Shown: positions 1 to 64,000 of the stretch, piece after piece | How positions within the stretch are numbered: position 1 is the first letter of the stretch | How the letters are laid out: each line of letters opens with the position of its first letter | Program-made: the position numbers and the translations under genes | Notes under the pieces: generated by a model | Database searches by the model: none | The model's input: the letters and a program-made list of their open reading frames with translations, nothing else | What the model was told of the DNA's origin: nothing | NCBI GenBank assembly: GCA_018712825.1 | Contig: DVGG01000035.1 | Location: 1 to 64,000, forward strand | Direction of reading: 5' to 3' | DNA from: Candidatus Faecousia excrementipullorum | GTDB taxonomy: Bacteria > Bacillota > Clostridia > Oscillospirales > Oscillospiraceae | Length of the DNA stretch: 64,000 nt

Positions 1-20
1 AACGCTTTTGCCTTACTGCG

Positions 21-67
21 CAAACGCCGCCCTACCGTACCCTATGTACGCCTACGGGCGGCGTTTG
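21..67. repeat. Hairpin, 12-bp perfect stem (CAAACGCCGCCC / GGGCGGCGTTTG)
   Basis: Arms at 21-32 and 56-67 are exact reverse complements; lies at the left window edge. Confidence 0.6.
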
Positions 68-97
68 CTTGTCTTTGTGCCTTTCTTGACAGTCTGG

Positions 98-128
98 CAG
101 CGTGTCAAAAAGGTTTTTTGACACGCTG
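98..128. terminator. Hairpin CAGCGTGTCAAAAA-GG-TTTTTTGACACGCTG
   Basis: 14-bp inverted repeat with A/T tracts, terminator-like. Confidence 0.55.
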
Positions 129-129
129 A

Positions 130-159
130 AAAAATGCGCCCCCTCGGGGGCGCAATTTT
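130..159 (-). terminator. Rho-independent terminator of the formate/nitrite transporter gene
   Basis: TGCGCCCCC-TC-GGGGGCGCA stem; on the - strand it is followed by TTTTTT. Confidence 0.8.
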
Positions 160-161
160 TA

Positions 162-989
162 TTACTTCTTGCCGGCGGCCTTTCTTACATAGGCGTACCA
201 CATGGTCACGCCCACGGCCACGCCGCCCAGGATGTTGCCCAGGGTGACGGGAATCAGGTTGCCCACAAAGTAGTTGCCCCAGGTCAGGCTATCCAGGGCG
301 ATACCGGCCTCGGCAGCGGCGGAGGCGTAGGCGGTCACGTTCTTGGCGAACAGGCCCAGCATGCAGTAGGTCATATCCGCAATGGAGTGGTTGAAGCCGC
401 AGGTGACGAAGAACATGACAGGCACCCAGGCACCGATGAAGCGGCTGGTGCCGTCCTTGCCGGCCAGGCTCATAAGCACGCCGATGGTCACAAGAATGTT
501 GCACAGCACACCCATGAAGAAGGCGTTCTGGAAGGGCATGGTCATCTTGCCCACAGCCATCTTCATGGCGCTGACTGCCAGGGCGTTGCTGCCGGCGCTG
601 AGCCAGCCAAAGTAAGCGCAGATGGCGCTAAGGAGCATGGAGCCCAGGAAGTTGCCGATGTAAACAAACAGCCAGTTTTTCAGCATGGCAGGCAGGGTAA
701 CCTTCTTATCCAGCAGGCTCATGGTGATGAGGGTGTTGCCGGTGAACAGCTCTGCGCCGGTGAGAATCACGGTGCCCAGGCCGAAGGCGAAGAGCAGGCC
801 GGAAATCATCCGCACCATGGAGGTGTTGGTGACAGAGAAGGTAGCCATCTCCGTAACGCAGGAGGGGAAGCCGATGAGCAGACCGGCCAGGATGCCCAGC
901 ACCAGCATCTTGGGGATGGAATACTTGGTTTTTGCCACACCGGCAGTCACATAGTTATTGGCGGTTTCCGCAGCAGTAAACAGATTCAT
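162..989 (-). CDS. Formate/nitrite transporter (FNT) family protein
   Basis: 275 aa multi-TM protein with FNT-like segments (ELFTGNTLI, GFNHSIADM); adjacent to C1-THF genes. Confidence 0.9.
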   Translation of the reverse strand: MNLFTAAETANNYVTAGVAKTKYSIPKMLVLGILAGLLIGFPSCVTEMATFSVTNTSMVRMISGLLFAFGLGTVILTGAELFTGNTLITMSLLDKKVTLPAMLKNWLFVYIGNFLGSMLLSAICAYFGWLSAGSNALAVSAMKMAVGKMTMPFQNAFFMGVLCNILVTIGVLMSLAGKDGTSRFIGAWVPVMFFVTCGFNHSIADMTYCMLGLFAKNVTAYASAAAEAGIALDSLTWGNYFVGNLIPVTLGNILGGVAVGVTMWYAYVRKAAGKK

Positions 990-1057
990 AGTCTGACAGT
1001 CCTTTCTGATATTCTTGTATCGGTAAGAATTTACCTATTTGTTTTTGTAAAAAAGGG

Positions 1058-1090
1058 CTGCAAAAACAGCGGGCTGTTTTTGCAGCGCCA
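1058..1090 (-). terminator. Terminator-like hairpin downstream of folD
   Basis: GCTGCAAAAACAGC-GGG-CTGTTTTTGCAGC; T-rich on the - strand side. Confidence 0.6.
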
Positions 1091-1093
1091 TTT

Positions 1094-1972
1094 TTATACC
1101 TTTTCCGCAGCCTCCACCACATGCTTCATCAGCACGCTGGTGGTGACGGAGCCTACGCCGCCGGGAACGGGGGTGATGGCCTCTACGATGGGCTCCACCT
1201 CGTCAAACTTGGCGTCGCCGGCAATGCCGCCCTTGCCGCCCTTGGCGTTGGGCTTCTCCGGGTCCCAGTTGATGGACACGTCGATAACCACCTGGCCGGG
1301 ACGGACAAAGTCCTTGGTCAGGGAGTTAAGCACACCGGCAGCGGACACGATGATGTCAGCGTTGCGGCAGATCTCGGCGGTGTTCACGGTACGGGTGTGG
1401 CAGGTAGTGACGGTGGCGTTCTTGCCCATGAGCATCATGCCCGCAGGCTTGCCCACCACCAGGCTCCGGCCGATGACCACGGCGTTCTTGCCCTTGCAGT
1501 CAATGCCGTAGTAGTCCAGAATCTCCATGCAGGCGGCAGGGGTGCAGGGGGCGTAGCCCAGGTCGTTGAGGCCCTCGAACACGCCGGCATTGGACAGGTG
1601 GGTCATGCAGTCCATGTCCTTCTTGGGGTCCAGGCGGTTGCAGATTTCGTTCTGGTCGGCCTTCAGGTGCTTGGGCAGGGGACGGAACATGAGCACGCCA
1701 TGGATGGAATCGTCGGCGTTGATCTTGTCGATGGTCTTAAGCAGCTCTTCCTTGGAAACATCTCCGGGAAGCAGGAAGTTGACCACCTTCACACCCACCA
1801 GCTCAGCCCGTTTGGTAGCGCCCCGCTCGTAGCTCAGGTCGCTGGGGTCCTCGCCGCAGCGGATGATGGCCAGAGTGGGCTCCACGCCCTTCTCCCGCAG
1901 AGCAGCGGTGCGCTTCTGCAGGTCAGCATTCAGGGCATCGGTAACTTCCTTGCCCAACAGTAACTTTGCCAT
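1094..1972 (-). CDS. folD: Methylenetetrahydrofolate dehydrogenase / methenyltetrahydrofolate cyclohydrolase
   Basis: FolD motifs (GRSLVVGKPAGMMLM, ATVTTCHTRT, TPVPGGVGSVTTSVL). Confidence 0.95.
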   Translation of the reverse strand: MAKLLLGKEVTDALNADLQKRTAALREKGVEPTLAIIRCGEDPSDLSYERGATKRAELVGVKVVNFLLPGDVSKEELLKTIDKINADDSIHGVLMFRPLPKHLKADQNEICNRLDPKKDMDCMTHLSNAGVFEGLNDLGYAPCTPAACMEILDYYGIDCKGKNAVVIGRSLVVGKPAGMMLMGKNATVTTCHTRTVNTAEICRNADIIVSAAGVLNSLTKDFVRPGQVVIDVSINWDPEKPNAKGGKGGIAGDAKFDEVEPIVEAITPVPGGVGSVTTSVLMKHVVEAAEKV

Positions 1973-1992
1973 GATTTAAAAATCCTCCCAAA

Positions 1993-2610
1993 TCAGTTGA
2001 AGTTTGCCCGCACGCTGGTGAAAATCTCGTCAGCGAGAGCGCAGTACTTTTCCAGCATACCGTTGGCCTTGGCGTTCATTTCCTCGGCAACGGTGCGGTT
2101 TTTCAGGCTCTTGGTGTTGATAAACACATTCAGGCTGGCAGCCTGCAGGCCCGCCTTGCAGCACACGGCGGCGCAGCCGGCGTCGGAAACAGCCAGACGG
2201 CTGCCCTTGGCGGCAAATACAGCCACGTACTCCAGAGCCTGGCAGCACAGCTCCATGATGTGCATGGGAACGGCGCAGGCGGTGATGGTGGCCTCCTCCA
2301 GGATGGCGTCCCGGTTGGGGTCATCCTTGGGGATGCCGTAGGCCTTGGCCAGGGGCACAAAGCCCTTGTCGTCTGCCTCCACCTGATCCAGAAGCTCGGT
2401 CTGGAGGGCGTCGCACTTTTCCTTCAGGGCAATGATTTCTGCCTCCACATCGGCGTACTTCTTCTTACCCACGGTAAGAGAGCCTACCATGTTGCCCAGG
2501 GCGGTGCCGATGGCACCTACGAGAGCGGCAGCACCGCCGCCGCCGGGGGCGGGAGCGCTGGAGGCCAGAACCTCCACAAACTTGCGGCAGGATTCCAGTG
2601 TCATGTCCAT
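1993..2610 (-). CDS. fchA: Cyclodeaminase/cyclohydrolase family protein (methenyl-THF cyclohydrolase)
   Basis: SSAPAPGGGGAAALVGAIGTALGNMV motif typical of FchA/FTCD C-domain; between fhs and folD. Confidence 0.88.
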   Translation of the reverse strand: MDMTLESCRKFVEVLASSAPAPGGGGAAALVGAIGTALGNMVGSLTVGKKKYADVEAEIIALKEKCDALQTELLDQVEADDKGFVPLAKAYGIPKDDPNRDAILEEATITACAVPMHIMELCCQALEYVAVFAAKGSRLAVSDAGCAAVCCKAGLQAASLNVFINTKSLKNRTVAEEMNAKANGMLEKYCALADEIFTSVRANFN

Positions 2611-2655
2611 AATATGTATTCTCCTTAAAATTTATGAAACAGGATGTAGCTTAAC

Positions 2656-2898
2656 AAAAGCACAGGCGGCGGGGCCGCCTCTCGCTGTCCAAAAACCAGG
2701 GTTTTTGGACAATTTTTGCAGTCTGCTGCGCGCATAATTTGTCCCCTCCGGGGACAAATTCCACACTTGCAGCCTGAGAGGTATTTTCTGCCAGGTACAC
2801 GCCCCGGCAGAAAATGATTTTCATTTTCTTTGCCGCTGTAAGCGGCAAACTCTGCGAGGCTTTTAAGAAAAGCACAGGCGGCGGGGCCGCCTGTGCTT
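2656..2898. repeat. Tandem hairpin array bounded by 25-bp direct repeats
   Basis: Direct repeat AAAAGCACAGGCGGCGGGGCCGCCT at 2656-2680 and 2868-2892; perfect hairpins at 2664-2680, 2686-2711, 2736-2760, 2783-2815, 2811-2827, 2829-2849 and 2870-2898. Confidence 0.85.
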
Positions 2899-2913
2899 GG
2901 GGGTGACAAAGAA

Positions 2914-4722
2914 TCAGAACAGGCCAGAGACCTTGCCGGTCTGGGTGTCCACATCAATGCGGCGGTATGCAGGATCGGAGCTGGTACCGGGCATCATGGA
3001 GATGGTACCGGCCATGGGGCACAGGAACTTGGCTCCGCCGTACTCCAGGATATCACGGATGGGCAGACGCCAGCCCTTGGGCACGCCCTTCCAGGAGGGC
3101 TCGTGGCTCAGGGACAGATGGGTCTTAACCATCATGGTGCAGTAATCTGCATACTTGGGATCGGACTCGAAGCGCTTGGCCTTCTCCACAGCCAGAGGAG
3201 CCCAGTCAACGCCGTCGGCGCCGTAAACTTCCTTGGCAATCAGTTCAACACGCTGACGCAGGGGCATCTCCAGGGGATACAGGAACTTGATCTCGCTCTT
3301 CTCCTCGCAGGCCTCCACGACGGTCTGAGCCAGCTCGATGGCGCCTTCGCCGCCCAGTCTCCAGTGGTTGGACAGAGCGCAGCGCACGCCATGGTCAGCA
3401 CACAGCTTCCGCAGCAGAGCGATTTCGGCCTCGGTGTCGGTGTAGAACTGGTTGATGCACACCACGGGCACGATGCCGGACTTCTTGATGGTGGCAACAT
3501 GGTGGAACAGGTTCTCGGTGCCCTTCTCCAGCAGCTCCAGGTTCTCCTGGGTGTACTCCACAGGCAGGGGACGGCCGGCAACCACGGTGGGTCCGCCGCC
3601 GTGCATCTTCAGAGCACGGATGGTGGCAACCAGAACGGAAACGTTGGGGGTCAGGCCGGACAGACGGCACTTGACGTTCCAGAACTTCTCGAAGCCGATG
3701 TCGGCAGCGAAGCCGGACTCGGTCACGTGGTAGTCAAACAGCTTCAGAGCCAGACGGTCGCCGATAACGGAGGACTGGCCGATCGCGATGTTGGCAAAAG
3801 GACCGGCGTGGATCAGCATGGGCTGATGCTCCACGGTGTAGCACATGGTGGGGTTGATGGTGTTGCGCATCCAGGCGGTCATGGCGCCGGCCACTTCCAG
3901 ATCCTCGGTGGTGATGGGCTCGCCGCTGCGGCTGTAAGCCACAACAATCTTGCCGATGCGGTCCCGGAGATCCTGCAGGTCACGGGCAACAGCCAGAATA
4001 GCCATCAGCTCGGAGCCAACGGCGATGCCGAACTTGGACTCCATCAGGTAGCCGTCCTTGGGGCCGCCGATGCCGATGATGATGTTCCGCAGGCCCTGAG
4101 CGCAGAAGTCCATGACCCAGCCCATTTCCACACGCTTGGGGTCAACATCCAGACGCTTCAGACCCCGCTTGGCCAGCTGCTCGTCGTTGTAGTTACGCTC
4201 GTGCTGCATACGGGCGTTCAGGGCTACCATAGCCAGGTTATGTGCATTGATAATATCGTTGATATCGCCGGTGAGGCCCAGAGAGAACTCGGTCATGGGG
4301 ATCAGCAGTGCGTTGCCGCCGCCGGCAGCGGTGCCCTTCACGTTCATGGTGGGGCCGCCGGAGGGCTGACGCAGGCAGCCGCCTACGTTCTTGCCGATCT
4401 TGCCCAGACCTTCAACCAGGCCCAGGGAAACGGTGGACTTGCCTTCGCCCAGGGGGGTGGGAGTGATAGCGGTGACTTCGATGAACTTGCCGTCGGGCTT
4501 GTCCTTCAGACGGTTCATGATCTTAATGAAGTCCAGCTTGGGGGTCTTGCCATAGGGAATGATTTCGTCAGGCAGCAGGCCCAGCTTCTCACGGAAGTAG
4601 TCTACCGAGGGAAGGGTCTTTTCTGCTTCTTCAGCGATCTGCCAGTCCTTGTAGACGGTGGGGTCAAGGGTAACCTTGCCGTTCTCATCTACGTACTTGC
4701 CATCAGTGAACTCGATTGCCAT
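2914..4722 (-). CDS. fhs: Formate--tetrahydrofolate ligase
   Basis: [19 protein letters not shown]-loop and strong full-length similarity to FTHFS; start placed at ATG 4722 ([11 protein letters not shown]) preceded by GGAGG. Confidence 0.95.
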
Positions 4723-4819
4723 AGTTAGATGTCCTCCTTGATTCCCGGGATATTTCACCACCCCCGGGATGATTTGAAATCCAGGCACCGTGCTTCATCG
4801 TCCGCAACACCCGGCACCA

Positions 4820-4841
4820 TATCGATACTTGATTATCGATA
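4820..4841. promoter_or_regulatory. Inverted repeat TATCGATA-N6-TATCGATA at the predicted start of the fhs transcript
   Basis: Perfect 8-bp arms, lying just downstream of the -10 element at 4849-4854 (- strand). Confidence 0.5.
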
Positions 4842-4848
4842 CAAGCGT

Positions 4849-4877
4849 ATTGTACCACTTAACATAGGGCAAGTCAA
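4849..4877 (-). promoter_or_regulatory. Putative sigma-A promoter of the fhs operon (TTGACT-N17-TACAAT)
   Basis: -35 at 4872-4877 and -10 at 4849-4854 (complement), 17-nt spacer. Confidence 0.7.
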
Positions 4878-4930
4878 CCTATATTTTCAAAATTTTACCT
4901 GTTTTTTTCGGAGAAATATCCCAAGCATAA

Positions 4931-4962
4931 AAGGCCGGAAGCCCGAAGGCTTCCGACCCCAT
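4931..4962 (-). terminator. Terminator of ABC permease gene
   Basis: GGCCGGAAGCC-CGAA-GGCTTCCGACC hairpin with TTTTAT on the - strand. Confidence 0.6.
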
Positions 4963-4967
4963 GAAAA

Positions 4968-5744
4968 TCACTCCAGATTCAGCTTTTTGGAGAGAATCCG
5001 CTCCGTTACCAGGAAGAAAATGCCTCCCAGCACCAGGTATATCCCAGCCATAATCCACAGGAACTGGTTGAAGCGCCCCACATCCAGAAAAACCGGGTAG
5101 GAGGTTCCCCAGAGCATCACCCGCAGAGGGTCCCAGCTGTTGGTGAACACCCAGGACAGCACCGTCTGGATGGCGATGTAGACGCCCACCGCCCAGGCAA
5201 TCCGGTGGCGGTTTGCCAGATGCCCCAGAGCCAGGGACACATAAATCTGGGTAATGGCGGCAAAGGCATAGGCAAGCCCCAGAACCAACAGGGCGATGAA
5301 GGACTCAGGATAGGTTTGGATTGTGGTGCCCAGCCCGGAGAACATACGCTGGTAGTCCTCCATCTGATAGCCCAGAATCATAACGGAGAGAACGCCCACC
5401 CCCAAACTGAGGGCACACACCACCAGGGCGGAGACCACCTTGGAGGTGAGGAGCTGCCAGGGCTTTACCGGCAGAGTGAACATCAGATACCCTTCATCCT
5501 TCAGAAGTCCCAGGTAGAACCGCTGAATCACCAGAACTGCCGTCAGAACCCCGGCGGCGATAATCAGGCCGAAGAATACCAGCATGGCAATTGCCTTCAT
5601 GTCCCATATCAGACTGTCGGCATAGGAGGAGGTGGCGGACACAGAGAAGTGATTGATGGCAGACACCGCCAGCAGTGCCAGCCACAAAGGGATAAACACC
5701 CGGAGCATGGACTTGAAATCGTATTTCAGAAGCTTAAAAACCAT
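4968..5744 (-). CDS. ABC transporter permease (multi-TM)
   Basis: Hydrophobic multi-TM protein directly downstream of the ABC ATPase; start MVFKLLKYDF with GGAGGTG RBS. Confidence 0.75.
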   Translation of the reverse strand: MVFKLLKYDFKSMLRVFIPLWLALLAVSAINHFSVSATSSYADSLIWDMKAIAMLVFFGLIIAAGVLTAVLVIQRFYLGLLKDEGYLMFTLPVKPWQLLTSKVVSALVVCALSLGVGVLSVMILGYQMEDYQRMFSGLGTTIQTYPESFIALLVLGLAYAFAAITQIYVSLALGHLANRHRIAWAVGVYIAIQTVLSWVFTNSWDPLRVMLWGTSYPVFLDVGRFNQFLWIMAGIYLVLGGIFFLVTERILSKKLNLE

Positions 5745-6465
5745 GATATTCACCTCCAAAGGGTTCCGTCCGGAAAATCTCCCGGAACAGGGCGTCTACG
5801 CTCTTGCCCTCCTGCTGACGGAGGTCATCCACATTCTGATGGCGCACCATCCGTCCGTTTTTCAGGAACATGGCCTCGTCCAGCACCCGCTCCACATCCC
5901 CGATCAGGTGGGTGGAGATAAGCACCGTGCCGTTTTCGTTGTAGTTGGTGAGAATGGTATTCATAATGTAGTCCCGGGCTGCCGGGTCCACCCCGGCGAT
6001 GGGCTCATCCAGCAGATACAGCTGGGCCTTCCGGCTCATGACCAGAGCCAGCTGGAGCTTCTCCTTGGTGCCCTTGGACATGGCCTTGATCCGGTCTTTT
6101 TCCTGGATGCCCAGCCGCTGGCACATTTCCGAAGCCTTTGCACCATCAAAGTCCTGGTAAAAGTCCCGGAAAAATCCCATAAGGTCCCGCACCTTCATCC
6201 AGTCTGCAACGTACATCCGGTCCGGCAGGTAGCTCACCTGTCCCTTGGTGTAGGCACCGGGGGTGTGGCCGTCAATCAGCAGCTCCCCGGAGGTGGGCTG
6301 CAACAGACCGCACAGGAGCTTGATGAGGGTGGTTTTTCCCGAGCCGTTGGGGCCCAGCAATCCCACAATCCGGCCCCGGCCGATGGAAAACTCCACCTGC
6401 TCCAGGGCGGTTTTGGTGCCGTAGTTCTTGGTCAGCCCCCGGCACTGGATAATGAAATCGTTCAT
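5734..6465 (-). CDS. ABC transporter ATP-binding protein
   Basis: Walker A GPNGSGKTT, Walker B LYLLDEP. Confidence 0.9.
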   Translation of the reverse strand: MNDFIIQCRGLTKNYGTKTALEQVEFSIGRGRIVGLLGPNGSGKTTLIKLLCGLLQPTSGELLIDGHTPGAYTKGQVSYLPDRMYVADWMKVRDLMGFFRDFYQDFDGAKASEMCQRLGIQEKDRIKAMSKGTKEKLQLALVMSRKAQLYLLDEPIAGVDPAARDYIMNTILTNYNENGTVLISTHLIGDVERVLDEAMFLKNGRMVRHQNVDDLRQQEGKSVDALFREIFRTEPFGGEYHGF

Positions 6466-6830
6466 GGGGTTTCCTCCTTTTCTTGAATCAGCAGCTGGGC
6501 GGCCTCTCCGGCGGTGTAGCCCAGCAGGGCCATTTGCTGCAAATAGGTCTGAACCTGGTGCCGGGCCAGTTCCCGGCGCACATTCTCCAGAATTTCTCTG
6601 TCTTCTGTAACGGTTCTTCCGGCGGTGCGGTTGGTGATTACCAGATTGTCGCTTTCCAGCTGGGAAAGGGCGCGCTGCATGGTGTTGGGGTTGACCCCGG
6701 CCTGGGCCGCCAGCTCCCGGACTGTGGGCATTTTGCTCCCCGGTGCATACCCGCCAATGGCGATTTCCCGCCGGAGAATCTCATACAGCTGCTGCCAGAT
6801 GGGCAGCCCGTCCTGAAAGCTCCATTCCAC
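6462..6830 (-). CDS. GntR-family (YtrA-type) transcriptional regulator
   Basis: N-terminal wHTH (PIWQQLYEILRREIAIGGYAPGSKMPTVRELAAQAGVNPNTMQRALSQLE), short C-terminus; GTG start with AAGGAG RBS. Confidence 0.9.
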   Translation of the reverse strand: MEWSFQDGLPIWQQLYEILRREIAIGGYAPGSKMPTVRELAAQAGVNPNTMQRALSQLESDNLVITNRTAGRTVTEDREILENVRRELARHQVQTYLQQMALLGYTAGEAAQLLIQEKEETP

Positions 6831-6846
6831 AAGACCACTCCTTTCT

Positions 6847-6902
6847 GTATTATTGTATTAACTATCTAATACAATAATACAATACCGACCCCCTTTTGTC
6901 AA
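6847..6902 (-). promoter_or_regulatory. Promoter/operator of the gntR-ABC operon
   Basis: Perfect 14-bp inverted repeat GTATTATTGTATTA-ACTATC-TAATACAATAATAC (6847-6880) covering the -10; TTGACA (6897-6902)-N17-TATTAT (6874-6879) on - strand. Confidence 0.8.
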
Positions 6903-6955
6903 GCACAAAAAATTTTCCCATGGCATACCATGGGAAGGAAGAAAGGGGGAGCATT

Positions 6956-7696
6956 ATGCCCTATTTGTTTTTAAGTCCCTCCACCCAGAAGGCCAATCTC
7001 TATGTGACGGAGGGCAGCGAGCAATATTGGATGAATCAGCTGGCAGACCGGATGGAGCCATACCTTACCGCCTCAGGAATCAATGTGACCCGGAACGACC
7101 CCAATGGCAGCGCCGTGGCCTCCATCCGCCAGTCCAATGCCGGAAGTTACGACTTTCACCTGGCCCTTCATTCCAACGCCGCCCCGGAGAGCCTTTCCGG
7201 ACAGCTCCGGGGGATTGATGCCTACTACTACCCCGGCTCCCGGTGGGGCTACGCCATGGCCCAGCTGGTGGTGGATAACCTGAAGCCCATCTATCCCCTG
7301 CCCCAGAAGGTCCAGACCCGGGCCTCCACCTCCATTGGGGAGCTGCGGCAGACAAGAGCCCCTTCCGCCCTCATCGAGCTGGGCTACCACGACAACCGGG
7401 AGGATGCTCTGTGGCTCACGGGAAATCTGGAGGAAATCGCCCTGGCCCTCTGCCGGGCGGTGACTCAGTATTTTGGATTGCCCCTGCTTACTCCCCGTCC
7501 GGCGGAGAAGGCCGTGGTATCCACCCGCCAGTCGCCCCTCAATCTCCGGGGCGGCCCGGGAGTAAACTTCCCGGTGCTGCTGCAAATGCCCAAAGGTACC
7601 TTAATCGAGGTACTGAACGAATACCGGGATTGGTATGTGGTGCGCCGGGAGGGTGTGGTAGGCTACGCCAACCGACACTTCATTACGCTTCTTTAA
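6956..7696 (+). CDS. N-acetylmuramoyl-L-alanine amidase with C-terminal SH3-like domain
   Basis: Amidase_3-like features (SNAGSYDFHLALHSNAAPE, SALIELGYHDNREDALWL) and SH3b tail (LNLRGGPGVNFPVLLQMPKGTLIEV). Confidence 0.85.
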   Translation: MPYLFLSPSTQKANLYVTEGSEQYWMNQLADRMEPYLTASGINVTRNDPNGSAVASIRQSNAGSYDFHLALHSNAAPESLSGQLRGIDAYYYPGSRWGYAMAQLVVDNLKPIYPLPQKVQTRASTSIGELRQTRAPSALIELGYHDNREDALWLTGNLEEIALALCRAVTQYFGLPLLTPRPAEKAVVSTRQSPLNLRGGPGVNFPVLLQMPKGTLIEVLNEYRDWYVVRREGVVGYANRHFITLL

Positions 7697-8571
7697 TGAT
7701 CTGTCAGAAAATCCGGGATGAAGCCCCGGTCAGCGGCGGCTTCCTCCTGGGTAAAGCCCTCCAAATCATTGAGATACATCCAGCTGAGCACCGCCTCATA
7801 CTCCTGCTGGGTGATTTGCCGGTCAAAGGGAGGCCGCAGCCCGGGCATAGGGGTGTACTGGCGCATGAGGCTCACCAGCACCTGCCCCGGAGCAAAGGTC
7901 TCCCCGATCCAGTCCAGCACCTTCAGGGAATTTTCAATGTGTCCCGGCAGAATCAGGTGGCGGATGATGGTGCCTTTTTTCACCTTTTCCCCGGAAAATT
8001 CCACAGAGCCTGTGATTTCCACCATTTTTCGGATGGCGGCGGCAGCCACAGGGAAATAGTCCTTTGCCCCGGACAGCGCCTGAGCCAGGGCGGAATCGGC
8101 ATATTTCATATCCGGCAGGAAGATGTCCACCGCCTCGGCAAGGGCTTCCAGCACCTCCGGGCGCTCGTAGCCCCCGGAGTTATACACCACCGGTACGGAA
8201 AGCTTGGGCGTAAGTGCCGGTAAAATCGTGGGCAGGTACTGGGTGGGGGTCACCAGGTCGATGTTCTCCGCCCCCTGGGCAATGAGGCTTTCAAAGAGCC
8301 GCCGAAGCTCTTCCCTGTCCATGGCCTTTCCCACAGCACCCCGGCTGATGGCGGCGTTCTGGCAGTAGCGGCAGCCCAGGGTGCAGCCCCCGAAGAATAC
8401 GGCGCCGCTGCCCCCCTGTCCCGCCAGCACCGGCTCCTCCCACTTGTGGAGCATGGCCTTGGCCACCAGGGCGGTATCCGGGCAGCGGCAAAAGCCCAAT
8501 TCCCCCTGGGAGCGGTTTACGCCGCAGGCTCTGGGGCAGAGGCGGCAGGGGTTGTAGGTGAGATTTTCCAT
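7693..8571 (-). CDS. Radical SAM protein, pyruvate formate-lyase-activating-enzyme-like (PflX/COG1313 type)
   Basis: CTLGCRYCQN radical SAM motif; N-terminal CRLCPRACGVNR. Confidence 0.85.
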   Translation of the reverse strand: MENLTYNPCRLCPRACGVNRSQGELGFCRCPDTALVAKAMLHKWEEPVLAGQGGSGAVFFGGCTLGCRYCQNAAISRGAVGKAMDREELRRLFESLIAQGAENIDLVTPTQYLPTILPALTPKLSVPVVYNSGGYERPEVLEALAEAVDIFLPDMKYADSALAQALSGAKDYFPVAAAAIRKMVEITGSVEFSGEKVKKGTIIRHLILPGHIENSLKVLDWIGETFAPGQVLVSLMRQYTPMPGLRPPFDRQITQQEYEAVLSWMYLNDLEGFTQEEAAADRGFIPDFLTDH

Positions 8572-8644
8572 GGACAGGCCTCCTGAAAACCATAAGATAT
8601 GGGTATCATATCACAGAAGCCGGTGGAAGTAAAAATTTTTTGTA

Positions 8645-8690
8645 AATAAGAATAATTCTTATTGACAAATAGGAAACGGTATGCTATCAT
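8645..8690 (+). promoter_or_regulatory. Promoter with Fur/PerR-type box upstream of fur-like gene
   Basis: Inverted repeat AATAAGAA-TAA-TTCTTATT (8645-8663) overlapping TTGACA (8662-8667)-N17-TATCAT (8685-8690). Confidence 0.8.
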
Positions 8691-8725
8691 AGCCCCGTAA
8701 ATGAGTGAGCGAAAGGAGCTGGCTT

Positions 8726-9139
8726 ATGAGAAGCGAGAAGCAGTTCCGGAAGCGCAACGCAATCCTGGCCTACCTGCGGCAGACCAAGGAACACCCCTCT
8801 GCGGAGATGGTGTATGCCCGGCTGAAGCCGGAGTATCCCGACCTCTCTCTGGGCACGGTTTATCGGAATCTTTCCCTGTTCAAGCAGCAGGGAGAAATCG
8901 TCAGCATTGGTACCCTGGATGGCGTGGAGCGGTTCGACGGACACACGCAGCCCCATGTGCATTTCTTCTGTACCCAGTGCGGACAGGTTCTGGATGTGCC
9001 CCAGCTGCCGGCCTGCGGCCAGCTGAGCACCCAGGCAGAGGCCTGTGTGGGCGGAGAAATCCATACCTGCCAGATTACCTTCACCGGTGTTTGCAGCGTA
9101 TGCAATGAAAAATCCTTACAAGGTGGTGAAACAGCATGA
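8726..9139 (+). CDS. Fur-family (PerR/Fur-like) transcriptional repressor
   Basis: [18 protein letters not shown] and [13 protein letters not shown]-terminal CxxC; RBS AAGGAG before ATG 8726. Confidence 0.88.
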
Positions 9140-9255
9140 AAAAGTTTGTATGTACCGTTTGCGGCTATGTCTACGAAGGTGACGAGCTGCCCGAGGATTA
9201 CGAGTGCCCCCTGTGCGGCGTAGGCCCCGACCAGTTCGAGGAGCAGGAGGACTGA
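9136..9255 (+). CDS. Rubredoxin (39 aa; absent from ORF track)
   Basis: [39 protein letters not shown]: two CxxC knuckles; ATGA overlap with the upstream fur-like gene. Confidence 0.85.
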
Positions 9256-9313
9256 GTCCTTCCTCCCCAATGAATCCCAATCTCTAAAATTTTACTTTCA
9301 GGAGGAAAAAGTT

Positions 9314-9904
9314 ATGAAGAAGTTTGTTTGCCCCGTTTGCGGTTATGTTTATGAAGGCGAGTCCATCCCCGAGGGCTTCAAGTGCCCCGTATGTAAGGTA
9401 GACGGCTCCAAGTTCAAGGTCATGGAGACCGACAAGCTGGCTGCCGAGCACGAGTACGGCATCTACGCCAAGACCGTGAAGAACAACCCCGACATCTCCG
9501 AGGAGGACAAGAAGTTCATCTTCGAGCAGCTGATGGCCAACTTCAACGGCGAGTGCGCCGAAGTGGGTATGTACCTGTGCATGGCCCGGATTGCCCATCG
9601 TGAGGGCTACCCCGAGGTGGGTCTGTACTGGGAGAAGGCTGCCTGGGAAGAGGCTGAGCACGCTTCCAAGTTCGCTGAGCTGCTGGGCGAGGACCTGGAG
9701 CCCAACATGAAGGCTACCACCAAGGACAACCTGGCATGGCGTGTGGACTGCGAGTTCGGCGCTACCGCCGGTAAGTTCGACCTGGCCGCCTGCGCCAAGA
9801 AGAACGGCCTGGATGCCATCCACGACACCGTCCACGAGATGGCCCGTGACGAGGCCCGCCACGGCAAGGCTCTGAAGGGCCTGCTGGAGCGCTACTTCAA
9901 GTAA
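9314..9904 (+). CDS. Reverse rubrerythrin (N-terminal rubredoxin domain, C-terminal ferritin-like diiron domain)
   Basis: N-terminal [15 protein letters not shown]...CPVC then ferritin-like EAEH / DEARHGKAL motifs. Confidence 0.9.
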
Positions 9905-9958
9905 GCCAAACCAAATCAAAGCCCAGCAAAGCGGGTTTGATTGGAAAACAAGAATAGG

Positions 9959-9988
9959 ACAGGGACGGCACCGCCGTCCCTGTTTTTT
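9959..9988 (+). terminator. Terminator after reverse rubrerythrin
   Basis: ACAGGGACGGC-ACC-GCCGTCCCTGT followed by TTTTT. Confidence 0.85.
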
Positions 9989-10007
9989 CGCAAGAAAGGA
10001 ATTTACC

Positions 10008-10160
10008 ATGATCGAATGGAAAGAAGAGGGCTTCCTGCCCGTAGCCAAAGCAGAAAAGGCCGGGGATTACGTCTGCCCCATCTGCCACAAGATTCTCCAC
10101 CTGGAAGAAGGCCAGACCATCCCCCGCTGCTGCGGCAAGGTGATGGAGCCCATGGAATGA
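10008..10160 (+). CDS. Desulforedoxin-like small metalloprotein (50 aa; absent from ORF track)
   Basis: MIEWKEEGFLPVAKAEKAGDYVCPICHKILHLEEGQTIPRCCGKVMEPME: CxxC...CCGxxM pattern as in desulforedoxin / desulfoferrodoxin N-domain. Confidence 0.6.
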   Translation: MIEWKEEGFLPVAKAEKAGDYVCPICHKILHLEEGQTIPRCCGKVMEPME

Positions 10161-10163
10161 TAA

Positions 10164-10203
10164 AACCGTCCCGAAAGGCAAAGCTTTCGGGACGGTTCTT
10201 TTT
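10164..10203. terminator. Bidirectional terminator between desulforedoxin-like gene and upp
   Basis: AACCGTCCCGAAAG-N6-CTTTCGGGACGGTT with flanking A/T runs. Confidence 0.85.
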
Positions 10204-10832
10204 CACTTGGTGCCGAAAATCCGGTCGCCGGCGTCACCCAAGCCGGGGATGATGTAGGCGTGTTCGTTCAGCCGCTCATCCAGGGCTGCCAGGTAGATTT
10301 CCACATCCGGGTGGGCCTCCTGCACCGCCTTCACGCCCTCGGGGCAACCGATGACGTTCATCATCACAATGTTCCGGCAGCCGTGGCCCTTCAAAAAGTC
10401 AATGGCTGCCACGGCGCTGCCGCCGGTGGCCAGCATGGGGTCCACCACAAATACCTGCCGGTTTTCCACATCCTCCGGCAGCTTGCAGTAGTACTCCACA
10501 GGCTTGTGGGTCTCCGGGTCCCGGTACAGGCCGATATGGCCGATTTTGGCAGAGGGAATCAGCTGCACCATGGCATCCACCATGCCCAGGCCTGCCCGCA
10601 GAATCGGGACGATGGCCAGCTTCTTGCCTGCCAGCTTCCGCACCTTGGCGGTGGCAATGGGGGTTTCCACCTCTACCTCCTGGGTGGGCAGATTCCTTGT
10701 GGCTTCGTAGCACATGAGGGCGGCAATTTCTCCAATCATCTCCCGGAACTCCTTGACCGGGGTATTCTTGTCCCGGAGAATTGCCAGCTTGTGCTGAATC
10801 AGGGGATGGTCTAAAACATGAACATTGGCCAT
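10203..10832 (-). CDS. upp: Uracil phosphoribosyltransferase
   Basis: [11 protein letters not shown] and [18 protein letters not shown]-terminus. Confidence 0.97.
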
Positions 10833-10847
10833 TTTTCTTTATCTCCT

Positions 10848-11549
10848 TTATTTTTGCTCCCGGGCCAACCGTTCCCGCTCGGCCTGGGAGAGTCTTAAGT
10901 AGTTGGGTTTCAGGGAGGCGCCGTCCCAGTCCTCCCCGGCTGCAATTTTCCGGGCGGCGGCCAGCGCCACCCCCACCCCTCGCTGATGCATCCGGTGTTC
11001 CGGGGGCAGTACCAGATTGGGCAGACGTTCTTTCAAGGTGTTATAGCACAGGCGGCTGCCGTCTCCCACCAGGAAGATAGGGCCATCCAGCCGGGAGAGA
11101 ACCTTCTCCCAGTCCTCCAGGGCGATGGCCTGGTCCTCTTCCACCCGGGTAAGCTCGCCCTTTTTTGCCTCAAACAAGGCGGTATACACCTGGCTTCTCC
11201 GGGCGTCCATCACCGGCACCACGAAGCCCTCCCAGGCGCCGAAGCCCAGGGCCATGGCCTCCAGGGTGGACACGCCGCAGCAGGGAATCTCCCGTCCCCA
11301 GGCAAAGCCCTTGGCGGCGGCGACCCCAATCCGCACCCCGGTAAAGCTGCCGGGGCCGGCGGCGGCTGCCACGGCATCCACGTCAGAAGGAGTAAAACCG
11401 CAGCTATGGAGCAGGTTTTCCGCCATGACCATGAGAGTCTGGCTGTGGGTCATGCCCGTATTGAGGTAGCTCTCCCCCAGGAGGATTCCGTCCTCCAGAA
11501 GGGCGCAGCCTGCTGCCTTGGCAGAGGTTTCAAAAGCTAAAATCCGCAA
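10848..11549 (-). CDS. tsaB: tRNA t6A37 biosynthesis protein TsaB
   Basis: ILAFETSAKAAGCALLEDG, AAGPGSFTGVRIG; adjacent to tsaE. Confidence 0.95.
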   Translation of the reverse strand: MRILAFETSAKAAGCALLEDGILLGESYLNTGMTHSQTLMVMAENLLHSCGFTPSDVDAVAAAAGPGSFTGVRIGVAAAKGFAWGREIPCCGVSTLEAMALGFGAWEGFVVPVMDARRSQVYTALFEAKKGELTRVEEDQAIALEDWEKVLSRLDGPIFLVGDGSRLCYNTLKERLPNLVLPPEHRMHQRGVGVALAAARKIAAGEDWDGASLKPNYLRLSQAERERLAREQK

Positions 11550-11976
11550 GATCTTCCCCTCCTTCTATGGTGATTCTCCGGGCGTTTTCCCCGGTTTTTT
11601 CCAGCTGCACCCGGATGGGATTTTCCAGAGCGTCGGCAACATTTTCGCTCCACTCCAGGGCGCACACGCCCCCCCGCTCCAGATAGTCCTCCCAGCCGAT
11701 GTCAAACAAGTCCTCAGAAGATCCCAGCCGGTACATATCAAAGTGAAACAGTGGGATTCTGCCGGAAAGATATTCGTTTACGATGGTGTAGGTGGGGCTG
11801 GTCACCGGCTCGGATGCCCCCAGTCCCTTGGCCAAGCCCCGGGTGAAGGCGGTTTTCCCTGCCCCCAGGTCCCCGGTGTAGGCCACCACTGCCCCGGGTC
11901 TTAGCACCTTCCCCAGGGCTTCCCCCAGAGCCTCCGTCTGCTCCGGGGAATGGGTTTCAAAAGTCATAGTTTTCAC
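11530..11976 (-). CDS. tsaE: tRNA t6A37 biosynthesis ATPase TsaE
   Basis: GDLGAGKTAFTRGLAKGLG, SPTYTIVNEY. Confidence 0.95.
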   Translation of the reverse strand: MKTMTFETHSPEQTEALGEALGKVLRPGAVVAYTGDLGAGKTAFTRGLAKGLGASEPVTSPTYTIVNEYLSGRIPLFHFDMYRLGSSEDLFDIGWEDYLERGGVCALEWSENVADALENPIRVQLEKTGENARRITIEGGEDLADFSF

Positions 11977-11979
11977 CCC

Positions 11980-13038
11980 TTATTGGGCATTTTTCAGCTT
12001 TTCCGCCTGGTCTGCTGTGGCCAGAGCGTCGATAATCTCGTCCAAATTCCCGTCCATCACGCTGTCCAGCTTGTAAAGGGTCAGGCCGATGCGGTGATCT
12101 GTCAGGCGGCTTTGGGGAAAGTTGTAGGTGCGAATCCGCTCGTTCCGCATGCCCGTACCCACCTGGGAACGGCGCAGGCCGGTAATCTGGCTTGCCTGCT
12201 TTTCCTGCTCGATTTCATAGAGCTTGGAGGCCAGCATCCGCATACATTTTTCCCGGTTCTGCACCTGGCTCCGCTCCTCCTGGCAGGCTACCACAATGCC
12301 TGTGGGCTTGTGGATGAGCCGGACGGCGGAGCTGGTTTTGTTCACGTGCTGACCGCCGGCGCCGCTGGCCCGGTAGACCTGCATTTCAATGTCCGCCGGG
12401 TTAATCTCCACATCCACTTCCTCCATTTCCGGCAGCACCGCTACCGTGGCGGTGGAGGTGTGGACCCGGCCGCCGGACTCGGTCTCCGGCACCCGCTGGA
12501 CCCGGTGCACCCCGGACTCGTATTTAAGCCGGGAATAAGCCCCCCGTCCGTTGATCACAAAGTCCGCTTCCTTGACGCCCCCCAGCTCCGTTTCATTGTA
12601 GGTCATCAGCTCCACAGACCAGCCCTTCTGGGCGGCATACATGGAGTACATGCGGAACAGGCTGTGGGCAAACAGGGCGCTTTCCTCCCCTCCCACGCCT
12701 CCGCGGATTTCCATAATCACGCTTTTCTCGTCGTTGGGGTCCTTGGGGAGCAGCAGCAGCTGAAGCTGCCGGTAAAGGGTTTCCTGCCGCTCCTTGGCCT
12801 CCTGGAAAGACTCTTGACACAGCTCCTTCATCTCCGGGTCGCTCATCAGCTCCTGGGCCTCTTCCATATCCTTCTGGGCCGCCAGATACTCCTGGTAGGC
12901 GGTGATAATGGGCTCTAAGTCGTTTTTCTCCCGGAGGAGCTTTGCCGCCTTTTGGGGGTCGGCGTAAAAATCCGGCTGCTCACACCGGGCGCACAGTTCT
13001 TCGTAACGGTTGGCAACCCCTGCCAGCTTGTGAAGCAT
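11980..13038 (-). CDS. prfA: Peptide chain release factor 1
   Basis: RASGAGGQHVNKTSSAVRLIHKPTGI (GGQ), RTYNFPQSRLTDHRIG. Confidence 0.97.
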   Translation of the reverse strand: MLHKLAGVANRYEELCARCEQPDFYADPQKAAKLLREKNDLEPIITAYQEYLAAQKDMEEAQELMSDPEMKELCQESFQEAKERQETLYRQLQLLLLPKDPNDEKSVIMEIRGGVGGEESALFAHSLFRMYSMYAAQKGWSVELMTYNETELGGVKEADFVINGRGAYSRLKYESGVHRVQRVPETESGGRVHTSTATVAVLPEMEEVDVEINPADIEMQVYRASGAGGQHVNKTSSAVRLIHKPTGIVVACQEERSQVQNREKCMRMLASKLYEIEQEKQASQITGLRRSQVGTGMRNERIRTYNFPQSRLTDHRIGLTLYKLDSVMDGNLDEIIDALATADQAEKLKNAQ

Positions 13039-13083
13039 TACGTCCCTCCTTATCCTTTATTATGATACCACACTTTTCCAAAG

Positions 13084-14970
13084 TCAATCCCCCGATTCCG
13101 GGCGGTGCTGCTGCAGGTAAATGAGCAGCACGCCGATATCCGCCGGGCTTACCCCGGAAATCCGCCCGGCCTGTCCCACGGACACGGGGCGAATCTCCGA
13201 CAGCTTCTGCCGGGCTTCCAGCCGCAGGCCGGAAATGGAGGCATAGTCCAAGTCCTCCGGAAGCAAGCGGTTTTCCTCCTTCCGGAAAACCTCCACCTGC
13301 TTTTCCTGCCGGGCAAGGTAGCCTGCGTACTTCACCTGAATCTCCACAGCCTCCTGTTCAGCAGGGGACAACTCCGGCCGCTGGGGGTCAAAGGGGGCAA
13401 TGTCAGCATAGGTCACATTGGGCCGGCGGAGAAGGTCAATGAGGCGCACAGAGTTTTCCACCGGAGTAGAGTCCCGGGCGGCAAGCATTTCGTTCAGAGC
13501 CGGACTTGCGGCCACGCCGCAGCCTTCCAGGCGCTTGATTTCCCTGTCCACCCTCTGATATTTCTCCTCCACCTGGCAAAGCCGCTGGGGGCTTACCAGT
13601 CCCACAGCGGCACCGATGGCGGTGAGCCGCCGGTCGGCGTTGTCCTGGCGGTGCAGAAGCCGGTATTCCGACCGGCTGGTCATAATCCGGTAGGGCTCCT
13701 CCGTCCCCTTGGTCACCAGGTCGTCAATGAGGATGCCGATATAGCCCATATCCCGGGAGAGAATCATGGGCTTTCTTCCCAGAATCTTCAAGGCGGCGTT
13801 GATACCCGCCACCAGACCCTGCACCGCCGCCTCCTCGTAGCCGGAGGAGCCGTTGAACTGACCCGCTCCATAAAGGCCGGAAATTTTCTTGTACTCCAGG
13901 GTGGGGAGCAGACTGGTGGGGTCGATGCACTCGTACTCAATGGCGTAGGCCGGACGCATCATCTGGGCGTGCTCCATGCCGGGGATGGTGTGAAGCATGG
14001 CAATCTGCACATCCTCCGGAAGGCTGGAGGAAAAGCCCTGGATATACATTTCCTGGGTGTTGAGGCCGCAGGGCTCGATGAACAGCTGATGCCGCTCCTT
14101 ATCGGAAAACCGCACCAGCTTGGTTTCGATGCTGGGGCAGTACCGGGGCCCCACCCCGGAGATGGTGCCGTCATACAGGGGGCTTCTGTCCAGATTCTCC
14201 CTTATAATCCGGTGGGTTTCTGAGTTGGTATAGGTAAGGTAGCACACCGCCTGATTGTTTAAGGGGTGTTCCGTTGAAAAGGAGAAGGGCTGGGGATCCT
14301 CGTCTCCCGGCTGAATCTCCATTTTGGAAAAGTCAATGCTCCGGCGGTTGACCCGGGGAGGGGTACCGGTTTTGAACCGGCGAAGAGGCAGCCCCAGGGC
14401 TTTCAGATTCTCCGAAAGACCCTGCGAGGCGTGCATCCCGTCGGGGCCTGCGGACTGGACACTTTCGCCGGTGATGACGGTGCTGTCAAGGTACGTGCCG
14501 GTGGCAAGAATCACCGCCTGGGCCCTGTACACCGCCCCCAGCTGGGTCACAACCCCCGTGACCTTGCCGTCTTCTGTAAGAACCTTTACAATCATGGCCT
14601 GTTTCAGCTCCAGATTCTCCTGAAGCTCCAGGGTGTTTTTCATATATTCCTGATATTTCCGCCGGTCTGCCTGGGCTCTTAAAGAGTGAACCGCCGGGCC
14701 TTTTCCCCGGTTCAGCATCCGGTACTGGATGCAGGCGGCGTCGGCGGCAATGCCCATCTGGCCCCCCAGGGCGTCCAGCTCCCGGACCAGGTGGCCTTTT
14801 CCGGTGCCGCCGATGGCGGGGTTGCAGGGCATATTTCCCACGGCATCCAGGTTGATGGTGAACAGCACCGTGGAAAGCCCCAGCCGGGCACAGGCCAGAG
14901 CCGCCTCGATTCCCGCGTGTCCTGCCCCAATCACCGCCACCTGGTAGCTTCCTGCCTCATAGGTGGTCAT
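13084..14970 (-). CDS. mnmG: tRNA uridine-5-carboxymethylaminomethyl modification enzyme MnmG (GidA)
   Basis: FAD motif [41 protein letters not shown]. Confidence 0.97.
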
Positions 14971-15626
14971 TGGTCGTTCTCCTCAAAGATGTGGTGGGTA
15001 GTGACCACGCACCGGTGGATGGGAGTGCCCAGGTTGTAGAATTTTTCCTCATACCCGGTCATAATCCCCACAGGGCCGTTGGCATGAAGGTCGTCGGTGA
15101 CCTCCGAGGTGGGCAGGTTCAGAGCCTCCAGCTCCTCCAGGGTGAAGGCGAAGAGCTTGGCGTTGTCGGTTTTGAAGTGGATTTCCCCGCCGTTTTTCAG
15201 CACCCGGGAGTAAAGCCGCAGGAAGGTGCGGTAGGTGAGCCGCCGCTTGGCGTTTTTGCTCCGGGGCCAGGGGTCGGGGAAGTTGATGAACAGCCGGTCA
15301 ATCTCTCCCTGGTCGAAGCACCCTTCCATCAGCGCCACATCCATATCCACAAAGAACACATTGGTAAGCCCCATAGCCTTGGCCTTCTCCATGGCCATGA
15401 CCATAGCCTCCCGGCACCGCTCAATGGCAATCACCAGCACGGTGGGATTGGCCTGGGTGGTTTCCACGGTGAACTTGCCCTTTCCGCAGCCCACCTCTAC
15501 CCACAAAGCGGTGCAGTCCGGTTTCAGTGCCCGCCAGCAGCCCTTTTGGGCAGCGGGGTCTGCCACCTGCCAGGCGGCACAGGCCGCCATACGGGGTTCC
15601 AGATTGGGCTTTTTCCGCATTCTCAT
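14967..15626 (-). CDS. trmB: tRNA (guanine-N7-)-methyltransferase
   Basis: [30 protein letters not shown]. Confidence 0.95.
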
Positions 15627-15727
15627 AGTATTTATCCTCCTGCAAAGGCAAAATGGTGATGTTTTAACACCTTATTATATCAGAGGGAGAGAAAACAGTC
15701 AAATAAATTTCAAAAGTGGGGAAATAT

Positions 15728-15769
15728 CCCCCTTGGGGGCTTGCGGCAGGGGGAAATTCCTTGTATAAT
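15728..15769 (+). promoter_or_regulatory. Promoter of csoR-like gene with GC-rich inverted repeat
   Basis: CCCCC-TT-GGGGG (15728-15739) abutting TTGCGG (15741-15746)-N17-TATAAT (15764-15769). Confidence 0.6.
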
Positions 15770-15798
15770 AAATTGAATTTTGGAAAGGAGGGACTGTC

Positions 15799-16125
15799 AT
15801 GGAAGACCATTCTCACGACCATGCGTATCTTCACGCCCATGGCATTGCCCACTCCCACGGCCATGTCCATGAGAATCAGAAGGCGGTGCTGAACCGTCTG
15901 GCCCGGGCGGCAGGTCACCTGGAGAAGGTGCGCCGGATGGTGGAGGAGGGGCACGACTGCTCCGAGGTGCTGGTGCAGCTGGCAGCGGTACGCTCCGCCC
16001 TGGACAACACCGGCAAGGTGATTCTCAAAGACCACCTGCGCCACTGCGTGGTAGATGCGGTCGCCGCCGGCGACCAAAGCGCCGTAGACGACCTGTGCGA
16101 CGCCGTAGACAAGTTCATGAAATAG
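15799..16125 (+). CDS. Metal-sensing transcriptional repressor, CsoR/RcnR (DUF156) family, His-rich N-terminus
   Basis: NRLARAAGHLEKVRRMVEEGHDCSEVLVQLAAVRSAL...DHLRHCV; 9 His in the first 24 residues. Confidence 0.9.
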   Translation: MEDHSHDHAYLHAHGIAHSHGHVHENQKAVLNRLARAAGHLEKVRRMVEEGHDCSEVLVQLAAVRSALDNTGKVILKDHLRHCVVDAVAAGDQSAVDDLCDAVDKFMK

Positions 16126-16127
16126 GC

Positions 16128-16440
16128 GGGCAGTGCCCGCGGACAATTTCGCACGGTAGCTTTCTACGAATCGTTCTTTCCCTGACCCGCCCGGTATCGG
16201 CGGCTTGTCCGCCGAACTTATTCACTATTCACTCTTCACTATTCACTAAAAACGCCCGGTATCGGCGGCCTGCCAAAGCCCCCCTTGTCAAAGGGGGGTG
16301 GTTTTGCCTCCGGCAAAACCGGGGGGATTTCACCGGGTAGCAGGTTTCCACATGGGTCTGTGCTTCTGAGAAAATGCCTGCTGTGAATCCCTCAGTCACG
16401 GCTTACGCCGTGCCAGCTCCCTTTGGCAAGGGAGCCTTTT
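16128..16440 (+). repeat. Composite palindromic intergenic repeat, copy a
   Basis: Contains modules ...TTTCGCACGGTAGCTTTCTACGAATCGTTCTTTCCCTGACCCGCCCGGTATCGGCGG, TTATTCACTATTCACTCTTCACTATTCACT, CCCCCCTTGTCAAAGGGGGG and CTGTGAATCCCTCAGTCACGG...CCAGCTCCCTTTGGCAAGGGAGCC. Confidence 0.85.
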
Positions 16441-16485
16441 TTCTTTTTGCAAAAATGGCACACCCGTATTTGGGTGTGCCGTTTT

Positions 16486-17472
16486 TTATTCCGGTTCTGT
16501 GCCCTTGGCCAGGGACAATATGCTCTGGGCCAGGGGCTCTATGGAGGCCATGGCCTGGTCCCAGGTGTTGCCGGCGGTGCCTACCTCCACCAGGATTGCC
16601 CCGGGGAGCAAATCCTGATTGTACCGTTGCGCCCGCAAGGCCAGGGGGCGGCACAGGCCGGGGTACTGCTTTTCCAGCTGCACCTGCAGCTTCAGCCCCA
16701 GGGCCAGATTCTCCTTCCAGTTGGGGTGGGGCAGGGTGTCGGAGCCGCTGCCGGTGACAATCATCAGCTGGGCCATCTCCTGCCCGGCAATCTGGGCGGT
16801 GAAGGCCACCTGATTCCCGGCGGAATCCTCCGCCGCATCCCGGTGCAGGTCAATCACAAGGCTTATGCTGGGATACTGGGCAAGATACCCCTGGATGGCG
16901 GCCCTTGCCAGATTATAGGCATCGTTATAGGAGGGGTAGTCGTAAAGGGTCCGGTCGTGAATCACCCCGATGCCTGCCTCTGTCAGATATCTTGTCAGGG
17001 CGTCCCCCATGCTCACCATATTGTATGCCGTATCCAAAGAGCGGTAGCCGGAGGACTGGGCCTCCTGGGGGATTCCCGTGTAGCTCTCGGAGCCGTGGGT
17101 GTGGAGAATCAACACCGTGGGAGACTGTTCCGTCAGATCCCAGTCAAGAGGCATTTGGAGCAGGGCGGGGATGTCCACATCCACCCCGGCGAAGTTCCCC
17201 ACCTGTATCTGCTGCCCATCCTCCAGGGTAAATTCCACTGGGTCCTCTTCCGGGCTGGGGGAGGTAAGCTGGGTGGGGTCGGGAATCTGCTCCTGGGGTG
17301 CCGCCGGGCAGGCCACCCGCCCGGTGCCCAGATACAGAAGCACCGTGGCCATTTTCTCATGGCCCAGAGCCTGGGCAACCATTGCCCCCAGGCCGCCTCC
17401 CGCAAGGCGCAGAAGGATTGCACAGGCAATGGCCAGGGCGCAGACCCGAAATACATCCGGTCTTTTGTTCAT
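16486..17472 (-). CDS. spoIIP: Stage II sporulation protein P
   Basis: TVLILHTHGSESYT, ISLVIDLHRDA, ILVEVGTAGNTWDQA; start at ATG 17472 with AAGGAGG RBS. Confidence 0.88.
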   Translation of the reverse strand: MNKRPDVFRVCALAIACAILLRLAGGGLGAMVAQALGHEKMATVLLYLGTGRVACPAAPQEQIPDPTQLTSPSPEEDPVEFTLEDGQQIQVGNFAGVDVDIPALLQMPLDWDLTEQSPTVLILHTHGSESYTGIPQEAQSSGYRSLDTAYNMVSMGDALTRYLTEAGIGVIHDRTLYDYPSYNDAYNLARAAIQGYLAQYPSISLVIDLHRDAAEDSAGNQVAFTAQIAGQEMAQLMIVTGSGSDTLPHPNWKENLALGLKLQVQLEKQYPGLCRPLALRAQRYNQDLLPGAILVEVGTAGNTWDQAMASIEPLAQSILSLAKGTEPE

Positions 17473-17557
17473 GGTTTTGTTACCTCCTTTCCGGGACGAA
17501 GCCCTTGACGGACGGGCATGAATTGGGATATGATACTCCATAAAAGGAGGGATTTTT

Positions 17558-18043
17558 GTGGAAGATGCGGGATATATGCAGCAGGCACTGGAGCTGGCAA
17601 AAGCGGCGGCGGCAGAGAAGGAAGTGCCGGTAGGCTGTGTCATCGTCTGCCGGGGGCAGGTGGTAGGCCGGGGCCGGAACCGCCGGGAGACGGGGAAAAC
17701 CGCCCTGGGTCACGCAGAAATCGAGGCCATCGCCGAGGCCTGCAAAACCTTGGGGGGCTGGCGGCTGTGGGAGTGTACCCTGTATGTGACCTTGGAGCCT
17801 TGTCCCATGTGCGCCGGGGCCATTGTCAATGCCCGGATTCCCCGGGTGGTATATGGGGCCCGGGACGAAAAATGCGGTGCCTGCGGCTCGGTGTGCAATC
17901 TCTTCTCCATGGGCTTTAACCACCATCCCCAGGTGGAGGCCGGAATCATGGAGGAGGAATGCCGCCAGCTTCTCACAGAATTTTTCCAGAACCTCCGCCT
18001 GGAACTGAAAACCCGCCCCAAATGGCGCCCGCCCAAAGCTTAA
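17558..18043 (+). CDS. tadA: tRNA-specific adenosine deaminase
   Basis: GHAEIEAI, TLEPCPMCAGAIV; GTG start. Confidence 0.92.
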   Translation: MEDAGYMQQALELAKAAAAEKEVPVGCVIVCRGQVVGRGRNRRETGKTALGHAEIEAIAEACKTLGGWRLWECTLYVTLEPCPMCAGAIVNARIPRVVYGARDEKCGACGSVCNLFSMGFNHHPQVEAGIMEEECRQLLTEFFQNLRLELKTRPKWRPPKA

Positions 18044-18047
18044 GCAG

Positions 18048-18212
18048 AGGGAAGCCCCCCTTGCCAAAGGGGGGTGGTTTTGCCTTTGGCAAAACCGGGG
18101 GGATAAAAGGCCAGTAGTTTTCCACATGAGTCTGTGCTTCTGAGAAAGTACCTGCTGTGAATCCCTCAGTCACGCCTCCGGCGTGCCAGCTCCCTTTGAC
18201 AAGGGAGCCTTG
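18048..18212 (+). repeat. Composite palindromic intergenic repeat, copy b
   Basis: CCCCCCTTGCCAAAGGGGGGTGGTTTTGCC...GGCAAAACCGGGGGGAT and CTGTGAATCCCTCAGTCACGCCTCCGGCGTGCCAGCTCCCTTTGACAAGGGAGCC. Confidence 0.85.
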
Positions 18213-18292
18213 TACAGACAGTGTACCACATCCAGGAGGATGAATCCCGTGAAATGTGATGGGGATTTTTCCCGGGTTTGTGGGAGAAATCC

Positions 18293-18321
18293 TTGCAAGA
18301 CGGTGGGTTTGATGGTATAAT
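18293..18321 (+). promoter_or_regulatory. Putative sigma-A promoter of queH operon
   Basis: TTGCAA-N17-TATAAT, 35 nt upstream of ATG 18357. Confidence 0.7.
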
Positions 18322-18356
18322 GGCAAAAATATGACTATTTTCAGGCAGGTAAATTT

Positions 18357-18902
18357 ATGAACACGTTACTTCACATCTGCTGCGCACCCTGTGCCAATCA
18401 GTGCATCCGGGTGCTGCGGGAGGAAGGCCGGGAGGTTACCGGCTTCTGGTACAATCCCAACATTCATCCCTTCACCGAATACCGCTCCCGGCGGAACTGT
18501 CTGCGGGAGTATGCCGCCGCCATCGCCCTGCCTCTGATTGAGAAAAACGACTACGGTCTGCGGCCTTTTGTCCGGGCGGTGGCAGAGGATATTTCAAACC
18601 GGTGCATCAAGTGCTACGAAATGCGCCTGATGGAAACCGCAAAGCAGGCAAAAGAGGGGGGCTTTGACAGCTTCACCTCCTCTCTGTTCATCAGCCCCTA
18701 TCAGAACCATGAGCTGATGAAAGCGGTGGCCCAGAGGGCCGGGGAAATCTACGGCGTGGAATTTTTGTACCGGGATTTTCGCCCCTGGTTCAAAGAAGGC
18801 CAGGAAAAGGCCCGGGAACTGGGCTTTTACATTCAGAAATACTGCGGCTGCGTATTCTCCGAGGAGGAGCGCTACCTGAAAAGGAACAAAATCATCCCCT
18901 GA
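18357..18902 (+). CDS. queH: Epoxyqueuosine reductase QueH (DUF208)
   Basis: LLHICCAPCANQCI, FWYNPNIHPFTEYRSR, RCIKCYEMRL, YCGCVFSEEERY. Confidence 0.92.
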   Translation: MNTLLHICCAPCANQCIRVLREEGREVTGFWYNPNIHPFTEYRSRRNCLREYAAAIALPLIEKNDYGLRPFVRAVAEDISNRCIKCYEMRLMETAKQAKEGGFDSFTSSLFISPYQNHELMKAVAQRAGEIYGVEFLYRDFRPWFKEGQEKARELGFYIQKYCGCVFSEEERYLKRNKIIP

Positions 18903-18916
18903 CAAAGAGGTACATT

Positions 18917-20056
18917 ATGAGAGAAATGGAATTCACCGTCCCCTGCCTGTTCGGGCTGGAGGGACTGTGCGGCGATGAGCTTCGCCGACAGAATTTTGAA
19001 AATGTCCGGGTGGAAAACGGCCGGGTGCTGTTTTCCGGAGACGAAACCGCCCTGGCAAAGGCCAACCTGTGGCTCCGTACCGGAGAGCGGGTGCTCATTA
19101 CCCTGGGCAGCTTCCCCGCCCGGAGCTTTGAGGAGCTGTTTCAAGGGGTGTATCACCTGCTCCTGGAGGACTTTATCCCCAAGGACGGCACCTTCCCGGT
19201 GAAGGGGCATTGCCTGAACAGCCAGCTTATGAGCGTGCCGGACTGCCAGGCCATTGTGAAGAAGGCCGCCTCCCGGCGCCTGGGAGAGAAATACGGCCTT
19301 TCCTGGCTGCCGGAAACCGGCGATAAGTACCAGCTGCAATTTTCCATTATGAACGACCAGGTAAACCTGTATCTGGACACCACCGGGCCGGGACTTCACA
19401 AGCGGGGCTACCGGGCTGTGGGAAACGAGGCACCCCTCCGGGAGACGTTGGCGGCAGCCATGGTGCAGCTGACCCGGTACCGGGGTCGGGAGTTCTTCTG
19501 GGACCCCTTCTGCGGCTCCGGCACCATCGCCATCGAAGCCGCCCTCATCGCCAAGAACCGGGCCCCGGGTCTGATGCGGAAATTTGCCGCCCAGAGCTTC
19601 CCCTGGATTGCCCCGGAAATCTGGGACGACCTGCGCCGGGAGGCAAAGGAAAAGGAATTTAACGGGAATTACCACATCTTAGGCTCCGACAATGACCCCA
19701 GGTGCGTATCCCTCTCCATGGCCAACGCCCGGAAGGCAGGGGTGGCGGACTGCATCCGCTTCCGGGACGCAGACGCCACCAAAATGAGCCTGCCCACAGA
19801 TACGGGCATCTTAGTGACCAATCCCCCCTATGGCCAGCGGATGCTGGAGCAGCAAAGCGCCCAGCGGCTCTACGCCGCCCTGGGACGGCACCTGAAATAC
19901 GCCAACGGCTGGAAAAAGTACATCATCACCTCCGAGCCGGAGTTTGAGCATTATTTTGGAAAGCGGGCGGACAAGAAGCGCAAGCTCTACAACGGTATGA
20001 TTCAGTGCAACTATTATATGTATACGGACAATACCCGGAGGGTTAAAGAGAAATGA
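18917..20056 (+). CDS. THUMP-domain class I SAM-dependent RNA methyltransferase (RlmL/RlmN-unrelated, YpsC-like)
   Basis: FWDPFCGSGTIAIEAALIA; TNPPYGQRM. Confidence 0.9.
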   Translation: MREMEFTVPCLFGLEGLCGDELRRQNFENVRVENGRVLFSGDETALAKANLWLRTGERVLITLGSFPARSFEELFQGVYHLLLEDFIPKDGTFPVKGHCLNSQLMSVPDCQAIVKKAASRRLGEKYGLSWLPETGDKYQLQFSIMNDQVNLYLDTTGPGLHKRGYRAVGNEAPLRETLAAAMVQLTRYRGREFFWDPFCGSGTIAIEAALIAKNRAPGLMRKFAAQSFPWIAPEIWDDLRREAKEKEFNGNYHILGSDNDPRCVSLSMANARKAGVADCIRFRDADATKMSLPTDTGILVTNPPYGQRMLEQQSAQRLYAALGRHLKYANGWKKYIITSEPEFEHYFGKRADKKRKLYNGMIQCNYYMYTDNTRRVKEK

Positions 20057-20955
20057 CCCACCTTTTCATCATCAATCCTGCCGCCGGAAGCCGGGACCGG
20101 CAGGAGCAGTACAAAAAAGAGATTGAAAGGGTTTGCAAACCCAGAGGCCTTGACTACCAAATCCGGGTGTCCCAGGCCCCGGGGCAGTGCCGGGAGATTG
20201 CCGCCCAGGCTGCCCGCTCCGGAAAACCCGTGCGGATTTACGCCTGCGGAGGAGACGGCACCCTGAACGAGATCGTCTGCGGTGTGGCTGGCTTTCCCAA
20301 TGTGGCAGTGACCACCTACGCCTGGGGCAGCGGCAACGACTTTATCCGGATGTTCTCCCAGCCGGAGGCCTTCCGGGATCTGGAAAAGCTCCTGGACTGC
20401 CAGGAATCCCAGTTCAATCTCATCCGGTGCAATGAGGACTATGCCCTGAACATCTGCTCCGTAGGACTGGATGCCCGGATTGCCGCCGATGTGGCCGGGT
20501 ACAAGCGGTTTCCCCTGTTCAGCGGATTCCGGGCCTATCTGGTGTCCGCCCTCATCAACACCATCAAGGGCATCTGGCAGCCTTACACCGCCTCCTTTGA
20601 AAAGGAAACCGTCCAAAAGGACTTTACCCTGATTTGCGCCTGCAACGGCAGGTTTTACGGCGGCGGCTTCAACCCGGTGCCGGAGGCAGACCCCCAGGAC
20701 GGCATTCTGGAGGTGCTTCTGGTAAATAAGGTGTCCCGGCTCACGGTGCTGGGACTGATTGGGGCATACAAAAAGGGCAAATACGCCTCCCTGCCCCAGA
20801 AAATCCGCCACATCCGCACAAATCACTTACATATCCACAGCGACCGTCCCACCCCATTGAACATGGACGGAGAAATCCGCCACATTCAGGATGTGGACAT
20901 CTCCATCGCCCCGGAGAAGCTGCGGTTTTTCTACCCCAAGGGGCTAACCTATTAA
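20053..20955 (+). CDS. Diacylglycerol/lipid kinase family protein (YegS/DgkB-like)
   Basis: HLFIINPAAGSRDRQ, ACGGDGTLNEIVCG. Confidence 0.88.
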   Translation: MTHLFIINPAAGSRDRQEQYKKEIERVCKPRGLDYQIRVSQAPGQCREIAAQAARSGKPVRIYACGGDGTLNEIVCGVAGFPNVAVTTYAWGSGNDFIRMFSQPEAFRDLEKLLDCQESQFNLIRCNEDYALNICSVGLDARIAADVAGYKRFPLFSGFRAYLVSALINTIKGIWQPYTASFEKETVQKDFTLICACNGRFYGGGFNPVPEADPQDGILEVLLVNKVSRLTVLGLIGAYKKGKYASLPQKIRHIRTNHLHIHSDRPTPLNMDGEIRHIQDVDISIAPEKLRFFYPKGLTY

Positions 20956-20972
20956 GGAAACGAGGGATTTTT

Positions 20973-21617
20973 GTGGGCTGCTGCATTATTGTGGGAGCAG
21001 GGGAATGCACCGGGCTTTTGCAGCCTGTGGATAAATCCGACTGCCTTATCGCCGCCGACGGCGGCCTTGCCCATGTGCAGGCACTGGGACTGACCCCGGA
21101 TATCATCTTAGGGGACTTTGACTCTCTGGGCTATGTGCCGGAGGGGGCAAACGTGTTCCCGGTGCGCAAAGACGACACGGACACCATGCTGGCCATCCGC
21201 CGGGGTTTAGAGCTGGGCTATCACAATTTTCTCATTTACGGCGGACTGGATGGCCCACGGCTGGACCATACTCTGGCAAACATCCAGTCTTTGCTGTTTT
21301 TGACCCGCCGGGGCTGCCGGGGGGCGCTGATTGGCAAGGACGCCATCGCCCTCATCGCCCAGCCCCCGGGCTTTGCCCTGGAAGGGCCGGAAGGCGGCCT
21401 TCTTTCCCTTTTCTCTCTGGTAGAATCGGCGGAGGGGGTAACCCTCCGGGGACTGGAATACCCCATGGAAAAGGGATGTCTTCCCGGGGATTTTCCCCTG
21501 GGAGTAAGCAATCATTTTTTGGGAGGAAAAGCAGAGATTGCCCTGGAGGCCGGGTGCCTTCTGGCAGTTTACGATAGAAAAGCCGGTTTACCCACAGACT
21601 TTTTGGGGGAGGCATAA
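20973..21617 (+). CDS. thiN: Thiamine diphosphokinase
   Basis: LIAADGGLAHVQALGLTPDIILGDFDSLG, FPVRKDDTDTMLAI, GGLDGPRLDHTLANIQ; GTG start. Confidence 0.9.
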   Translation: MGCCIIVGAGECTGLLQPVDKSDCLIAADGGLAHVQALGLTPDIILGDFDSLGYVPEGANVFPVRKDDTDTMLAIRRGLELGYHNFLIYGGLDGPRLDHTLANIQSLLFLTRRGCRGALIGKDAIALIAQPPGFALEGPEGGLLSLFSLVESAEGVTLRGLEYPMEKGCLPGDFPLGVSNHFLGGKAEIALEAGCLLAVYDRKAGLPTDFLGEA

Positions 21618-21619
21618 CC

Positions 21620-23998
21620 ATGACAAAAGAGATCACATCCGTATCCCCGGACTATAACCAGGGTCTGACCCAGGCCCAGGTGGAGGAGCGTCTGGCGGCG
21701 GGGCTGGGGAACAGCCAGTCTTCCGGGGCGGGTCTGACAGAAAAGCAGATTCTGGCCAAAAACATTCTCACCTTTTTCAACCTGATATTTGTGGTTCTGG
21801 CGGTGATTCTGGTCATTGCCGGGTCCTCCATCAAGAACATGACCTTCCTGGTCGTGGTGGTGGTGAACATCGTCATCGGCTGCTTCCAGGAAATCCGGGC
21901 AAAGCGGGCGGTGGACAAGCTGACCCTCATTGCCCAGCAGAAGCTGCCAACCATCCGGGGCGGAAAAAAGCTCCTGGTGCCCTCGGACCAGCTGGTTCGG
22001 GATGACATTGTGGAATACGGCCCGGGAGATCAGATCTGCGCCGACGGCATTGTCCGGGTGGGGCAGCTCCAGGTAAACGAGTCCCTCATCACCGGCGAGG
22101 CCGATGCGGTGGTGAAGAAAAAGGGCGACACCCTGAAATCCGGCAGCTTTGTCATCACCGGAAGGGCCCGGGCTCAGCTGACCCAGGTAGGCGACGCCAG
22201 CTTTGCGGCAAAGCTGGCCCTGGAAGCCAAGGCAAACCCCAAGGTAGCCCGCTCTGAGATGATGGCCTCTTTGGACAAGCTGATTCACATGGTGGGCTAC
22301 ACCCTGATTCCCGTGGGCTGCCTGCTGTTTTATCAGGAATTCAAGATTCTCCACATGACCTTCACCGGCAGCGCCCAGTCCACCGTGGCAGCCCTGGTGG
22401 GCATGATTCCCGAGGGACTGTATCTGCTTACCAGCATTGCCCTGGCGGTGTCTGCCATGAAGCTCACCCGGCAGCGGGTGCTGGTGCAGGATATGAACTG
22501 CATCGAGTCTCTGGCCCGGGTGGATGTGCTGTGCGTGGACAAAACCGGCACCATCACCCAGCCCACCATGGAGGTGGAAAACCTCCTGCCCCTGGGAGAC
22601 CGGGAGCCGGAGTACTTAGAGCAGGTGCTGAAAAGTCTTTACGGCAGCCGGGAGCCGGACAACGACACCGCCCGGGCCATCCAGGAGCTGTTCTCCGGCA
22701 AAGGGGACTGGGAGTGCACCCGGTACGTGCCCTTCACCTCCCAGACCAAGTGGTGCGGCGGCGAATTCGGGGAGCAGGGCTCCTTCGTGGTGGGCGCTCC
22801 CGAGTTTATCTTAGGAGAGCATTTTGAAAAGCTGCGGGAACAGGTAGCCCCCTGGGCCTCCACCGGCTACCGGGTGCTGCTGGTAGCCGCCTATCCCGGG
22901 GAGCTTCCCCAGAAGCTGGACGGAAGTCTTGCTGAGCCTTTGGCGCTGCTGCTCCTCACCTCCCCCCTCCGGCCCCAGGCCAGGGAGACCTTCTCCTACT
23001 TTGCCCGGCAGGGGGTGTGCATCAAGGTCATCTCCGGTGACAACCCCCAGACGGTTTCCGCCGTTGCCCAGCGGGCTGGCATTGAAAACAGCGAAAAGTA
23101 TATTGACGCCGGGGAGCTGGAAACCTATGAGGATGTTTTCCGGGCGGCAGGGGAGTACACCGTCTTTGGGCGGGTGACCCCCGACAAGAAGAAAATGCTC
23201 ATCAAGGCTATGAAGGAACAGGGCCACACCGTAGCCATGACCGGCGACGGCGTGAACGATGTGCTGGCCATGAAGGAATCGGACTGCGGCATCGCCATGG
23301 CCAGCGGCGCCCAGGCTGCCAGTCAGGTGGCCCGGCTGGTGCTGCTGGATTCGGACTTTTCCGCCATGCCGGACATCGTAGGGGAGGGCCGGCGGGTGAT
23401 CAACAACATCCAGCGGGCAGCCACCTTGTTTTTGGTGAAGAACATCTTCTCCTTTGGTCTGGCCATTTTGTCCCTGCTGACCCAGCAGCCCTACCCCTTG
23501 GCTCCCATCCACATGAGCATTATCTCCGGCCTTACCATCGGCGTGCCCTCCTTCTTCCTGGCTCTGGAGCCCAACTACCAGCCCATCTCCGGCACCTTCC
23601 TGAAAACCGTTCTCCGCCGGGCATTCCCCGGAGGCCTTACCAGCATCACGGTGGTGCTGCTGCTTCAGGCCATGATGGTGCATTTTGCCATCCCCCTGGC
23701 AGATGTGCGGGCCATTGCCACGGCCATCCTGGCGGTGGTGGGCCTGATGGTTTTGCACCAGGTGGGAAAGCCCATGAACCGTTTCCGGGCGCTGGTATGG
23801 TGGGCAGTGGCGGCGGCCATCATCGGCTGCTTTACCCTTATGGGAGACTTTTTTGATTTGAAAATCCTGAAGGGCTCCTCCCTGGTGGCCCTGGTGGTGA
23901 TTCTTCTGGTGATTCCCACGGTGTTCCGGTTCCTCCAATGGGTATTTTCCCAGGGTGACCGGCTGTGGGCCAAGGTAAAAGCCCGCCGGGAGGGATAA
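21620..23998 (+). CDS. Cation-transporting P-type ATPase (CtpE-like)
   Basis: CVDKTGTITQP phosphorylation motif, MTGDGVNDVLAMKESDCGIAM; multiple TM helices. Confidence 0.92.
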   Translation: MTKEITSVSPDYNQGLTQAQVEERLAAGLGNSQSSGAGLTEKQILAKNILTFFNLIFVVLAVILVIAGSSIKNMTFLVVVVVNIVIGCFQEIRAKRAVDKLTLIAQQKLPTIRGGKKLLVPSDQLVRDDIVEYGPGDQICADGIVRVGQLQVNESLITGEADAVVKKKGDTLKSGSFVITGRARAQLTQVGDASFAAKLALEAKANPKVARSEMMASLDKLIHMVGYTLIPVGCLLFYQEFKILHMTFTGSAQSTVAALVGMIPEGLYLLTSIALAVSAMKLTRQRVLVQDMNCIESLARVDVLCVDKTGTITQPTMEVENLLPLGDREPEYLEQVLKSLYGSREPDNDTARAIQELFSGKGDWECTRYVPFTSQTKWCGGEFGEQGSFVVGAPEFILGEHFEKLREQVAPWASTGYRVLLVAAYPGELPQKLDGSLAEPLALLLLTSPLRPQARETFSYFARQGVCIKVISGDNPQTVSAVAQRAGIENSEKYIDAGELETYEDVFRAAGEYTVFGRVTPDKKKMLIKAMKEQGHTVAMTGDGVNDVLAMKESDCGIAMASGAQAASQVARLVLLDSDFSAMPDIVGEGRRVINNIQRAATLFLVKNIFSFGLAILSLLTQQPYPLAPIHMSIISGLTIGVPSFFLALEPNYQPISGTFLKTVLRRAFPGGLTSITVVLLLQAMMVHFAIPLADVRAIATAILAVVGLMVLHQVGKPMNRFRALVWWAVAAAIIGCFTLMGDFFDLKILKGSSLVALVVILLVIPTVFRFLQWVFSQGDRLWAKVKARREG

Positions 23999-23999
23999 T

Positions 24000-25355
24000 A
24001 TGCTTACCTACCAGCTGAAAAAGCAGCCGGGGCTGCCTCTTTATGAGGCGCTGTACCGGTGTATCCGGGAGGACATCCGCACCGGGCGGCTTCGTCCCGG
24101 AGAGCAGCTGCCCTCCAAGCGGAGCCTGTGCGCCAATCTGAAGGTGAGCAAAATCACCGTGGAAAACGCCTACAATCAGCTTCTGGCAGAGGGGTATATC
24201 TCCTCCCGGGAGAAGGTGGGCTACTTTGTGGAGGCGGTGCAGCAGCTGCCTCCCCAGACCCCCAAGGCCTCCCAGACACCCCCTCCGGAGGGAAAGCTTT
24301 TGGATTTGTCCGGCAACGGCTCTCCCCGGTTTCCCTTTACGGTGTGGAGCCGCCTTCAGCGGCAGGTGCTGCTGGACTACGGGCAAAAGCTCCTGCTGCC
24401 CCTGCCCAACCAGGGCATCGGGGAGCTGCGCCAGGCCATTGCCTGGCACCTGGGGGCTTTCCGGGGTCTGGAAGTGAACCCGGAGGATATTTTCGTGGGG
24501 GCCGGCACAGACTTTTTGTATAACCTTCTGGTGCAGCTTCTGGGCCGGGACAAGTGCTATGGGGTGGAGGAACCGGGCTACAGCAAGATTTATGACATCT
24601 ACCGCTGTGCCGGAGCCAGATGCACCCTTTTGTCCATGGATAAATCCGGGGTGCTGCCGGATGCAGCTACCCAGGTGCTCCACATCTCCCCTGCCCACCA
24701 CTTTCCCACCGGTCTGGTAACGCCCCTTTCCCGGCGGCGGGAGCTTTTGAAGTGGGTCGGGGCGGAGGATGGGCGGTATATCATCGAGGACGACTACGAC
24801 AGCGAGTTCCGCTTCGCCGGACGGCCCCTGCCTACCTTAAAAGCCATGGACACCGCCGGGCGGGTCATCTACATGAACAGCTTTACCAAGTCCCTGGCCC
24901 CCTCCATCCGTATCAGCTATATGATCTTGCCTTCTTCCCTTATGGAGGCTCTTCAAACCCGGCTGGGCTTTTACGCCGGAACCGTCCCCAGCTTTGAGCA
25001 GTACACCCTGGCCCGGTTCATCCGGGAGGGGTACTTTGAAAAGCACATCAACCGGATGCGAAAGTTCTACAAGGCCCGGCGGGATACTCTGCTGGAGCTG
25101 GTAGCCCAGTGTCCCCGGCGGCTGCAGGTGCTGGAGGAGGGGGCAGGATTGCACTTTCTTCTCCGGGTGGACACTGCCCTTACAGACCCGGAGCTGGTGG
25201 CTGCCTGCGCCCAAAAGGGCCTGAAAGTCCGGTGTCTTTCCCAGTACTACCGGGAATCGCCCCCGGAAAACTGCCGGGGCTACCTGGTCATCAATTACTC
25301 AGGCCTTGGGGATGCGGACATTGAAATTCTTGCGAAAGTGATAAAAACCCTGTAA
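24000..25355 (+). CDS. MocR/PdxR-type GntR regulator with aminotransferase-like domain
   Basis: wHTH LYEALYRCIREDIRTGRLRPGEQLPSKRSL; PLP-fold region ...YIIEDDYDSEFRF...MNSFTKSLAPSIRISYM. Confidence 0.92.
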   Translation: MLTYQLKKQPGLPLYEALYRCIREDIRTGRLRPGEQLPSKRSLCANLKVSKITVENAYNQLLAEGYISSREKVGYFVEAVQQLPPQTPKASQTPPPEGKLLDLSGNGSPRFPFTVWSRLQRQVLLDYGQKLLLPLPNQGIGELRQAIAWHLGAFRGLEVNPEDIFVGAGTDFLYNLLVQLLGRDKCYGVEEPGYSKIYDIYRCAGARCTLLSMDKSGVLPDAATQVLHISPAHHFPTGLVTPLSRRRELLKWVGAEDGRYIIEDDYDSEFRFAGRPLPTLKAMDTAGRVIYMNSFTKSLAPSIRISYMILPSSLMEALQTRLGFYAGTVPSFEQYTLARFIREGYFEKHINRMRKFYKARRDTLLELVAQCPRRLQVLEEGAGLHFLLRVDTALTDPELVAACAQKGLKVRCLSQYYRESPPENCRGYLVINYSGLGDADIEILAKVIKTL

Positions 25356-25370
25356 TCGGGAGGATTTTTT

Positions 25371-26138
25371 ATGAAACAAGTATTGGAAGTTTGCGTGGAT
25401 TCCTATGATTCTGCCCGGGCAGCGGTAGCCGGCGGGGCAACCCGGCTGGAGCTGTGCGCCGCCCTGTCTGTGGGGGGACTGACCCCCTATGCAGAATTGC
25501 TTTCGGACATCCGCAGCTTTTCGGATATCCCCGTCCGGTGCCTCATGCGCCCCAGAGCCGGGGACTTTCTCTACACCCGGCAGGAGATTTCCATGATGGC
25601 CCGGCAAATGCGGGTGCTTCGGGAAAACGGAGCCAGCGGCTTTGTCATCGGCTGCCTTACCCCGGAAGGGGAGCTGGCTCCCATGGAGGAGCTGATGGAG
25701 GCCGCCGGGGGACTGCCCCTGACCCTTCACCGTTGCATTGACGTGAGCCGGGACCCGGTGGATACCTACCGCCAGGCAGCGAAGCTGGGCTTTGACACGG
25801 TGCTTACCAGCGGCGGTGCAGGAAACGCCACCGCCGGCAGAGAAACCATCGCCCGGCTCATTGCCCTCCGGGAGGAAATGGGCGGCCCGGAGGTGCTCAT
25901 CGGCGCCGGGGTGAACGCCCGGGTGATTGAGGCCTTCCGCCGCCAGGTGCCCGGAGCCCGGGCTTTCCACATGAGCGGCAAGACAGCTGTGGAAAGCGGC
26001 ATGATGTTCCGCCGGGAAGGTGTCCCCATGGGCGCCCCCGGTCTTGACGAGTGGCACATTGACACCACCTCCCAGCAGGCGGTGGAGGAAGCCGCCCAGG
26101 CCCTTCGGAAGCCCCTGGTAAAAAGGCTCCCTTGTTAA
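25371..26138 (+). CDS. cutC: CutC family protein
   Basis: LEVCVDSYDSARAAVAGGATRLELCAALSVGGLTP; LMRPRAGDFLYT. Last residues (KRLPC) are probably encoded by the adjoining repeat. Confidence 0.9.
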   Translation: MKQVLEVCVDSYDSARAAVAGGATRLELCAALSVGGLTPYAELLSDIRSFSDIPVRCLMRPRAGDFLYTRQEISMMARQMRVLRENGASGFVIGCLTPEGELAPMEELMEAAGGLPLTLHRCIDVSRDPVDTYRQAAKLGFDTVLTSGGAGNATAGRETIARLIALREEMGGPEVLIGAGVNARVIEAFRRQVPGARAFHMSGKTAVESGMMFRREGVPMGAPGLDEWHIDTTSQQAVEEAAQALRKPLVKRLPC

Positions 26139-26322
26139 AGGGAGCTGGCACGCCGCAGGCGTGACTGAGGGATTACAGCAGGCACTTTCCAATCCCTAAA
26201 ATCCAATGTGGAAAGGCATAATCCCGGGAATCCCCCCGGTTTGGCTTCGCCAAACCACCCCCCTTTCACAAGGGGGGCATTGGAGGAATCACCCGCCTCG
26301 GCGGAGCCGAGGCACCCCTTTG
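26124..26322 (-). repeat. Composite palindromic intergenic repeat, copy c (inverted)
   Basis: GGCTCCCTTGTTAAAGGGAGCTGGCACGCCGCAGGCGTGACTGAGGGATTACAGCAGGC... CCCCCCGGTTTGGCTTCGCCAAACCACCCCCCTTTCACAAGGGGGG. Confidence 0.85.
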
Positions 26323-26345
26323 TAAACGTTTTTTGACAGGAGGCA

Positions 26346-27233
26346 ATGCATATGCTTCGGATGCAGGGAGTTACCAAACAGTTCGGGCGTTTCTATGCCC
26401 TGCGGGAATTGAATATGACGGTGCCCAAAGGGGCGATTTACGGACTGGTGGGCCCCAACGGAGCGGGGAAGTCCACCGCATTGCGCCACGCCACCGGCAT
26501 CTGCCGCCCGGATAAGGGGCAGGTGTACTTTGACGGCCTGTCTGTCTACGAAAATCCCCAAATCAAGTCCCGGATTGCCTATATCCCCGACGAAATCTTC
26601 TTTTTCCCCTCCGCCACCTTGGAGGATATGCGGAAATTCTACCGGGGGATGTATCCCACCTTTGACGACGGCCTTTTTACCCAGCTGCTGGATGTGTTTC
26701 CCCAGCTGCGGAAAGCCCCCATTTCCCGGTACTCCAAGGGGATGCAGAAGCAGGCGGCCTTCCAGCTGAGCCTTTGCACCCACCCGGATATGCTGGTGCT
26801 GGACGAGCCGGTGGACGGACTGGACCCGGTAATCCGGCGGCAGGTGTGGAGCCTCATCCAGGAGGATGTATCCAACCGGGGCTCCACGGTGCTCATCTCC
26901 TCCCACAACCTCCGGGAGCTGGAGGATCTGTGCGACCATGTGGGGATTATGGAGCGGGGCAAGATGATTATGGAGTGCTCTTTGTCCCAGCTGCAAAGAA
27001 GCACCGTGAAGGTGCAGCTGGTGGGGCAGCCCCCTGCCGGGCTGGAAATCCTCAATAAGACCGCCTCCGGGCGGCTCCAGACCTTGGTGGTCCGGGGCAG
27101 CGCCCAGGAAATCACCCCCCGGCTCCAGGAGGCCAATCTCACCTATTTTGACGTGCTGCCCCTGACCCTGGAGGAAATTTTCATCTATGAGCTGGGAGGG
27201 ATGGACTATGAAATCCAGAACATACTTCTTTAA
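26346..27233 (+). CDS. ABC transporter ATP-binding protein
   Basis: GPNGAGKST Walker A; MLVLDEPVDGLDP. Confidence 0.93.
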   Translation: MHMLRMQGVTKQFGRFYALRELNMTVPKGAIYGLVGPNGAGKSTALRHATGICRPDKGQVYFDGLSVYENPQIKSRIAYIPDEIFFFPSATLEDMRKFYRGMYPTFDDGLFTQLLDVFPQLRKAPISRYSKGMQKQAAFQLSLCTHPDMLVLDEPVDGLDPVIRRQVWSLIQEDVSNRGSTVLISSHNLRELEDLCDHVGIMERGKMIMECSLSQLQRSTVKVQLVGQPPAGLEILNKTASGRLQTLVVRGSAQEITPRLQEANLTYFDVLPLTLEEIFIYELGGMDYEIQNILL

Positions 27234-28878
27234 CTGGACGGTCTTTCGCAAGGATTTGTCCCGGTTTGCCCCCGGCTGGGTGATTTATGTGCTTTTCCTG
27301 GTGCTGGGGGTGTCCACCCTGACGGCCCAGGGAGAGCCCCTGGCGGTGGCCCTGGCCCTGAACGAGTGGCTGCCGGCCATGTCCTATGTGAACTGTCTTT
27401 ACGCCGGAATGGTGGTGATGTTCCTGGCGGGAGATCTCTACATAAGCCGGATGTGCTATGCCCTCCACGCCATGCCCCTGCGCAGGGAGGGGTGGTTCTT
27501 CTCCCACAGCGCCGCCGGCCTTGCCATGTGTCTGGTGCCCAACACCCTGGCGGCTCTGGCCCTCATGCCTGCGTTGCAAGGCTACTGGCACCATGCCCTC
27601 ATTGCCTGGCTGGTATGCCTGCTCCAATATCTGTCCTTCTTCGGTGCGGCGGTGTTTGCCTCCATGCTGGCGGGAAACCGGTTTGCCATGGTGTTGTTTT
27701 ACGCCCTGATCAACGGCTTTTCCATGATTTTCATGGGCATTGCCCAGATGTTTTATCAGCCCCTTATGTACGGCCTGCAGCTGCGGCAAGGCACCTTCCG
27801 GCAGTTCTGCCCCTTCTTGCAGCTGGCCTCCTCCCCCTACCTGACCTTCTCCCAGGAGGAGGGCTCCACGGTGTACCTGGGGGCCACCAACGGCAACTGG
27901 ATATACCTGCTGGTATGTGCCGGGGTGGGGCTGCTGCTTTTTGCCCTGTCCCTTTTCCTGTACCGGCGGCGGAATCTGGAATCTGCCGGGGACTTTATCG
28001 CCATCCGGTGGATGGCACCGGTATTTCTGGCGGTGTATACCCTGGGCATGACCGCCGTGCTGTATACCTTTGTGGGGTCTTTCCTCCCCAAGGCTACCTA
28101 TATTCTGCTGATTGCGGGGCTGGTGCTGGGCTTTTACTCCGGACAGATGCTCCTGTCCAAGTCCGTAAAGGTGTTTAGGCTCCGGGTGTTTCTGGGCTTT
28201 GCTGCCATGACGGCGATCTTTGCCTGTGCCCTGGCCTTTTTGTGGCTGGACCCGGCGGGTGTTGTGAGCTATGTGCCCAAGGCCCAACAGATCAAGTCTG
28301 TCACCATCTCCACCAGCAGTATGCTGTATCTGCCGGAGCTTCGGGAGGAGGCACCTCAGCTGACCCTTTCCGGTGAGGAGGAAATCCAGCAAATTGTGGA
28401 TATCCATGAGGCGCTGCTGGAAAAACAGCAGACCGATTCCCAGGAAACGGACTTTACCCTGTTTCTGGAATACACCATGAAGGACGGCCGGACGATTCAG
28501 CGGAACTACCCGGTGCGGCTGGACACCCCCCAGGGGGAGTGGCTGGTGCAGTATTTCAGCTCCTGGGAGTGTGTGTTCCCCACGAAAAACTGGAGCCACT
28601 TTGTAAGCTGCGTCACAGCCATCCAGAACGGCACCGGCGAGCCTATTCCCCAGGCCTATCTGGGGCAGGTGCTGTCCTCCCTGCTTATGGACTGCCAGGA
28701 GGGCCACATGGCCCAGACCTGGTCCCTGTATGACTTTGCCCCGGCAGCGGAGCAGCTGACCCTTACCTACGATACCGGCAACGGGGAGGAACAGCTGACC
28801 CTGCGGATTTATGAGTTTTCCACCCACACCCTGCAAATTCTTCACCACATTGCCGGTTTACAAGGAGAAAATCCATGA
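27208..28878 (+). CDS. ABC transporter permease-like multi-TM protein with C-terminal extracytoplasmic domain
   Basis: Multi-TM, 25-nt overlap with upstream ATPase; start MKSRTYFFNW. Confidence 0.7.
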   Translation: MKSRTYFFNWTVFRKDLSRFAPGWVIYVLFLVLGVSTLTAQGEPLAVALALNEWLPAMSYVNCLYAGMVVMFLAGDLYISRMCYALHAMPLRREGWFFSHSAAGLAMCLVPNTLAALALMPALQGYWHHALIAWLVCLLQYLSFFGAAVFASMLAGNRFAMVLFYALINGFSMIFMGIAQMFYQPLMYGLQLRQGTFRQFCPFLQLASSPYLTFSQEEGSTVYLGATNGNWIYLLVCAGVGLLLFALSLFLYRRRNLESAGDFIAIRWMAPVFLAVYTLGMTAVLYTFVGSFLPKATYILLIAGLVLGFYSGQMLLSKSVKVFRLRVFLGFAAMTAIFACALAFLWLDPAGVVSYVPKAQQIKSVTISTSSMLYLPELREEAPQLTLSGEEEIQQIVDIHEALLEKQQTDSQETDFTLFLEYTMKDGRTIQRNYPVRLDTPQGEWLVQYFSSWECVFPTKNWSHFVSCVTAIQNGTGEPIPQAYLGQVLSSLLMDCQEGHMAQTWSLYDFAPAAEQLTLTYDTGNGEEQLTLRIYEFSTHTLQILHHIAGLQGENP

Positions 28879-29234
28879 AATACCTGAAACAACTGGTCAT
28901 CATTCTGCTTTTCAGCTTCCTGGGGGAGCTTTTGCAGGAGCTTTTGCCCCTGCCGGTGCCTGCGGCTATTTACGGTCTGCTGCTTTTATTCCTGGCCCTG
29001 ACCTTCAAAATTGTGAAGCCCGAGTCCATCAAAACCGTGGCCGGGTTCCTGCTGAATATCATGCCTTTGCTGTTCGTGGCGCCGGGGGTCAACATCCTCA
29101 GCCACTGGGGGGTTCTGGCCCCGGAAATTGTGCCCATTATCACGGTGGTGCTTCTCTCCACCGTCATTGTGCTTGCCGTTTCGGGGCTTGTGACCAAGCT
29201 TCTTTTGGGAAAGGGAGGGAAGGAAAATGGCTGA
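28875..29234 (+). CDS. CidA/LrgA family protein
   Basis: LLFSFLGELLQELLPLPVPAAIYGLLLLFLAL; directly followed by LrgB. Confidence 0.88.
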   Translation: MKYLKQLVIILLFSFLGELLQELLPLPVPAAIYGLLLLFLALTFKIVKPESIKTVAGFLLNIMPLLFVAPGVNILSHWGVLAPEIVPIITVVLLSTVIVLAVSGLVTKLLLGKGGKENG

Positions 29235-29910
29235 AATGCTCCTTGATACTGCCCTGTTTCCTCTGGCTCTGACCCTGGGAGCGTTCCAGATTGGACTTTT
29301 CATCCAGAAAAAGGGAAAACACCCGGCTTTTAACCCGATTCTCATTGCCATTGCCCTGATTATCCCCATTTTGCTGCTGCTGGGCTACCCGATGGAGAGC
29401 TATCAGGCAGGCACCGCAGGGCTGTCCTGGCTTCTGACCCCTGCCACCGTGTGCCTGGCTCTGCCCCTTTATGAGCAGGGAAAGGTGCTGAAAAAGAACC
29501 TGCCGGCGATTTTTGCCGGGGTCACCGCCGGAACCCTTGCCAGCCTGCTGGTGGTGCTGGGGCTGTGCCGTCTGCTGCAGCTCAGCCCGGTTTCGGAGGT
29601 TTCTCTGCTGCCCAAGAGCATCACCACCGCCATGGGCATTGTCCTGTCCCAGCAAAACGGGGGGCTGGAAGCCCTCACCACCGCCGCCATTATCATCACC
29701 GGAATTTTCGGCGCCGTAGCCGGAACCGGCCTGTGCCGCCTTCTGCGGCTCCATGACCCGGTGAGCCAGGGCGTGGCCTTCGGCACCGCCTCCCACGTGG
29801 TAGGCACCTCCCGGGCCACAGAGCTCAACCCCCTGACAGGAGCCGTGAGCAGCCTGTCTTTGACGGTGGCCGGGATTCTCACCGCCCTGATTTTCCCCTT
29901 GTTTTTATGA
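29227..29910 (+). CDS. LrgB/CidB family protein
   Basis: SVSLLPKSITTAMGI-type motif (VSLLPKSITTAMGIVLSQQNGG); GTASHVVGTSRA. Confidence 0.92.
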   Translation: MAEMLLDTALFPLALTLGAFQIGLFIQKKGKHPAFNPILIAIALIIPILLLLGYPMESYQAGTAGLSWLLTPATVCLALPLYEQGKVLKKNLPAIFAGVTAGTLASLLVVLGLCRLLQLSPVSEVSLLPKSITTAMGIVLSQQNGGLEALTTAAIIITGIFGAVAGTGLCRLLRLHDPVSQGVAFGTASHVVGTSRATELNPLTGAVSSLSLTVAGILTALIFPLFL

Positions 29911-30389
29911 TGATTCTGGGTCATGCTGCATACGTTGGCCCCTCCGGGCACCGGGCGGGGCGGCGGCTGCTGCGGCGGCTCTACCTTGCCAGGACGGGAA
30001 GGCCCATGCCCCCCATTCGGATGGGGGCAAGGGGAAAGCCCCGGTTTGTGGGGGGCGGGATGCATTTTTCCATCTCCCACACCAAAGGCCATGTGTTCTG
30101 TGTCCTGAGCTCCTACCCGGTGGGGCTGGATGCAGAGCTTTCCACCCGGCAGATTTCTCCCCGCTTGGCAGAGAAAATCCTCTCCCCCGGAGAGTTTTCC
30201 CAATACACCCAGGCGGAAAATCCGGAGGAAGCCCTGCGGCAGTTCTGGGTTTTGAAGGAAGCGGGGGCAAAGGCCACCGGCCGGGGGCTCACCGGCTACC
30301 CCCGGGACACGGATTTCACCCTGGGCAATACCATAAAAAGCCACGGCTGCACCGTGGCAATCATCAGGAGGCGACACCATGCTGTTTGA
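29907..30389 (+). CDS. 4'-phosphopantetheinyl transferase superfamily protein
   Basis: GARGKPRF, MHFSISHTKGHVFCVLS, VGLDAELS, FWVLKEAGAKATGRGL. Confidence 0.88.
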   Translation: MMILGHAAYVGPSGHRAGRRLLRRLYLARTGRPMPPIRMGARGKPRFVGGGMHFSISHTKGHVFCVLSSYPVGLDAELSTRQISPRLAEKILSPGEFSQYTQAENPEEALRQFWVLKEAGAKATGRGLTGYPRDTDFTLGNTIKSHGCTVAIIRRRHHAV

Positions 30390-31140
30390 CACCCATGCCC
30401 ATCTGGACGACCGGGCATTTGATTGCGACCGGGAGGCTCTGATTTCCGGCCTTCCGGAAAAGGGCATTGCCCTGGTTATGAATCCCGGCTGCTCTCTGGA
30501 AAGCTCTAAAAATGCCGTGGCCCTGGCAAAAAAGTACCCCTTCCTCTACGCCGCCGTAGGCTCCCACCCGGACGCTGCGGATGAGGTGGACGAGCAGGTT
30601 CTGGAAGAATACCGGCTTTTGTGCCGGGAGGAAAAGGTGAAGGCCATTGGAGAAATCGGCCTTGACTACCACTATGAGGACATTCCCAGAGAGATTCAGA
30701 AAAAGGCCTTCCGGATGCAGATGGCCCTGGCTCAAGAGGTTGGGCTTCCGGTGATTATCCACCAGCGGGAGGCCCTGGCGGACTGCCTGGAAATCCTGGG
30801 GGATTTTCCGGAAGTGAAGGGGGTTTTCCACTGCTTCTCCGGCTCCGCCCAGACCGCCCGGGAACTGACGGCTCAGGGGTGGTATGTAGGCTTTACCGGG
30901 GTGCTGACCTTCAAAAATGCCAGAAAAGCCCTGGAAGCTGCCCAGGCTGTACCCCGCGACCGGATTGTGCTGGAAACCGACTGCCCCTACATGGCACCGG
31001 AGCCCTACCGGGGCCGCCGGAACGACCCGGGCTACCTGTACCGGATGGCAGAGGTCTTGGGAGAGCTTCTGGAAATCACCCCGGAGGAGGCCCAGGCACT
31101 GACCCTGCAAAACGGCAAGCGGCTCTATGGAATCCAATAA
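30379..31140 (+). CDS. TatD family metal-dependent DNase
   Basis: LFDTHAHLDD, AIGEIGLDYHYE, GVFHCFSGS, LETDCPYMAPEPYRGRRN. Confidence 0.95.
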   Translation: MLFDTHAHLDDRAFDCDREALISGLPEKGIALVMNPGCSLESSKNAVALAKKYPFLYAAVGSHPDAADEVDEQVLEEYRLLCREEKVKAIGEIGLDYHYEDIPREIQKKAFRMQMALAQEVGLPVIIHQREALADCLEILGDFPEVKGVFHCFSGSAQTARELTAQGWYVGFTGVLTFKNARKALEAAQAVPRDRIVLETDCPYMAPEPYRGRRNDPGYLYRMAEVLGELLEITPEEAQALTLQNGKRLYGIQ

Positions 31141-31144
31141 AAGC

Positions 31145-31176
31145 AAGCCCTGACCAACTTGGTCAGGGCTTCTTCT
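31145..31176 (+). terminator. Terminator of tatD-like gene
   Basis: AAGCCCTGACC-AACTT-GGTCAGGGCTT + CTTCT. Confidence 0.8.
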
Positions 31177-32223
31177 ATACTGTTAAAAAACTTACTTTTT
31201 GCAGCAACTCTTTCAACCATGCGGATTATTCTATTCCAGCATAGGATTGTGCTGCCTTGATAGCATCCGGTAATTGCTCTATGGAAGTGAACTCATAAAG
31301 AGGTTTCAGTATAGAAAGCTCTTCAGGCAATTCTTCCGTAGCACTAATTTCTTCGTTTTTGAGTTTCTCGCTTAACAGCTCACGTGCTTTTTCCACTTCT
31401 TCACCATCACGATATACTGCGCCAGTTAATTTCCCTTCCGTAAAACGAAGGGAGATATAGAAAACATCTTGCTCATAACGACTGTAGTTAAAGGATAAGC
31501 TGCCCTCATTCATGTTACTGTTGATAAAGTCATCGTAGACAGACTCAATGTAACCCTGGAAATCCGTAAAGCTGACACCATTGAGTTCATCAAAAGTCAT
31601 ACTCCAATACCAACCATCTTGAAATTTGTTTTCGTATGCAAAATCAATGGGGAGTGTGTCAACATCGAAAAGTTCCAACATTTTGGGGCACTCCTCTATC
31701 CCATCTCTGTTAGGGTCATAACTTTTTCCACTGACCGCTTCTCCAACCTGAAAAGCGAGAAGATCTCTGTATTTGTGGTACTCCAAATCGGTTGTCTTGT
31801 CCGCATCAAAGATAGCCAGCATATCAATGATATATGATATTCTTTGGTCAGAATTATTGTATGTGCTGTCGATGCTACGGATATCTAACGGTTCTATTCT
31901 GCGGTATAGTGCCTCAAATTCATTCGTTGCTTCGTCCACAGTTAACTCAAAAGCCAAATAACCATCGATGATTTCGATAGCCTTTCGTGCATAGGGCTCA
32001 ATCTCAGAAGAAGCTCTTGTTGGAGTCCAAGTATCGGGTGAATCGCCGCTTCCGCAAGCAACAAGGCCAAAGACAAATAAAAGCACTAAAGCCACGGCAA
32101 GAACCTTTCGCATATGGATTCCTCCTATTCATGTTTTTCTATATTGTACCAATTTTGCTTGTGTATTGCAAGCGGAAGAAAATACAAATGTGGCACATTT
32201 CAAATTGACCCAGGGCTTCTTCT
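31164..32223. other. AT-rich segment bounded by 13-bp direct repeats (CAGGGCTTCTTCT)
   Basis: Identical 13-mers at 31164-31176 and 32211-32223 bracket the lipoprotein gene. Confidence 0.6.
31226..32113 (-). CDS. Hypothetical lipoprotein in AT-rich segment
   Basis: MRKVLAVALVLLFVFGLVACGSGD lipobox; visibly lower GC and different codon usage from neighbours. Confidence 0.7.
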   Translation of the reverse strand: MRKVLAVALVLLFVFGLVACGSGDSPDTWTPTRASSEIEPYARKAIEIIDGYLAFELTVDEATNEFEALYRRIEPLDIRSIDSTYNNSDQRISYIIDMLAIFDADKTTDLEYHKYRDLLAFQVGEAVSGKSYDPNRDGIEECPKMLELFDVDTLPIDFAYENKFQDGWYWSMTFDELNGVSFTDFQGYIESVYDDFINSNMNEGSLSFNYSRYEQDVFYISLRFTEGKLTGAVYRDGEEVEKARELLSEKLKNEEISATEELPEELSILKPLYEFTSIEQLPDAIKAAQSYAGIE

Positions 32224-32284
32224 TGACTTATTCTCCCAAAAATGCTATGCTTTTTCCAGTAAGAATTGAAAAAGGAGCGAACCT

Positions 32285-33235
32285 ATGAGCTTTCAATATC
32301 GGGGCCTCAGCGCCCAGTTGACCCGTCATATTGTTACCCCGGAGGAGGTGCAGCAGCAGCTGGAACGGCTGCGGCAGCAGAACCCCCGGATTGCCTCCAT
32401 CACCAATCGTCCTTCCCGTCTGGGGGATGAGCTGGTGCTGGACTACGCCGGTTACTGCGACGGCAAGCAGTTTGAGGGCGGCACCGCCCAGAAGCAGACC
32501 CTGGTGCTGGGCAGCGGCGCCTTTATCCCCGGCTTCGAGGAGCAGCTGGTGGACAAGGTACCCGGGGAGGAAGTGGTGGTAAAGGTCACCTTCCCCACAG
32601 AGTACCATGCCAAAGAGCTGGCAGGAAAGGCGGCGGAGTTCCACTGCGCCATCCGGGAAATCCGGGAAAAGACCCCCTACCAGATGGATGATGTTTTCGC
32701 CAAAGAGGTAGGCCGGTGCGAAACCATGGAGGAAATGCGGAAGAAGCTCACCGAGAGCCTCCAGGCCTACACCGACGAGCGGGGAGAGATGGATTTGCAG
32801 GATCGGCTGCTGCGCCAGGCGGCAGACACCCTGGACATGGAAATCACCCAGGAGCAGATCAAAGAGGCAGTAGAGGCTCAGATGCAGACCCTGGAGGCTC
32901 AGCTTTCCCAGCAGGGACTGACTCTGGATATGTACTGCCAGTTCCTTTCCACCACTCCGGAGAAGCTCCGGGAGGAGGCTGAGCCCGGTGCCGTTCAGAG
33001 CATCCGCCGGGAGGAGGCCATCCGCCGGATTGTGGAGGCGGAGAATATCCAGGCAGAGCAGGAGGAGATTGCCAGAGCCTGCGCCCTTATCTGCCAGCAA
33101 AACCACATCACCATGGAGCAGCTGAAGGAAGTTTACGATGCCCAGCTGGAGGCGGCGGTGATCCGCTCCGTCCTCACCGGCAAGGCTATGGAGCTGGTGC
33201 GGAAGGCTGCCCAGGTGACGGAAGTCACAGAATAA
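32285..33235 (+). CDS. Trigger-factor-like protein (FKBP PPIase domain + C-terminal chaperone domain, no N-terminal ribosome-binding domain)
   Basis: GDELVLDYAGYCDGKQFEGGTAQKQTLVLGSGAFIPGFEEQLV...YHAKELAGKAAEFHCAIREI; only 316 aa. Confidence 0.82.
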   Translation: MSFQYRGLSAQLTRHIVTPEEVQQQLERLRQQNPRIASITNRPSRLGDELVLDYAGYCDGKQFEGGTAQKQTLVLGSGAFIPGFEEQLVDKVPGEEVVVKVTFPTEYHAKELAGKAAEFHCAIREIREKTPYQMDDVFAKEVGRCETMEEMRKKLTESLQAYTDERGEMDLQDRLLRQAADTLDMEITQEQIKEAVEAQMQTLEAQLSQQGLTLDMYCQFLSTTPEKLREEAEPGAVQSIRREEAIRRIVEAENIQAEQEEIARACALICQQNHITMEQLKEVYDAQLEAAVIRSVLTGKAMELVRKAAQVTEVTE

Positions 33236-33255
33236 AAAATAAGGAGGAGCAGACA

Positions 33256-33747
33256 ATGAAGCGGGAGAACTATCTTTCCTGGGACGAGTATTTTATGGGC
33301 GTTGCCATGCTGGCAGCCGGCCGGAGCAAAGACCCCAATACCCAGGTGGGCGCCTGCATTGTATCCCCGGAGAACATCATCATCTCCACCGGCTACAACG
33401 GAATGCCCAAGGGCTGCTCCGACGATACCTTCCCCTGGGAGCGCACCGGGGAGGAAACCAAGTATCCCTTCGTGGTTCATGCGGAGCTGAACGCCATTCT
33501 CAATGCCAACGGACGGGATCTGCGGGGCAGCCGGCTGTATGTGGCACTGTTTCCCTGCAACGAGTGTGCCAAGGCCATTATCCAGAGCGGGGTGCGGGAG
33601 GTTCTGTACCTGTCGGACAAATACGCCGACAGCCCTGCCACCATCGCCTCCAAGCGGATGATGGACGCCGCCGGGGTGAAATACACACAGATACGTCCCA
33701 GAATGAAGGAGATTACCCTGAATTTCATCCCCGAAGAAGAAAGATAA
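33256..33747 (+). CDS. dCMP deaminase (ComEB-like)
   Basis: SKDPNTQVGACIVSPEN, VHAELNAILNA, LFPCNECAKAIIQSGV. Confidence 0.92.
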   Translation: MKRENYLSWDEYFMGVAMLAAGRSKDPNTQVGACIVSPENIIISTGYNGMPKGCSDDTFPWERTGEETKYPFVVHAELNAILNANGRDLRGSRLYVALFPCNECAKAIIQSGVREVLYLSDKYADSPATIASKRMMDAAGVKYTQIRPRMKEITLNFIPEEER

Positions 33748-33753
33748 GAAAAG

Positions 33754-33784
33754 CTCCCGGAAAGCGTTGCTTTCCGGGAGTTTC
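33754..33784. terminator. Bidirectional terminator
   Basis: CTCCCGGAAAGC-GTT-GCTTTCCGGGAG then TTTCTC. Confidence 0.75.
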
Positions 33785-33787
33785 TCA

Positions 33788-34894
33788 TTATTGATACTGG
33801 AAGGGGCTGTCCGGGGGAACGATGCCGATATAGGTGCTGCCCACACCCAGGGCTACGGGGGTGCCGTCCTCCAGGTAGTAGGAGAAGGGATCATCCTCCG
33901 TCTCCCGCTCCCAGCGGATGCTTACCAGCTTGCCGTCCCGGGCAAAGTAGCCGGTTCCCTCGCCGGTGAGCTGGGTGTAAATGTGGTAGCCGTCGGAATC
34001 CAGGGTGGAGGTGGCATGGAGCACCATCACATTCCGGAACTCCACCTGCTCATCGGTGTTGGCATCAATGAAGTCCCGCTGGTGCTGGCCGTAGAACTCC
34101 TGCACCATGGTGTAGGTGCCCTTCTGGGCATCATAGGTGAAGAAGCTGCCCTTGCCGTTGCTGCTGCGGAACCGGACGGTGATTTCGTAAGCCCGGTCGC
34201 CCTTCAGCTCTGCATCATCATCAAAGGTCAGACCCACATCATAGGGCTGGGGCAGGGAAGCGTGATAGCCCAGCTGCTGGGCGTAGGCCATGAGCTTCTC
34301 GCCGGAGGTGAACATGGTATGCTCCAGGGCATAGCCGGAGTTCAGCCGGTCCTGGTCCCGGTAGAAAATGTTGCTGGAGGCCTTGCCTGCATCCAGGTCA
34401 TTGACCACACCGGACTTCAGCAGGCTGTCTGCCATGGTGCTGCCGCCGGCGTGGGCGAACAGTGCCTGGTAGGACCGGGCCAGGGAGATGTTATAGGTAC
34501 GGGCACTGCGGATGGAGCCGATTTTTTCCACCTGACCCACATCCGTGAACAGGGCAAGGCACCGGGTGATGCCGCCGCTGAGACCGTCCACCATGTACTC
34601 ATAGAAAATATCCGCCTGTCCCACGCCGTGCATAGGCTGGGCATCGTAGATATTGTTCATAACCACCGCATAGGGGCGCTCCATGATGGGCTCTTCCAGA
34701 GGTTCGCCGGTAAGAGGGTTGTGATACTGGGCTTCCGGAGCCTGGGTGGTTTCCGTAGGCTGGGTCGTTGCCTCCGTGGTGGTCTCCGTGGGAGCGGTTG
34801 TGGCCTCCGTGGAGGGTTCGGTGGGATCGGGCGTTTTTGCACAGGCAGTCAGCAGCAGCATAACCGCCAGAAGCAGGGCCGCAATTCTTTTCAT
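33788..34894 (-). CDS. DUF3048 domain-containing lipoprotein (YerB-like)
   Basis: LLLTACAKTPDP lipobox, Thr/Glu-rich linker, NPLTGEPLEEPIMERPYAVVMNN; QADIFYEYMVDGLSGGITR. Confidence 0.85.
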   Translation of the reverse strand: MKRIAALLLAVMLLLTACAKTPDPTEPSTEATTAPTETTTEATTQPTETTQAPEAQYHNPLTGEPLEEPIMERPYAVVMNNIYDAQPMHGVGQADIFYEYMVDGLSGGITRCLALFTDVGQVEKIGSIRSARTYNISLARSYQALFAHAGGSTMADSLLKSGVVNDLDAGKASSNIFYRDQDRLNSGYALEHTMFTSGEKLMAYAQQLGYHASLPQPYDVGLTFDDDAELKGDRAYEITVRFRSSNGKGSFFTYDAQKGTYTMVQEFYGQHQRDFIDANTDEQVEFRNVMVLHATSTLDSDGYHIYTQLTGEGTGYFARDGKLVSIRWERETEDDPFSYYLEDGTPVALGVGSTYIGIVPPDSPFQYQ

Positions 34895-35736
34895 GACTTG
34901 TTTTCCTTTCCTTTTGGGTTGATAGATTCAAATATAGGCATCCACCCCTGGGACAGGGCGGTGTCATACGCTTCTTGGGTCCGGATGGTCCAGGCCACCC
35001 CCTGCACGCCCCACAGCTTTCGCACCAGCCGGGTGGAAAGCAGGTTCCGGTCCTCAAACCGGCAGGCGGCAAAGTCCGGCCGGATGAGAAAGAAGTGCAG
35101 GTGGTTTGTGACCATAAACCGGAGAATCCAGGGGAAGGGCAGGCCCTTTTCCTTCAGAAAGTTCTGGGAAAGCTGCCCCCGAATCACCTGGGGATAGTGT
35201 TTTTTCAGATAGTATACGCAAAAGGGGTCGAAGGATTCGATGCAGTAGTCCCCGGGGTAGTCCCGGAGGGCCTCCATCACCCGGCGGCACAAAGGCCCGT
35301 AGTTACCCCGTTTGGTTTTCAGCTCGATGATCAGCGGTGCCTTTCCGGAGAACAGCTCCAGAACCTCCTCCAAGGTGGGGATTTTCTCCTGGCTTCCCAG
35401 GAGGCGGTACCGGGACAGCTCCCAGAGATTCAGGTGCTCCACGCACACATCCGCCCCCACGGTTCGCATCAGGGAGGAGTCGTGAATCACCGCTAAATTC
35501 CCGTCGGCGGTGAGATGCACGTCCAGTTCGATGCCGTACCCGGCTTCCAGGGCAGCCCGGAAAGCCCCCATGGAGTTTTCCGGCAGGGTTTCGTCATGGA
35601 GCCCCCGGTGGGCATAGCTCCAGCGGCGCAGCCGGGCCAGTCCCGGGTGTCTCCGCCGACCCCGGAGGGCCAGCAGATACAGGCACAAAAGTACAATCAG
35701 AACAATGAGAATCCACATAAGCATCCTCCGGCTCAA
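34891..35736 (-). CDS. Glycerophosphodiester phosphodiesterase family protein
   Basis: YAHRGLHDETLPENSMGAFRAALEAGYGIELDVHLTADGNLAVIHD. Confidence 0.92.
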   Translation of the reverse strand: MSRRMLMWILIVLIVLLCLYLLALRGRRRHPGLARLRRWSYAHRGLHDETLPENSMGAFRAALEAGYGIELDVHLTADGNLAVIHDSSLMRTVGADVCVEHLNLWELSRYRLLGSQEKIPTLEEVLELFSGKAPLIIELKTKRGNYGPLCRRVMEALRDYPGDYCIESFDPFCVYYLKKHYPQVIRGQLSQNFLKEKGLPFPWILRFMVTNHLHFFLIRPDFAACRFEDRNLLSTRLVRKLWGVQGVAWTIRTQEAYDTALSQGWMPIFESINPKGKENKS

Positions 35737-37091
35737 TCCGGCAGGTCATAGGCCTCCAGTCCCCGCTTTGCCTCCACCCGGTTGTCTCCGTGGCGGACAA
35801 AGAGCATGGTCACAAAGGAACAGGCCACAAAGAAGGCGGCGTAGGGGAAGAGAACCTTGTAGCTGACATTTTTCAGAAGCCACCCGGCAACAATGGGGGT
35901 AACCACCTGGGCAGCCATGGAGAAGGTGTAGTAGTAGCCGGTGAACTTGCCCACCTGGCTGCCCTGGCACATCTCCACCACCATGGGCAGGCTGTTTACA
36001 TTGATGGCAGCCCAGGCAAAGCCCACCAGCACGAAAAGCAGGTACATGGGGGGCGTGATGGCGGTGGCGTTGGCGGTGACCAGGAAGCCCACAAAGAAGC
36101 AGGCGGCCAGCAGGGCAGCCCCTGCCAGGATGGTTTTCCGTCTGCCGATTCTGGAGGCAACCATGCCGATGGGAATGTAGCTGACGATGGCGCCGCCGGT
36201 GGCTACCAGCAGGCAAGTGGAGGCACCGCCGATGCCCTCTCCCATCACCCGGCTGATATAGGTGGTAAACCAGGTGGTGACGCCGTTATAGCCGATGTAC
36301 CACAGGGCGATGGACACCAGAAGGAAGCCCAGGCTCCGCTTTACAGGCTTCGGCAGCACTTCCTTGCCCTGGCTGTCCACAGCGGCATAGTTTTCCTCCG
36401 GGTGGGCCGCTTCATATTCCTCGTTTTTCCGGCTCAGCCGGTTTTCCCGGATGGTAAGGGCCAGAATTGCCACGGAAACCACCATAATGCCGGAAACTAC
36501 CCCAAACAGCAGCCGGTAGTCCAGCACGGGGGTCTTGCCGTCCACATAGCCCAGGGTATACTGGGGCTCCCGGGCCTTGGAGTACAGCAGCGCCGCCGCT
36601 CCCAGGTACAGAAGGCCGCCGATGGCGCCCATAAGATTGATGACGGCGTTTCCCTTGCTCCGAAGAGGCTTGGGGGTTACGTCCGGCATCAGAGCCACCG
36701 CCGGAGAGCGGTAGGTACCCATGGCGATGAGCAGCAGCCCCAGCACCACAATAAAGGCAATCTGATAGCCGGGGGTAGGCTGGGCATAGTAGTGGTTAGC
36801 CAGCCAGGGGAGCAGATTCATGAGAATACAGGCCCCCGCAGTGCCCAGCAGGATGAAGGGCATCCGCTTACCCAGCCGGGTGTTCACCCGGTCGCTGAAG
36901 CTGCCGAAAAGAGGCAGAAGAAACAGCGCCAGCACATTGTCCGCCGCCATAATGGCGCCGGACCAGGTCTCATCCAGCCGGAAGTGGTTGGTGAGAATCA
37001 GAGGAACCAGGCTGTCGTACATTTGCCAGAAAGCGCAGATGGACAAAAAGGCCAATCCCACCAGAACGGTGGTTTTTTTGTTTAACTTCAT
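35733..37091 (-). CDS. MFS transporter (SLC45/sugar-type)
   Basis: ~12 TM; SDRVNTRLGKRMPFILLG motif. Confidence 0.85.
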   Translation of the reverse strand: MKLNKKTTVLVGLAFLSICAFWQMYDSLVPLILTNHFRLDETWSGAIMAADNVLALFLLPLFGSFSDRVNTRLGKRMPFILLGTAGACILMNLLPWLANHYYAQPTPGYQIAFIVVLGLLLIAMGTYRSPAVALMPDVTPKPLRSKGNAVINLMGAIGGLLYLGAAALLYSKAREPQYTLGYVDGKTPVLDYRLLFGVVSGIMVVSVAILALTIRENRLSRKNEEYEAAHPEENYAAVDSQGKEVLPKPVKRSLGFLLVSIALWYIGYNGVTTWFTTYISRVMGEGIGGASTCLLVATGGAIVSYIPIGMVASRIGRRKTILAGAALLAACFFVGFLVTANATAITPPMYLLFVLVGFAWAAINVNSLPMVVEMCQGSQVGKFTGYYYTFSMAAQVVTPIVAGWLLKNVSYKVLFPYAAFFVACSFVTMLFVRHGDNRVEAKRGLEAYDLPD

Positions 37092-37311
37092 GGAGCCACC
37101 CCTTGCGTTTTTTATTCAAATTGTCAAAATAGTCTAACCGCTGACATTATACATCATATTCACCCAAAAATCCACCCCCTACTTTCATGCCGTATGTTAC
37201 CATTTTGAGAAAAAATCCCGGTTTGTCCGTGAGTTGTGGAAGAATGTTTGTGTTGCATTTTCTGTGGGATTTGTTATAATATCTTTTAATGTAAGATGGA
37301 GGTGGTCTGGA

Positions 37312-37776
37312 TTGCGCAATACCACGCTGTGCTATGTGCTCCAGGGTGACCGGGTGCTGATGCTCCACCGCACCAAAAAGGAGAAGGACATCAACAAGGA
37401 CAAGTGGATTGGAATTGGGGGAAAATTCCTGAACCGGGAATCTCCTGACGAGTGCCTTCTCCGGGAGGCCTGGGAGGAAACCGGCCTGACCCTCACCCGT
37501 TGGCAGTGCCGGGGTGTGGTGACTTTTTTGTCGGATGTGGAGGACGAGTATATGTATTTGTTCACCGCCGACGGCTTTGAAGGAGACCTGAAGGAATGCG
37601 ACGAAGGGGATTTGCAGTGGGTGAGCCGGGAATTTCTGAATACCCTCCCCAAATGGGAAGGAGACGAGATTTTCCTGAAGCTTTTATGGGAAAATGCACC
37701 GTTCTTTCTGCTGAAGCTCCGGTATGAGGGGGACAAGCTCCTGGAAGCTGTTTTGAACGGCAAGCGTATCCGATAA
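37312..37776 (+). CDS. NUDIX hydrolase (8-oxo-dGTPase-like)
   Basis: Nudix box GGKFLNRESPDECLLREAWEETGL; likely TTG start at 37312 with GGAGGTGG RBS. Confidence 0.85.
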   Translation: MRNTTLCYVLQGDRVLMLHRTKKEKDINKDKWIGIGGKFLNRESPDECLLREAWEETGLTLTRWQCRGVVTFLSDVEDEYMYLFTADGFEGDLKECDEGDLQWVSREFLNTLPKWEGDEIFLKLLWENAPFFLLKLRYEGDKLLEAVLNGKRIR

Positions 37777-37803
37777 TATTTGTAAGAGAGATAAGGAGGA
37801 TTT

Positions 37804-39588
37804 ATGATATTCGGCAAGCACATTAACCGCTACTACCTGCGGTATCTGCCCATGCTTCTTATGGGCATTGCCGCACTTCTGGCGGTGGACTATTTTCAGC
37901 TGATTATCCCCAGCCTGTACCAGATGGTCATTAACGGCATGAACACAGGACAGGTGATGGTCAACGGGGCTGCGGTTCCCTTTGACATGGATTTTCTCAT
38001 GAATCAGATTTGTATGCCCATGGTGCGGGTAGTGCTCATTATGGTAGTTGGCCGGTTTGCCTGGCGTATCTGCTTTTTCGGCGCCGGTGTCCGGGCAGAG
38101 GAAGATCTGCGGAACCGGATGTTCAGCCACTGCCGGAGCCTGGGCCGCAGCTTCTACAACCAGAACAATGTGGGAAACCTTATGAGCCTGTTCACCAACG
38201 ACCTGGAAACCTTCCAGGAGAGCTACGGCTGGGGCATTATGATGTTCTGCGACGCTCTGTTCCTGTTCATCATGGCGGTATACAAGATGTGGAGGATGAA
38301 CGCCCTGCTTACCGGGCTGTCCCTCATTCCCATGGCGCTGCTGCTGTTCTGCTCTGTGGTGGTGGGACGGGCCATGGAGCGGAAGTGGGACTACCGGCAG
38401 AAAACCTTTTCTGACCTTTCCGACTTCTCCCAGGAGAGCTTCTCCGGCATTTCCGTGGTGAAGGCCTTCGTGAAGGAGGCTGTAGAGCTGATGAACTTCA
38501 AAAAGCTCAGCCAGGAAAACGAGCGGGCCAATGTGGACTTCACCCGGGCCTCCGTGCTGCTGCGGATTCTCGTTACCCTGTTTGTGGAGAGCGTCATCTG
38601 CGTGATTCTGGGCTACGGCGGCTACCTGGTGTACAGAGGGGTATTCAACGCCGGACAGCTGGTGGAGTTTATCGGCTATTTCAACGCCATCGTCTGGCCC
38701 ATTATGGCGGTATCCGAGCTCATCGACCTGACCAGCCGGGGCAAGGCCTCCTTAAAGCGTATCAGCGAGCTGCTGGACGCCCAGCCGGACATGGTAGACC
38801 GTCCCGATGTGGTAAGCATGAAGAACATCCGGGGTGACATTGAATTTAAGAATCTTACCTTCCGGTATCCGGACGGGGAGTTTGACTCCCTGGAAAATGT
38901 GTCCTTTGCCATCAAGGCCGGGGAAAACATCGGTCTGGTGGGCAAAACCGGCTCCGGCAAGACCACCATTGCAGACCTTCTGGTGCGTACATACAATGTG
39001 CCCGACGGCACGGTGTTTATTGACGGGCGGGATGTGAACACCATCCCCATCAAGGACGTGCGGGCAGGCTGCGCCTACGTGCCCCAGGAGAATTTCCTGT
39101 TCTCCGACACCATTACCAACAACATCGGCTTCGGCGTGGACGAAAAGTCCATGGCCGCCATTACCAAAGCCGCCGCCCTGGCTTCCGTGGACGCCAACAT
39201 CCGGGATTTCTCCCTGGGCTACAACACGGTGCTGGGTGAGCGGGGCGTTACCGTCTCCGGCGGTCAGAAGCAGCGGATTTCCATTGCCCGGGCCCTGATG
39301 ATGGATGCTCCCATCCTGATTCTGGACGATTCCGTGTCGGCGGTGGACACCAGGACGGAAAAAACCATTCTGGACAACCTCCGCTCCACCCGGCAGGGCA
39401 AAACCACCTTGCTCATTGCCCACCGGATTTCCACCATCGAGCGGATGGACCGGATTCTTTTCATCGACCAGGGCCGGGTGGTGGCCTTCGGCAAGCACGA
39501 GGATTTGTATGAGACCTGCCCGGACTACCGGAAGATGGTAGACCTGCAGCGGCTGGAAGAGGAAGGAGGGGAACACAACAATGGCTGA
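37804..39588 (+). CDS. Heterodimeric ABC exporter subunit (TMD-NBD), degenerate Walker B (ILDD)
   Basis: GLVGKTGSGKTTI, VTVSGGQKQRISIARALMMDAPILILDDSVSAVDT. Confidence 0.92.
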   Translation: MIFGKHINRYYLRYLPMLLMGIAALLAVDYFQLIIPSLYQMVINGMNTGQVMVNGAAVPFDMDFLMNQICMPMVRVVLIMVVGRFAWRICFFGAGVRAEEDLRNRMFSHCRSLGRSFYNQNNVGNLMSLFTNDLETFQESYGWGIMMFCDALFLFIMAVYKMWRMNALLTGLSLIPMALLLFCSVVVGRAMERKWDYRQKTFSDLSDFSQESFSGISVVKAFVKEAVELMNFKKLSQENERANVDFTRASVLLRILVTLFVESVICVILGYGGYLVYRGVFNAGQLVEFIGYFNAIVWPIMAVSELIDLTSRGKASLKRISELLDAQPDMVDRPDVVSMKNIRGDIEFKNLTFRYPDGEFDSLENVSFAIKAGENIGLVGKTGSGKTTIADLLVRTYNVPDGTVFIDGRDVNTIPIKDVRAGCAYVPQENFLFSDTITNNIGFGVDEKSMAAITKAAALASVDANIRDFSLGYNTVLGERGVTVSGGQKQRISIARALMMDAPILILDDSVSAVDTRTEKTILDNLRSTRQGKTTLLIAHRISTIERMDRILFIDQGRVVAFGKHEDLYETCPDYRKMVDLQRLEEEGGEHNNG

Positions 39589-41464
39589 GTATTTACCCAT
39601 TCTCATTGTGGCCGGGGTCATGCTGGTGTTTGCCGTGGCCTTCGTCATTGCCGCCGTCCTTATGGGAAAGGAAAAGGCCGCCAAGCAGGAGCGGTTCATG
39701 AAGGATTCTGAGCTGATTCGCCGCCTGCTGCCCTTTGCCAAGCCCTACTGGAAGTCCTTTTTGCTGGCATTTGTCATTACCATGGTATCCCTTACCTATG
39801 ACCTTCTGTCCCCTTACATGATCGGAAGCATTGAGGAGCTGGTGAAGGAGGCAGGCTTTACCATGTCGTCCCTGATCAGCCGGGTGGTGGTGTATGCAGG
39901 AATTCTGATTATCGCCATGATCTGCACCTATTTCCAGTCCATCATCCTGCAAAAGACCGGTCAGAAGATTCTCTCCGGCCTCCGGCTGAGCGTATTTTCC
40001 CACATTGAGCAGCTGTCCCACAATCAGCTGAACCAGATTCCCACCGGCAAGCTGGTGACCCGTGTCACCAACGACACCAACGCCATCTCCATGATGTTTA
40101 CCAACGTGCTGGTAAACATGACCAAGCAGGTGCTGGTGCTGGTAGGCGTTCTGGTGGCCATGTTCCTGCTGAACCCCGGCCTTACCCTGGTGATGCTGAT
40201 TTTCGTACCCTTTGTTCTTCTGTATACGGTGCTGTTCCGCCGCTTCTCCCGCCGGGCCCACCGGAAGGTGACGGACGCCCGTACCAATATCAATACCTTT
40301 TTGTCCGAGAACCTCTCCGGCATGAAAATCACCCAGATTTTCAACCGGGAGGAGGAGAAAATGCAGGTATTTTTGGAGAAAAGCCGCACCTTTGCCAAAA
40401 CCAAGCATGAGCGGATTTTCGTATTCGGCATCTTCCGCCCCCTGGTGTATATGACCTATATCTCCACGGTGATGGCCCTTTTCTACTTCAGCGGCAGAAG
40501 CTACATAGAAGGCTCCGCCCTTTTGGGGCAGGTGGTCACCAGCGGCCTGGTGGTAAGCTTCTATATGTACGCCTCCAAGTTCTTTAATCCCATTCAGACC
40601 ATGGCGGAGCAGTTTGATATTCTGCAGTCCGCCTTCGCCTCTGCGGAAAAGATCTTCACCGTCATGGACATGGTGCCGGAGGTGGTGGACGACGAGGGTG
40701 CCCAGCCTCTGGAGGAAATCCGGGGTGAAATCGAATTCAAGGATGTGTGGTTCTCCTACATCCCGGGAGAGTGGGTGCTCAAAGGTGTGTCCTTCCATGT
40801 AAAGCCCCAGGAGACGGTGGCCTTCGTAGGCTCCACCGGCTCAGGTAAAACCACCATTTTGTCCCTCATCTGCCGGAACTACGACATCCAGAAGGGCCAG
40901 ATTCTCATTGACGGCCGGGACATCCGCACCATCTCCATCGCCTCCTTGCGGCGGCACTTTGGTCAGATGCTTCAGGATGTGTTTTTGTTCTCCGGCACCA
41001 TCCGCAGCAACATCCTTCTGAACCTCCCGGGCGTCTCCGACGAAGAGGTGATGAAGGTCTGCCGGTATGTAAACGCCGACGGCTTCATAAACCGCATGGA
41101 CAAGGGACTGGATGAGGAAGTGCGGGAGAACGGCAACAACTTCTCCGCCGGTCAGCGGCAGCTTCTCAGCTTTGCCCGGACCATCATCCACAAGCCCTCT
41201 GTCATGATTCTGGACGAGGCCACCGCCAACATCGACACGGAAACGGAAGTGCTGATTCAGGACTCTCTGGAGAAGATGCGAAACATCGGCACCATGCTCA
41301 TTGTTGCCCACCGCCTTTCCACCATCCAGCATGCGGACAACATCATCCTTCTGTCCCACGGTCAGATTCTGGAGCAGGGCAACCACCAGGAGCTGCTGGC
41401 GAAAAAGGGCCGGTACTACCAGCTCTACACCCTCCAGTACCACAAGAATCAGCTCAGCTCCTGA
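39581..41464 (+). CDS. Heterodimeric ABC exporter subunit (TMD-NBD), canonical Walker B (ILDE)
   Basis: FVGSTGSGKTTIL, FSAGQRQLLSFARTIIHKPSVMILDEATANIDTETE; 8-nt overlap with partner. Confidence 0.93.
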   Translation: MAEYLPILIVAGVMLVFAVAFVIAAVLMGKEKAAKQERFMKDSELIRRLLPFAKPYWKSFLLAFVITMVSLTYDLLSPYMIGSIEELVKEAGFTMSSLISRVVVYAGILIIAMICTYFQSIILQKTGQKILSGLRLSVFSHIEQLSHNQLNQIPTGKLVTRVTNDTNAISMMFTNVLVNMTKQVLVLVGVLVAMFLLNPGLTLVMLIFVPFVLLYTVLFRRFSRRAHRKVTDARTNINTFLSENLSGMKITQIFNREEEKMQVFLEKSRTFAKTKHERIFVFGIFRPLVYMTYISTVMALFYFSGRSYIEGSALLGQVVTSGLVVSFYMYASKFFNPIQTMAEQFDILQSAFASAEKIFTVMDMVPEVVDDEGAQPLEEIRGEIEFKDVWFSYIPGEWVLKGVSFHVKPQETVAFVGSTGSGKTTILSLICRNYDIQKGQILIDGRDIRTISIASLRRHFGQMLQDVFLFSGTIRSNILLNLPGVSDEEVMKVCRYVNADGFINRMDKGLDEEVRENGNNFSAGQRQLLSFARTIIHKPSVMILDEATANIDTETEVLIQDSLEKMRNIGTMLIVAHRLSTIQHADNIILLSHGQILEQGNHQELLAKKGRYYQLYTLQYHKNQLSS

Positions 41465-41471
41465 GAAAAAG

Positions 41472-41686
41472 TTTTCCACAGGCGGGCAAATGCCCTTGGG
41501 GAAAAAATGGAAAAACAGGCTTTTCCACTTCCTCCACAGGAAATTCCACAGGAGTTATCCACACTATCCACAGGTTTTTCCACAGGCTAATCCCACCTCA
41601 TCCCCTGAAAACCCCGGGTTTTCAGGGGATTTTCCTTTTTTATCCACAGTTTCCACATAAGCTGTGGATAAAAAGTCTGTGCATAA
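41472..41686. other. DnaA-box cluster in a convergent intergenic region
   Basis: Exact TTATCCACA at 41555-41563, 41640-41648 and (reverse) 41663-41671; near matches TTTTCCACA 41472 and 41576, CTATCCACA 41564, AATTCCACA 41542, GTTTCCACA 41649, TGTGCATAA 41678. Confidence 0.85.
41600..41641 (+). terminator. Terminator of ABC exporter operon (inside the DnaA-box cluster)
   Basis: ATCCCCTGAAAA-N7-TTTTCAGGGGAT then TTTCCTTTTTT. Confidence 0.8.
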
Positions 41687-41690
41687 AGGA

Positions 41691-41721
41691 ACTGCCCCGC
41701 CAGGGATTCTGGCGGGGCAGT
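41691..41721 (-). terminator. Terminator of glgB
   Basis: ACTGCCCCGCCAG-N5-CTGGCGGGGCAGT hairpin. Confidence 0.65.
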
Positions 41722-41736
41722 GTTAAAATTCCAAGG

Positions 41737-43716
41737 TCAAACCTTTTGCAGCACCACCGCTGTGCGGCAGGGCAGGTAGATTTGCAGCACCGGGGTGCCG
41801 TCGGCTCTTGTGTGGGTCTCGTAATCCTGGTGGTACACCCGGCCGTGACCGCCGTAGTCAAAGTCATCGGAGGTGAAGCAAACCCGGTAGGTGCCGGCCT
41901 CCGGCATGGGGATCTCCAGGCCGTCCTGGCTCCAGGTGGGGTGGAAGTTGAAGAGGAACACCCCTTCTCCCTTCCGGAAGGCCATAATCTTCTGGTCGTT
42001 GGAGATATAGAGCTGCCGGTCGGTTTTCCCCAGCACCCGCAGGCGCTTACTCAGGGCAATCATATCCTTGTCAAAGCGGTTAAGATACTGGTATTTCAGG
42101 TTCTTGTCGTCTGCCAGGTGCCACTGACGGCGGCAGTAGTGGTAGCTCCAGCCGTTGCCCTCCCGGGGGAAGTCAATCCACTCGGGATGGCCGAACTCGT
42201 TACCCATGAAGTTCAGGTACCCCTCGCCACCCAGGGACAAGGTCACCAGGCGGATCATCTTGTGCAGGGCCATTGCCCGGTCAATAATAGGGCTGTCGTT
42301 GTCCCGATTCATGGACCAGTACATCTCCGAATCGCACATGCGGAACATGATGGTCTTGTCTCCCACCAGCGCCTGGTCATGGGACTCGCAGTAACCGATG
42401 ACCGGCTCTTTGGGTCTGCGGGTGGACAGCTCGTAGTAGATATAGTCCATGTTCCAGTTGTCGTCGGAGACCTCTTTGAGAAGCTTGATCCACATATCCG
42501 GCTCGCCCATGGCCAGCCGATAGGTAAAGCCCACGCCTCCGTCCTTCACCGGCAAAGCCAGGCCGGGCAGGGCAGAGGTATCCTCCGCAATGGTGATGGC
42601 TTTGGGGTTGCCCTGGCGCACCATCAGGTTTGCCAGCTGGAGGTAGGTCACCGCCTCTACGTCCGTATTCATGGAGAAGTACTGGTCGTACCCCATGAAG
42701 GCGGTGCCCAGGCCGTGGTCGTGGTAGAGCATGGAGGTGACACCGTCAAACCGGAAGCCGTCAAAGTGGAACTGGGTCATCCAGTATTTGAGGTTGGACA
42801 GCAGGAAGTGGATGACCTCGTTTTTGTCGTAGTTGAAGCACTTGGTATTCCAGGCGGGGTGCTCACCCTGACCGCCTGCGTGGAAGAACTGGTAGTCGGT
42901 GCCGTCAAACTGGTTGATGCCCTCCCGGGTGTTCTTGCAGGCGTGGGAGTGAACCACATCCAGAAGCACGGCAATGCCCAGCTTATGGGCCCGGTCAATG
43001 AGGGCCTTCAGCTCCTCCGGGGTACCGAACCGGGAGGAGGGGGCAAAGAAGTTGGTCACCTGATAGCCAAAGGAGGCATAGTAGGGGTGCTCCATAATGG
43101 CCATAATCTGAATGGCGGTGTAGCCCAGCTTTTTGATGCGGGGCAGGGTGTTTTCCATGAACTCCCGGTAGGAGCCCACCTTTCCCTCCTCCTGGGCCAT
43201 GCCGATGTGACACTCGTAGATATAGAGCTTGCTCTTGGGCTTGAAGCCTTCATCCGTCCATGGATATGCTTCGGCGGTGTGAATCACGGCGTTCCACTCC
43301 ACCGAGTCCTTCTCCTGCACCACGTAGTTGGCATACAGGGGAATCCGCTCCAGCTCCTGCCCTTCGTGGACTACCACCGTCAGCACCTTCATACCGTTTT
43401 GCAGGGTGTCCTTGCCGGGGATGAACAGGGAGAACACCCCGTTTTCCAGCTTCTCCATGGGGTAGGCATGGCGGTCCCAGCCGCAGAAGTCACCGGTGAG
43501 GTACATGGCCTCCGCACCCGGCGCCCACTCCCGGTAATACCATCCGTCGGGGGTTTGGTGCAGGCCAAAATATTCATAGCCGTTGGCAAAGTCCCACAGG
43601 CTCTGTCCCTGGGGAAGCAGCTCCTGAAGCTTGTTCTTCAGCCGCTCCGCCCGCAAGTCAAAATCCTTCTCATAGGGCTTCAGGTAGGGGTCATACTGGA
43701 GTATTTTATGCTTCAT
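41737..43716 (-). CDS. glgB: 1,4-alpha-glucan branching enzyme
   Basis: GH13 motifs: DVVHSHA, GFRFDGVTSMLY, NFMGNEFGHPEWIDFPREGNGWSY. Confidence 0.93.
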   Translation of the reverse strand: MKHKILQYDPYLKPYEKDFDLRAERLKNKLQELLPQGQSLWDFANGYEYFGLHQTPDGWYYREWAPGAEAMYLTGDFCGWDRHAYPMEKLENGVFSLFIPGKDTLQNGMKVLTVVVHEGQELERIPLYANYVVQEKDSVEWNAVIHTAEAYPWTDEGFKPKSKLYIYECHIGMAQEEGKVGSYREFMENTLPRIKKLGYTAIQIMAIMEHPYYASFGYQVTNFFAPSSRFGTPEELKALIDRAHKLGIAVLLDVVHSHACKNTREGINQFDGTDYQFFHAGGQGEHPAWNTKCFNYDKNEVIHFLLSNLKYWMTQFHFDGFRFDGVTSMLYHDHGLGTAFMGYDQYFSMNTDVEAVTYLQLANLMVRQGNPKAITIAEDTSALPGLALPVKDGGVGFTYRLAMGEPDMWIKLLKEVSDDNWNMDYIYYELSTRRPKEPVIGYCESHDQALVGDKTIMFRMCDSEMYWSMNRDNDSPIIDRAMALHKMIRLVTLSLGGEGYLNFMGNEFGHPEWIDFPREGNGWSYHYCRRQWHLADDKNLKYQYLNRFDKDMIALSKRLRVLGKTDRQLYISNDQKIMAFRKGEGVFLFNFHPTWSQDGLEIPMPEAGTYRVCFTSDDFDYGGHGRVYHQDYETHTRADGTPVLQIYLPCRTAVVLQKV

Positions 43717-43865
43717 ATGTACCAAGACCTTTCTAATGTATTGGTGGTTTCCTTGTCTTTAGTTTACTCTTATCCCGTGTCGGTGTCAAGGGAAAGGGGA
43801 AAGTTCCCGGTATAATCTTGTCCCGGGGGACATAGTCTGCAATAGGATTCAAGGAGGGGATAACC

Positions 43866-45011
43866 ATGAAAAAATGGATATGCGTGGGGCTGATTTTATC
43901 CATGCTGGTGCTGCCGGTACAGGCCCAGCCGGAAGGCCTGTCCGTAGCGGGAAAAAGCGCCCTTTTGATGGACGCTGCCACGGGGACAGTGCTGTTTGAA
44001 AGCAACTCCCACGAAAAGCTGGCTCCTGCCAGCGTCACCAAGGTGATGACCTTGCTTCTCATCATGGAGGCCATTGACTCGGGGAAAATCGGCTGGAAGG
44101 ACACGGTCACCGCTTCTGCGGAGGCCGCCGCCAAGGGAGGCAGTCAGATTTTCCTGAAGGAAGGGGAGACCATGTCGGTGGAGGACATGGTAAAATCCAT
44201 CGCCGTATCCTCTGCCAACGACTGCGCCTGCGCCATGGCAGAGCATATTGCCGGCAGTGAAGCCGCCTTTGTGGATTTAATGAACCAGAAGGCCAAGGAG
44301 CTGGGGATGAACGACACCAACTTTGTCAACTGCACCGGCCTTGACGACGAGCCGGAGGCGGAAAACCACAAAACCTCTGCCTATGACATTGCCCTTATGT
44401 CCCGGGAGCTGATTGTAAAGCACCCGGACATTGAGAAGTACACCACCATCTGGATGGACACGGTGCGAAACGGCACCTTCGGCCTTTCCAACACCAACAA
44501 GCTGATTCGGTTCTACTCCGGCGCCACGGGCCTGAAAACCGGCTATACCTCCGGGGCAGGGTACTGCCTGTCGGCCACCGCCAAGCGGGACGGGATGGAG
44601 CTGATTGCGGTGGTAATGGGCTGTGAAACCTCCAAGGAGCGGCTGGCAGCCTGCAAGACCCTGCTGGACTTTGGCTTTGCCAACTACGCCCTGGTAACCC
44701 CGGAGCTTTCCGGCTCCAATCCGGTACCGGTGAAGCTGGGGACTGAGAACCAGGTGAACGCCGTTCCCGGGGAAAATCCCCAGCTGCTTATCAGCAAGGG
44801 GCAAAAGGACATGGTAACCACCCACATTACCCTGGAGGAGGGGGTCACCGCCCCGGTGAGCCGGGGGCAGCGGCTGGGCACTCTGGAAATCAAGGCCGGA
44901 GACCAGATTCTTGCCCAGGTGAGCATGGTGGCAGAGGCCCCGGTAGAGCGGCTGACTCTGGGGCAGCTGTTTGTGCAGATGCTGCGGCAGCTCTCCGGCA
45001 GCCCCGCCTGA
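43866..45011 (+). CDS. D-alanyl-D-alanine carboxypeptidase (DacF-like)
   Basis: PASVTKVMTLLLI (SxxK), SSANDCACAMAEH (SxN), KTGYTSGAGYCLSAT (KTG). Confidence 0.93.
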   Translation: MKKWICVGLILSMLVLPVQAQPEGLSVAGKSALLMDAATGTVLFESNSHEKLAPASVTKVMTLLLIMEAIDSGKIGWKDTVTASAEAAAKGGSQIFLKEGETMSVEDMVKSIAVSSANDCACAMAEHIAGSEAAFVDLMNQKAKELGMNDTNFVNCTGLDDEPEAENHKTSAYDIALMSRELIVKHPDIEKYTTIWMDTVRNGTFGLSNTNKLIRFYSGATGLKTGYTSGAGYCLSATAKRDGMELIAVVMGCETSKERLAACKTLLDFGFANYALVTPELSGSNPVPVKLGTENQVNAVPGENPQLLISKGQKDMVTTHITLEEGVTAPVSRGQRLGTLEIKAGDQILAQVSMVAEAPVERLTLGQLFVQMLRQLSGSPA

Positions 45012-45083
45012 TATTTTTCCCGCCCGGTACGGCTAACCGGGCGGGAAAACCTGTAAAAATCCAGATTTTTCCCGGAAAAGTCC

Positions 45084-45112
45084 TTGACAATTAGCCCTGG
45101 CACCTATATAAT
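45084..45112 (+). promoter_or_regulatory. Consensus sigma-A promoter of rpsF-ssb-rpsR
   Basis: TTGACA-N17-TATAAT, both hexamers perfect. Confidence 0.88.
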
Positions 45113-45191
45113 AAACTGGTCTGCATATGCAGACAAATCCTTGCTCCCGGGGAGCCCGGGGGCCAAAAGTCCAAAAGGAGGTGCAAACAAC

Positions 45192-45488
45192 ATGGCTAAG
45201 ATTACCGGTAAGTACGAGGTGCTCTACATCATCGACCCCGCTCAGGGCGAGGAGGGCATCGCCGCACTTGTGGAAAAGTTCAAGGCAATGGTGGAAGCGG
45301 AGGGTACCCTGTCCAATGTGGACGAGTGGGGCAAGCGCCGTCTGGCATACCCCATCAACGACCTGACCGAAGGCTACTATGTACTGATGAACTTCGAGTC
45401 CCAGCCCAACTTCCCTGCTGAGCTGGAGCGTGTGATGAAGATCACCGAAGGCGTACTGCGTTGCCTGACCACCGTAGTGGCTGAGTAA
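45192..45488 (+). CDS. rpsF: 30S ribosomal protein S6
   Basis: KYEVLYIIDP...VDEWGKRRLAYPINDLTEGYYVLMNFES; start ATG 45192 after AAGGAGG. Confidence 0.96.
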   Translation: MAKITGKYEVLYIIDPAQGEEGIAALVEKFKAMVEAEGTLSNVDEWGKRRLAYPINDLTEGYYVLMNFESQPNFPAELERVMKITEGVLRCLTTVVAE

Positions 45489-45500
45489 GGAGGCATTTCC

Positions 45501-46001
45501 ATGCTTAACCACATCGTCATTATGGGTCGTTTGACCCGTGACCCCGAGCTGCGCCGTACCGGCAGCGGAATCGCGGTAACATCCTTTACACTGGCTGTTG
45601 ACCGGGATTACAACTCCAAGGAGAGCGGCGAACGGGAGACCGATTTCATCGACTGTGTTGCCTGGCGGTCTACGGGAGAGTTTGTCTCCAAGTACTTTGC
45701 CAAGGGCCGCATGGCGGTGGTATCCGGCCGGCTGCAAATCCGCAGCTGGACGGACAAGGACGGCAATAAGCGCCGCTCCGCCGAGGTTGTGGCAGACAAT
45801 GTCTACTTCGGCGAAAGCAAGCGGGATGAGAGCAGCGCCCCCTACGGCGGCAACGCCTACGGCAGCGCAAGCGGCATTACGCCCCCTCCCGCCCCCGGCT
45901 ATGGCGGATACAGCGCCCCGGCGCCCACCTATTCCGCTCCCAGCCAGAGTGCGTCGGATTTTGCCATGCTGGACGACAACGACGCCCAGCTGCCGTTCTG
46001 A
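45501..46001 (+). CDS. ssb: Single-stranded DNA-binding protein
   Basis: [33 protein letters not shown]; acidic C-terminus DDNDAQLPF. Confidence 0.97.
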
Positions 46002-46045
46002 TTTTTCTGAACTTTTCACAAATGCTTACAAAGGAGGTTATTTCC

Positions 46046-46282
46046 ATGGCTAACGAACAGCGTGTCCGTCCCCGTAAGCGCAAGAAGGTTTGCGCTTTCT
46101 GCGTGGACAAGGTGACCAGCGTTGATTACAAGGATACTGCAAAGCTCCGCCGCTACCTGTCCGAGCGTGGCAAGATTCTGCCCCGCCGTACCACCGGTAC
46201 CTGCGCAGCTCACCAGCGTGACCTGACCACCGCCATCAAGCGGGCCCGTCAGATTGCTCTGCTGCCCTACGTTGCAGACTGA
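46046..46282 (+). CDS. rpsR: 30S ribosomal protein S18
   Basis: [55 protein letters not shown]. Confidence 0.97.
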
Positions 46283-46291
46283 TCATGGCTC

Positions 46292-46324
46292 AAAAACCCC
46301 CGGACTTTCGTCCGGGGGTTTTTT
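46292..46324. terminator. Terminator of rpsF-ssb-rpsR (bidirectional)
   Basis: AAAAACCCCCGGAC-TTTC-GTCCGGGGGTTTTTT. Confidence 0.9.
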
Positions 46325-46332
46325 GCATTTTT

Positions 46333-47547
46333 TCAGTTCTGGTAGCGCAGCACCGCAGCGCCGGGGGCTACGATGGACAGGTAGTTCACCTGATACAGCA
46401 CCTGGGCTGCCTGACCCCTGGTCAGAGCCTCACCGGGGGTAAGGGAGATGTCATACTGGGCCATGGTGTAAACGTCCGCGGCGGCCCACTCCTCCAGCTC
46501 CAGGGGATTCTGCACGGCAGTCTCCAGGGCCTGCTGGGGCACCGCCAGGTCCAGGGCGTTTTGCAGCATCACGGCCACTTCCTCCCCGGCAATGGGCTGG
46601 GACAGGGTTTCCGCCGTCAGCTCCGGCAGGTCGGCTGTGAGCCCGGAGCGCATAGCCGCATTCAGGTAGGGCCGAAGCCACTGGGGCATGTCCTCAGAGA
46701 TATTTGCAGATTCCCCTGCATCCATGGAGATGTCCAGAAGCTTTACCAGCATGGCCACAAACTCCCCCCGGCTGACGGTCTTATCCGGGAAGAAGCAGTC
46801 CTCTCCACCCAGGGTTTCCCCTACAAAAATCCCCTGGTTTTTCAGCCACTCCGCAGAGAAGCGGCAATCCTCACCCACGGTATCGGTGTACTGACCGGCC
46901 TGGGGCTTGAGAATCTGAATGGTGACGGTAGCCTCCCGGGACACATTCCCGGCAGGGTCGGTAGCGGTGTAGGTGAAGGAGTCCACCCCCACCTTATTGT
47001 TCTTGGGGGTGTAGGTGAAGCTGCCGTCCTCCTTCAGCTCCAGGGTGCCCCGCTTGGGCTGGCGAAGAATGGAGTAGGTGAGCGCCTTCCCCTCCGGGTC
47101 AGAGGCCTTCAGCTTCCCCTGGTTGGGAAGATTCTTATAGGTCTCCATAACGGAGTCCTCCGCAACGGGAGCCAAATCTTCCTTTCCCCATACGCTGATG
47201 TGCATGGTGGCAGCGGCCTCCACCCGGTTTTCGTAGATGGGCAGGAAGGTGACCTCCGCCTGCACGTCATTTTCCGTAGGCAGGGGCACAAAGGTCATCT
47301 GATTGATTTGCTGGGTGGAGAGAATATCCCCCTCCTGCAGCACCCGGCTTCCCAGCATCATGGTGCCGGTCTGGGGATTGGGCAGACCGGTAATGCAAAT
47401 ACCCATCAGGGTATCTTCCTCCTCCTGGGAGGAAAAATCCCCGCTGGAGAAGGTATAGACAGCATCGCTGTCCACCTCCGCAGCCAGAACCGGAGACACC
47501 AGCAGCACCAGCGCCAACGCCAGGCAAAGATAACGAACACGGAACAT
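46333..47547 (-). CDS. Secreted protein with Ig/cadherin-like domain and SLH-like repeats
   Basis: Signal peptide; KASDPEGKALTYSILRQPKRGTLELKEDGSFTYTPKNNKVGVDSFTYTATDPAGN; SLH-like FFPDKTVSRGEFVAMLVKLL. Confidence 0.8.
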   Translation of the reverse strand: MFRVRYLCLALALVLLVSPVLAAEVDSDAVYTFSSGDFSSQEEEDTLMGICITGLPNPQTGTMMLGSRVLQEGDILSTQQINQMTFVPLPTENDVQAEVTFLPIYENRVEAAATMHISVWGKEDLAPVAEDSVMETYKNLPNQGKLKASDPEGKALTYSILRQPKRGTLELKEDGSFTYTPKNNKVGVDSFTYTATDPAGNVSREATVTIQILKPQAGQYTDTVGEDCRFSAEWLKNQGIFVGETLGGEDCFFPDKTVSRGEFVAMLVKLLDISMDAGESANISEDMPQWLRPYLNAAMRSGLTADLPELTAETLSQPIAGEEVAVMLQNALDLAVPQQALETAVQNPLELEEWAAADVYTMAQYDISLTPGEALTRGQAAQVLYQVNYLSIVAPGAAVLRYQN

Positions 47548-47605
47548 AATACAACCTCCTATATTTGGTGTTCTTGGATATTGTTTACCCAAAAGCCAGA
47601 AATAT

Positions 47606-47900
47606 ACCAGGCGGCGAGTCGCCGCTGACATTTTCGCACGGTGGCTTTCTGCTGCTCGTTACTTCCCTGACCCGCCCGGTATCGGCGGCCTGCCAAAGCC
47701 CCCCTTGACAAAGGGGGGTGCCTCGGCTCCGCCGAGGCGGGGGGATAAGAGGCTTCCAGGTTTCCACATGGGTTTGTACTTTCAGAAAGTGCCTGCTGTG
47801 AATCCCTCAGTCACGGCTACGCCGTGCCAGCTCCCACAGGCCGGGAGCCTTTGCGGCCAGTGGCCGCAGAAATTGTCCGCGGCGACTCGCCGCCCGCCCG
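47606..47900 (+). repeat. Composite palindromic intergenic repeat, copy d (upstream of dnaA)
   Basis: GCGGCGAGTCGCCGC palindromes at 47611-47625 and (reverse complement) 47879-47893 flank the other modules. Confidence 0.85.
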
Positions 47901-47911
47901 TAAAATTTGGG

Positions 47912-47940
47912 TTGTGTTTTTGTGTTTTCTGTGGTACAAT
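47912..47940 (+). promoter_or_regulatory. Putative dnaA promoter
   Basis: TTGTGT-N17-TACAAT, ~78 nt upstream of dnaA ATG. Confidence 0.6.
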
Positions 47941-48017
47941 TTAGGGTGAGATAATATTCCCCAAATGGGATTTTTTCCCGGGGTTTTTTGGGGATTTTTA
48001 GAGAAAGGAGCCCCCTT

Positions 48018-49331
48018 ATGTACTCATCTGCCTATGTGTGGGCCAAAGTTTTGCAGTATATGGAGGAGCGTCTGGATGCGGTCACGGTGTCTGCCTGGTT
48101 TGACGATGCGGAAGTGGTGGAGCTGAACGAGGAACACCTGATTTTGTACTCCTCTTCCGACTTCCGCCGGGAGACTATCCGCCGCCGCTGCACCGAATAT
48201 ATCCACGATGCCCTGCGGGAAATTTTCAATTCCGATGCCAAGCTTTTGGTGTTCGGAGATGAGGAGCTGAACGCTTACCGGGCCAAAGGAAAGCGGAAAA
48301 CCTCCATGGACTTTAACCCCCAGTTTACCTTTGAAAGCTTCGTGGTAGGCCCCTCCAACCGGTTCGCCCACGGCGCCGCCATCGCCGTATCCAACAATCC
48401 CGGCCAGGTGTATAACCCCCTGTTCATCTACGGCCCTGCGGGTGTGGGCAAGACCCACCTGCTGTACGCCATCGCCAACGGCATCCGGAAAACCTCCCCC
48501 GACGCCAACATCGTCTATATCAAGGGCGACCAGTTCACCAACGAGCTGATCTCCGCTCTGCAAAGCGGCAAGAACATCGAGTTCCGGAACAAATACCGGG
48601 AGGCCGACCTGTTCCTGATCGATGATATCCAGTTCATCGCCGGTAAGGAGTCTACCCAGGAGGAGTTCTTCCATACCTTCAATAAGCTCTACGAGGAGCA
48701 TAAGCAGATCGTCATGACCTCCGACCGGAAGCCCAACGATATGCTCACCCTGGAGGACCGGCTGAAAACCCGGTTTGAGTGGGGCCTGATTGCGGACGTC
48801 CAGCCCCCGGACTACGAAACCCGGATGGCCATTATCCGAAACAAAGCCACTTCTCTGGGCCTGGACCTGAGCTACGACATCTGCGACTATATCGCCAACA
48901 ATGTCACCAGCAACGTGCGGCAGATTGAGGGTACGGTGAAGAAGATCCGGGCCTATGTGGACTTAAACGGCATGACTCTGGATCTTCCCAACGTATCCCG
49001 GGCCATTGACGATATGTTCAAGCGGGAGGGCAACGCCCTGCCCACCCCCAGCCTGATTATCAGCCAGGTGTGCAAGTTCTACTCCATGGACGAGTCGGTG
49101 ATTCGGGGTACCCTGAAAAACAAGGGCACCACAGAAGCCCGGCAGATTGCCATTTACCTCACCCGGAAGCTCACCAATCTGAGCCTGCCGGACATCGGCA
49201 AGGAATTTGGCCGGGACCACTCCACGGTGCTCTACGCCATCCGCAAGGTGGAAGTGGCCCTCAAGGGCGGCAACGAAACCATGCAGAACAACATTCGGGA
49301 CATCACCGCCAATATCAACGCCTCTTTGTAA
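48018..49331 (+). CDS. dnaA: Chromosomal replication initiator protein DnaA
   Basis: NPLFIYGPAGVGKTHLLYAI, DLFLIDDIQFIAGKESTQEEFFHTFN, LPDIGKEFGRDHSTVLYAIRKVE. Confidence 0.98.
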   Translation: MYSSAYVWAKVLQYMEERLDAVTVSAWFDDAEVVELNEEHLILYSSSDFRRETIRRRCTEYIHDALREIFNSDAKLLVFGDEELNAYRAKGKRKTSMDFNPQFTFESFVVGPSNRFAHGAAIAVSNNPGQVYNPLFIYGPAGVGKTHLLYAIANGIRKTSPDANIVYIKGDQFTNELISALQSGKNIEFRNKYREADLFLIDDIQFIAGKESTQEEFFHTFNKLYEEHKQIVMTSDRKPNDMLTLEDRLKTRFEWGLIADVQPPDYETRMAIIRNKATSLGLDLSYDICDYIANNVTSNVRQIEGTVKKIRAYVDLNGMTLDLPNVSRAIDDMFKREGNALPTPSLIISQVCKFYSMDESVIRGTLKNKGTTEARQIAIYLTRKLTNLSLPDIGKEFGRDHSTVLYAIRKVEVALKGGNETMQNNIRDITANINASL

Positions 49332-49344
49332 GTCGTACCCGGTA

Positions 49345-49834
49345 CGAAATCGACAGCGGCGGTACACCGCCGGGAACTGCCTGCAAGCTGTAAATTGACG
49401 GCTTGTACTTCGACAACGAGATGATAAGGGTGCGTAAAAGGGAAAAGCCAAAGGCTCCCTTGCCAAAGGGAGCTGGCAAAAATCTTTGATTTTTGACTGA
49501 GGGATTCACAGCAGGCACTTCCCCAAAAGCACAAACCTATGTGAAAAGGCAGAAGCCTATAGCTCCCTCCGGGAGGGAGCTGTCACCGCAGGTGACTGAG
49601 GGAGCCAGCGGGCGGGAAACCGACGGTTTGCTTTCGGGTTGGTACTTGATAGAGGTTATCGATACCCCAACTTCCACCGCAGTAACGATACCGGGCGGGT
49701 CAGGGAAGTAACGAGAAGCAGAAAGCAATCGTGCGAAATAGTCAGCGGCGACTCGCCGCCGATACCGGGCTTTGGAGGGGCAGTAACGATTTGCTGAAGA
49801 TTACCGTGCGAAATCGTCCGCGGCGACTCGCCGC
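49345..49834 (-). repeat. Composite palindromic intergenic repeats, copy e (between dnaA and oriC)
   Basis: GGCTCCCTTGCCAAAGGGAGC, ATAGCTCCCTCCGGGAGGGAGCTGTCACCGCAGGTGACTGAGGGAGCCAGCGG, CGATACCGGGCGGGTCAGGGAAGTAACGA, palindromes GCGGCGACTCGCCGC at 49745 and 49820. Confidence 0.85.
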
Positions 49835-50061
49835 GTATCCACAGGGGCTGTGGAATGTGGATGGATGGGCTGTGGAAAAAAATCTTTCCACAAGGTTCTC
49901 CAATTCCCTGTGGAAAAGTTCTTCTTTCTACACATTCTCCTGTGGATAAATTTCCCTTGCCTCTCTAAGACAAAACCCAGTTTTCCACATAAATTTCCCC
50001 TACTACTATTACTACTACCTAAAATATTTACTTTTATATTTATTATTCATTATTTTACAGA
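49835..50061 (+). other. oriC: Chromosomal replication origin oriC
   Basis: DnaA boxes: GTATCCACA 49835, TGTGGAATG 49849, TGTGGATGG 49856, TGTGGAAAA 49871 and 49909, CTTTCCACA 49884, TGTGGATAA 49941 (perfect), TTTTCCACA 49981; DnaA-trio TACTACTATTACTACTAC 50001-50018; AT-rich 50019-50061; between dnaA and dnaN. Confidence 0.93.
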
Positions 50062-50075
50062 AATGAGGTCGTACC

Positions 50076-51185
50076 ATGCGCTTTACCTGTGAAAAAAACA
50101 CTCTCCTTACCGGCCTGAACATCACCGGCAGAACCGTGGCCCAAAAAAGCGCCATCTCCGCCATTGAGGGCATCCTCTGCAAAGCCGGAGACGGACTGAG
50201 CCTCACCGGCTACAACATGGAAACCGCTATCACCTACCTGATCGAGGCGGAAGTTTCCGACATGGGCCAGTGTGTCCTGCCGGCCAGACTCTTTGGTGAC
50301 ATTATCCGCCGCCTGCCGGAAGGCCCGGTCACAGTGGTGGTGGACGACAACTATAAAGTATCCATCCGGGCAGGCTATGCCTCCTTCACCATCTCCGCCG
50401 AATCCGCCGACGAATACCCCAATCTTCCGGACGTGGGTAACGGACGGAGCATCCGCATCCCCCAGACAGCTATGAAGGAGCTGATCTCCGGCACCATCTT
50501 TGCCGTCTCCGAGAATCAGGGCCGCCCCATCCATACCGGCGTAAAATTTGAAGTGGAAGAAGACCGGGTCTCCGCCATTGCCGTGGACGGCTTCCGGCTT
50601 GCCCGGCGCACCTACCACACCCAGGAGCCTACGGGACGGCAGCTTTCCTTTGTTGTCCCGGCACCGGGCCTGAAAGAGCTGGAAAAAATCCTCTCCGACG
50701 GAGATAACCAGGTAGCCTTCACCCTGGGTACCCGGCACATCCTGTTCCAGGTGGGACAGGCCACCCTCATCTGCCGCCTGCTGGAAGGTGAGTTCCTGGA
50801 CTGGCGGAAGGTGGTTCCCACCAACTGCCCCATCCGGCTTTGCGCCCACGTGTCTGACCTGGCCTCCTCCATTGAGCGGGTGGGCCTGATCGTCTCCGAA
50901 AAATACAAGAGCCCGGTGCGGTGCATCTTCGGCAACCAGCAGGTGCTGCTGCGGACCAATACCACCATCGGCGCCGCCGAGGACCAGTGCTCTCTGGCCG
51001 GCGACGGCAAGGAGCTGGAAATCGGCTTCAATGTCCGCTACCTGGCAGACGCCCTTCGGGCCATCCCCAGCGAGGAGGTCATCCTGGAGCTGACCAACGG
51101 CCTGAGCCCCATTGTCATGACCCCGGCAGACGAGAAGCTGGACTTCTCCTATATGGTCCTGCCGGTAAGAATCAAATCCAACTGA
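50076..51185 (+). CDS. dnaN: DNA polymerase III subunit beta
   Basis: MRFTCEKNTLLTGLNITGRTVAQKSAISAIEGILCKA; C-terminus YMVLPVRI; after dnaA/oriC. Confidence 0.97.
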   Translation: MRFTCEKNTLLTGLNITGRTVAQKSAISAIEGILCKAGDGLSLTGYNMETAITYLIEAEVSDMGQCVLPARLFGDIIRRLPEGPVTVVVDDNYKVSIRAGYASFTISAESADEYPNLPDVGNGRSIRIPQTAMKELISGTIFAVSENQGRPIHTGVKFEVEEDRVSAIAVDGFRLARRTYHTQEPTGRQLSFVVPAPGLKELEKILSDGDNQVAFTLGTRHILFQVGQATLICRLLEGEFLDWRKVVPTNCPIRLCAHVSDLASSIERVGLIVSEKYKSPVRCIFGNQQVLLRTNTTIGAAEDQCSLAGDGKELEIGFNVRYLADALRAIPSEEVILELTNGLSPIVMTPADEKLDFSYMVLPVRIKSN

Positions 51186-51197
51186 CGAGGTTTTGCC

Positions 51198-51443
51198 ATG
51201 AAAGTCACCGTAACCAAAAAGCAGGGAAGCAGCCCCCTGCCCATTACCACAGAATTTATCAAGCTGGAAGCTGCCATGAAGCTGGCCCAGGCCGTCACCG
51301 GTGGCATGGCCAAGACCGTCATTCAGGAAGGCCAGGTGGAGGTAAACGGAGAAACCTGCACCATGCGGGGAAAGAAGCTCTACCCCGGTGACAGCTTCAC
51401 CTTCCAGGGTGAGATTTTTACCATTGTAAGCCATGGAGCTTAA
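51198..51443 (+). CDS. S4-domain RNA-binding protein (YaaA/RlbA-like)
   Basis: ITTEFIKLEAAMKLAQAVTGGMAKTVIQEGQVEVNGE; between dnaN and recF. Confidence 0.9.
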   Translation: MKVTVTKKQGSSPLPITTEFIKLEAAMKLAQAVTGGMAKTVIQEGQVEVNGETCTMRGKKLYPGDSFTFQGEIFTIVSHGA

Positions 51444-52533
51444 GAATCTCACCCTTCATAACTACCGCAACTACCGGGACTGCTGCTTCACCTTCAATCC
51501 GGGGGTGAACCTGATTGTGGGGGACAACGCCCAGGGAAAAACCAACCTTCTGGAGGCCATCGGCTACCTGGGCACGGGAAAGAGCTTCCGCACCTCCAAA
51601 AATCAGGAGCTGATGGGCTTCGACCCGGATTTTACGGAAATTTCCGGCTCCCTTTTCTCCCAGGAGCGGGAGCAGTCCCTCAGATGGGTGCTGTTTTCCG
51701 GCAAACCCCGGCAGCTGTACCACAACGGCATCAAAAAGAAAACCCTCTCCCAAATCTCGGGGGTGTTTCAGACGGTGCTGTTCTGCCCGGAGGATCTGAT
51801 GGTGCTCAAAAGCGGCTCCGCCAGCCGCCGCAGGCTGGGGGACAACGCCCTTTGCCAGCTGCGGCCCAACTATGAGGCGGCCCTGACCCAGTACGGCAAG
51901 ATTTTAGAGCAGAAAAACCGGATTCTCAAAGACCGGGAGGAAAATCCCGCCCTTCTGGAGATTCTGCCGGAGTACAATACAAGACTTTGCCAGGTGGGGG
52001 CCCTGATCATCTCCTACCGGGCAAGATTTTATGAAGGCCTGGGCAGGGAAGCGGCGGTGTTCCACCGGGAATTTTCCGGGGGCAAGGAGGACTTTGTCCT
52101 CACCTACCACACCGTTTCCACCATTACCGACCCCTTTGCTCCCGTGGAGGTTTTGCAGCAGCAGCTCCGGGAGCACCTGGAGAGCCACTACCGGGCAGAG
52201 CTGCAAAGCTGCCAGTGCCTGACAGGCCCTCACAAGGATGATTTTGATGTAACCCTTTCCGGTATGTCCCTGAAAGCCTACGGTTCCCAGGGCCAGACCC
52301 GTACCGCCGCCATCAGCCTGAAGCTGGCCCAGCGGCAGCTTATGGCCAGCCAGTCCGGGGAAATCCCCGTGCTGCTGCTGGACGATGTGCTGTCCGAGCT
52401 GGACCCGGGCCGGCAGGACTTTGTGCTGAACCAGATTCACAAGGGCCAGGTGTTCATCACCTGCTGCGAAAAGGACCGGTTTACCAAGCTGGGCAAGACT
52501 ATGGAGATTGAGAAGGGGAATCTGCTTCTTTAA
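51433..52533 (+). CDS. recF: DNA replication/repair protein RecF
   Basis: LHNYRNYRDCCFTFNPGVNLIVGDNAQGKTNLLEAI; LLLDDVLSELDPGRQ. Confidence 0.97.
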   Translation: MELKNLTLHNYRNYRDCCFTFNPGVNLIVGDNAQGKTNLLEAIGYLGTGKSFRTSKNQELMGFDPDFTEISGSLFSQEREQSLRWVLFSGKPRQLYHNGIKKKTLSQISGVFQTVLFCPEDLMVLKSGSASRRRLGDNALCQLRPNYEAALTQYGKILEQKNRILKDREENPALLEILPEYNTRLCQVGALIISYRARFYEGLGREAAVFHREFSGGKEDFVLTYHTVSTITDPFAPVEVLQQQLREHLESHYRAELQSCQCLTGPHKDDFDVTLSGMSLKAYGSQGQTRTAAISLKLAQRQLMASQSGEIPVLLLDDVLSELDPGRQDFVLNQIHKGQVFITCCEKDRFTKLGKTMEIEKGNLLL

Positions 52534-52763
52534 CAAAGGCTCCCGGCGATTGGGAGCTGGCACTTTCCGAAAATACAAATCTATGTGGAAACCTGCAAGC
52601 CTGGAGAATCCCCCCGCCTCGGCGTTGCCGAGGCACCCCCCTTTCGCAAGGGGGGCTTTGGGCTGTGCATTCACTCCTACCCGGTAACGATACCGGGCGG
52701 GTCAGGGAAGTAACGAGTAGTAGAAAGCTATCGTGCGAAAATGACAGCGGCGGCACGCCGCAA
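52534..52763 (-). repeat. Composite palindromic intergenic repeat, copy f (recF-gyrB intergenic)
   Basis: CCCCCCGCCTCGGCGTTGCCGAGGCACCCCCCTTTCGCAAGGGGGG; CGATACCGGGCGGGTCAGGGAAGTAACGAGTAGTAGAAAGCTATCGTGCGAAAATGACAGCGGCGGCACGCCGC. Confidence 0.85.
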
Positions 52764-52774
52764 GGAGGACAACA

Positions 52775-54703
52775 ATGTCTGAGGAAACCAAAGTAAGTCA
52801 GGAATATGGGGCAGAGCAGATTCAGGTTCTGGAAGGACTGGAAGCTGTTCGGAAGCGCCCCGGTATGTATATCGGCTCCACCTCCTCGTCGGGCCTGCAC
52901 CACCTGGTGTACGAAATCGTGGACAACTCCATCGATGAGGCCCTGGCGGGGTACTGTAAGCATATCACCGTCACCATAAACCCGGGCAACTCCATCACCG
53001 TCACCGATGACGGCCGTGGTATCCCCGTGGATATCCAGCCCCAGACCGGACGGCCTGCCCTGGAAGTGGTATACACCGTGCTCCATGCCGGCGGTAAGTT
53101 CGGCGGCGGCGGCTACAAGGTGTCCGGCGGCCTCCACGGCGTTGGCGCCTCGGTGGTAAACGCCCTGAGCCAGTGGCTCCGGGTGCGGGTGCATAAGAAC
53201 GGTCAGATTTACGAGATGAAATTCTCTCGGGGAAATATTACCCAGGAAATGACCATCGTGGGCACTACGGAGAAAACCGGTACGGAAGTCACCTTCCAGC
53301 CGGACCCGGAAATGTTCGATACTTTGGAATATGACTATGAAATCCTCCATAAGCGGATGCGGGAGGAGGCTTTCCTGAACGCCGGTCTTACCATCACCAT
53401 CACCGACGACCGGGAAGATACCCCCATCAGCCATACCATGTGCTACGAGGGCGGTATCCGGGAGTTTGCCAGCTGGTGCAACCGGAACAAGACCCCTCTG
53501 CACCCGGAAGTCATCTATATGAAGGGCAGCAAGAACGACGCCTCTGCGGAAATTGCCCTGCAATACAACGACGGCTATAACGAGCTGATGCTGTCCTTTG
53601 CCAACGACGTCCATACCCCGGAAGGCGGTATGCACGAAACCGGCTTCAAAACCGCCCTGACCCGGGTGGTGAATGCCTACGGCGTGAAAAACGGCATTAT
53701 CAAGGGAGACGACAAGGTCTCCGGCGAGGACTGCCGGGAGGGCCTTACCGCCATCATCTCCGTAAAGCTCACCGACGCCCAGTTTGAAGGCCAGACCAAG
53801 GCCAAGCTGGGAAATGCCTATATCCGTACATTGGTTGACTCCATTGTCAGCGAGCAGCTGGCGGTGTACTTTGAGGAGCACCCCCAGACCGCCAAGCTGA
53901 TTCTGGACAAGGCCATGACTGCCAACCGGGCCAGAGAGGCTGCCCGCCGGGCAAGAGAATCTATCCGCCGGAAGACTGTGCTGGAATCCGGCCAGATGCC
54001 GGACAAGCTCCAGGACTGCAACGAGCGCAACCCCGAGCTGTGCGAAATCTATATCGTGGAGGGTGACTCCGCAGCCGGCTCCGCCATCCAGGGCCGGGAC
54101 TCCCGGTTCCAGGCAATCCTCGCCATGTGGGGCAAGATGCTCAACGTGGAAAAGGCCCGGGCGGATAAGATTTACAACAACGATAAGCTCTACCCCCTGA
54201 TTGTAGCCCTGGGTGGCGGCATCGGGGAGGAATTCTCCCTGGAAAAGCTCCGCTACCACAAGGTCATCATCATGGCGGACGCGGACGTGGACGGCGCCCA
54301 CATCCGTACCCTGCTTCTGACCTTCTTCTTCCGGTATATGCGGCCCATGATTGAGGAGGGGTATGTGTACTCCGCTGTGCCGCCCCTTTATAAGCTCACC
54401 CGGGGCAGAACCGTGAAGGTGGCCTACTCCGACCAGGAGCGGGACCAGATTTCCGCCCAGATGCGCCAGGACAACCCCAACGCAAAGATTGACATTTCCC
54501 GGTTCAAAGGCTTGGGCGAGATGGACCCCCACGAGCTGTGGGAGACTACCATGGACCCGGAGAAGCGTACCCTGCGGCGGATTACCCTGGACGACGCCGT
54601 CCGGGCGGACGAGGTATTCACTGTGCTTATGGGCGAGCAGGTGGAGCCCCGGAAGGAATGGATTGAAAACCACGCCCGTTACGCCATGAACATCGATATT
54701 TAA
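52775..54703 (+). CDS. gyrB: DNA gyrase subunit B
   Basis: [58 protein letters not shown]. Confidence 0.98.
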
Positions 54704-54716
54704 GGAGGTGGGGAAT

Positions 54717-57215
54717 ATGGCACACAACCGTAATTACAAACCGGAGGACATCGCCTTCCCCAACCAGGTGATTACCCAATCCCAGCTGGTAGACGAAATG
54801 GAGAAGTCCTACATTGAGTACGCCATGAGCGTCATTGTAGGCCGGGCCCTGCCCGATGTGCGGGACGGCCTGAAGCCGGTACACCGCCGGATTCTCTACA
54901 CCATGTACGAAAGCGGCCTGACCTCCGACAAACCCTTCAAGAAATCCGCTACCTGCGTGGGTGATGTGCTGGGTAAGTACCATCCCCATGGCGACGACTC
55001 CGTGTATGACGCCATGGTCCGGCTGGCCCAGAACTTCTCCATGCGCTATATGCTGGTGGATGGCCACGGCAACTTCGGCAGCGTGGACGGCGATCCCCCT
55101 GCTGCTTACCGTTACACCGAGGCAAGACTTTCCAAAATCTCCAACCAGATGCTCCGGGACATTGACAAGGACACGGTGGACTGGGACCCCAACTTCGACG
55201 AAACCCGGAAAGAGCCCAGAGTCCTGCCCAGCCGGTTTCCCAACCTGCTGGTAAACGGCTCCTCCGGTATCGCCGTGGGTATGGCCACCAACATCCCGCC
55301 CCACAACCTGCGGGAGGTCATCAACGCCTGCATCTGCCAGCTGGATGACCCGGATTGCAGCCTGACGGACCTTATGGAGCATATCACCGGCCCGGACTTC
55401 CCCACGGGAGGTATTATCATGGGCAGAAGCGGCATCCGTGCCGCCTACGCCACCGGCCGGGGCAAGATGGTGGTCCGGGCCAAGACCAATTTCGAGGAGT
55501 TCGGCAAGGACAGAATAAGGATTATTGTTACAGAGCTTCCCTACCAGGTGAACAAGCGGAACCTGATCAAGAACATTGCCGACCAGGTAAAGGACAAGCG
55601 GCTGGAAGGCATTTCTGATCTGCGGGACGAGTCCGACCGGAACGGTATGCGGATGGTCATTGAGCTGAAAAAGGATGCCAACCCCCAGGTGGTGCTGAAT
55701 CACCTGTTTAACCAGACTGCTCTCCAGTCCAGCTTCGGTGTGATTCTTCTGGCCCTGGTGGACAACCAGAAGCAGCCGAAAATCCTCACCTTGAAGCAAA
55801 TTCTGGAGGAGTACCTGACCTATCAGGAGGAAGTGCTCACCAGAAGAACCCAGTATGACCTGAAAAAGGCAAGAGAGCGGGCACATCTTCTGGAAGGTCT
55901 GCTCATTGCCCAGGATAACATCGACGAAGTAATCAGGATTATCCGCTCCTCTTACGATGATGCCAAAGAGAACCTCATGAACCGGTTCTCTCTGGACGAA
56001 ATCCAGGCTCAGGCCATCCTGGATATGCGTCTGAAAGCCCTCCAGGGTCTGGACCGGGAGAAGCTGGAAGCAGAGTACCAGGAGCTGCAGGATAAGATTG
56101 CCTATTATATCTCTTTGTTGGAGGACCCCCAGAAGCTGAAAGGGGTGCTGCGGCAGGAGCTGGAGGAAATCCGGGACAAGTTCGGCGACGACCGGAAAAC
56201 GGATATCCAGGATATTGAGGACGAGATTGACATTGAGGACCTGATTGAGGAAGAGGACTGCTGCTTCACCTTCTCCAACCAGGGCTATGTGAAGCGGATG
56301 CCCGTGGACACCTACCGGACCCAGAGCCGGGGCGGCCGGGGCGTCAATGCCCAGAACCTGAAGGAGGAGGACTATGTAAAGAGCCTGAGCGTAGCCTCCA
56401 CCCATGACTACCTGCTGTTCTTTACCGACAGCGGCCGGGTTCACCTGCGGAAGGGCTACCAGATTCCCGAAGCAGGCAGAACCGCCAGAGGCACCGCCAT
56501 TGTGAATATTCTGCCCCTGGAGCAGGGGGAGAGCGTCACCGCTGTGGTGGTAACCCGCCAGTTCCATGAGGATGAGTACCTGATGATGGTCACCCGGAAG
56601 GGTACCGTGAAGCGGATTCCCTTCGTGGCCCTCCAGACCCGGCGGAAAACCGGTATCCGAGCCATTACCCTGGAGGAAGGGGACCAGCTTATCAATGTCA
56701 TCCGCACCAACGGAACCGATAACATCATCCTGGCTACTGCCAACGGCATGGCCATCTGCTTCAGCGAGGAAGATGTGCGTCCCATGGGCAGAGATGCTGC
56801 CGGTGTGAAGGGCATTACCCTGGAAGATGGGGACTATGTCATCGGCGCCGAGAAGGCAGAGGAGGGTAAGACCCTGCTCACCGTCACGGAAAAGGGCTAC
56901 GGCAAGCGTACTGCATTGCCGGAGTACCTGCGCACCGGTGCAGACGGACAGAAATATCCCCAGAGCCGGGGCGGCAAGGGTCTGAAAAACTACAACATTA
57001 CGGAAAAGACCGGCAAGGTTGCCGGCTGCCGTGTGGTGGACGATACGGATGATATTATGCTCATCGAAAACGGCGGCGTGATCATCCGGGTGCCGGCCTC
57101 CGACATCAACGTGTATAAGCGGGATGTGCAGGGCGTGATTGTCATGCGGATTGAAGAGGGCAATCAGCTGGTGGCCATCGAGCGAATCGAAAAGGACGAG
57201 GAAGCATCGGAATGA
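54717..57215 (+). CDS. gyrA: DNA gyrase subunit A
   Basis: [49 protein letters not shown]. Confidence 0.98.
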
Positions 57216-57652
57216 AAACCGTGATTCTCTACACCGACGGGGCCTGCTCCGGCAACCCCGGACCGGGGGGCTGGGGTGCGATTCTGGAATTCAATGGGGT
57301 GGAAAAGGAGCTCTCCGGGGGAGAGCACTCCACCACCAACAACCGGATGGAGCTGACTGCTGTCATCCGGGGACTGGAAGCCCTGAAAGAGCCTTGCCAT
57401 GTGGAGCTGTACTCCGATTCCAAGTATGTGATTGACGGCCTGTCCAAGGGCTGGGCAGAAGGGTGGAAGAAGCGGGGCTGGGTCAAGTCCGACAAAAAGC
57501 CTGCCCTGAACCCGGATTTGTGGGAGCGGCTTCTGGAGCTGACCCACATTCACAGCCTCAGCTACCACTGGGTCAAGGGTCACGCAGACAATCCCAAAAA
57601 CAACCGGTGCGACGCATTGGCGGTTGCCTGGTACAAAAATTACATGGGGTGA
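57212..57652 (+). CDS. rnhA: Ribonuclease HI
   Basis: [54 protein letters not shown]. Confidence 0.96.
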
Positions 57653-57656
57653 GGGT

Positions 57657-57923
57657 ATGTATTTATCCATAGGCAGCGACATGGCGGTGCGGGACACCTC
57701 CATCATCGGCATTTTCCACATGGACAACACCACCACCTCCAAGCGCACCCGGGAGTTTTTGAATCAGGCGGAAAAAGAGGGACAGGTCATCCCCTGCGAT
57801 GACCTGCCCAAGAGCTTTATTTTGACAGCCGAATACGGCTTCCAAAAAGTCTACCTGACCTCCCTTTCCTCCTACACCCTGGAAAAACGGCGGCGAGTCG
57901 CCGCAGACGATTTCCCACGGTAG
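57657..57923 (+). CDS. remB: RemB/YaaB-like (DUF370) matrix regulator, C-terminus encoded by repeat
   Basis: MYLSIGSDMAVRDTSIIGIFHMDNTTTSKRTREFL...KSFILT...VYLTSLSSYTLEKR then RRVAADDFPR* from the repeat palindrome. Confidence 0.78.
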   Translation: MYLSIGSDMAVRDTSIIGIFHMDNTTTSKRTREFLNQAEKEGQVIPCDDLPKSFILTAEYGFQKVYLTSLSSYTLEKRRRVAADDFPR

Positions 57924-58345
57924 CTTTCTACAAATCGTTCTTTCCCTGACCCGCCCGGTATCGGCGGCTTGTCCGCCGAACTTATTCACTATTCACTCTT
58001 CACTATTCACTAAAAACGCCCGGTATCGGCGGCCAATGGCCGCAGACGATTTCGCACGATGGCTTTCTACGAATCGTTCTTTCCCTGACCCGCCCGGTAT
58101 CGTTACTGCGGTGCATGGTTGGGTATCGATAATCTCTATAAAGTACCACCCCATCGCAAACCGGAACTGCACCCCCCGCTGGCTCCCTCAGTCACAGCTA
58201 CGCTGTGACAGCTCCCTCCCGGAGGGAGCTATGGGGTGCATACCTTTCCACATCGGACTTTTGCAATATGTAAAGTGCCAACTGTGAATCCCTCAGGCAC
58301 GCCTCCGGCGTGCCAGCTCCTTTTAACAAGGGAGCCTTTTTGCGC
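57890..58345 (+). repeat. Composite palindromic intergenic repeats, copy g (overlaps 3' end of remB)
   Basis: Palindrome GCGGCGAGTCGCCGC 57890-57904; near-identical to copy a over ~125 bp (57905-58031); further modules to the GGGAGCC hairpin. Confidence 0.87.
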
Positions 58346-58365
58346 CCGGTATCGCTACTGCAATG

Positions 58366-58397
58366 AAAAAGGCTCCCGTTTTTGGGAGCCTTTCTTT
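58366..58397 (-). terminator. Terminator of hflKC (repeat-like GGCTCCC hairpin)
   Basis: AAAAAGGCTCCC-GTTTTT-GGGAGCCTTT. Confidence 0.7.
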
Positions 58398-58401
58398 GGT
58401 T

Positions 58402-59289
58402 TTATCCCTGATTGCCGGAGAGAATCTGTGCCAGCTCGGAATCTGCATCCAGAATCACGGTTTTCTGGTCGCCGGTGAGGGTCTGCTTCAGGGCGTCCAG
58501 GGCCAGAATGAACGCATAGAAGTCCTTCTTCTCCGGGGTGTCGTAGGCGGCGGCCAGCATACGCATGTACTCCGCCTCACCCTCGGCCTCCAGCTTGGCG
58601 GCCTCTGCCTGGGCGTTGGATACGATGATGTTTACCTGCTTATCCACATCGTTGCGGATGATGTTGGCCTCATAGTTGCCGTCAGCGGTGTACTTTTCCG
58701 CCATCTGGTTCCGCTCGGAAATCATCCGGCCGTACACAGCCTCCAGGTTGGACTGGGGCAGGTCAAACTGCTTGATCTTCACATCCTCCACATGGATGCC
58801 GTAGGCCTTGGCCACTTCATCCACCTGGGCGGCGATGCCTTCGTAAATCTCATTCCGCTCCGCACCGTCGTTCATATTGATAATGTCCGACTGGGCCAGG
58901 GTGCTCATGACGTTTTTCAGCACGTTGTAGGTCATGGCGTTGAGCCGTTCCTCCGCCTTGGCGGTGGTGCCCAGGGCACGGTAGAACTGCTGGGGATCGG
59001 AGATGTTCCAAAGCACATAGCAGTCCACCGTCATGGTCTGCTTGTCAGAGGTGAGTACCTCGGAAGGGGGGATGTCATAAAACTGGGTGGCCTGGGAGTA
59101 GTACTTCACAGAGTCCACAAAGGGGAGCTTGAAGTGCAGACCCGGGGTATCCACGGTATTGACGATTTCCGAGAAGCGGAAGGTACAGGCTGCGGTGTTC
59201 TCTCCCACCACATAGATGCTGGAAAAGCCCACAATCAGCACCAGTACAATCACAACCGCTAAAATAATTTTCTTTGTCATGTTATTCAC
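58402..59289 (-). CDS. hflC: SPFH-family protease modulator HflC
   Basis: FSSIYVVGENTAACTFRFSEIVNTVDTPGLHFKLPFVDSVKYYSQ; downstream of HflK. Confidence 0.9.
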   Translation of the reverse strand: MNNMTKKIILAVVIVLVLIVGFSSIYVVGENTAACTFRFSEIVNTVDTPGLHFKLPFVDSVKYYSQATQFYDIPPSEVLTSDKQTMTVDCYVLWNISDPQQFYRALGTTAKAEERLNAMTYNVLKNVMSTLAQSDIINMNDGAERNEIYEGIAAQVDEVAKAYGIHVEDVKIKQFDLPQSNLEAVYGRMISERNQMAEKYTADGNYEANIIRNDVDKQVNIIVSNAQAEAAKLEAEGEAEYMRMLAAAYDTPEKKDFYAFILALDALKQTLTGDQKTVILDADSELAQILSGNQG

Positions 59290-60286
59290 CCTCCTGATTG
59301 GTGACCAGGGATTCCAGAGGCAGGAGCATATCCACGTTCTGGCCGTCGCCTGTGTTGATATACACCTTTACATCGGGAAGAATCTGGGAAATGGCTTCAT
59401 AGTACATCCGGCTCTTGGTAATCTCCGGGTTGAGGATATACTCGTTATACATGGCCTGGAACATGGCTACCTGCTCCGTGGCCTCGTTGATACGCTTCTG
59501 CTTCAGATACTCGGCATTTTGCAGCAGCTGGTCTGCCTGGGCGTTGGCCTCGGGAATCTTGGCATTCTGGTAGGCCTTGGCATCGTTTACCACGGTTTCT
59601 GCCTGCTGCTTGGCAGTTTCCACCGCCTTGAAAGCCTCCATAACCTCCTGGGTGGGGGGCTCGGAGTCCTGAATCCGCACATCGATAAGGGTCAGGCCGA
59701 TGTCATAGTCCTCCAGAATTTCCGTCACCAGCTCCTTTACCTGCATCTGGATGCTCTCCTTGCCGGTGGTCAGGGCATCATCCACGGAGGTGGAGCCCAC
59801 CACGTTTCGCACCTGGCTCTGGATCAGATTTTTCAGAATCTCCTCCGGATTGTTGGAACTGTAAAGATAAGCCACCGGGTCGGAAATCTTGTATTCCACG
59901 AAGAAATCCACATTGATGATGTTGTAGTCTCCCGTAATCATGGTGCTTTCATCGGTGCTGTACTGGGGATCCTGGGAGCTGTAGCCCAGCTCAATCTTCT
60001 GATACACATTCACATCCACCGGCTCTACCTGCTGGATTCCGAAGGGGAGCTTGAAGTGCAGGCCCGGGTCTACCACATCCGTCACCTTGCCGAAGGTGGT
60101 CACCACTGCCTGCTGCTTGTCATCCACTGTGTAGTAGCAGGTAAACACGCCGATTGCCACGAATAGAACCACCGCCAGGACGATTGCGGCGGTTTTGATT
60201 TTCTTCCAGGGAATGTTCCGGAAGCTCTTGGGGGAGCCGCCCCCATTGTTGGGTACCCAACGGTAGCTGCCATCGTTGTTGAACAT
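59282..60286 (-). CDS. hflK: SPFH-family protease modulator HflK
   Basis: CYYTVDDKQQAVVTTFGKVTDVVDPGLHFKLPFGIQQVEPV; paired with HflC. Confidence 0.9.
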   Translation of the reverse strand: MFNNDGSYRWVPNNGGGSPKSFRNIPWKKIKTAAIVLAVVLFVAIGVFTCYYTVDDKQQAVVTTFGKVTDVVDPGLHFKLPFGIQQVEPVDVNVYQKIELGYSSQDPQYSTDESTMITGDYNIINVDFFVEYKISDPVAYLYSSNNPEEILKNLIQSQVRNVVGSTSVDDALTTGKESIQMQVKELVTEILEDYDIGLTLIDVRIQDSEPPTQEVMEAFKAVETAKQQAETVVNDAKAYQNAKIPEANAQADQLLQNAEYLKQKRINEATEQVAMFQAMYNEYILNPEITKSRMYYEAISQILPDVKVYINTGDGQNVDMLLPLESLVTNQEGE

Positions 60287-60308
60287 AATGATTTCCTTTC
60301 TTGAATGG

Positions 60309-60863
60309 TTAAATTTCCAGCTGCTGAAGAAGATTTTCCGCCTGTTGCCGGAGCTTGGCGGCGCCCCAGGCGGTAAGCATGATCCTCAGAGCCTTTTTCA
60401 CCCTGTCTTTTGCCCCGGGAACCGGTTCTGCGTATTGGGCCAGGGAAGATTCCAGTACACTTTCCCAGGTTTCCGGGCCACCAAGGGAGGAGGCCTGGGC
60501 CGCCAGGCGGACAAACAGGAAGTAAAGCTGGGAATCGTCAATAATGTCGTCCCCCTCATCGTCCAGCCGTCCGTTCACATAGCCAAGCAGGGCACAAATC
60601 CGCTCCATGGGAAGAATCCCCCGAAGCATATGGATACTCATAATCCGGCAAAGCTGCTCCAAAGTGTAGCGCTTATTGATGGGAGGCGGTAAAAACCCCC
60701 GCTTCACCCAATTCTGGATGGTATGAGGCTCCAGCCCTGTGACCCCTGCTACCTGGCTCAGTACCATGCCCCCGGGGAGAAACATGGATTGAAACTGCTC
60801 CGGTATGTACTGGACCTCCTCCATGGGAATTTCCAATACCGTACCGGGAATTTGCCAGTTCAT
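60309..60863 (-). CDS. DUF1836 domain-containing protein (MerR-like HTH)
   Basis: GGMVLSQVAGVTGLEPHTIQNWVKRGFLPPPINKRYTLEQLCRIMSIHMLR. Confidence 0.82.
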   Translation of the reverse strand: MNWQIPGTVLEIPMEEVQYIPEQFQSMFLPGGMVLSQVAGVTGLEPHTIQNWVKRGFLPPPINKRYTLEQLCRIMSIHMLRGILPMERICALLGYVNGRLDDEGDDIIDDSQLYFLFVRLAAQASSLGGPETWESVLESSLAQYAEPVPGAKDRVKKALRIMLTAWGAAKLRQQAENLLQQLEI

Positions 60864-61079
60864 GGAATCATCTCCTTTCTTAATGGTGACAAGATTGTAT
60901 CATATGGTCATGTGACTGTCAAGAGGGGTTTTATGACTATTTACAATTCGTTCACAAATCCTTTTATCCGATTATCCGGTAAAGGATGAAAAAATCCAAC
61001 CAATTTTTTCTTTCCCCTTTACGAACCGGAGATTTTGTTGTAGAATATACCTACCATACAGAAAGAGAGGTGCCGGCAG

Positions 61080-61421
61080 GTGTATTGCATGAAGTGCGGG
61101 AAAGAAACAAAATCCGACCGCTTTTTTTGCCAGGAATGTCTGGATGATATGGAACGATACCCGGTAAAGCCGGATACCCCGGTTTACCTGCCTCCGGTCA
61201 TCCGGCAGGAGCGGAAAACCCAGCGGTTCACCCCCCCTCCGGCTCCGGAGGAGCAGGTGGCCCAGCTGCGGCGGACAAACCGCCGGCTCCGGGTGTTTCT
61301 GCTGCTGGCGGTGCTGATTTTGGGTGTGGTGTGTTACCTGTGGCTCTGGCCCAGGCAGACCCAGGAACCTATGGACAAGGGCCGGAACTACACCGTAGGC
61401 ACCTCCAATACGGAACCCTGA
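61080..61421 (+). CDS. Small zinc-ribbon single-pass membrane protein
   Basis: MYCMKCGKETKSDRFFCQECLDD (CxxC x2), one TM VFLLLAVLILGVVCYLWLW; GTG start. Confidence 0.65.
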   Translation: MYCMKCGKETKSDRFFCQECLDDMERYPVKPDTPVYLPPVIRQERKTQRFTPPPAPEEQVAQLRRTNRRLRVFLLLAVLILGVVCYLWLWPRQTQEPMDKGRNYTVGTSNTEP

Positions 61422-61437
61422 TGTTTCACATGAAACA
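61422..61437. promoter_or_regulatory. parS: parS site 1 (TGTTTCACATGAAACA)
   Basis: One mismatch to TGTTTCACGTGAAACA. Confidence 0.9.
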
Positions 61438-61460
61438 TTCCCATAACCCATCGGGATGAA

Positions 61461-61476
61461 TGTTTCACGTGAAACC
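61461..61476. promoter_or_regulatory. parS: parS site 2 (TGTTTCACGTGAAACC)
   Basis: One mismatch (last base) to consensus. Confidence 0.92.
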
Positions 61477-61498
61477 CGCAGGAAAAGGCAAACAAGGA

Positions 61499-61514
61499 TG
61501 TTTCACGGGAAACA
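61499..61514. promoter_or_regulatory. parS: parS site 3 (TGTTTCACGGGAAACA)
   Basis: One mismatch to consensus. Confidence 0.9.
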
Positions 61515-61541
61515 TAGGAGTTGGGAATAGAAAGGAGAACC

Positions 61542-62297
61542 ATGGGAAAGATTATTGCCGTGGTCAATCAGAAGGGCGGTGTTGGGAAAACCACCACCGC
61601 CGTAAACCTGACTGCCGCTCTGACGGAGGTCGGGCGGCGGGTACTTCTGTGCGACTTTGACCCCCAGGCCAACGCAACCTCCGGTCTGGGACTGAATAAG
61701 AAAAATCTCAAATACAGCGTCTATGATGTGATTATCAACCAGATCCCCACGGAGCAGGCTATCCAAAGCACCAAATACGGAGATGTGCTGCCCTCCTCCC
61801 CGGATCTGGCAGGCGCAGCGGTGGAGCTGCTGTCCATCCCCAATCCCAACGGTCAGCTGAAAGCTGCCCTGGAACGGGTGCAGGATAAGTATGATTTGAT
61901 TCTCATTGACTGCCCGCCCTCTCTGGAGCTGCTGACCCTCAACGGACTGATGGCGGCAGAGGGGATTCTGGTGCCGGTGCAGTGCGAGTATTACGCTCTG
62001 GAGGGTCTGACAGATTTGATGGCGACCCTGCGGATGGTGAAAAAGCGGCTCAATCCCCGGCTGGAAATCTTCGGGGTGGCCCTGACCATGTTTGACGGCA
62101 GAACCAACTTCTCCACCCAGGTGGCCCAGGAGGTGCGGCGGCACTTCCCGGGTAAGGTCTATGCCAATGTGATTCCCCGAAATGTGCGGCTGGCGGAAGC
62201 CCCCAGCCACGGCCTGCCGGTGACGGTGTACGACCGGAACAGCAGGGGAGCGGTGGCCTACCGGGCCATGGCAGAAGAGATTATGAAAAAACTATAA
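61542..62297 (+). CDS. parA: Chromosome partitioning ATPase ParA (Soj)
   Basis: MGKIIAVVNQKGGVGKTTTAVNLTAAL; DCPPSLELLTLNGL. Confidence 0.96.
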   Translation: MGKIIAVVNQKGGVGKTTTAVNLTAALTEVGRRVLLCDFDPQANATSGLGLNKKNLKYSVYDVIINQIPTEQAIQSTKYGDVLPSSPDLAGAAVELLSIPNPNGQLKAALERVQDKYDLILIDCPPSLELLTLNGLMAAEGILVPVQCEYYALEGLTDLMATLRMVKKRLNPRLEIFGVALTMFDGRTNFSTQVAQEVRRHFPGKVYANVIPRNVRLAEAPSHGLPVTVYDRNSRGAVAYRAMAEEIMKKL

Positions 62298-62310
62298 TTG
62301 AGGTGAAACA

Positions 62311-63171
62311 ATGAGTGCCAAAGGCTTAGGCAGAGGACTGGGAGCCCTCATGGGAGACCTGACCGCCGAGGAACCGGCCAGCAAAAGCCCCTATCAGCTC
62401 CTGCCCCTGCATAAAGTGGAGCCAAACCCCAACCAGCCCCGGCAGGATTTTGACCCGGAGCAGTTGGAGGCCTTGGCTCGCTCCATTGGGGAGCATGGGG
62501 TGGTGCAGCCCCTGACGGTGCGGCCCCTTCCCAACGGCTATTATCAGATCATCGCCGGAGAACGGCGGTGGCGAGCCGCCCGGATGGCGGAGCTGAAGGA
62601 AATCCCCGCCGTAATTATGGAGGCGGATGACAAAAAGACCATGGAGCTGGCTTTGATTGAGAACCTGCAGCGGCAGGATCTGAACCCGGTGGAAGAGGCC
62701 CTGGGGTATCAAAGCCTGATTTCCGACTACGGCCTGACCCAGGAGGAGGCGGCCAGCCGGGTAGGAAAGTCCCGTCCCGCGGTGACCAACGCCCTGCGGC
62801 TGTTACAGCTGACCCCGGAGATTCTGGAAATGGTGCGAAATGGCAGCCTTTCCGCCGGACACGCCCGGGCAGTGCTGTCTCTCAAGTCCCCCCAGAAGCA
62901 GCAGCAGGCCGCCCAGAAAATCGTGGCTTTGGGCCTGTCTGTCCGTCAGGCTGAGCTTCTTTGCAAGAATATGGAGCGGGAACCTGCTCCCCAGAAGCCT
63001 GTATCCCTGGCTGTTGACTATGTGGCAGAGTGTGAGAAAAACCTCAGCCGCCATCTGGGCCGTGGGGTGAAAATCATCAACGGCAAGCGGAAAGGCCGCT
63101 TTGAGCTGGAATTTTACGGCCAGGAGGATTTGCAGAAGCTGCTGGACGCTTTGATGCAGATTGAAAGGTGA
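62311..63171 (+). CDS. parB: Chromosome partitioning protein ParB (Spo0J)
   Basis: LGRGLGALMGD; NPNQPRQDFDPEQLEALARSIGEHGVVQPLTV; GERRWRAARMA. Confidence 0.96.
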   Translation: MSAKGLGRGLGALMGDLTAEEPASKSPYQLLPLHKVEPNPNQPRQDFDPEQLEALARSIGEHGVVQPLTVRPLPNGYYQIIAGERRWRAARMAELKEIPAVIMEADDKKTMELALIENLQRQDLNPVEEALGYQSLISDYGLTQEEAASRVGKSRPAVTNALRLLQLTPEILEMVRNGSLSAGHARAVLSLKSPQKQQQAAQKIVALGLSVRQAELLCKNMEREPAPQKPVSLAVDYVAECEKNLSRHLGRGVKIINGKRKGRFELEFYGQEDLQKLLDALMQIER

Positions 63172-63175
63172 GAAT

Positions 63176-63370
63176 ATGAGCAAACAACTGTACCGCAGCA
63201 GAACCAACCGGAAAATCGCAGGTGTATGCGGAGGCTTGGGAGAATATATGAATCTGGACCCCACCATTATCCGCTTAATTTGGGTTTTGCTAATTTTATG
63301 CGCAGGAACCGGCCTGCTGGCTTACCTGATTGCCGCTCTGATTATCCCGGAAAATCCCAACGGATACTAA
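63176..63370 (+). CDS. PspC domain-containing protein
   Basis: MSKQLYRSRTNRKIAGVCGGLGEYMNLDPTIIRLIWVLL. Confidence 0.92.
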   Translation: MSKQLYRSRTNRKIAGVCGGLGEYMNLDPTIIRLIWVLLILCAGTGLLAYLIAALIIPENPNGY

Positions 63371-63398
63371 AAATTTCCATACCAAGGAGAAATGAAGT

Positions 63399-64000
63399 AT
63401 GTTAGACATTAAGAAAATCAAGGAGAATCCTCAGGCAGTGAAGGACGGCCTTCATGCCAAGGAGGTGGACTGTGACGCCACCGTGGACAAGATTCTGGTG
63501 ATGGAGGAGAAAATCCGGAGCCTGAAAACCTCCACCGAGACCCAGACCGCCCAGAAGAACAAGCTGAGCAAGGAAAACGGCAAGCTCTTCGGCCAGAAGA
63601 AGGCCGCCGAGAAGCGGGGCGAGGATACCGCAGCCATTCAGGCTCAGATTGATGCCAACTCCGCTGAGAGTGTCCGGCTGGACCAGGCCATCGCTGACGA
63701 GGCCGAGGAGCTGAAGACCCTCCAGGGTGAGTTCCGCACCCTGATGCTGAGCCTTCCCAACCTGCCGGACCCGGATCTGAAGCCCGGCGGCAAGGAGAAC
63801 AACGAACCCCTGCGTTACTTCGGTGAGCCCCACAAGTTTGACTTTATCCCTAAGCACCATGTGGATCTGTGCCTGGATCTGGGCCTCATCGACTATGAGC
63901 GGGGTGTAAAGCTGGCTGGTGCCGGCAACTGGATGTATACCGGCATGGGTGCCCGGCTGGAGTGGGCGCTTCTCAACTACTTCATCGACAGCCACCTGGC
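63399..64000 (+). CDS. serS: Seryl-tRNA synthetase, N-terminal part (runs off window)
   Basis: MLDIKKIKENPQAVKDGLHAKEVD coiled-coil arm; LMLSLPNLPDPDLKPGGKENNEPLRYFGEP. Confidence 0.93.
   Translation, partial: MLDIKKIKENPQAVKDGLHAKEVDCDATVDKILVMEEKIRSLKTSTETQTAQKNKLSKENGKLFGQKKAAEKRGEDTAAIQAQIDANSAESVRLDQAIADEAEELKTLQGEFRTLMLSLPNLPDPDLKPGGKENNEPLRYFGEPHKFDFIPKHHVDLCLDLGLIDYERGVKLAGAGNWMYTGMGARLEWALLNYFIDSHL

Follow-up and report, generated by a model that had tools for sequence, protein, structure and literature searches.

Arrangement of the DnaA boxes at the locus

The cluster of DnaA boxes occupies positions 41472–41686 (no strand assigned) of the window, i.e. of the whole stretch of 64,000 nucleotides analysed, and was delimited by box scans of the window and of the assembly. 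It is located between two gene ends. On the left, the second gene of an ABC exporter (39581–41464, forward strand), encoding a subunit with ABC_membrane and ABC_tran domains, stops at 41464; on the right, an open reading frame on the reverse strand (41737–43725) ends, its product being a GlgB-like GH13 protein that scores below the NCBIfam GlgB cut-offs. An intrinsic terminator hairpin (41600–41630, forward strand; dG -22.9 kcal/mol, z -5.6) is situated directly 3' of the core array. A preliminary description, made from the sequence alone, had placed the cluster in a convergent junction of ABC exporter and glgB with a terminator in the middle, which the two stops and the hairpin confirmed; all boxes named in it were found in place within 41472–41686.

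The boxes form head-to-tail units spaced by 9 and 12 bp rather than a loose cluster. The core array (41555–41584, forward strand) is made up of TTATCCACA at 41555, CTATCCACA at 41564 and TTTTCCACA at 41576, with starts at 0/+9/+21. Upstream, on the same strand, there is a degenerate first 9/12 unit (41521–41550) of TTTTCCACT at 41521, TCCTCCACA at 41530 and AATTCCACA at 41542; the units at 41521 and 41555 were recorded by the repeat finder as a 32-nt repeat with 75% identity, 34 bp apart. Beyond the hairpin, a third abutting pair, TTATCCACA/GTTTCCACA (41640/41649; 41640–41657, forward strand), is followed by an exact DnaA box in inverted orientation (41663–41671, reverse strand) and by TTATGCACA (41678–41686, reverse strand), which has one mismatch to the consensus and reads TGTGCATAA on the forward strand. 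The outermost box on the left is TTTTCCACA at 41472–41480 (forward strand).

The array is 6.5 kb from the start of dnaA (48018–49331, forward strand), and the cluster is about 8 kb from the origin. As a comparison we used the dnaA-dnaN origin itself (49835–50022, no strand assigned), which contains DnaA boxes and a CTACTACTATTACTACTAC trio-like repeat comparable with the DnaA-trio of C. difficile (PMC7561715). Neither an AT-rich unwinding element nor a trio was found beside the array, bearing out the absence reported before, and no promoter-like site was found at the locus. The dnaA-dnaN gap, about 750 bp long here, also contains an interspersed repeat of up to ~220 bp (49446–49667); similar stretches are situated at ~16126–16439, 18123–18211, 47765–47891 and 58017–58339, and the repeat is present many times both in this genome (hereafter G000) and in its relative G001.

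Counting TTATCCACA with at most one mismatch gave 40 sites in the window against 9.0 ± 3.3 in shuffles. By this count, the densest 250 bp of the window start at 41472 and contain 7 sites (within 215 bp), the dnaA-dnaN region having 5. For the G000 assembly (1.96 Mb, 78 contigs, 96% complete), genome-wide box counts were obtained by pattern searches with TTWTCCACA on both strands; there are 24 exact TTATCCACA and 98 TTWTCCACA sites. Three or more of the latter per 250 bp occur at only three places, namely at the locus described here, with 5 in 200 bp, in the dnaA-dnaN gap, with 4 in 119 bp, and at C77:23427–23482, with 4 in 56 bp. The locus thus has the highest strict-box count of the assembly, above that of the dnaA-dnaN gap too, and the suggestion that it is the densest cluster outside oriC stood up, the one other cluster being that on C77.

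Conservation of the box spacing in the genus

The array was defined by the pattern TNTCCACA-N-TNTCCACA-N4-TNTCCACA (starts 0/9/21), which was searched in 71 genomes of Candidatus Faecousia. These genomes are drafts or metagenome-assembled, with contig ends cutting some loci, and the pattern is strict, so that degenerate copies are missed. The 0/9/21 spacing was present in 59 of the 71 genomes, with 96 arrays altogether and mostly two per more complete genome. Both control patterns, the reversed one and the one with the last box shifted inwards by 1 bp, were found in 0 of the 71. Conservation in related genomes, which the preliminary description had proposed to check, was thereby established.

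As an unbiased check on the spacing, 80 oriC loci were retrieved with dnaA as the sole criterion. Outside the dnaA-dnaN gap of these loci, boxes paired on the same strand were spaced by 9 (18 cases), 12 (17) and 21 (18), with almost no other value, while those inside the gap were spaced by 15, 32, 39 and 54. Since the two sets of spacings differ, the array is an element in its own right and not a copy of oriC.

Alignment of G000 with its relatives G069 (DnaA ~100% identical to that of G000) and G001 indicated conservation from about 41542 (AATTCCACA) to the end of the terminator, which is kept in both relatives. The outer boxes (41472 and 41640–41686, the third abutting pair included) are common to G000 and G069 only, being absent from G001, and could be incidental.

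Genomic context of the arrays

The arrays of the genus fall into two families. In family A, the array is located between sigG and rpsT, in the same orientation, and for most genomes ~305–360 bp upstream of the rpsT start; the sigma factor was identified as SigG by the NCBIfam model PRK08215. The second array of G000 (L001 5428–5483, i.e. G000:C77:23427–23482), with starts at 0/9/21/34/47, is situated there, as are its counterparts in some 30 Faecousia genomes. This position raises the possibility of a link between DnaA and expression of the forespore sigma factor. In several relatives, TTCGAC(A) repeats resembling Spo0A boxes follow the downstream motif.

In family B, the array follows an acyl-ACP thioesterase gene (PF01643) at its 3' end in about 23 genomes; the genes further downstream encode HtrA-, histidine kinase- and response regulator-like proteins, of which the first two were named by reading of the sequence. 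In G000, the thioesterase gene is on another contig and has no boxes behind it. We assigned the array of G000 to family B by its architecture, copy number per genome and position, the neighbours not being shared. The neighbours do change within the family, from the thioesterase gene in those ~23 genomes to an ABC exporter and an SLH gene in G001, and to an ABC exporter and glgB in G000 and G069. The glgB flank was considered as a conserved context and rejected, there being no cluster at the glgB flanks of relatives.

In G001 (CASFFN010000008.1), the same ABC exporter and the array are 2.5 kb upstream of dnaA, beside an SLH/cadherin-type gene, and therefore the 6.5 kb between array and dnaA in G000 is a lineage-specific difference. 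The glgB-dacA-ssb block (window 41741–46330) is rearranged in G001, where it is found ~21 to 26 kb after the dnaA start; the ssb gene of this block (PF00436, 45501–46001) is near dnaA in the window.

Fourteen family-B arrays share a contig with dnaA (G000, G001, G009, G011, G018, G020, G024, G028, G031, G061, G065, G086, G089 and G092), and all of them are within 14 kb of it, on either side (-13.8 to +12.1 kb). Scoring on the same contig favours short distances, and family A, linked to dnaA in 1 of ~33 cases (G064), is under the same bias; the denominators of this comparison, 30 and 33, are our own counts. In the 80 oriC loci, 17 strict arrays were counted against 0.8 expected from the genus-wide density. 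As the relatives are not independent, the P values for oriC proximity and for family linkage are overstated. The contig ends of unlinked family-B arrays are mostly compatible with a distance below 17 kb, with the exception of G019, where the family-B array and dnaA are separated by 37 kb or more. The latter genome has another box group, of opposed pairs, ~20 kb from dnaA (G019:C6:27334–27376).

Beyond the genus, the array was found in 52 of 295 genomes and 27 of 148 genera of the order. There it lies next to the 3' end of tsaD or of a ComM/YifB-like gene, or next to mraZ, rpsJ or further genes, all named from reading the sequences, with tsaD confirmed by tblastn; of the 30 arrays in the order but outside the genus, 12 have tsaD as a neighbour. 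When the phylum was sampled evenly, 22 of 300 genomes had the array, and tsaD (gcp) was the neighbour in 19 of the 21 cases outside the order. Loci of distant Bacillota (L307–L327, L263–L284) have the identical spacing at the tsaD 3' end, matching B. subtilis gcp-ydiF by gene position. We infer from these distributions that the tsaD site is old and that the array has often been moved or replaced in the order. In other genera the arrays are mostly unlinked to dnaA, hence the array does not in general need to be close to oriC. The 3' junction of gcp-ydiF is one of the strongest DnaA sites of B. subtilis, with 10 boxes, a Kd of 0.15 uM for ATP-DnaA and a 16-fold preference for the ATP form at 55 nM (PMC4447404).

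A motif accompanying the arrays

Within the order, the motif TTNACATAA occurs at a fixed distance from most arrays. It is present in 31 of 34 family-A loci, in most of the 34 at about +72 to +75, and at -48 to -52 in ~19 of 28 family-B loci; in tsaD loci of one family it is mostly at +128. Per group, 28–32 occurrences were observed against 0.5–1.0 in shuffles, the background being 0.32 per 10 kb. Fifteen of the 17 arrays of the unbiased oriC loci have the motif within ~300 bp, nearly all at -48 to -50. Further examples are found in the array flanks of L196–L286, e.g. L245 and L280–L286. The motif is also frequent 3–4 kb after the dnaA start in oriC loci, in what is presumably recF coding sequence (Leu-His-Asn codons). 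Its reading as a -35 box is unlikely, position 3 of TTNACA being free.

TTNACATAA is absent from both strands of the window and from the sequences flanking the arrays of G069 and G001, and the clade of these three genomes has lost it. At +123 from the array start (41678), where other family-B loci have TTNACATAA at +124 to +126, the sequence here is TGTGCATAA. Most tsaD arrays outside the order are without the motif as well.

Functional interpretation

We consider the locus to be an oriC-proximal DnaA-box cluster (DBC) of the B. subtilis type, which by analogy would bind DnaA and restrain initiation, and put the probability of this reading at roughly 60%. It is supported by the fixed 9/12 steps, the conservation throughout the genus, the proximity to oriC and the build shared with the tsaD arrays. 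Several boxes are clustered outside oriC above chance, and they are conserved, both in 59 of 71 genus genomes with none in the controls and in the alignment with G001 and G069. The G000 copy, between ABC exporter and glgB, is away from the gcp/tsaD 3' end, which is a positional trait and not a requirement for a DBC. We thus regard the array as probably being a long-standing control element, one by which DnaA is held or sensed, and not as an accident. The preliminary description had left open whether the cluster is one half of a bipartite origin, since displaced, or a locus comparable to DBC, datA or DARS; conservation with changing neighbours, positions on either side of dnaA and spacing of the tsaD type favour the DBC-like reading, whereas the displaced half is disfavoured.

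Under the DBC-like reading, the 9/12 spacing would nucleate a DnaA oligomer on double-stranded DNA, with DnaA binding to the array cooperatively. The array would be replicated soon after oriC and therefore double in dosage at once, so that the newly formed origins would be deprived of free (probably ATP-bound) DnaA and re-initiation damped; the array itself would neither unwind nor fire. In B. subtilis, deletion of six DBCs leads to early initiation (reviewed in PMC5295017 and PMC13220808), the effects of DBCs being modest and partly redundant, with one review doubting a significant role (PMC5295017).

Among the alternatives, a control locus for the nucleotide state of DnaA, similar to datA or DARS, is the one that the accompanying motif speaks for. 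DnaA bound to the array would here hydrolyse ATP or exchange ADP, and an accessory protein at TTNACATAA would take the place of IHF/Fis. The fixed distances of the motif from arrays of the order, at numbers far above those in shuffles, and the preference of the B. subtilis gcp site for ATP-DnaA (PMC4447404) are in line with this. Nevertheless, we rate it as unlikely, for TTNACATAA is lost in G000, G069 and G001 and missing at most tsaD arrays outside the order, the boxes are arranged head to tail, and B. subtilis has no known locus that acts on the nucleotide state (PMC13220808). A still broader proposal is that the 0/9/21 array, together with a partner protein at TTNACATAA in most Oscillospirales-like relatives, might represent the missing Gram-positive counterpart of datA/DARS. 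Such an element would be ancient, ancestrally behind tsaD and controlling which nucleotide DnaA carries or how it assembles, and in Faecousia it would have become tethered by oriC and coupled to the sporulation gene sigG; to this we give rather little credence.

That the cluster is the displaced upstream half of a bipartite oriC, which would open the origin by looping to its dnaA-dnaN counterpart, we hold to be improbable. Clostridial origins have been described as bipartite (PMC7561715), the array of G001 is 2.5 kb upstream of dnaA, and boxes are few in the dnaA upstream region here. The scarcity of the latter, already noted in the preliminary description, was confirmed: there is 1 box within 800 bp in the window, and the genus means are 0.7 upstream against 5.0 downstream. 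Upstream boxes are lacking in the sampled sister families too (counted by the TTWTCCACA core only), so that none of these sister lineages presents an upstream half available for displacement. A classical bipartite origin with its upstream half at dnaA was likewise rejected, upstream boxes being few or none. Moreover, the arrays are found on either side of dnaA (-13.8 to +12 kb) with no AT-rich unwinding element or trio adjoining, their internal spacing is unlike that of oriC, and arrays of the same build are found away from dnaA in other genera.

Transcriptional control of the neighbouring genes in response to DnaA is, in our estimation, improbable as well. DnaA does regulate genes of B. subtilis such as sda (PMC4447404), and the sister array between sigG and rpsT is situated ~305–360 bp before each start. 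However, the G000 copy is located between gene ends, by terminators and with no promoter-like site found, and the array is conserved while its neighbours are not; its convergent, terminator-bounded position suggests a binding site rather than a promoter. Finally, chance or drift, by which boxes would have arisen in an AT-rich intergenic spacer, has a negligible probability despite the lack of the outer boxes (41472, 41640–41686) in G001, and is refuted for the core array by counts far above shuffles and by a fixed spacing that 59 of 71 genomes share and the control patterns never match.

The role of DnaA-box clusters outside oriC is debated in Gram-positive bacteria, deletions in B. subtilis being weak and redundant. 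The fixed spacing, the tsaD site, the tether to oriC and the companion motif suggest that the array is kept by selection for a function. The phylum-wide spacing rule, the preference for tsaD, the oriC-tethered copy and the motif also provide the exact bases for mutation. In a search of the freely accessible literature, the spacing rule, the conservation at tsaD beyond B. subtilis and the companion motif were undescribed, and nothing was found on DnaA boxes of Oscillospirales, nor on gcp with DnaA beyond PMC4447404.

Comparison with known systems

The locus shares with bipartite oriC regions (B. subtilis, oriC1 of C. difficile) a second DnaA-box cluster in the neighbourhood of dnaA; in contrast to these, the array is outside the dnaA upstream gap, on a side that is not fixed, and no unwinding element adjoins it. 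With DARS1 and DARS2 of E. coli it has in common three closely spaced DnaA boxes in non-coding DNA, although the three boxes of the array follow one another head to tail in steps of 9 and 12 bp, an arrangement that seems unlike that of the DARS core (boxes I–III, DARS orientation). E. coli datA, which needs an IHF site besides its DnaA boxes for function, would be similar by analogy as a DnaA-box locus outside oriC that acts on the supply of DnaA, and the site of a second protein may belong to the arrays of relatives; the sequences are unrelated, and the G000 copy is without the companion motif TTNACATAA.

The closest likeness is that to the DBCs of B. subtilis, especially to the one at the gcp-ydiF 3' junction, which is likewise an intergenic multi-box cluster between gene ends and away from oriC (reported by Okumura 2012 as cited in PMC5295017; DnaA binding in PMC4447404). 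Unlike it, the array of the genus has a strict 0/9/21 step and is found within ~14 kb of dnaA and not at tsaD. Identically built arrays of other Bacillota share with the gcp-ydiF DBC the gene end at which they lie, that of tsaD (gcp), the likeness being one of position.
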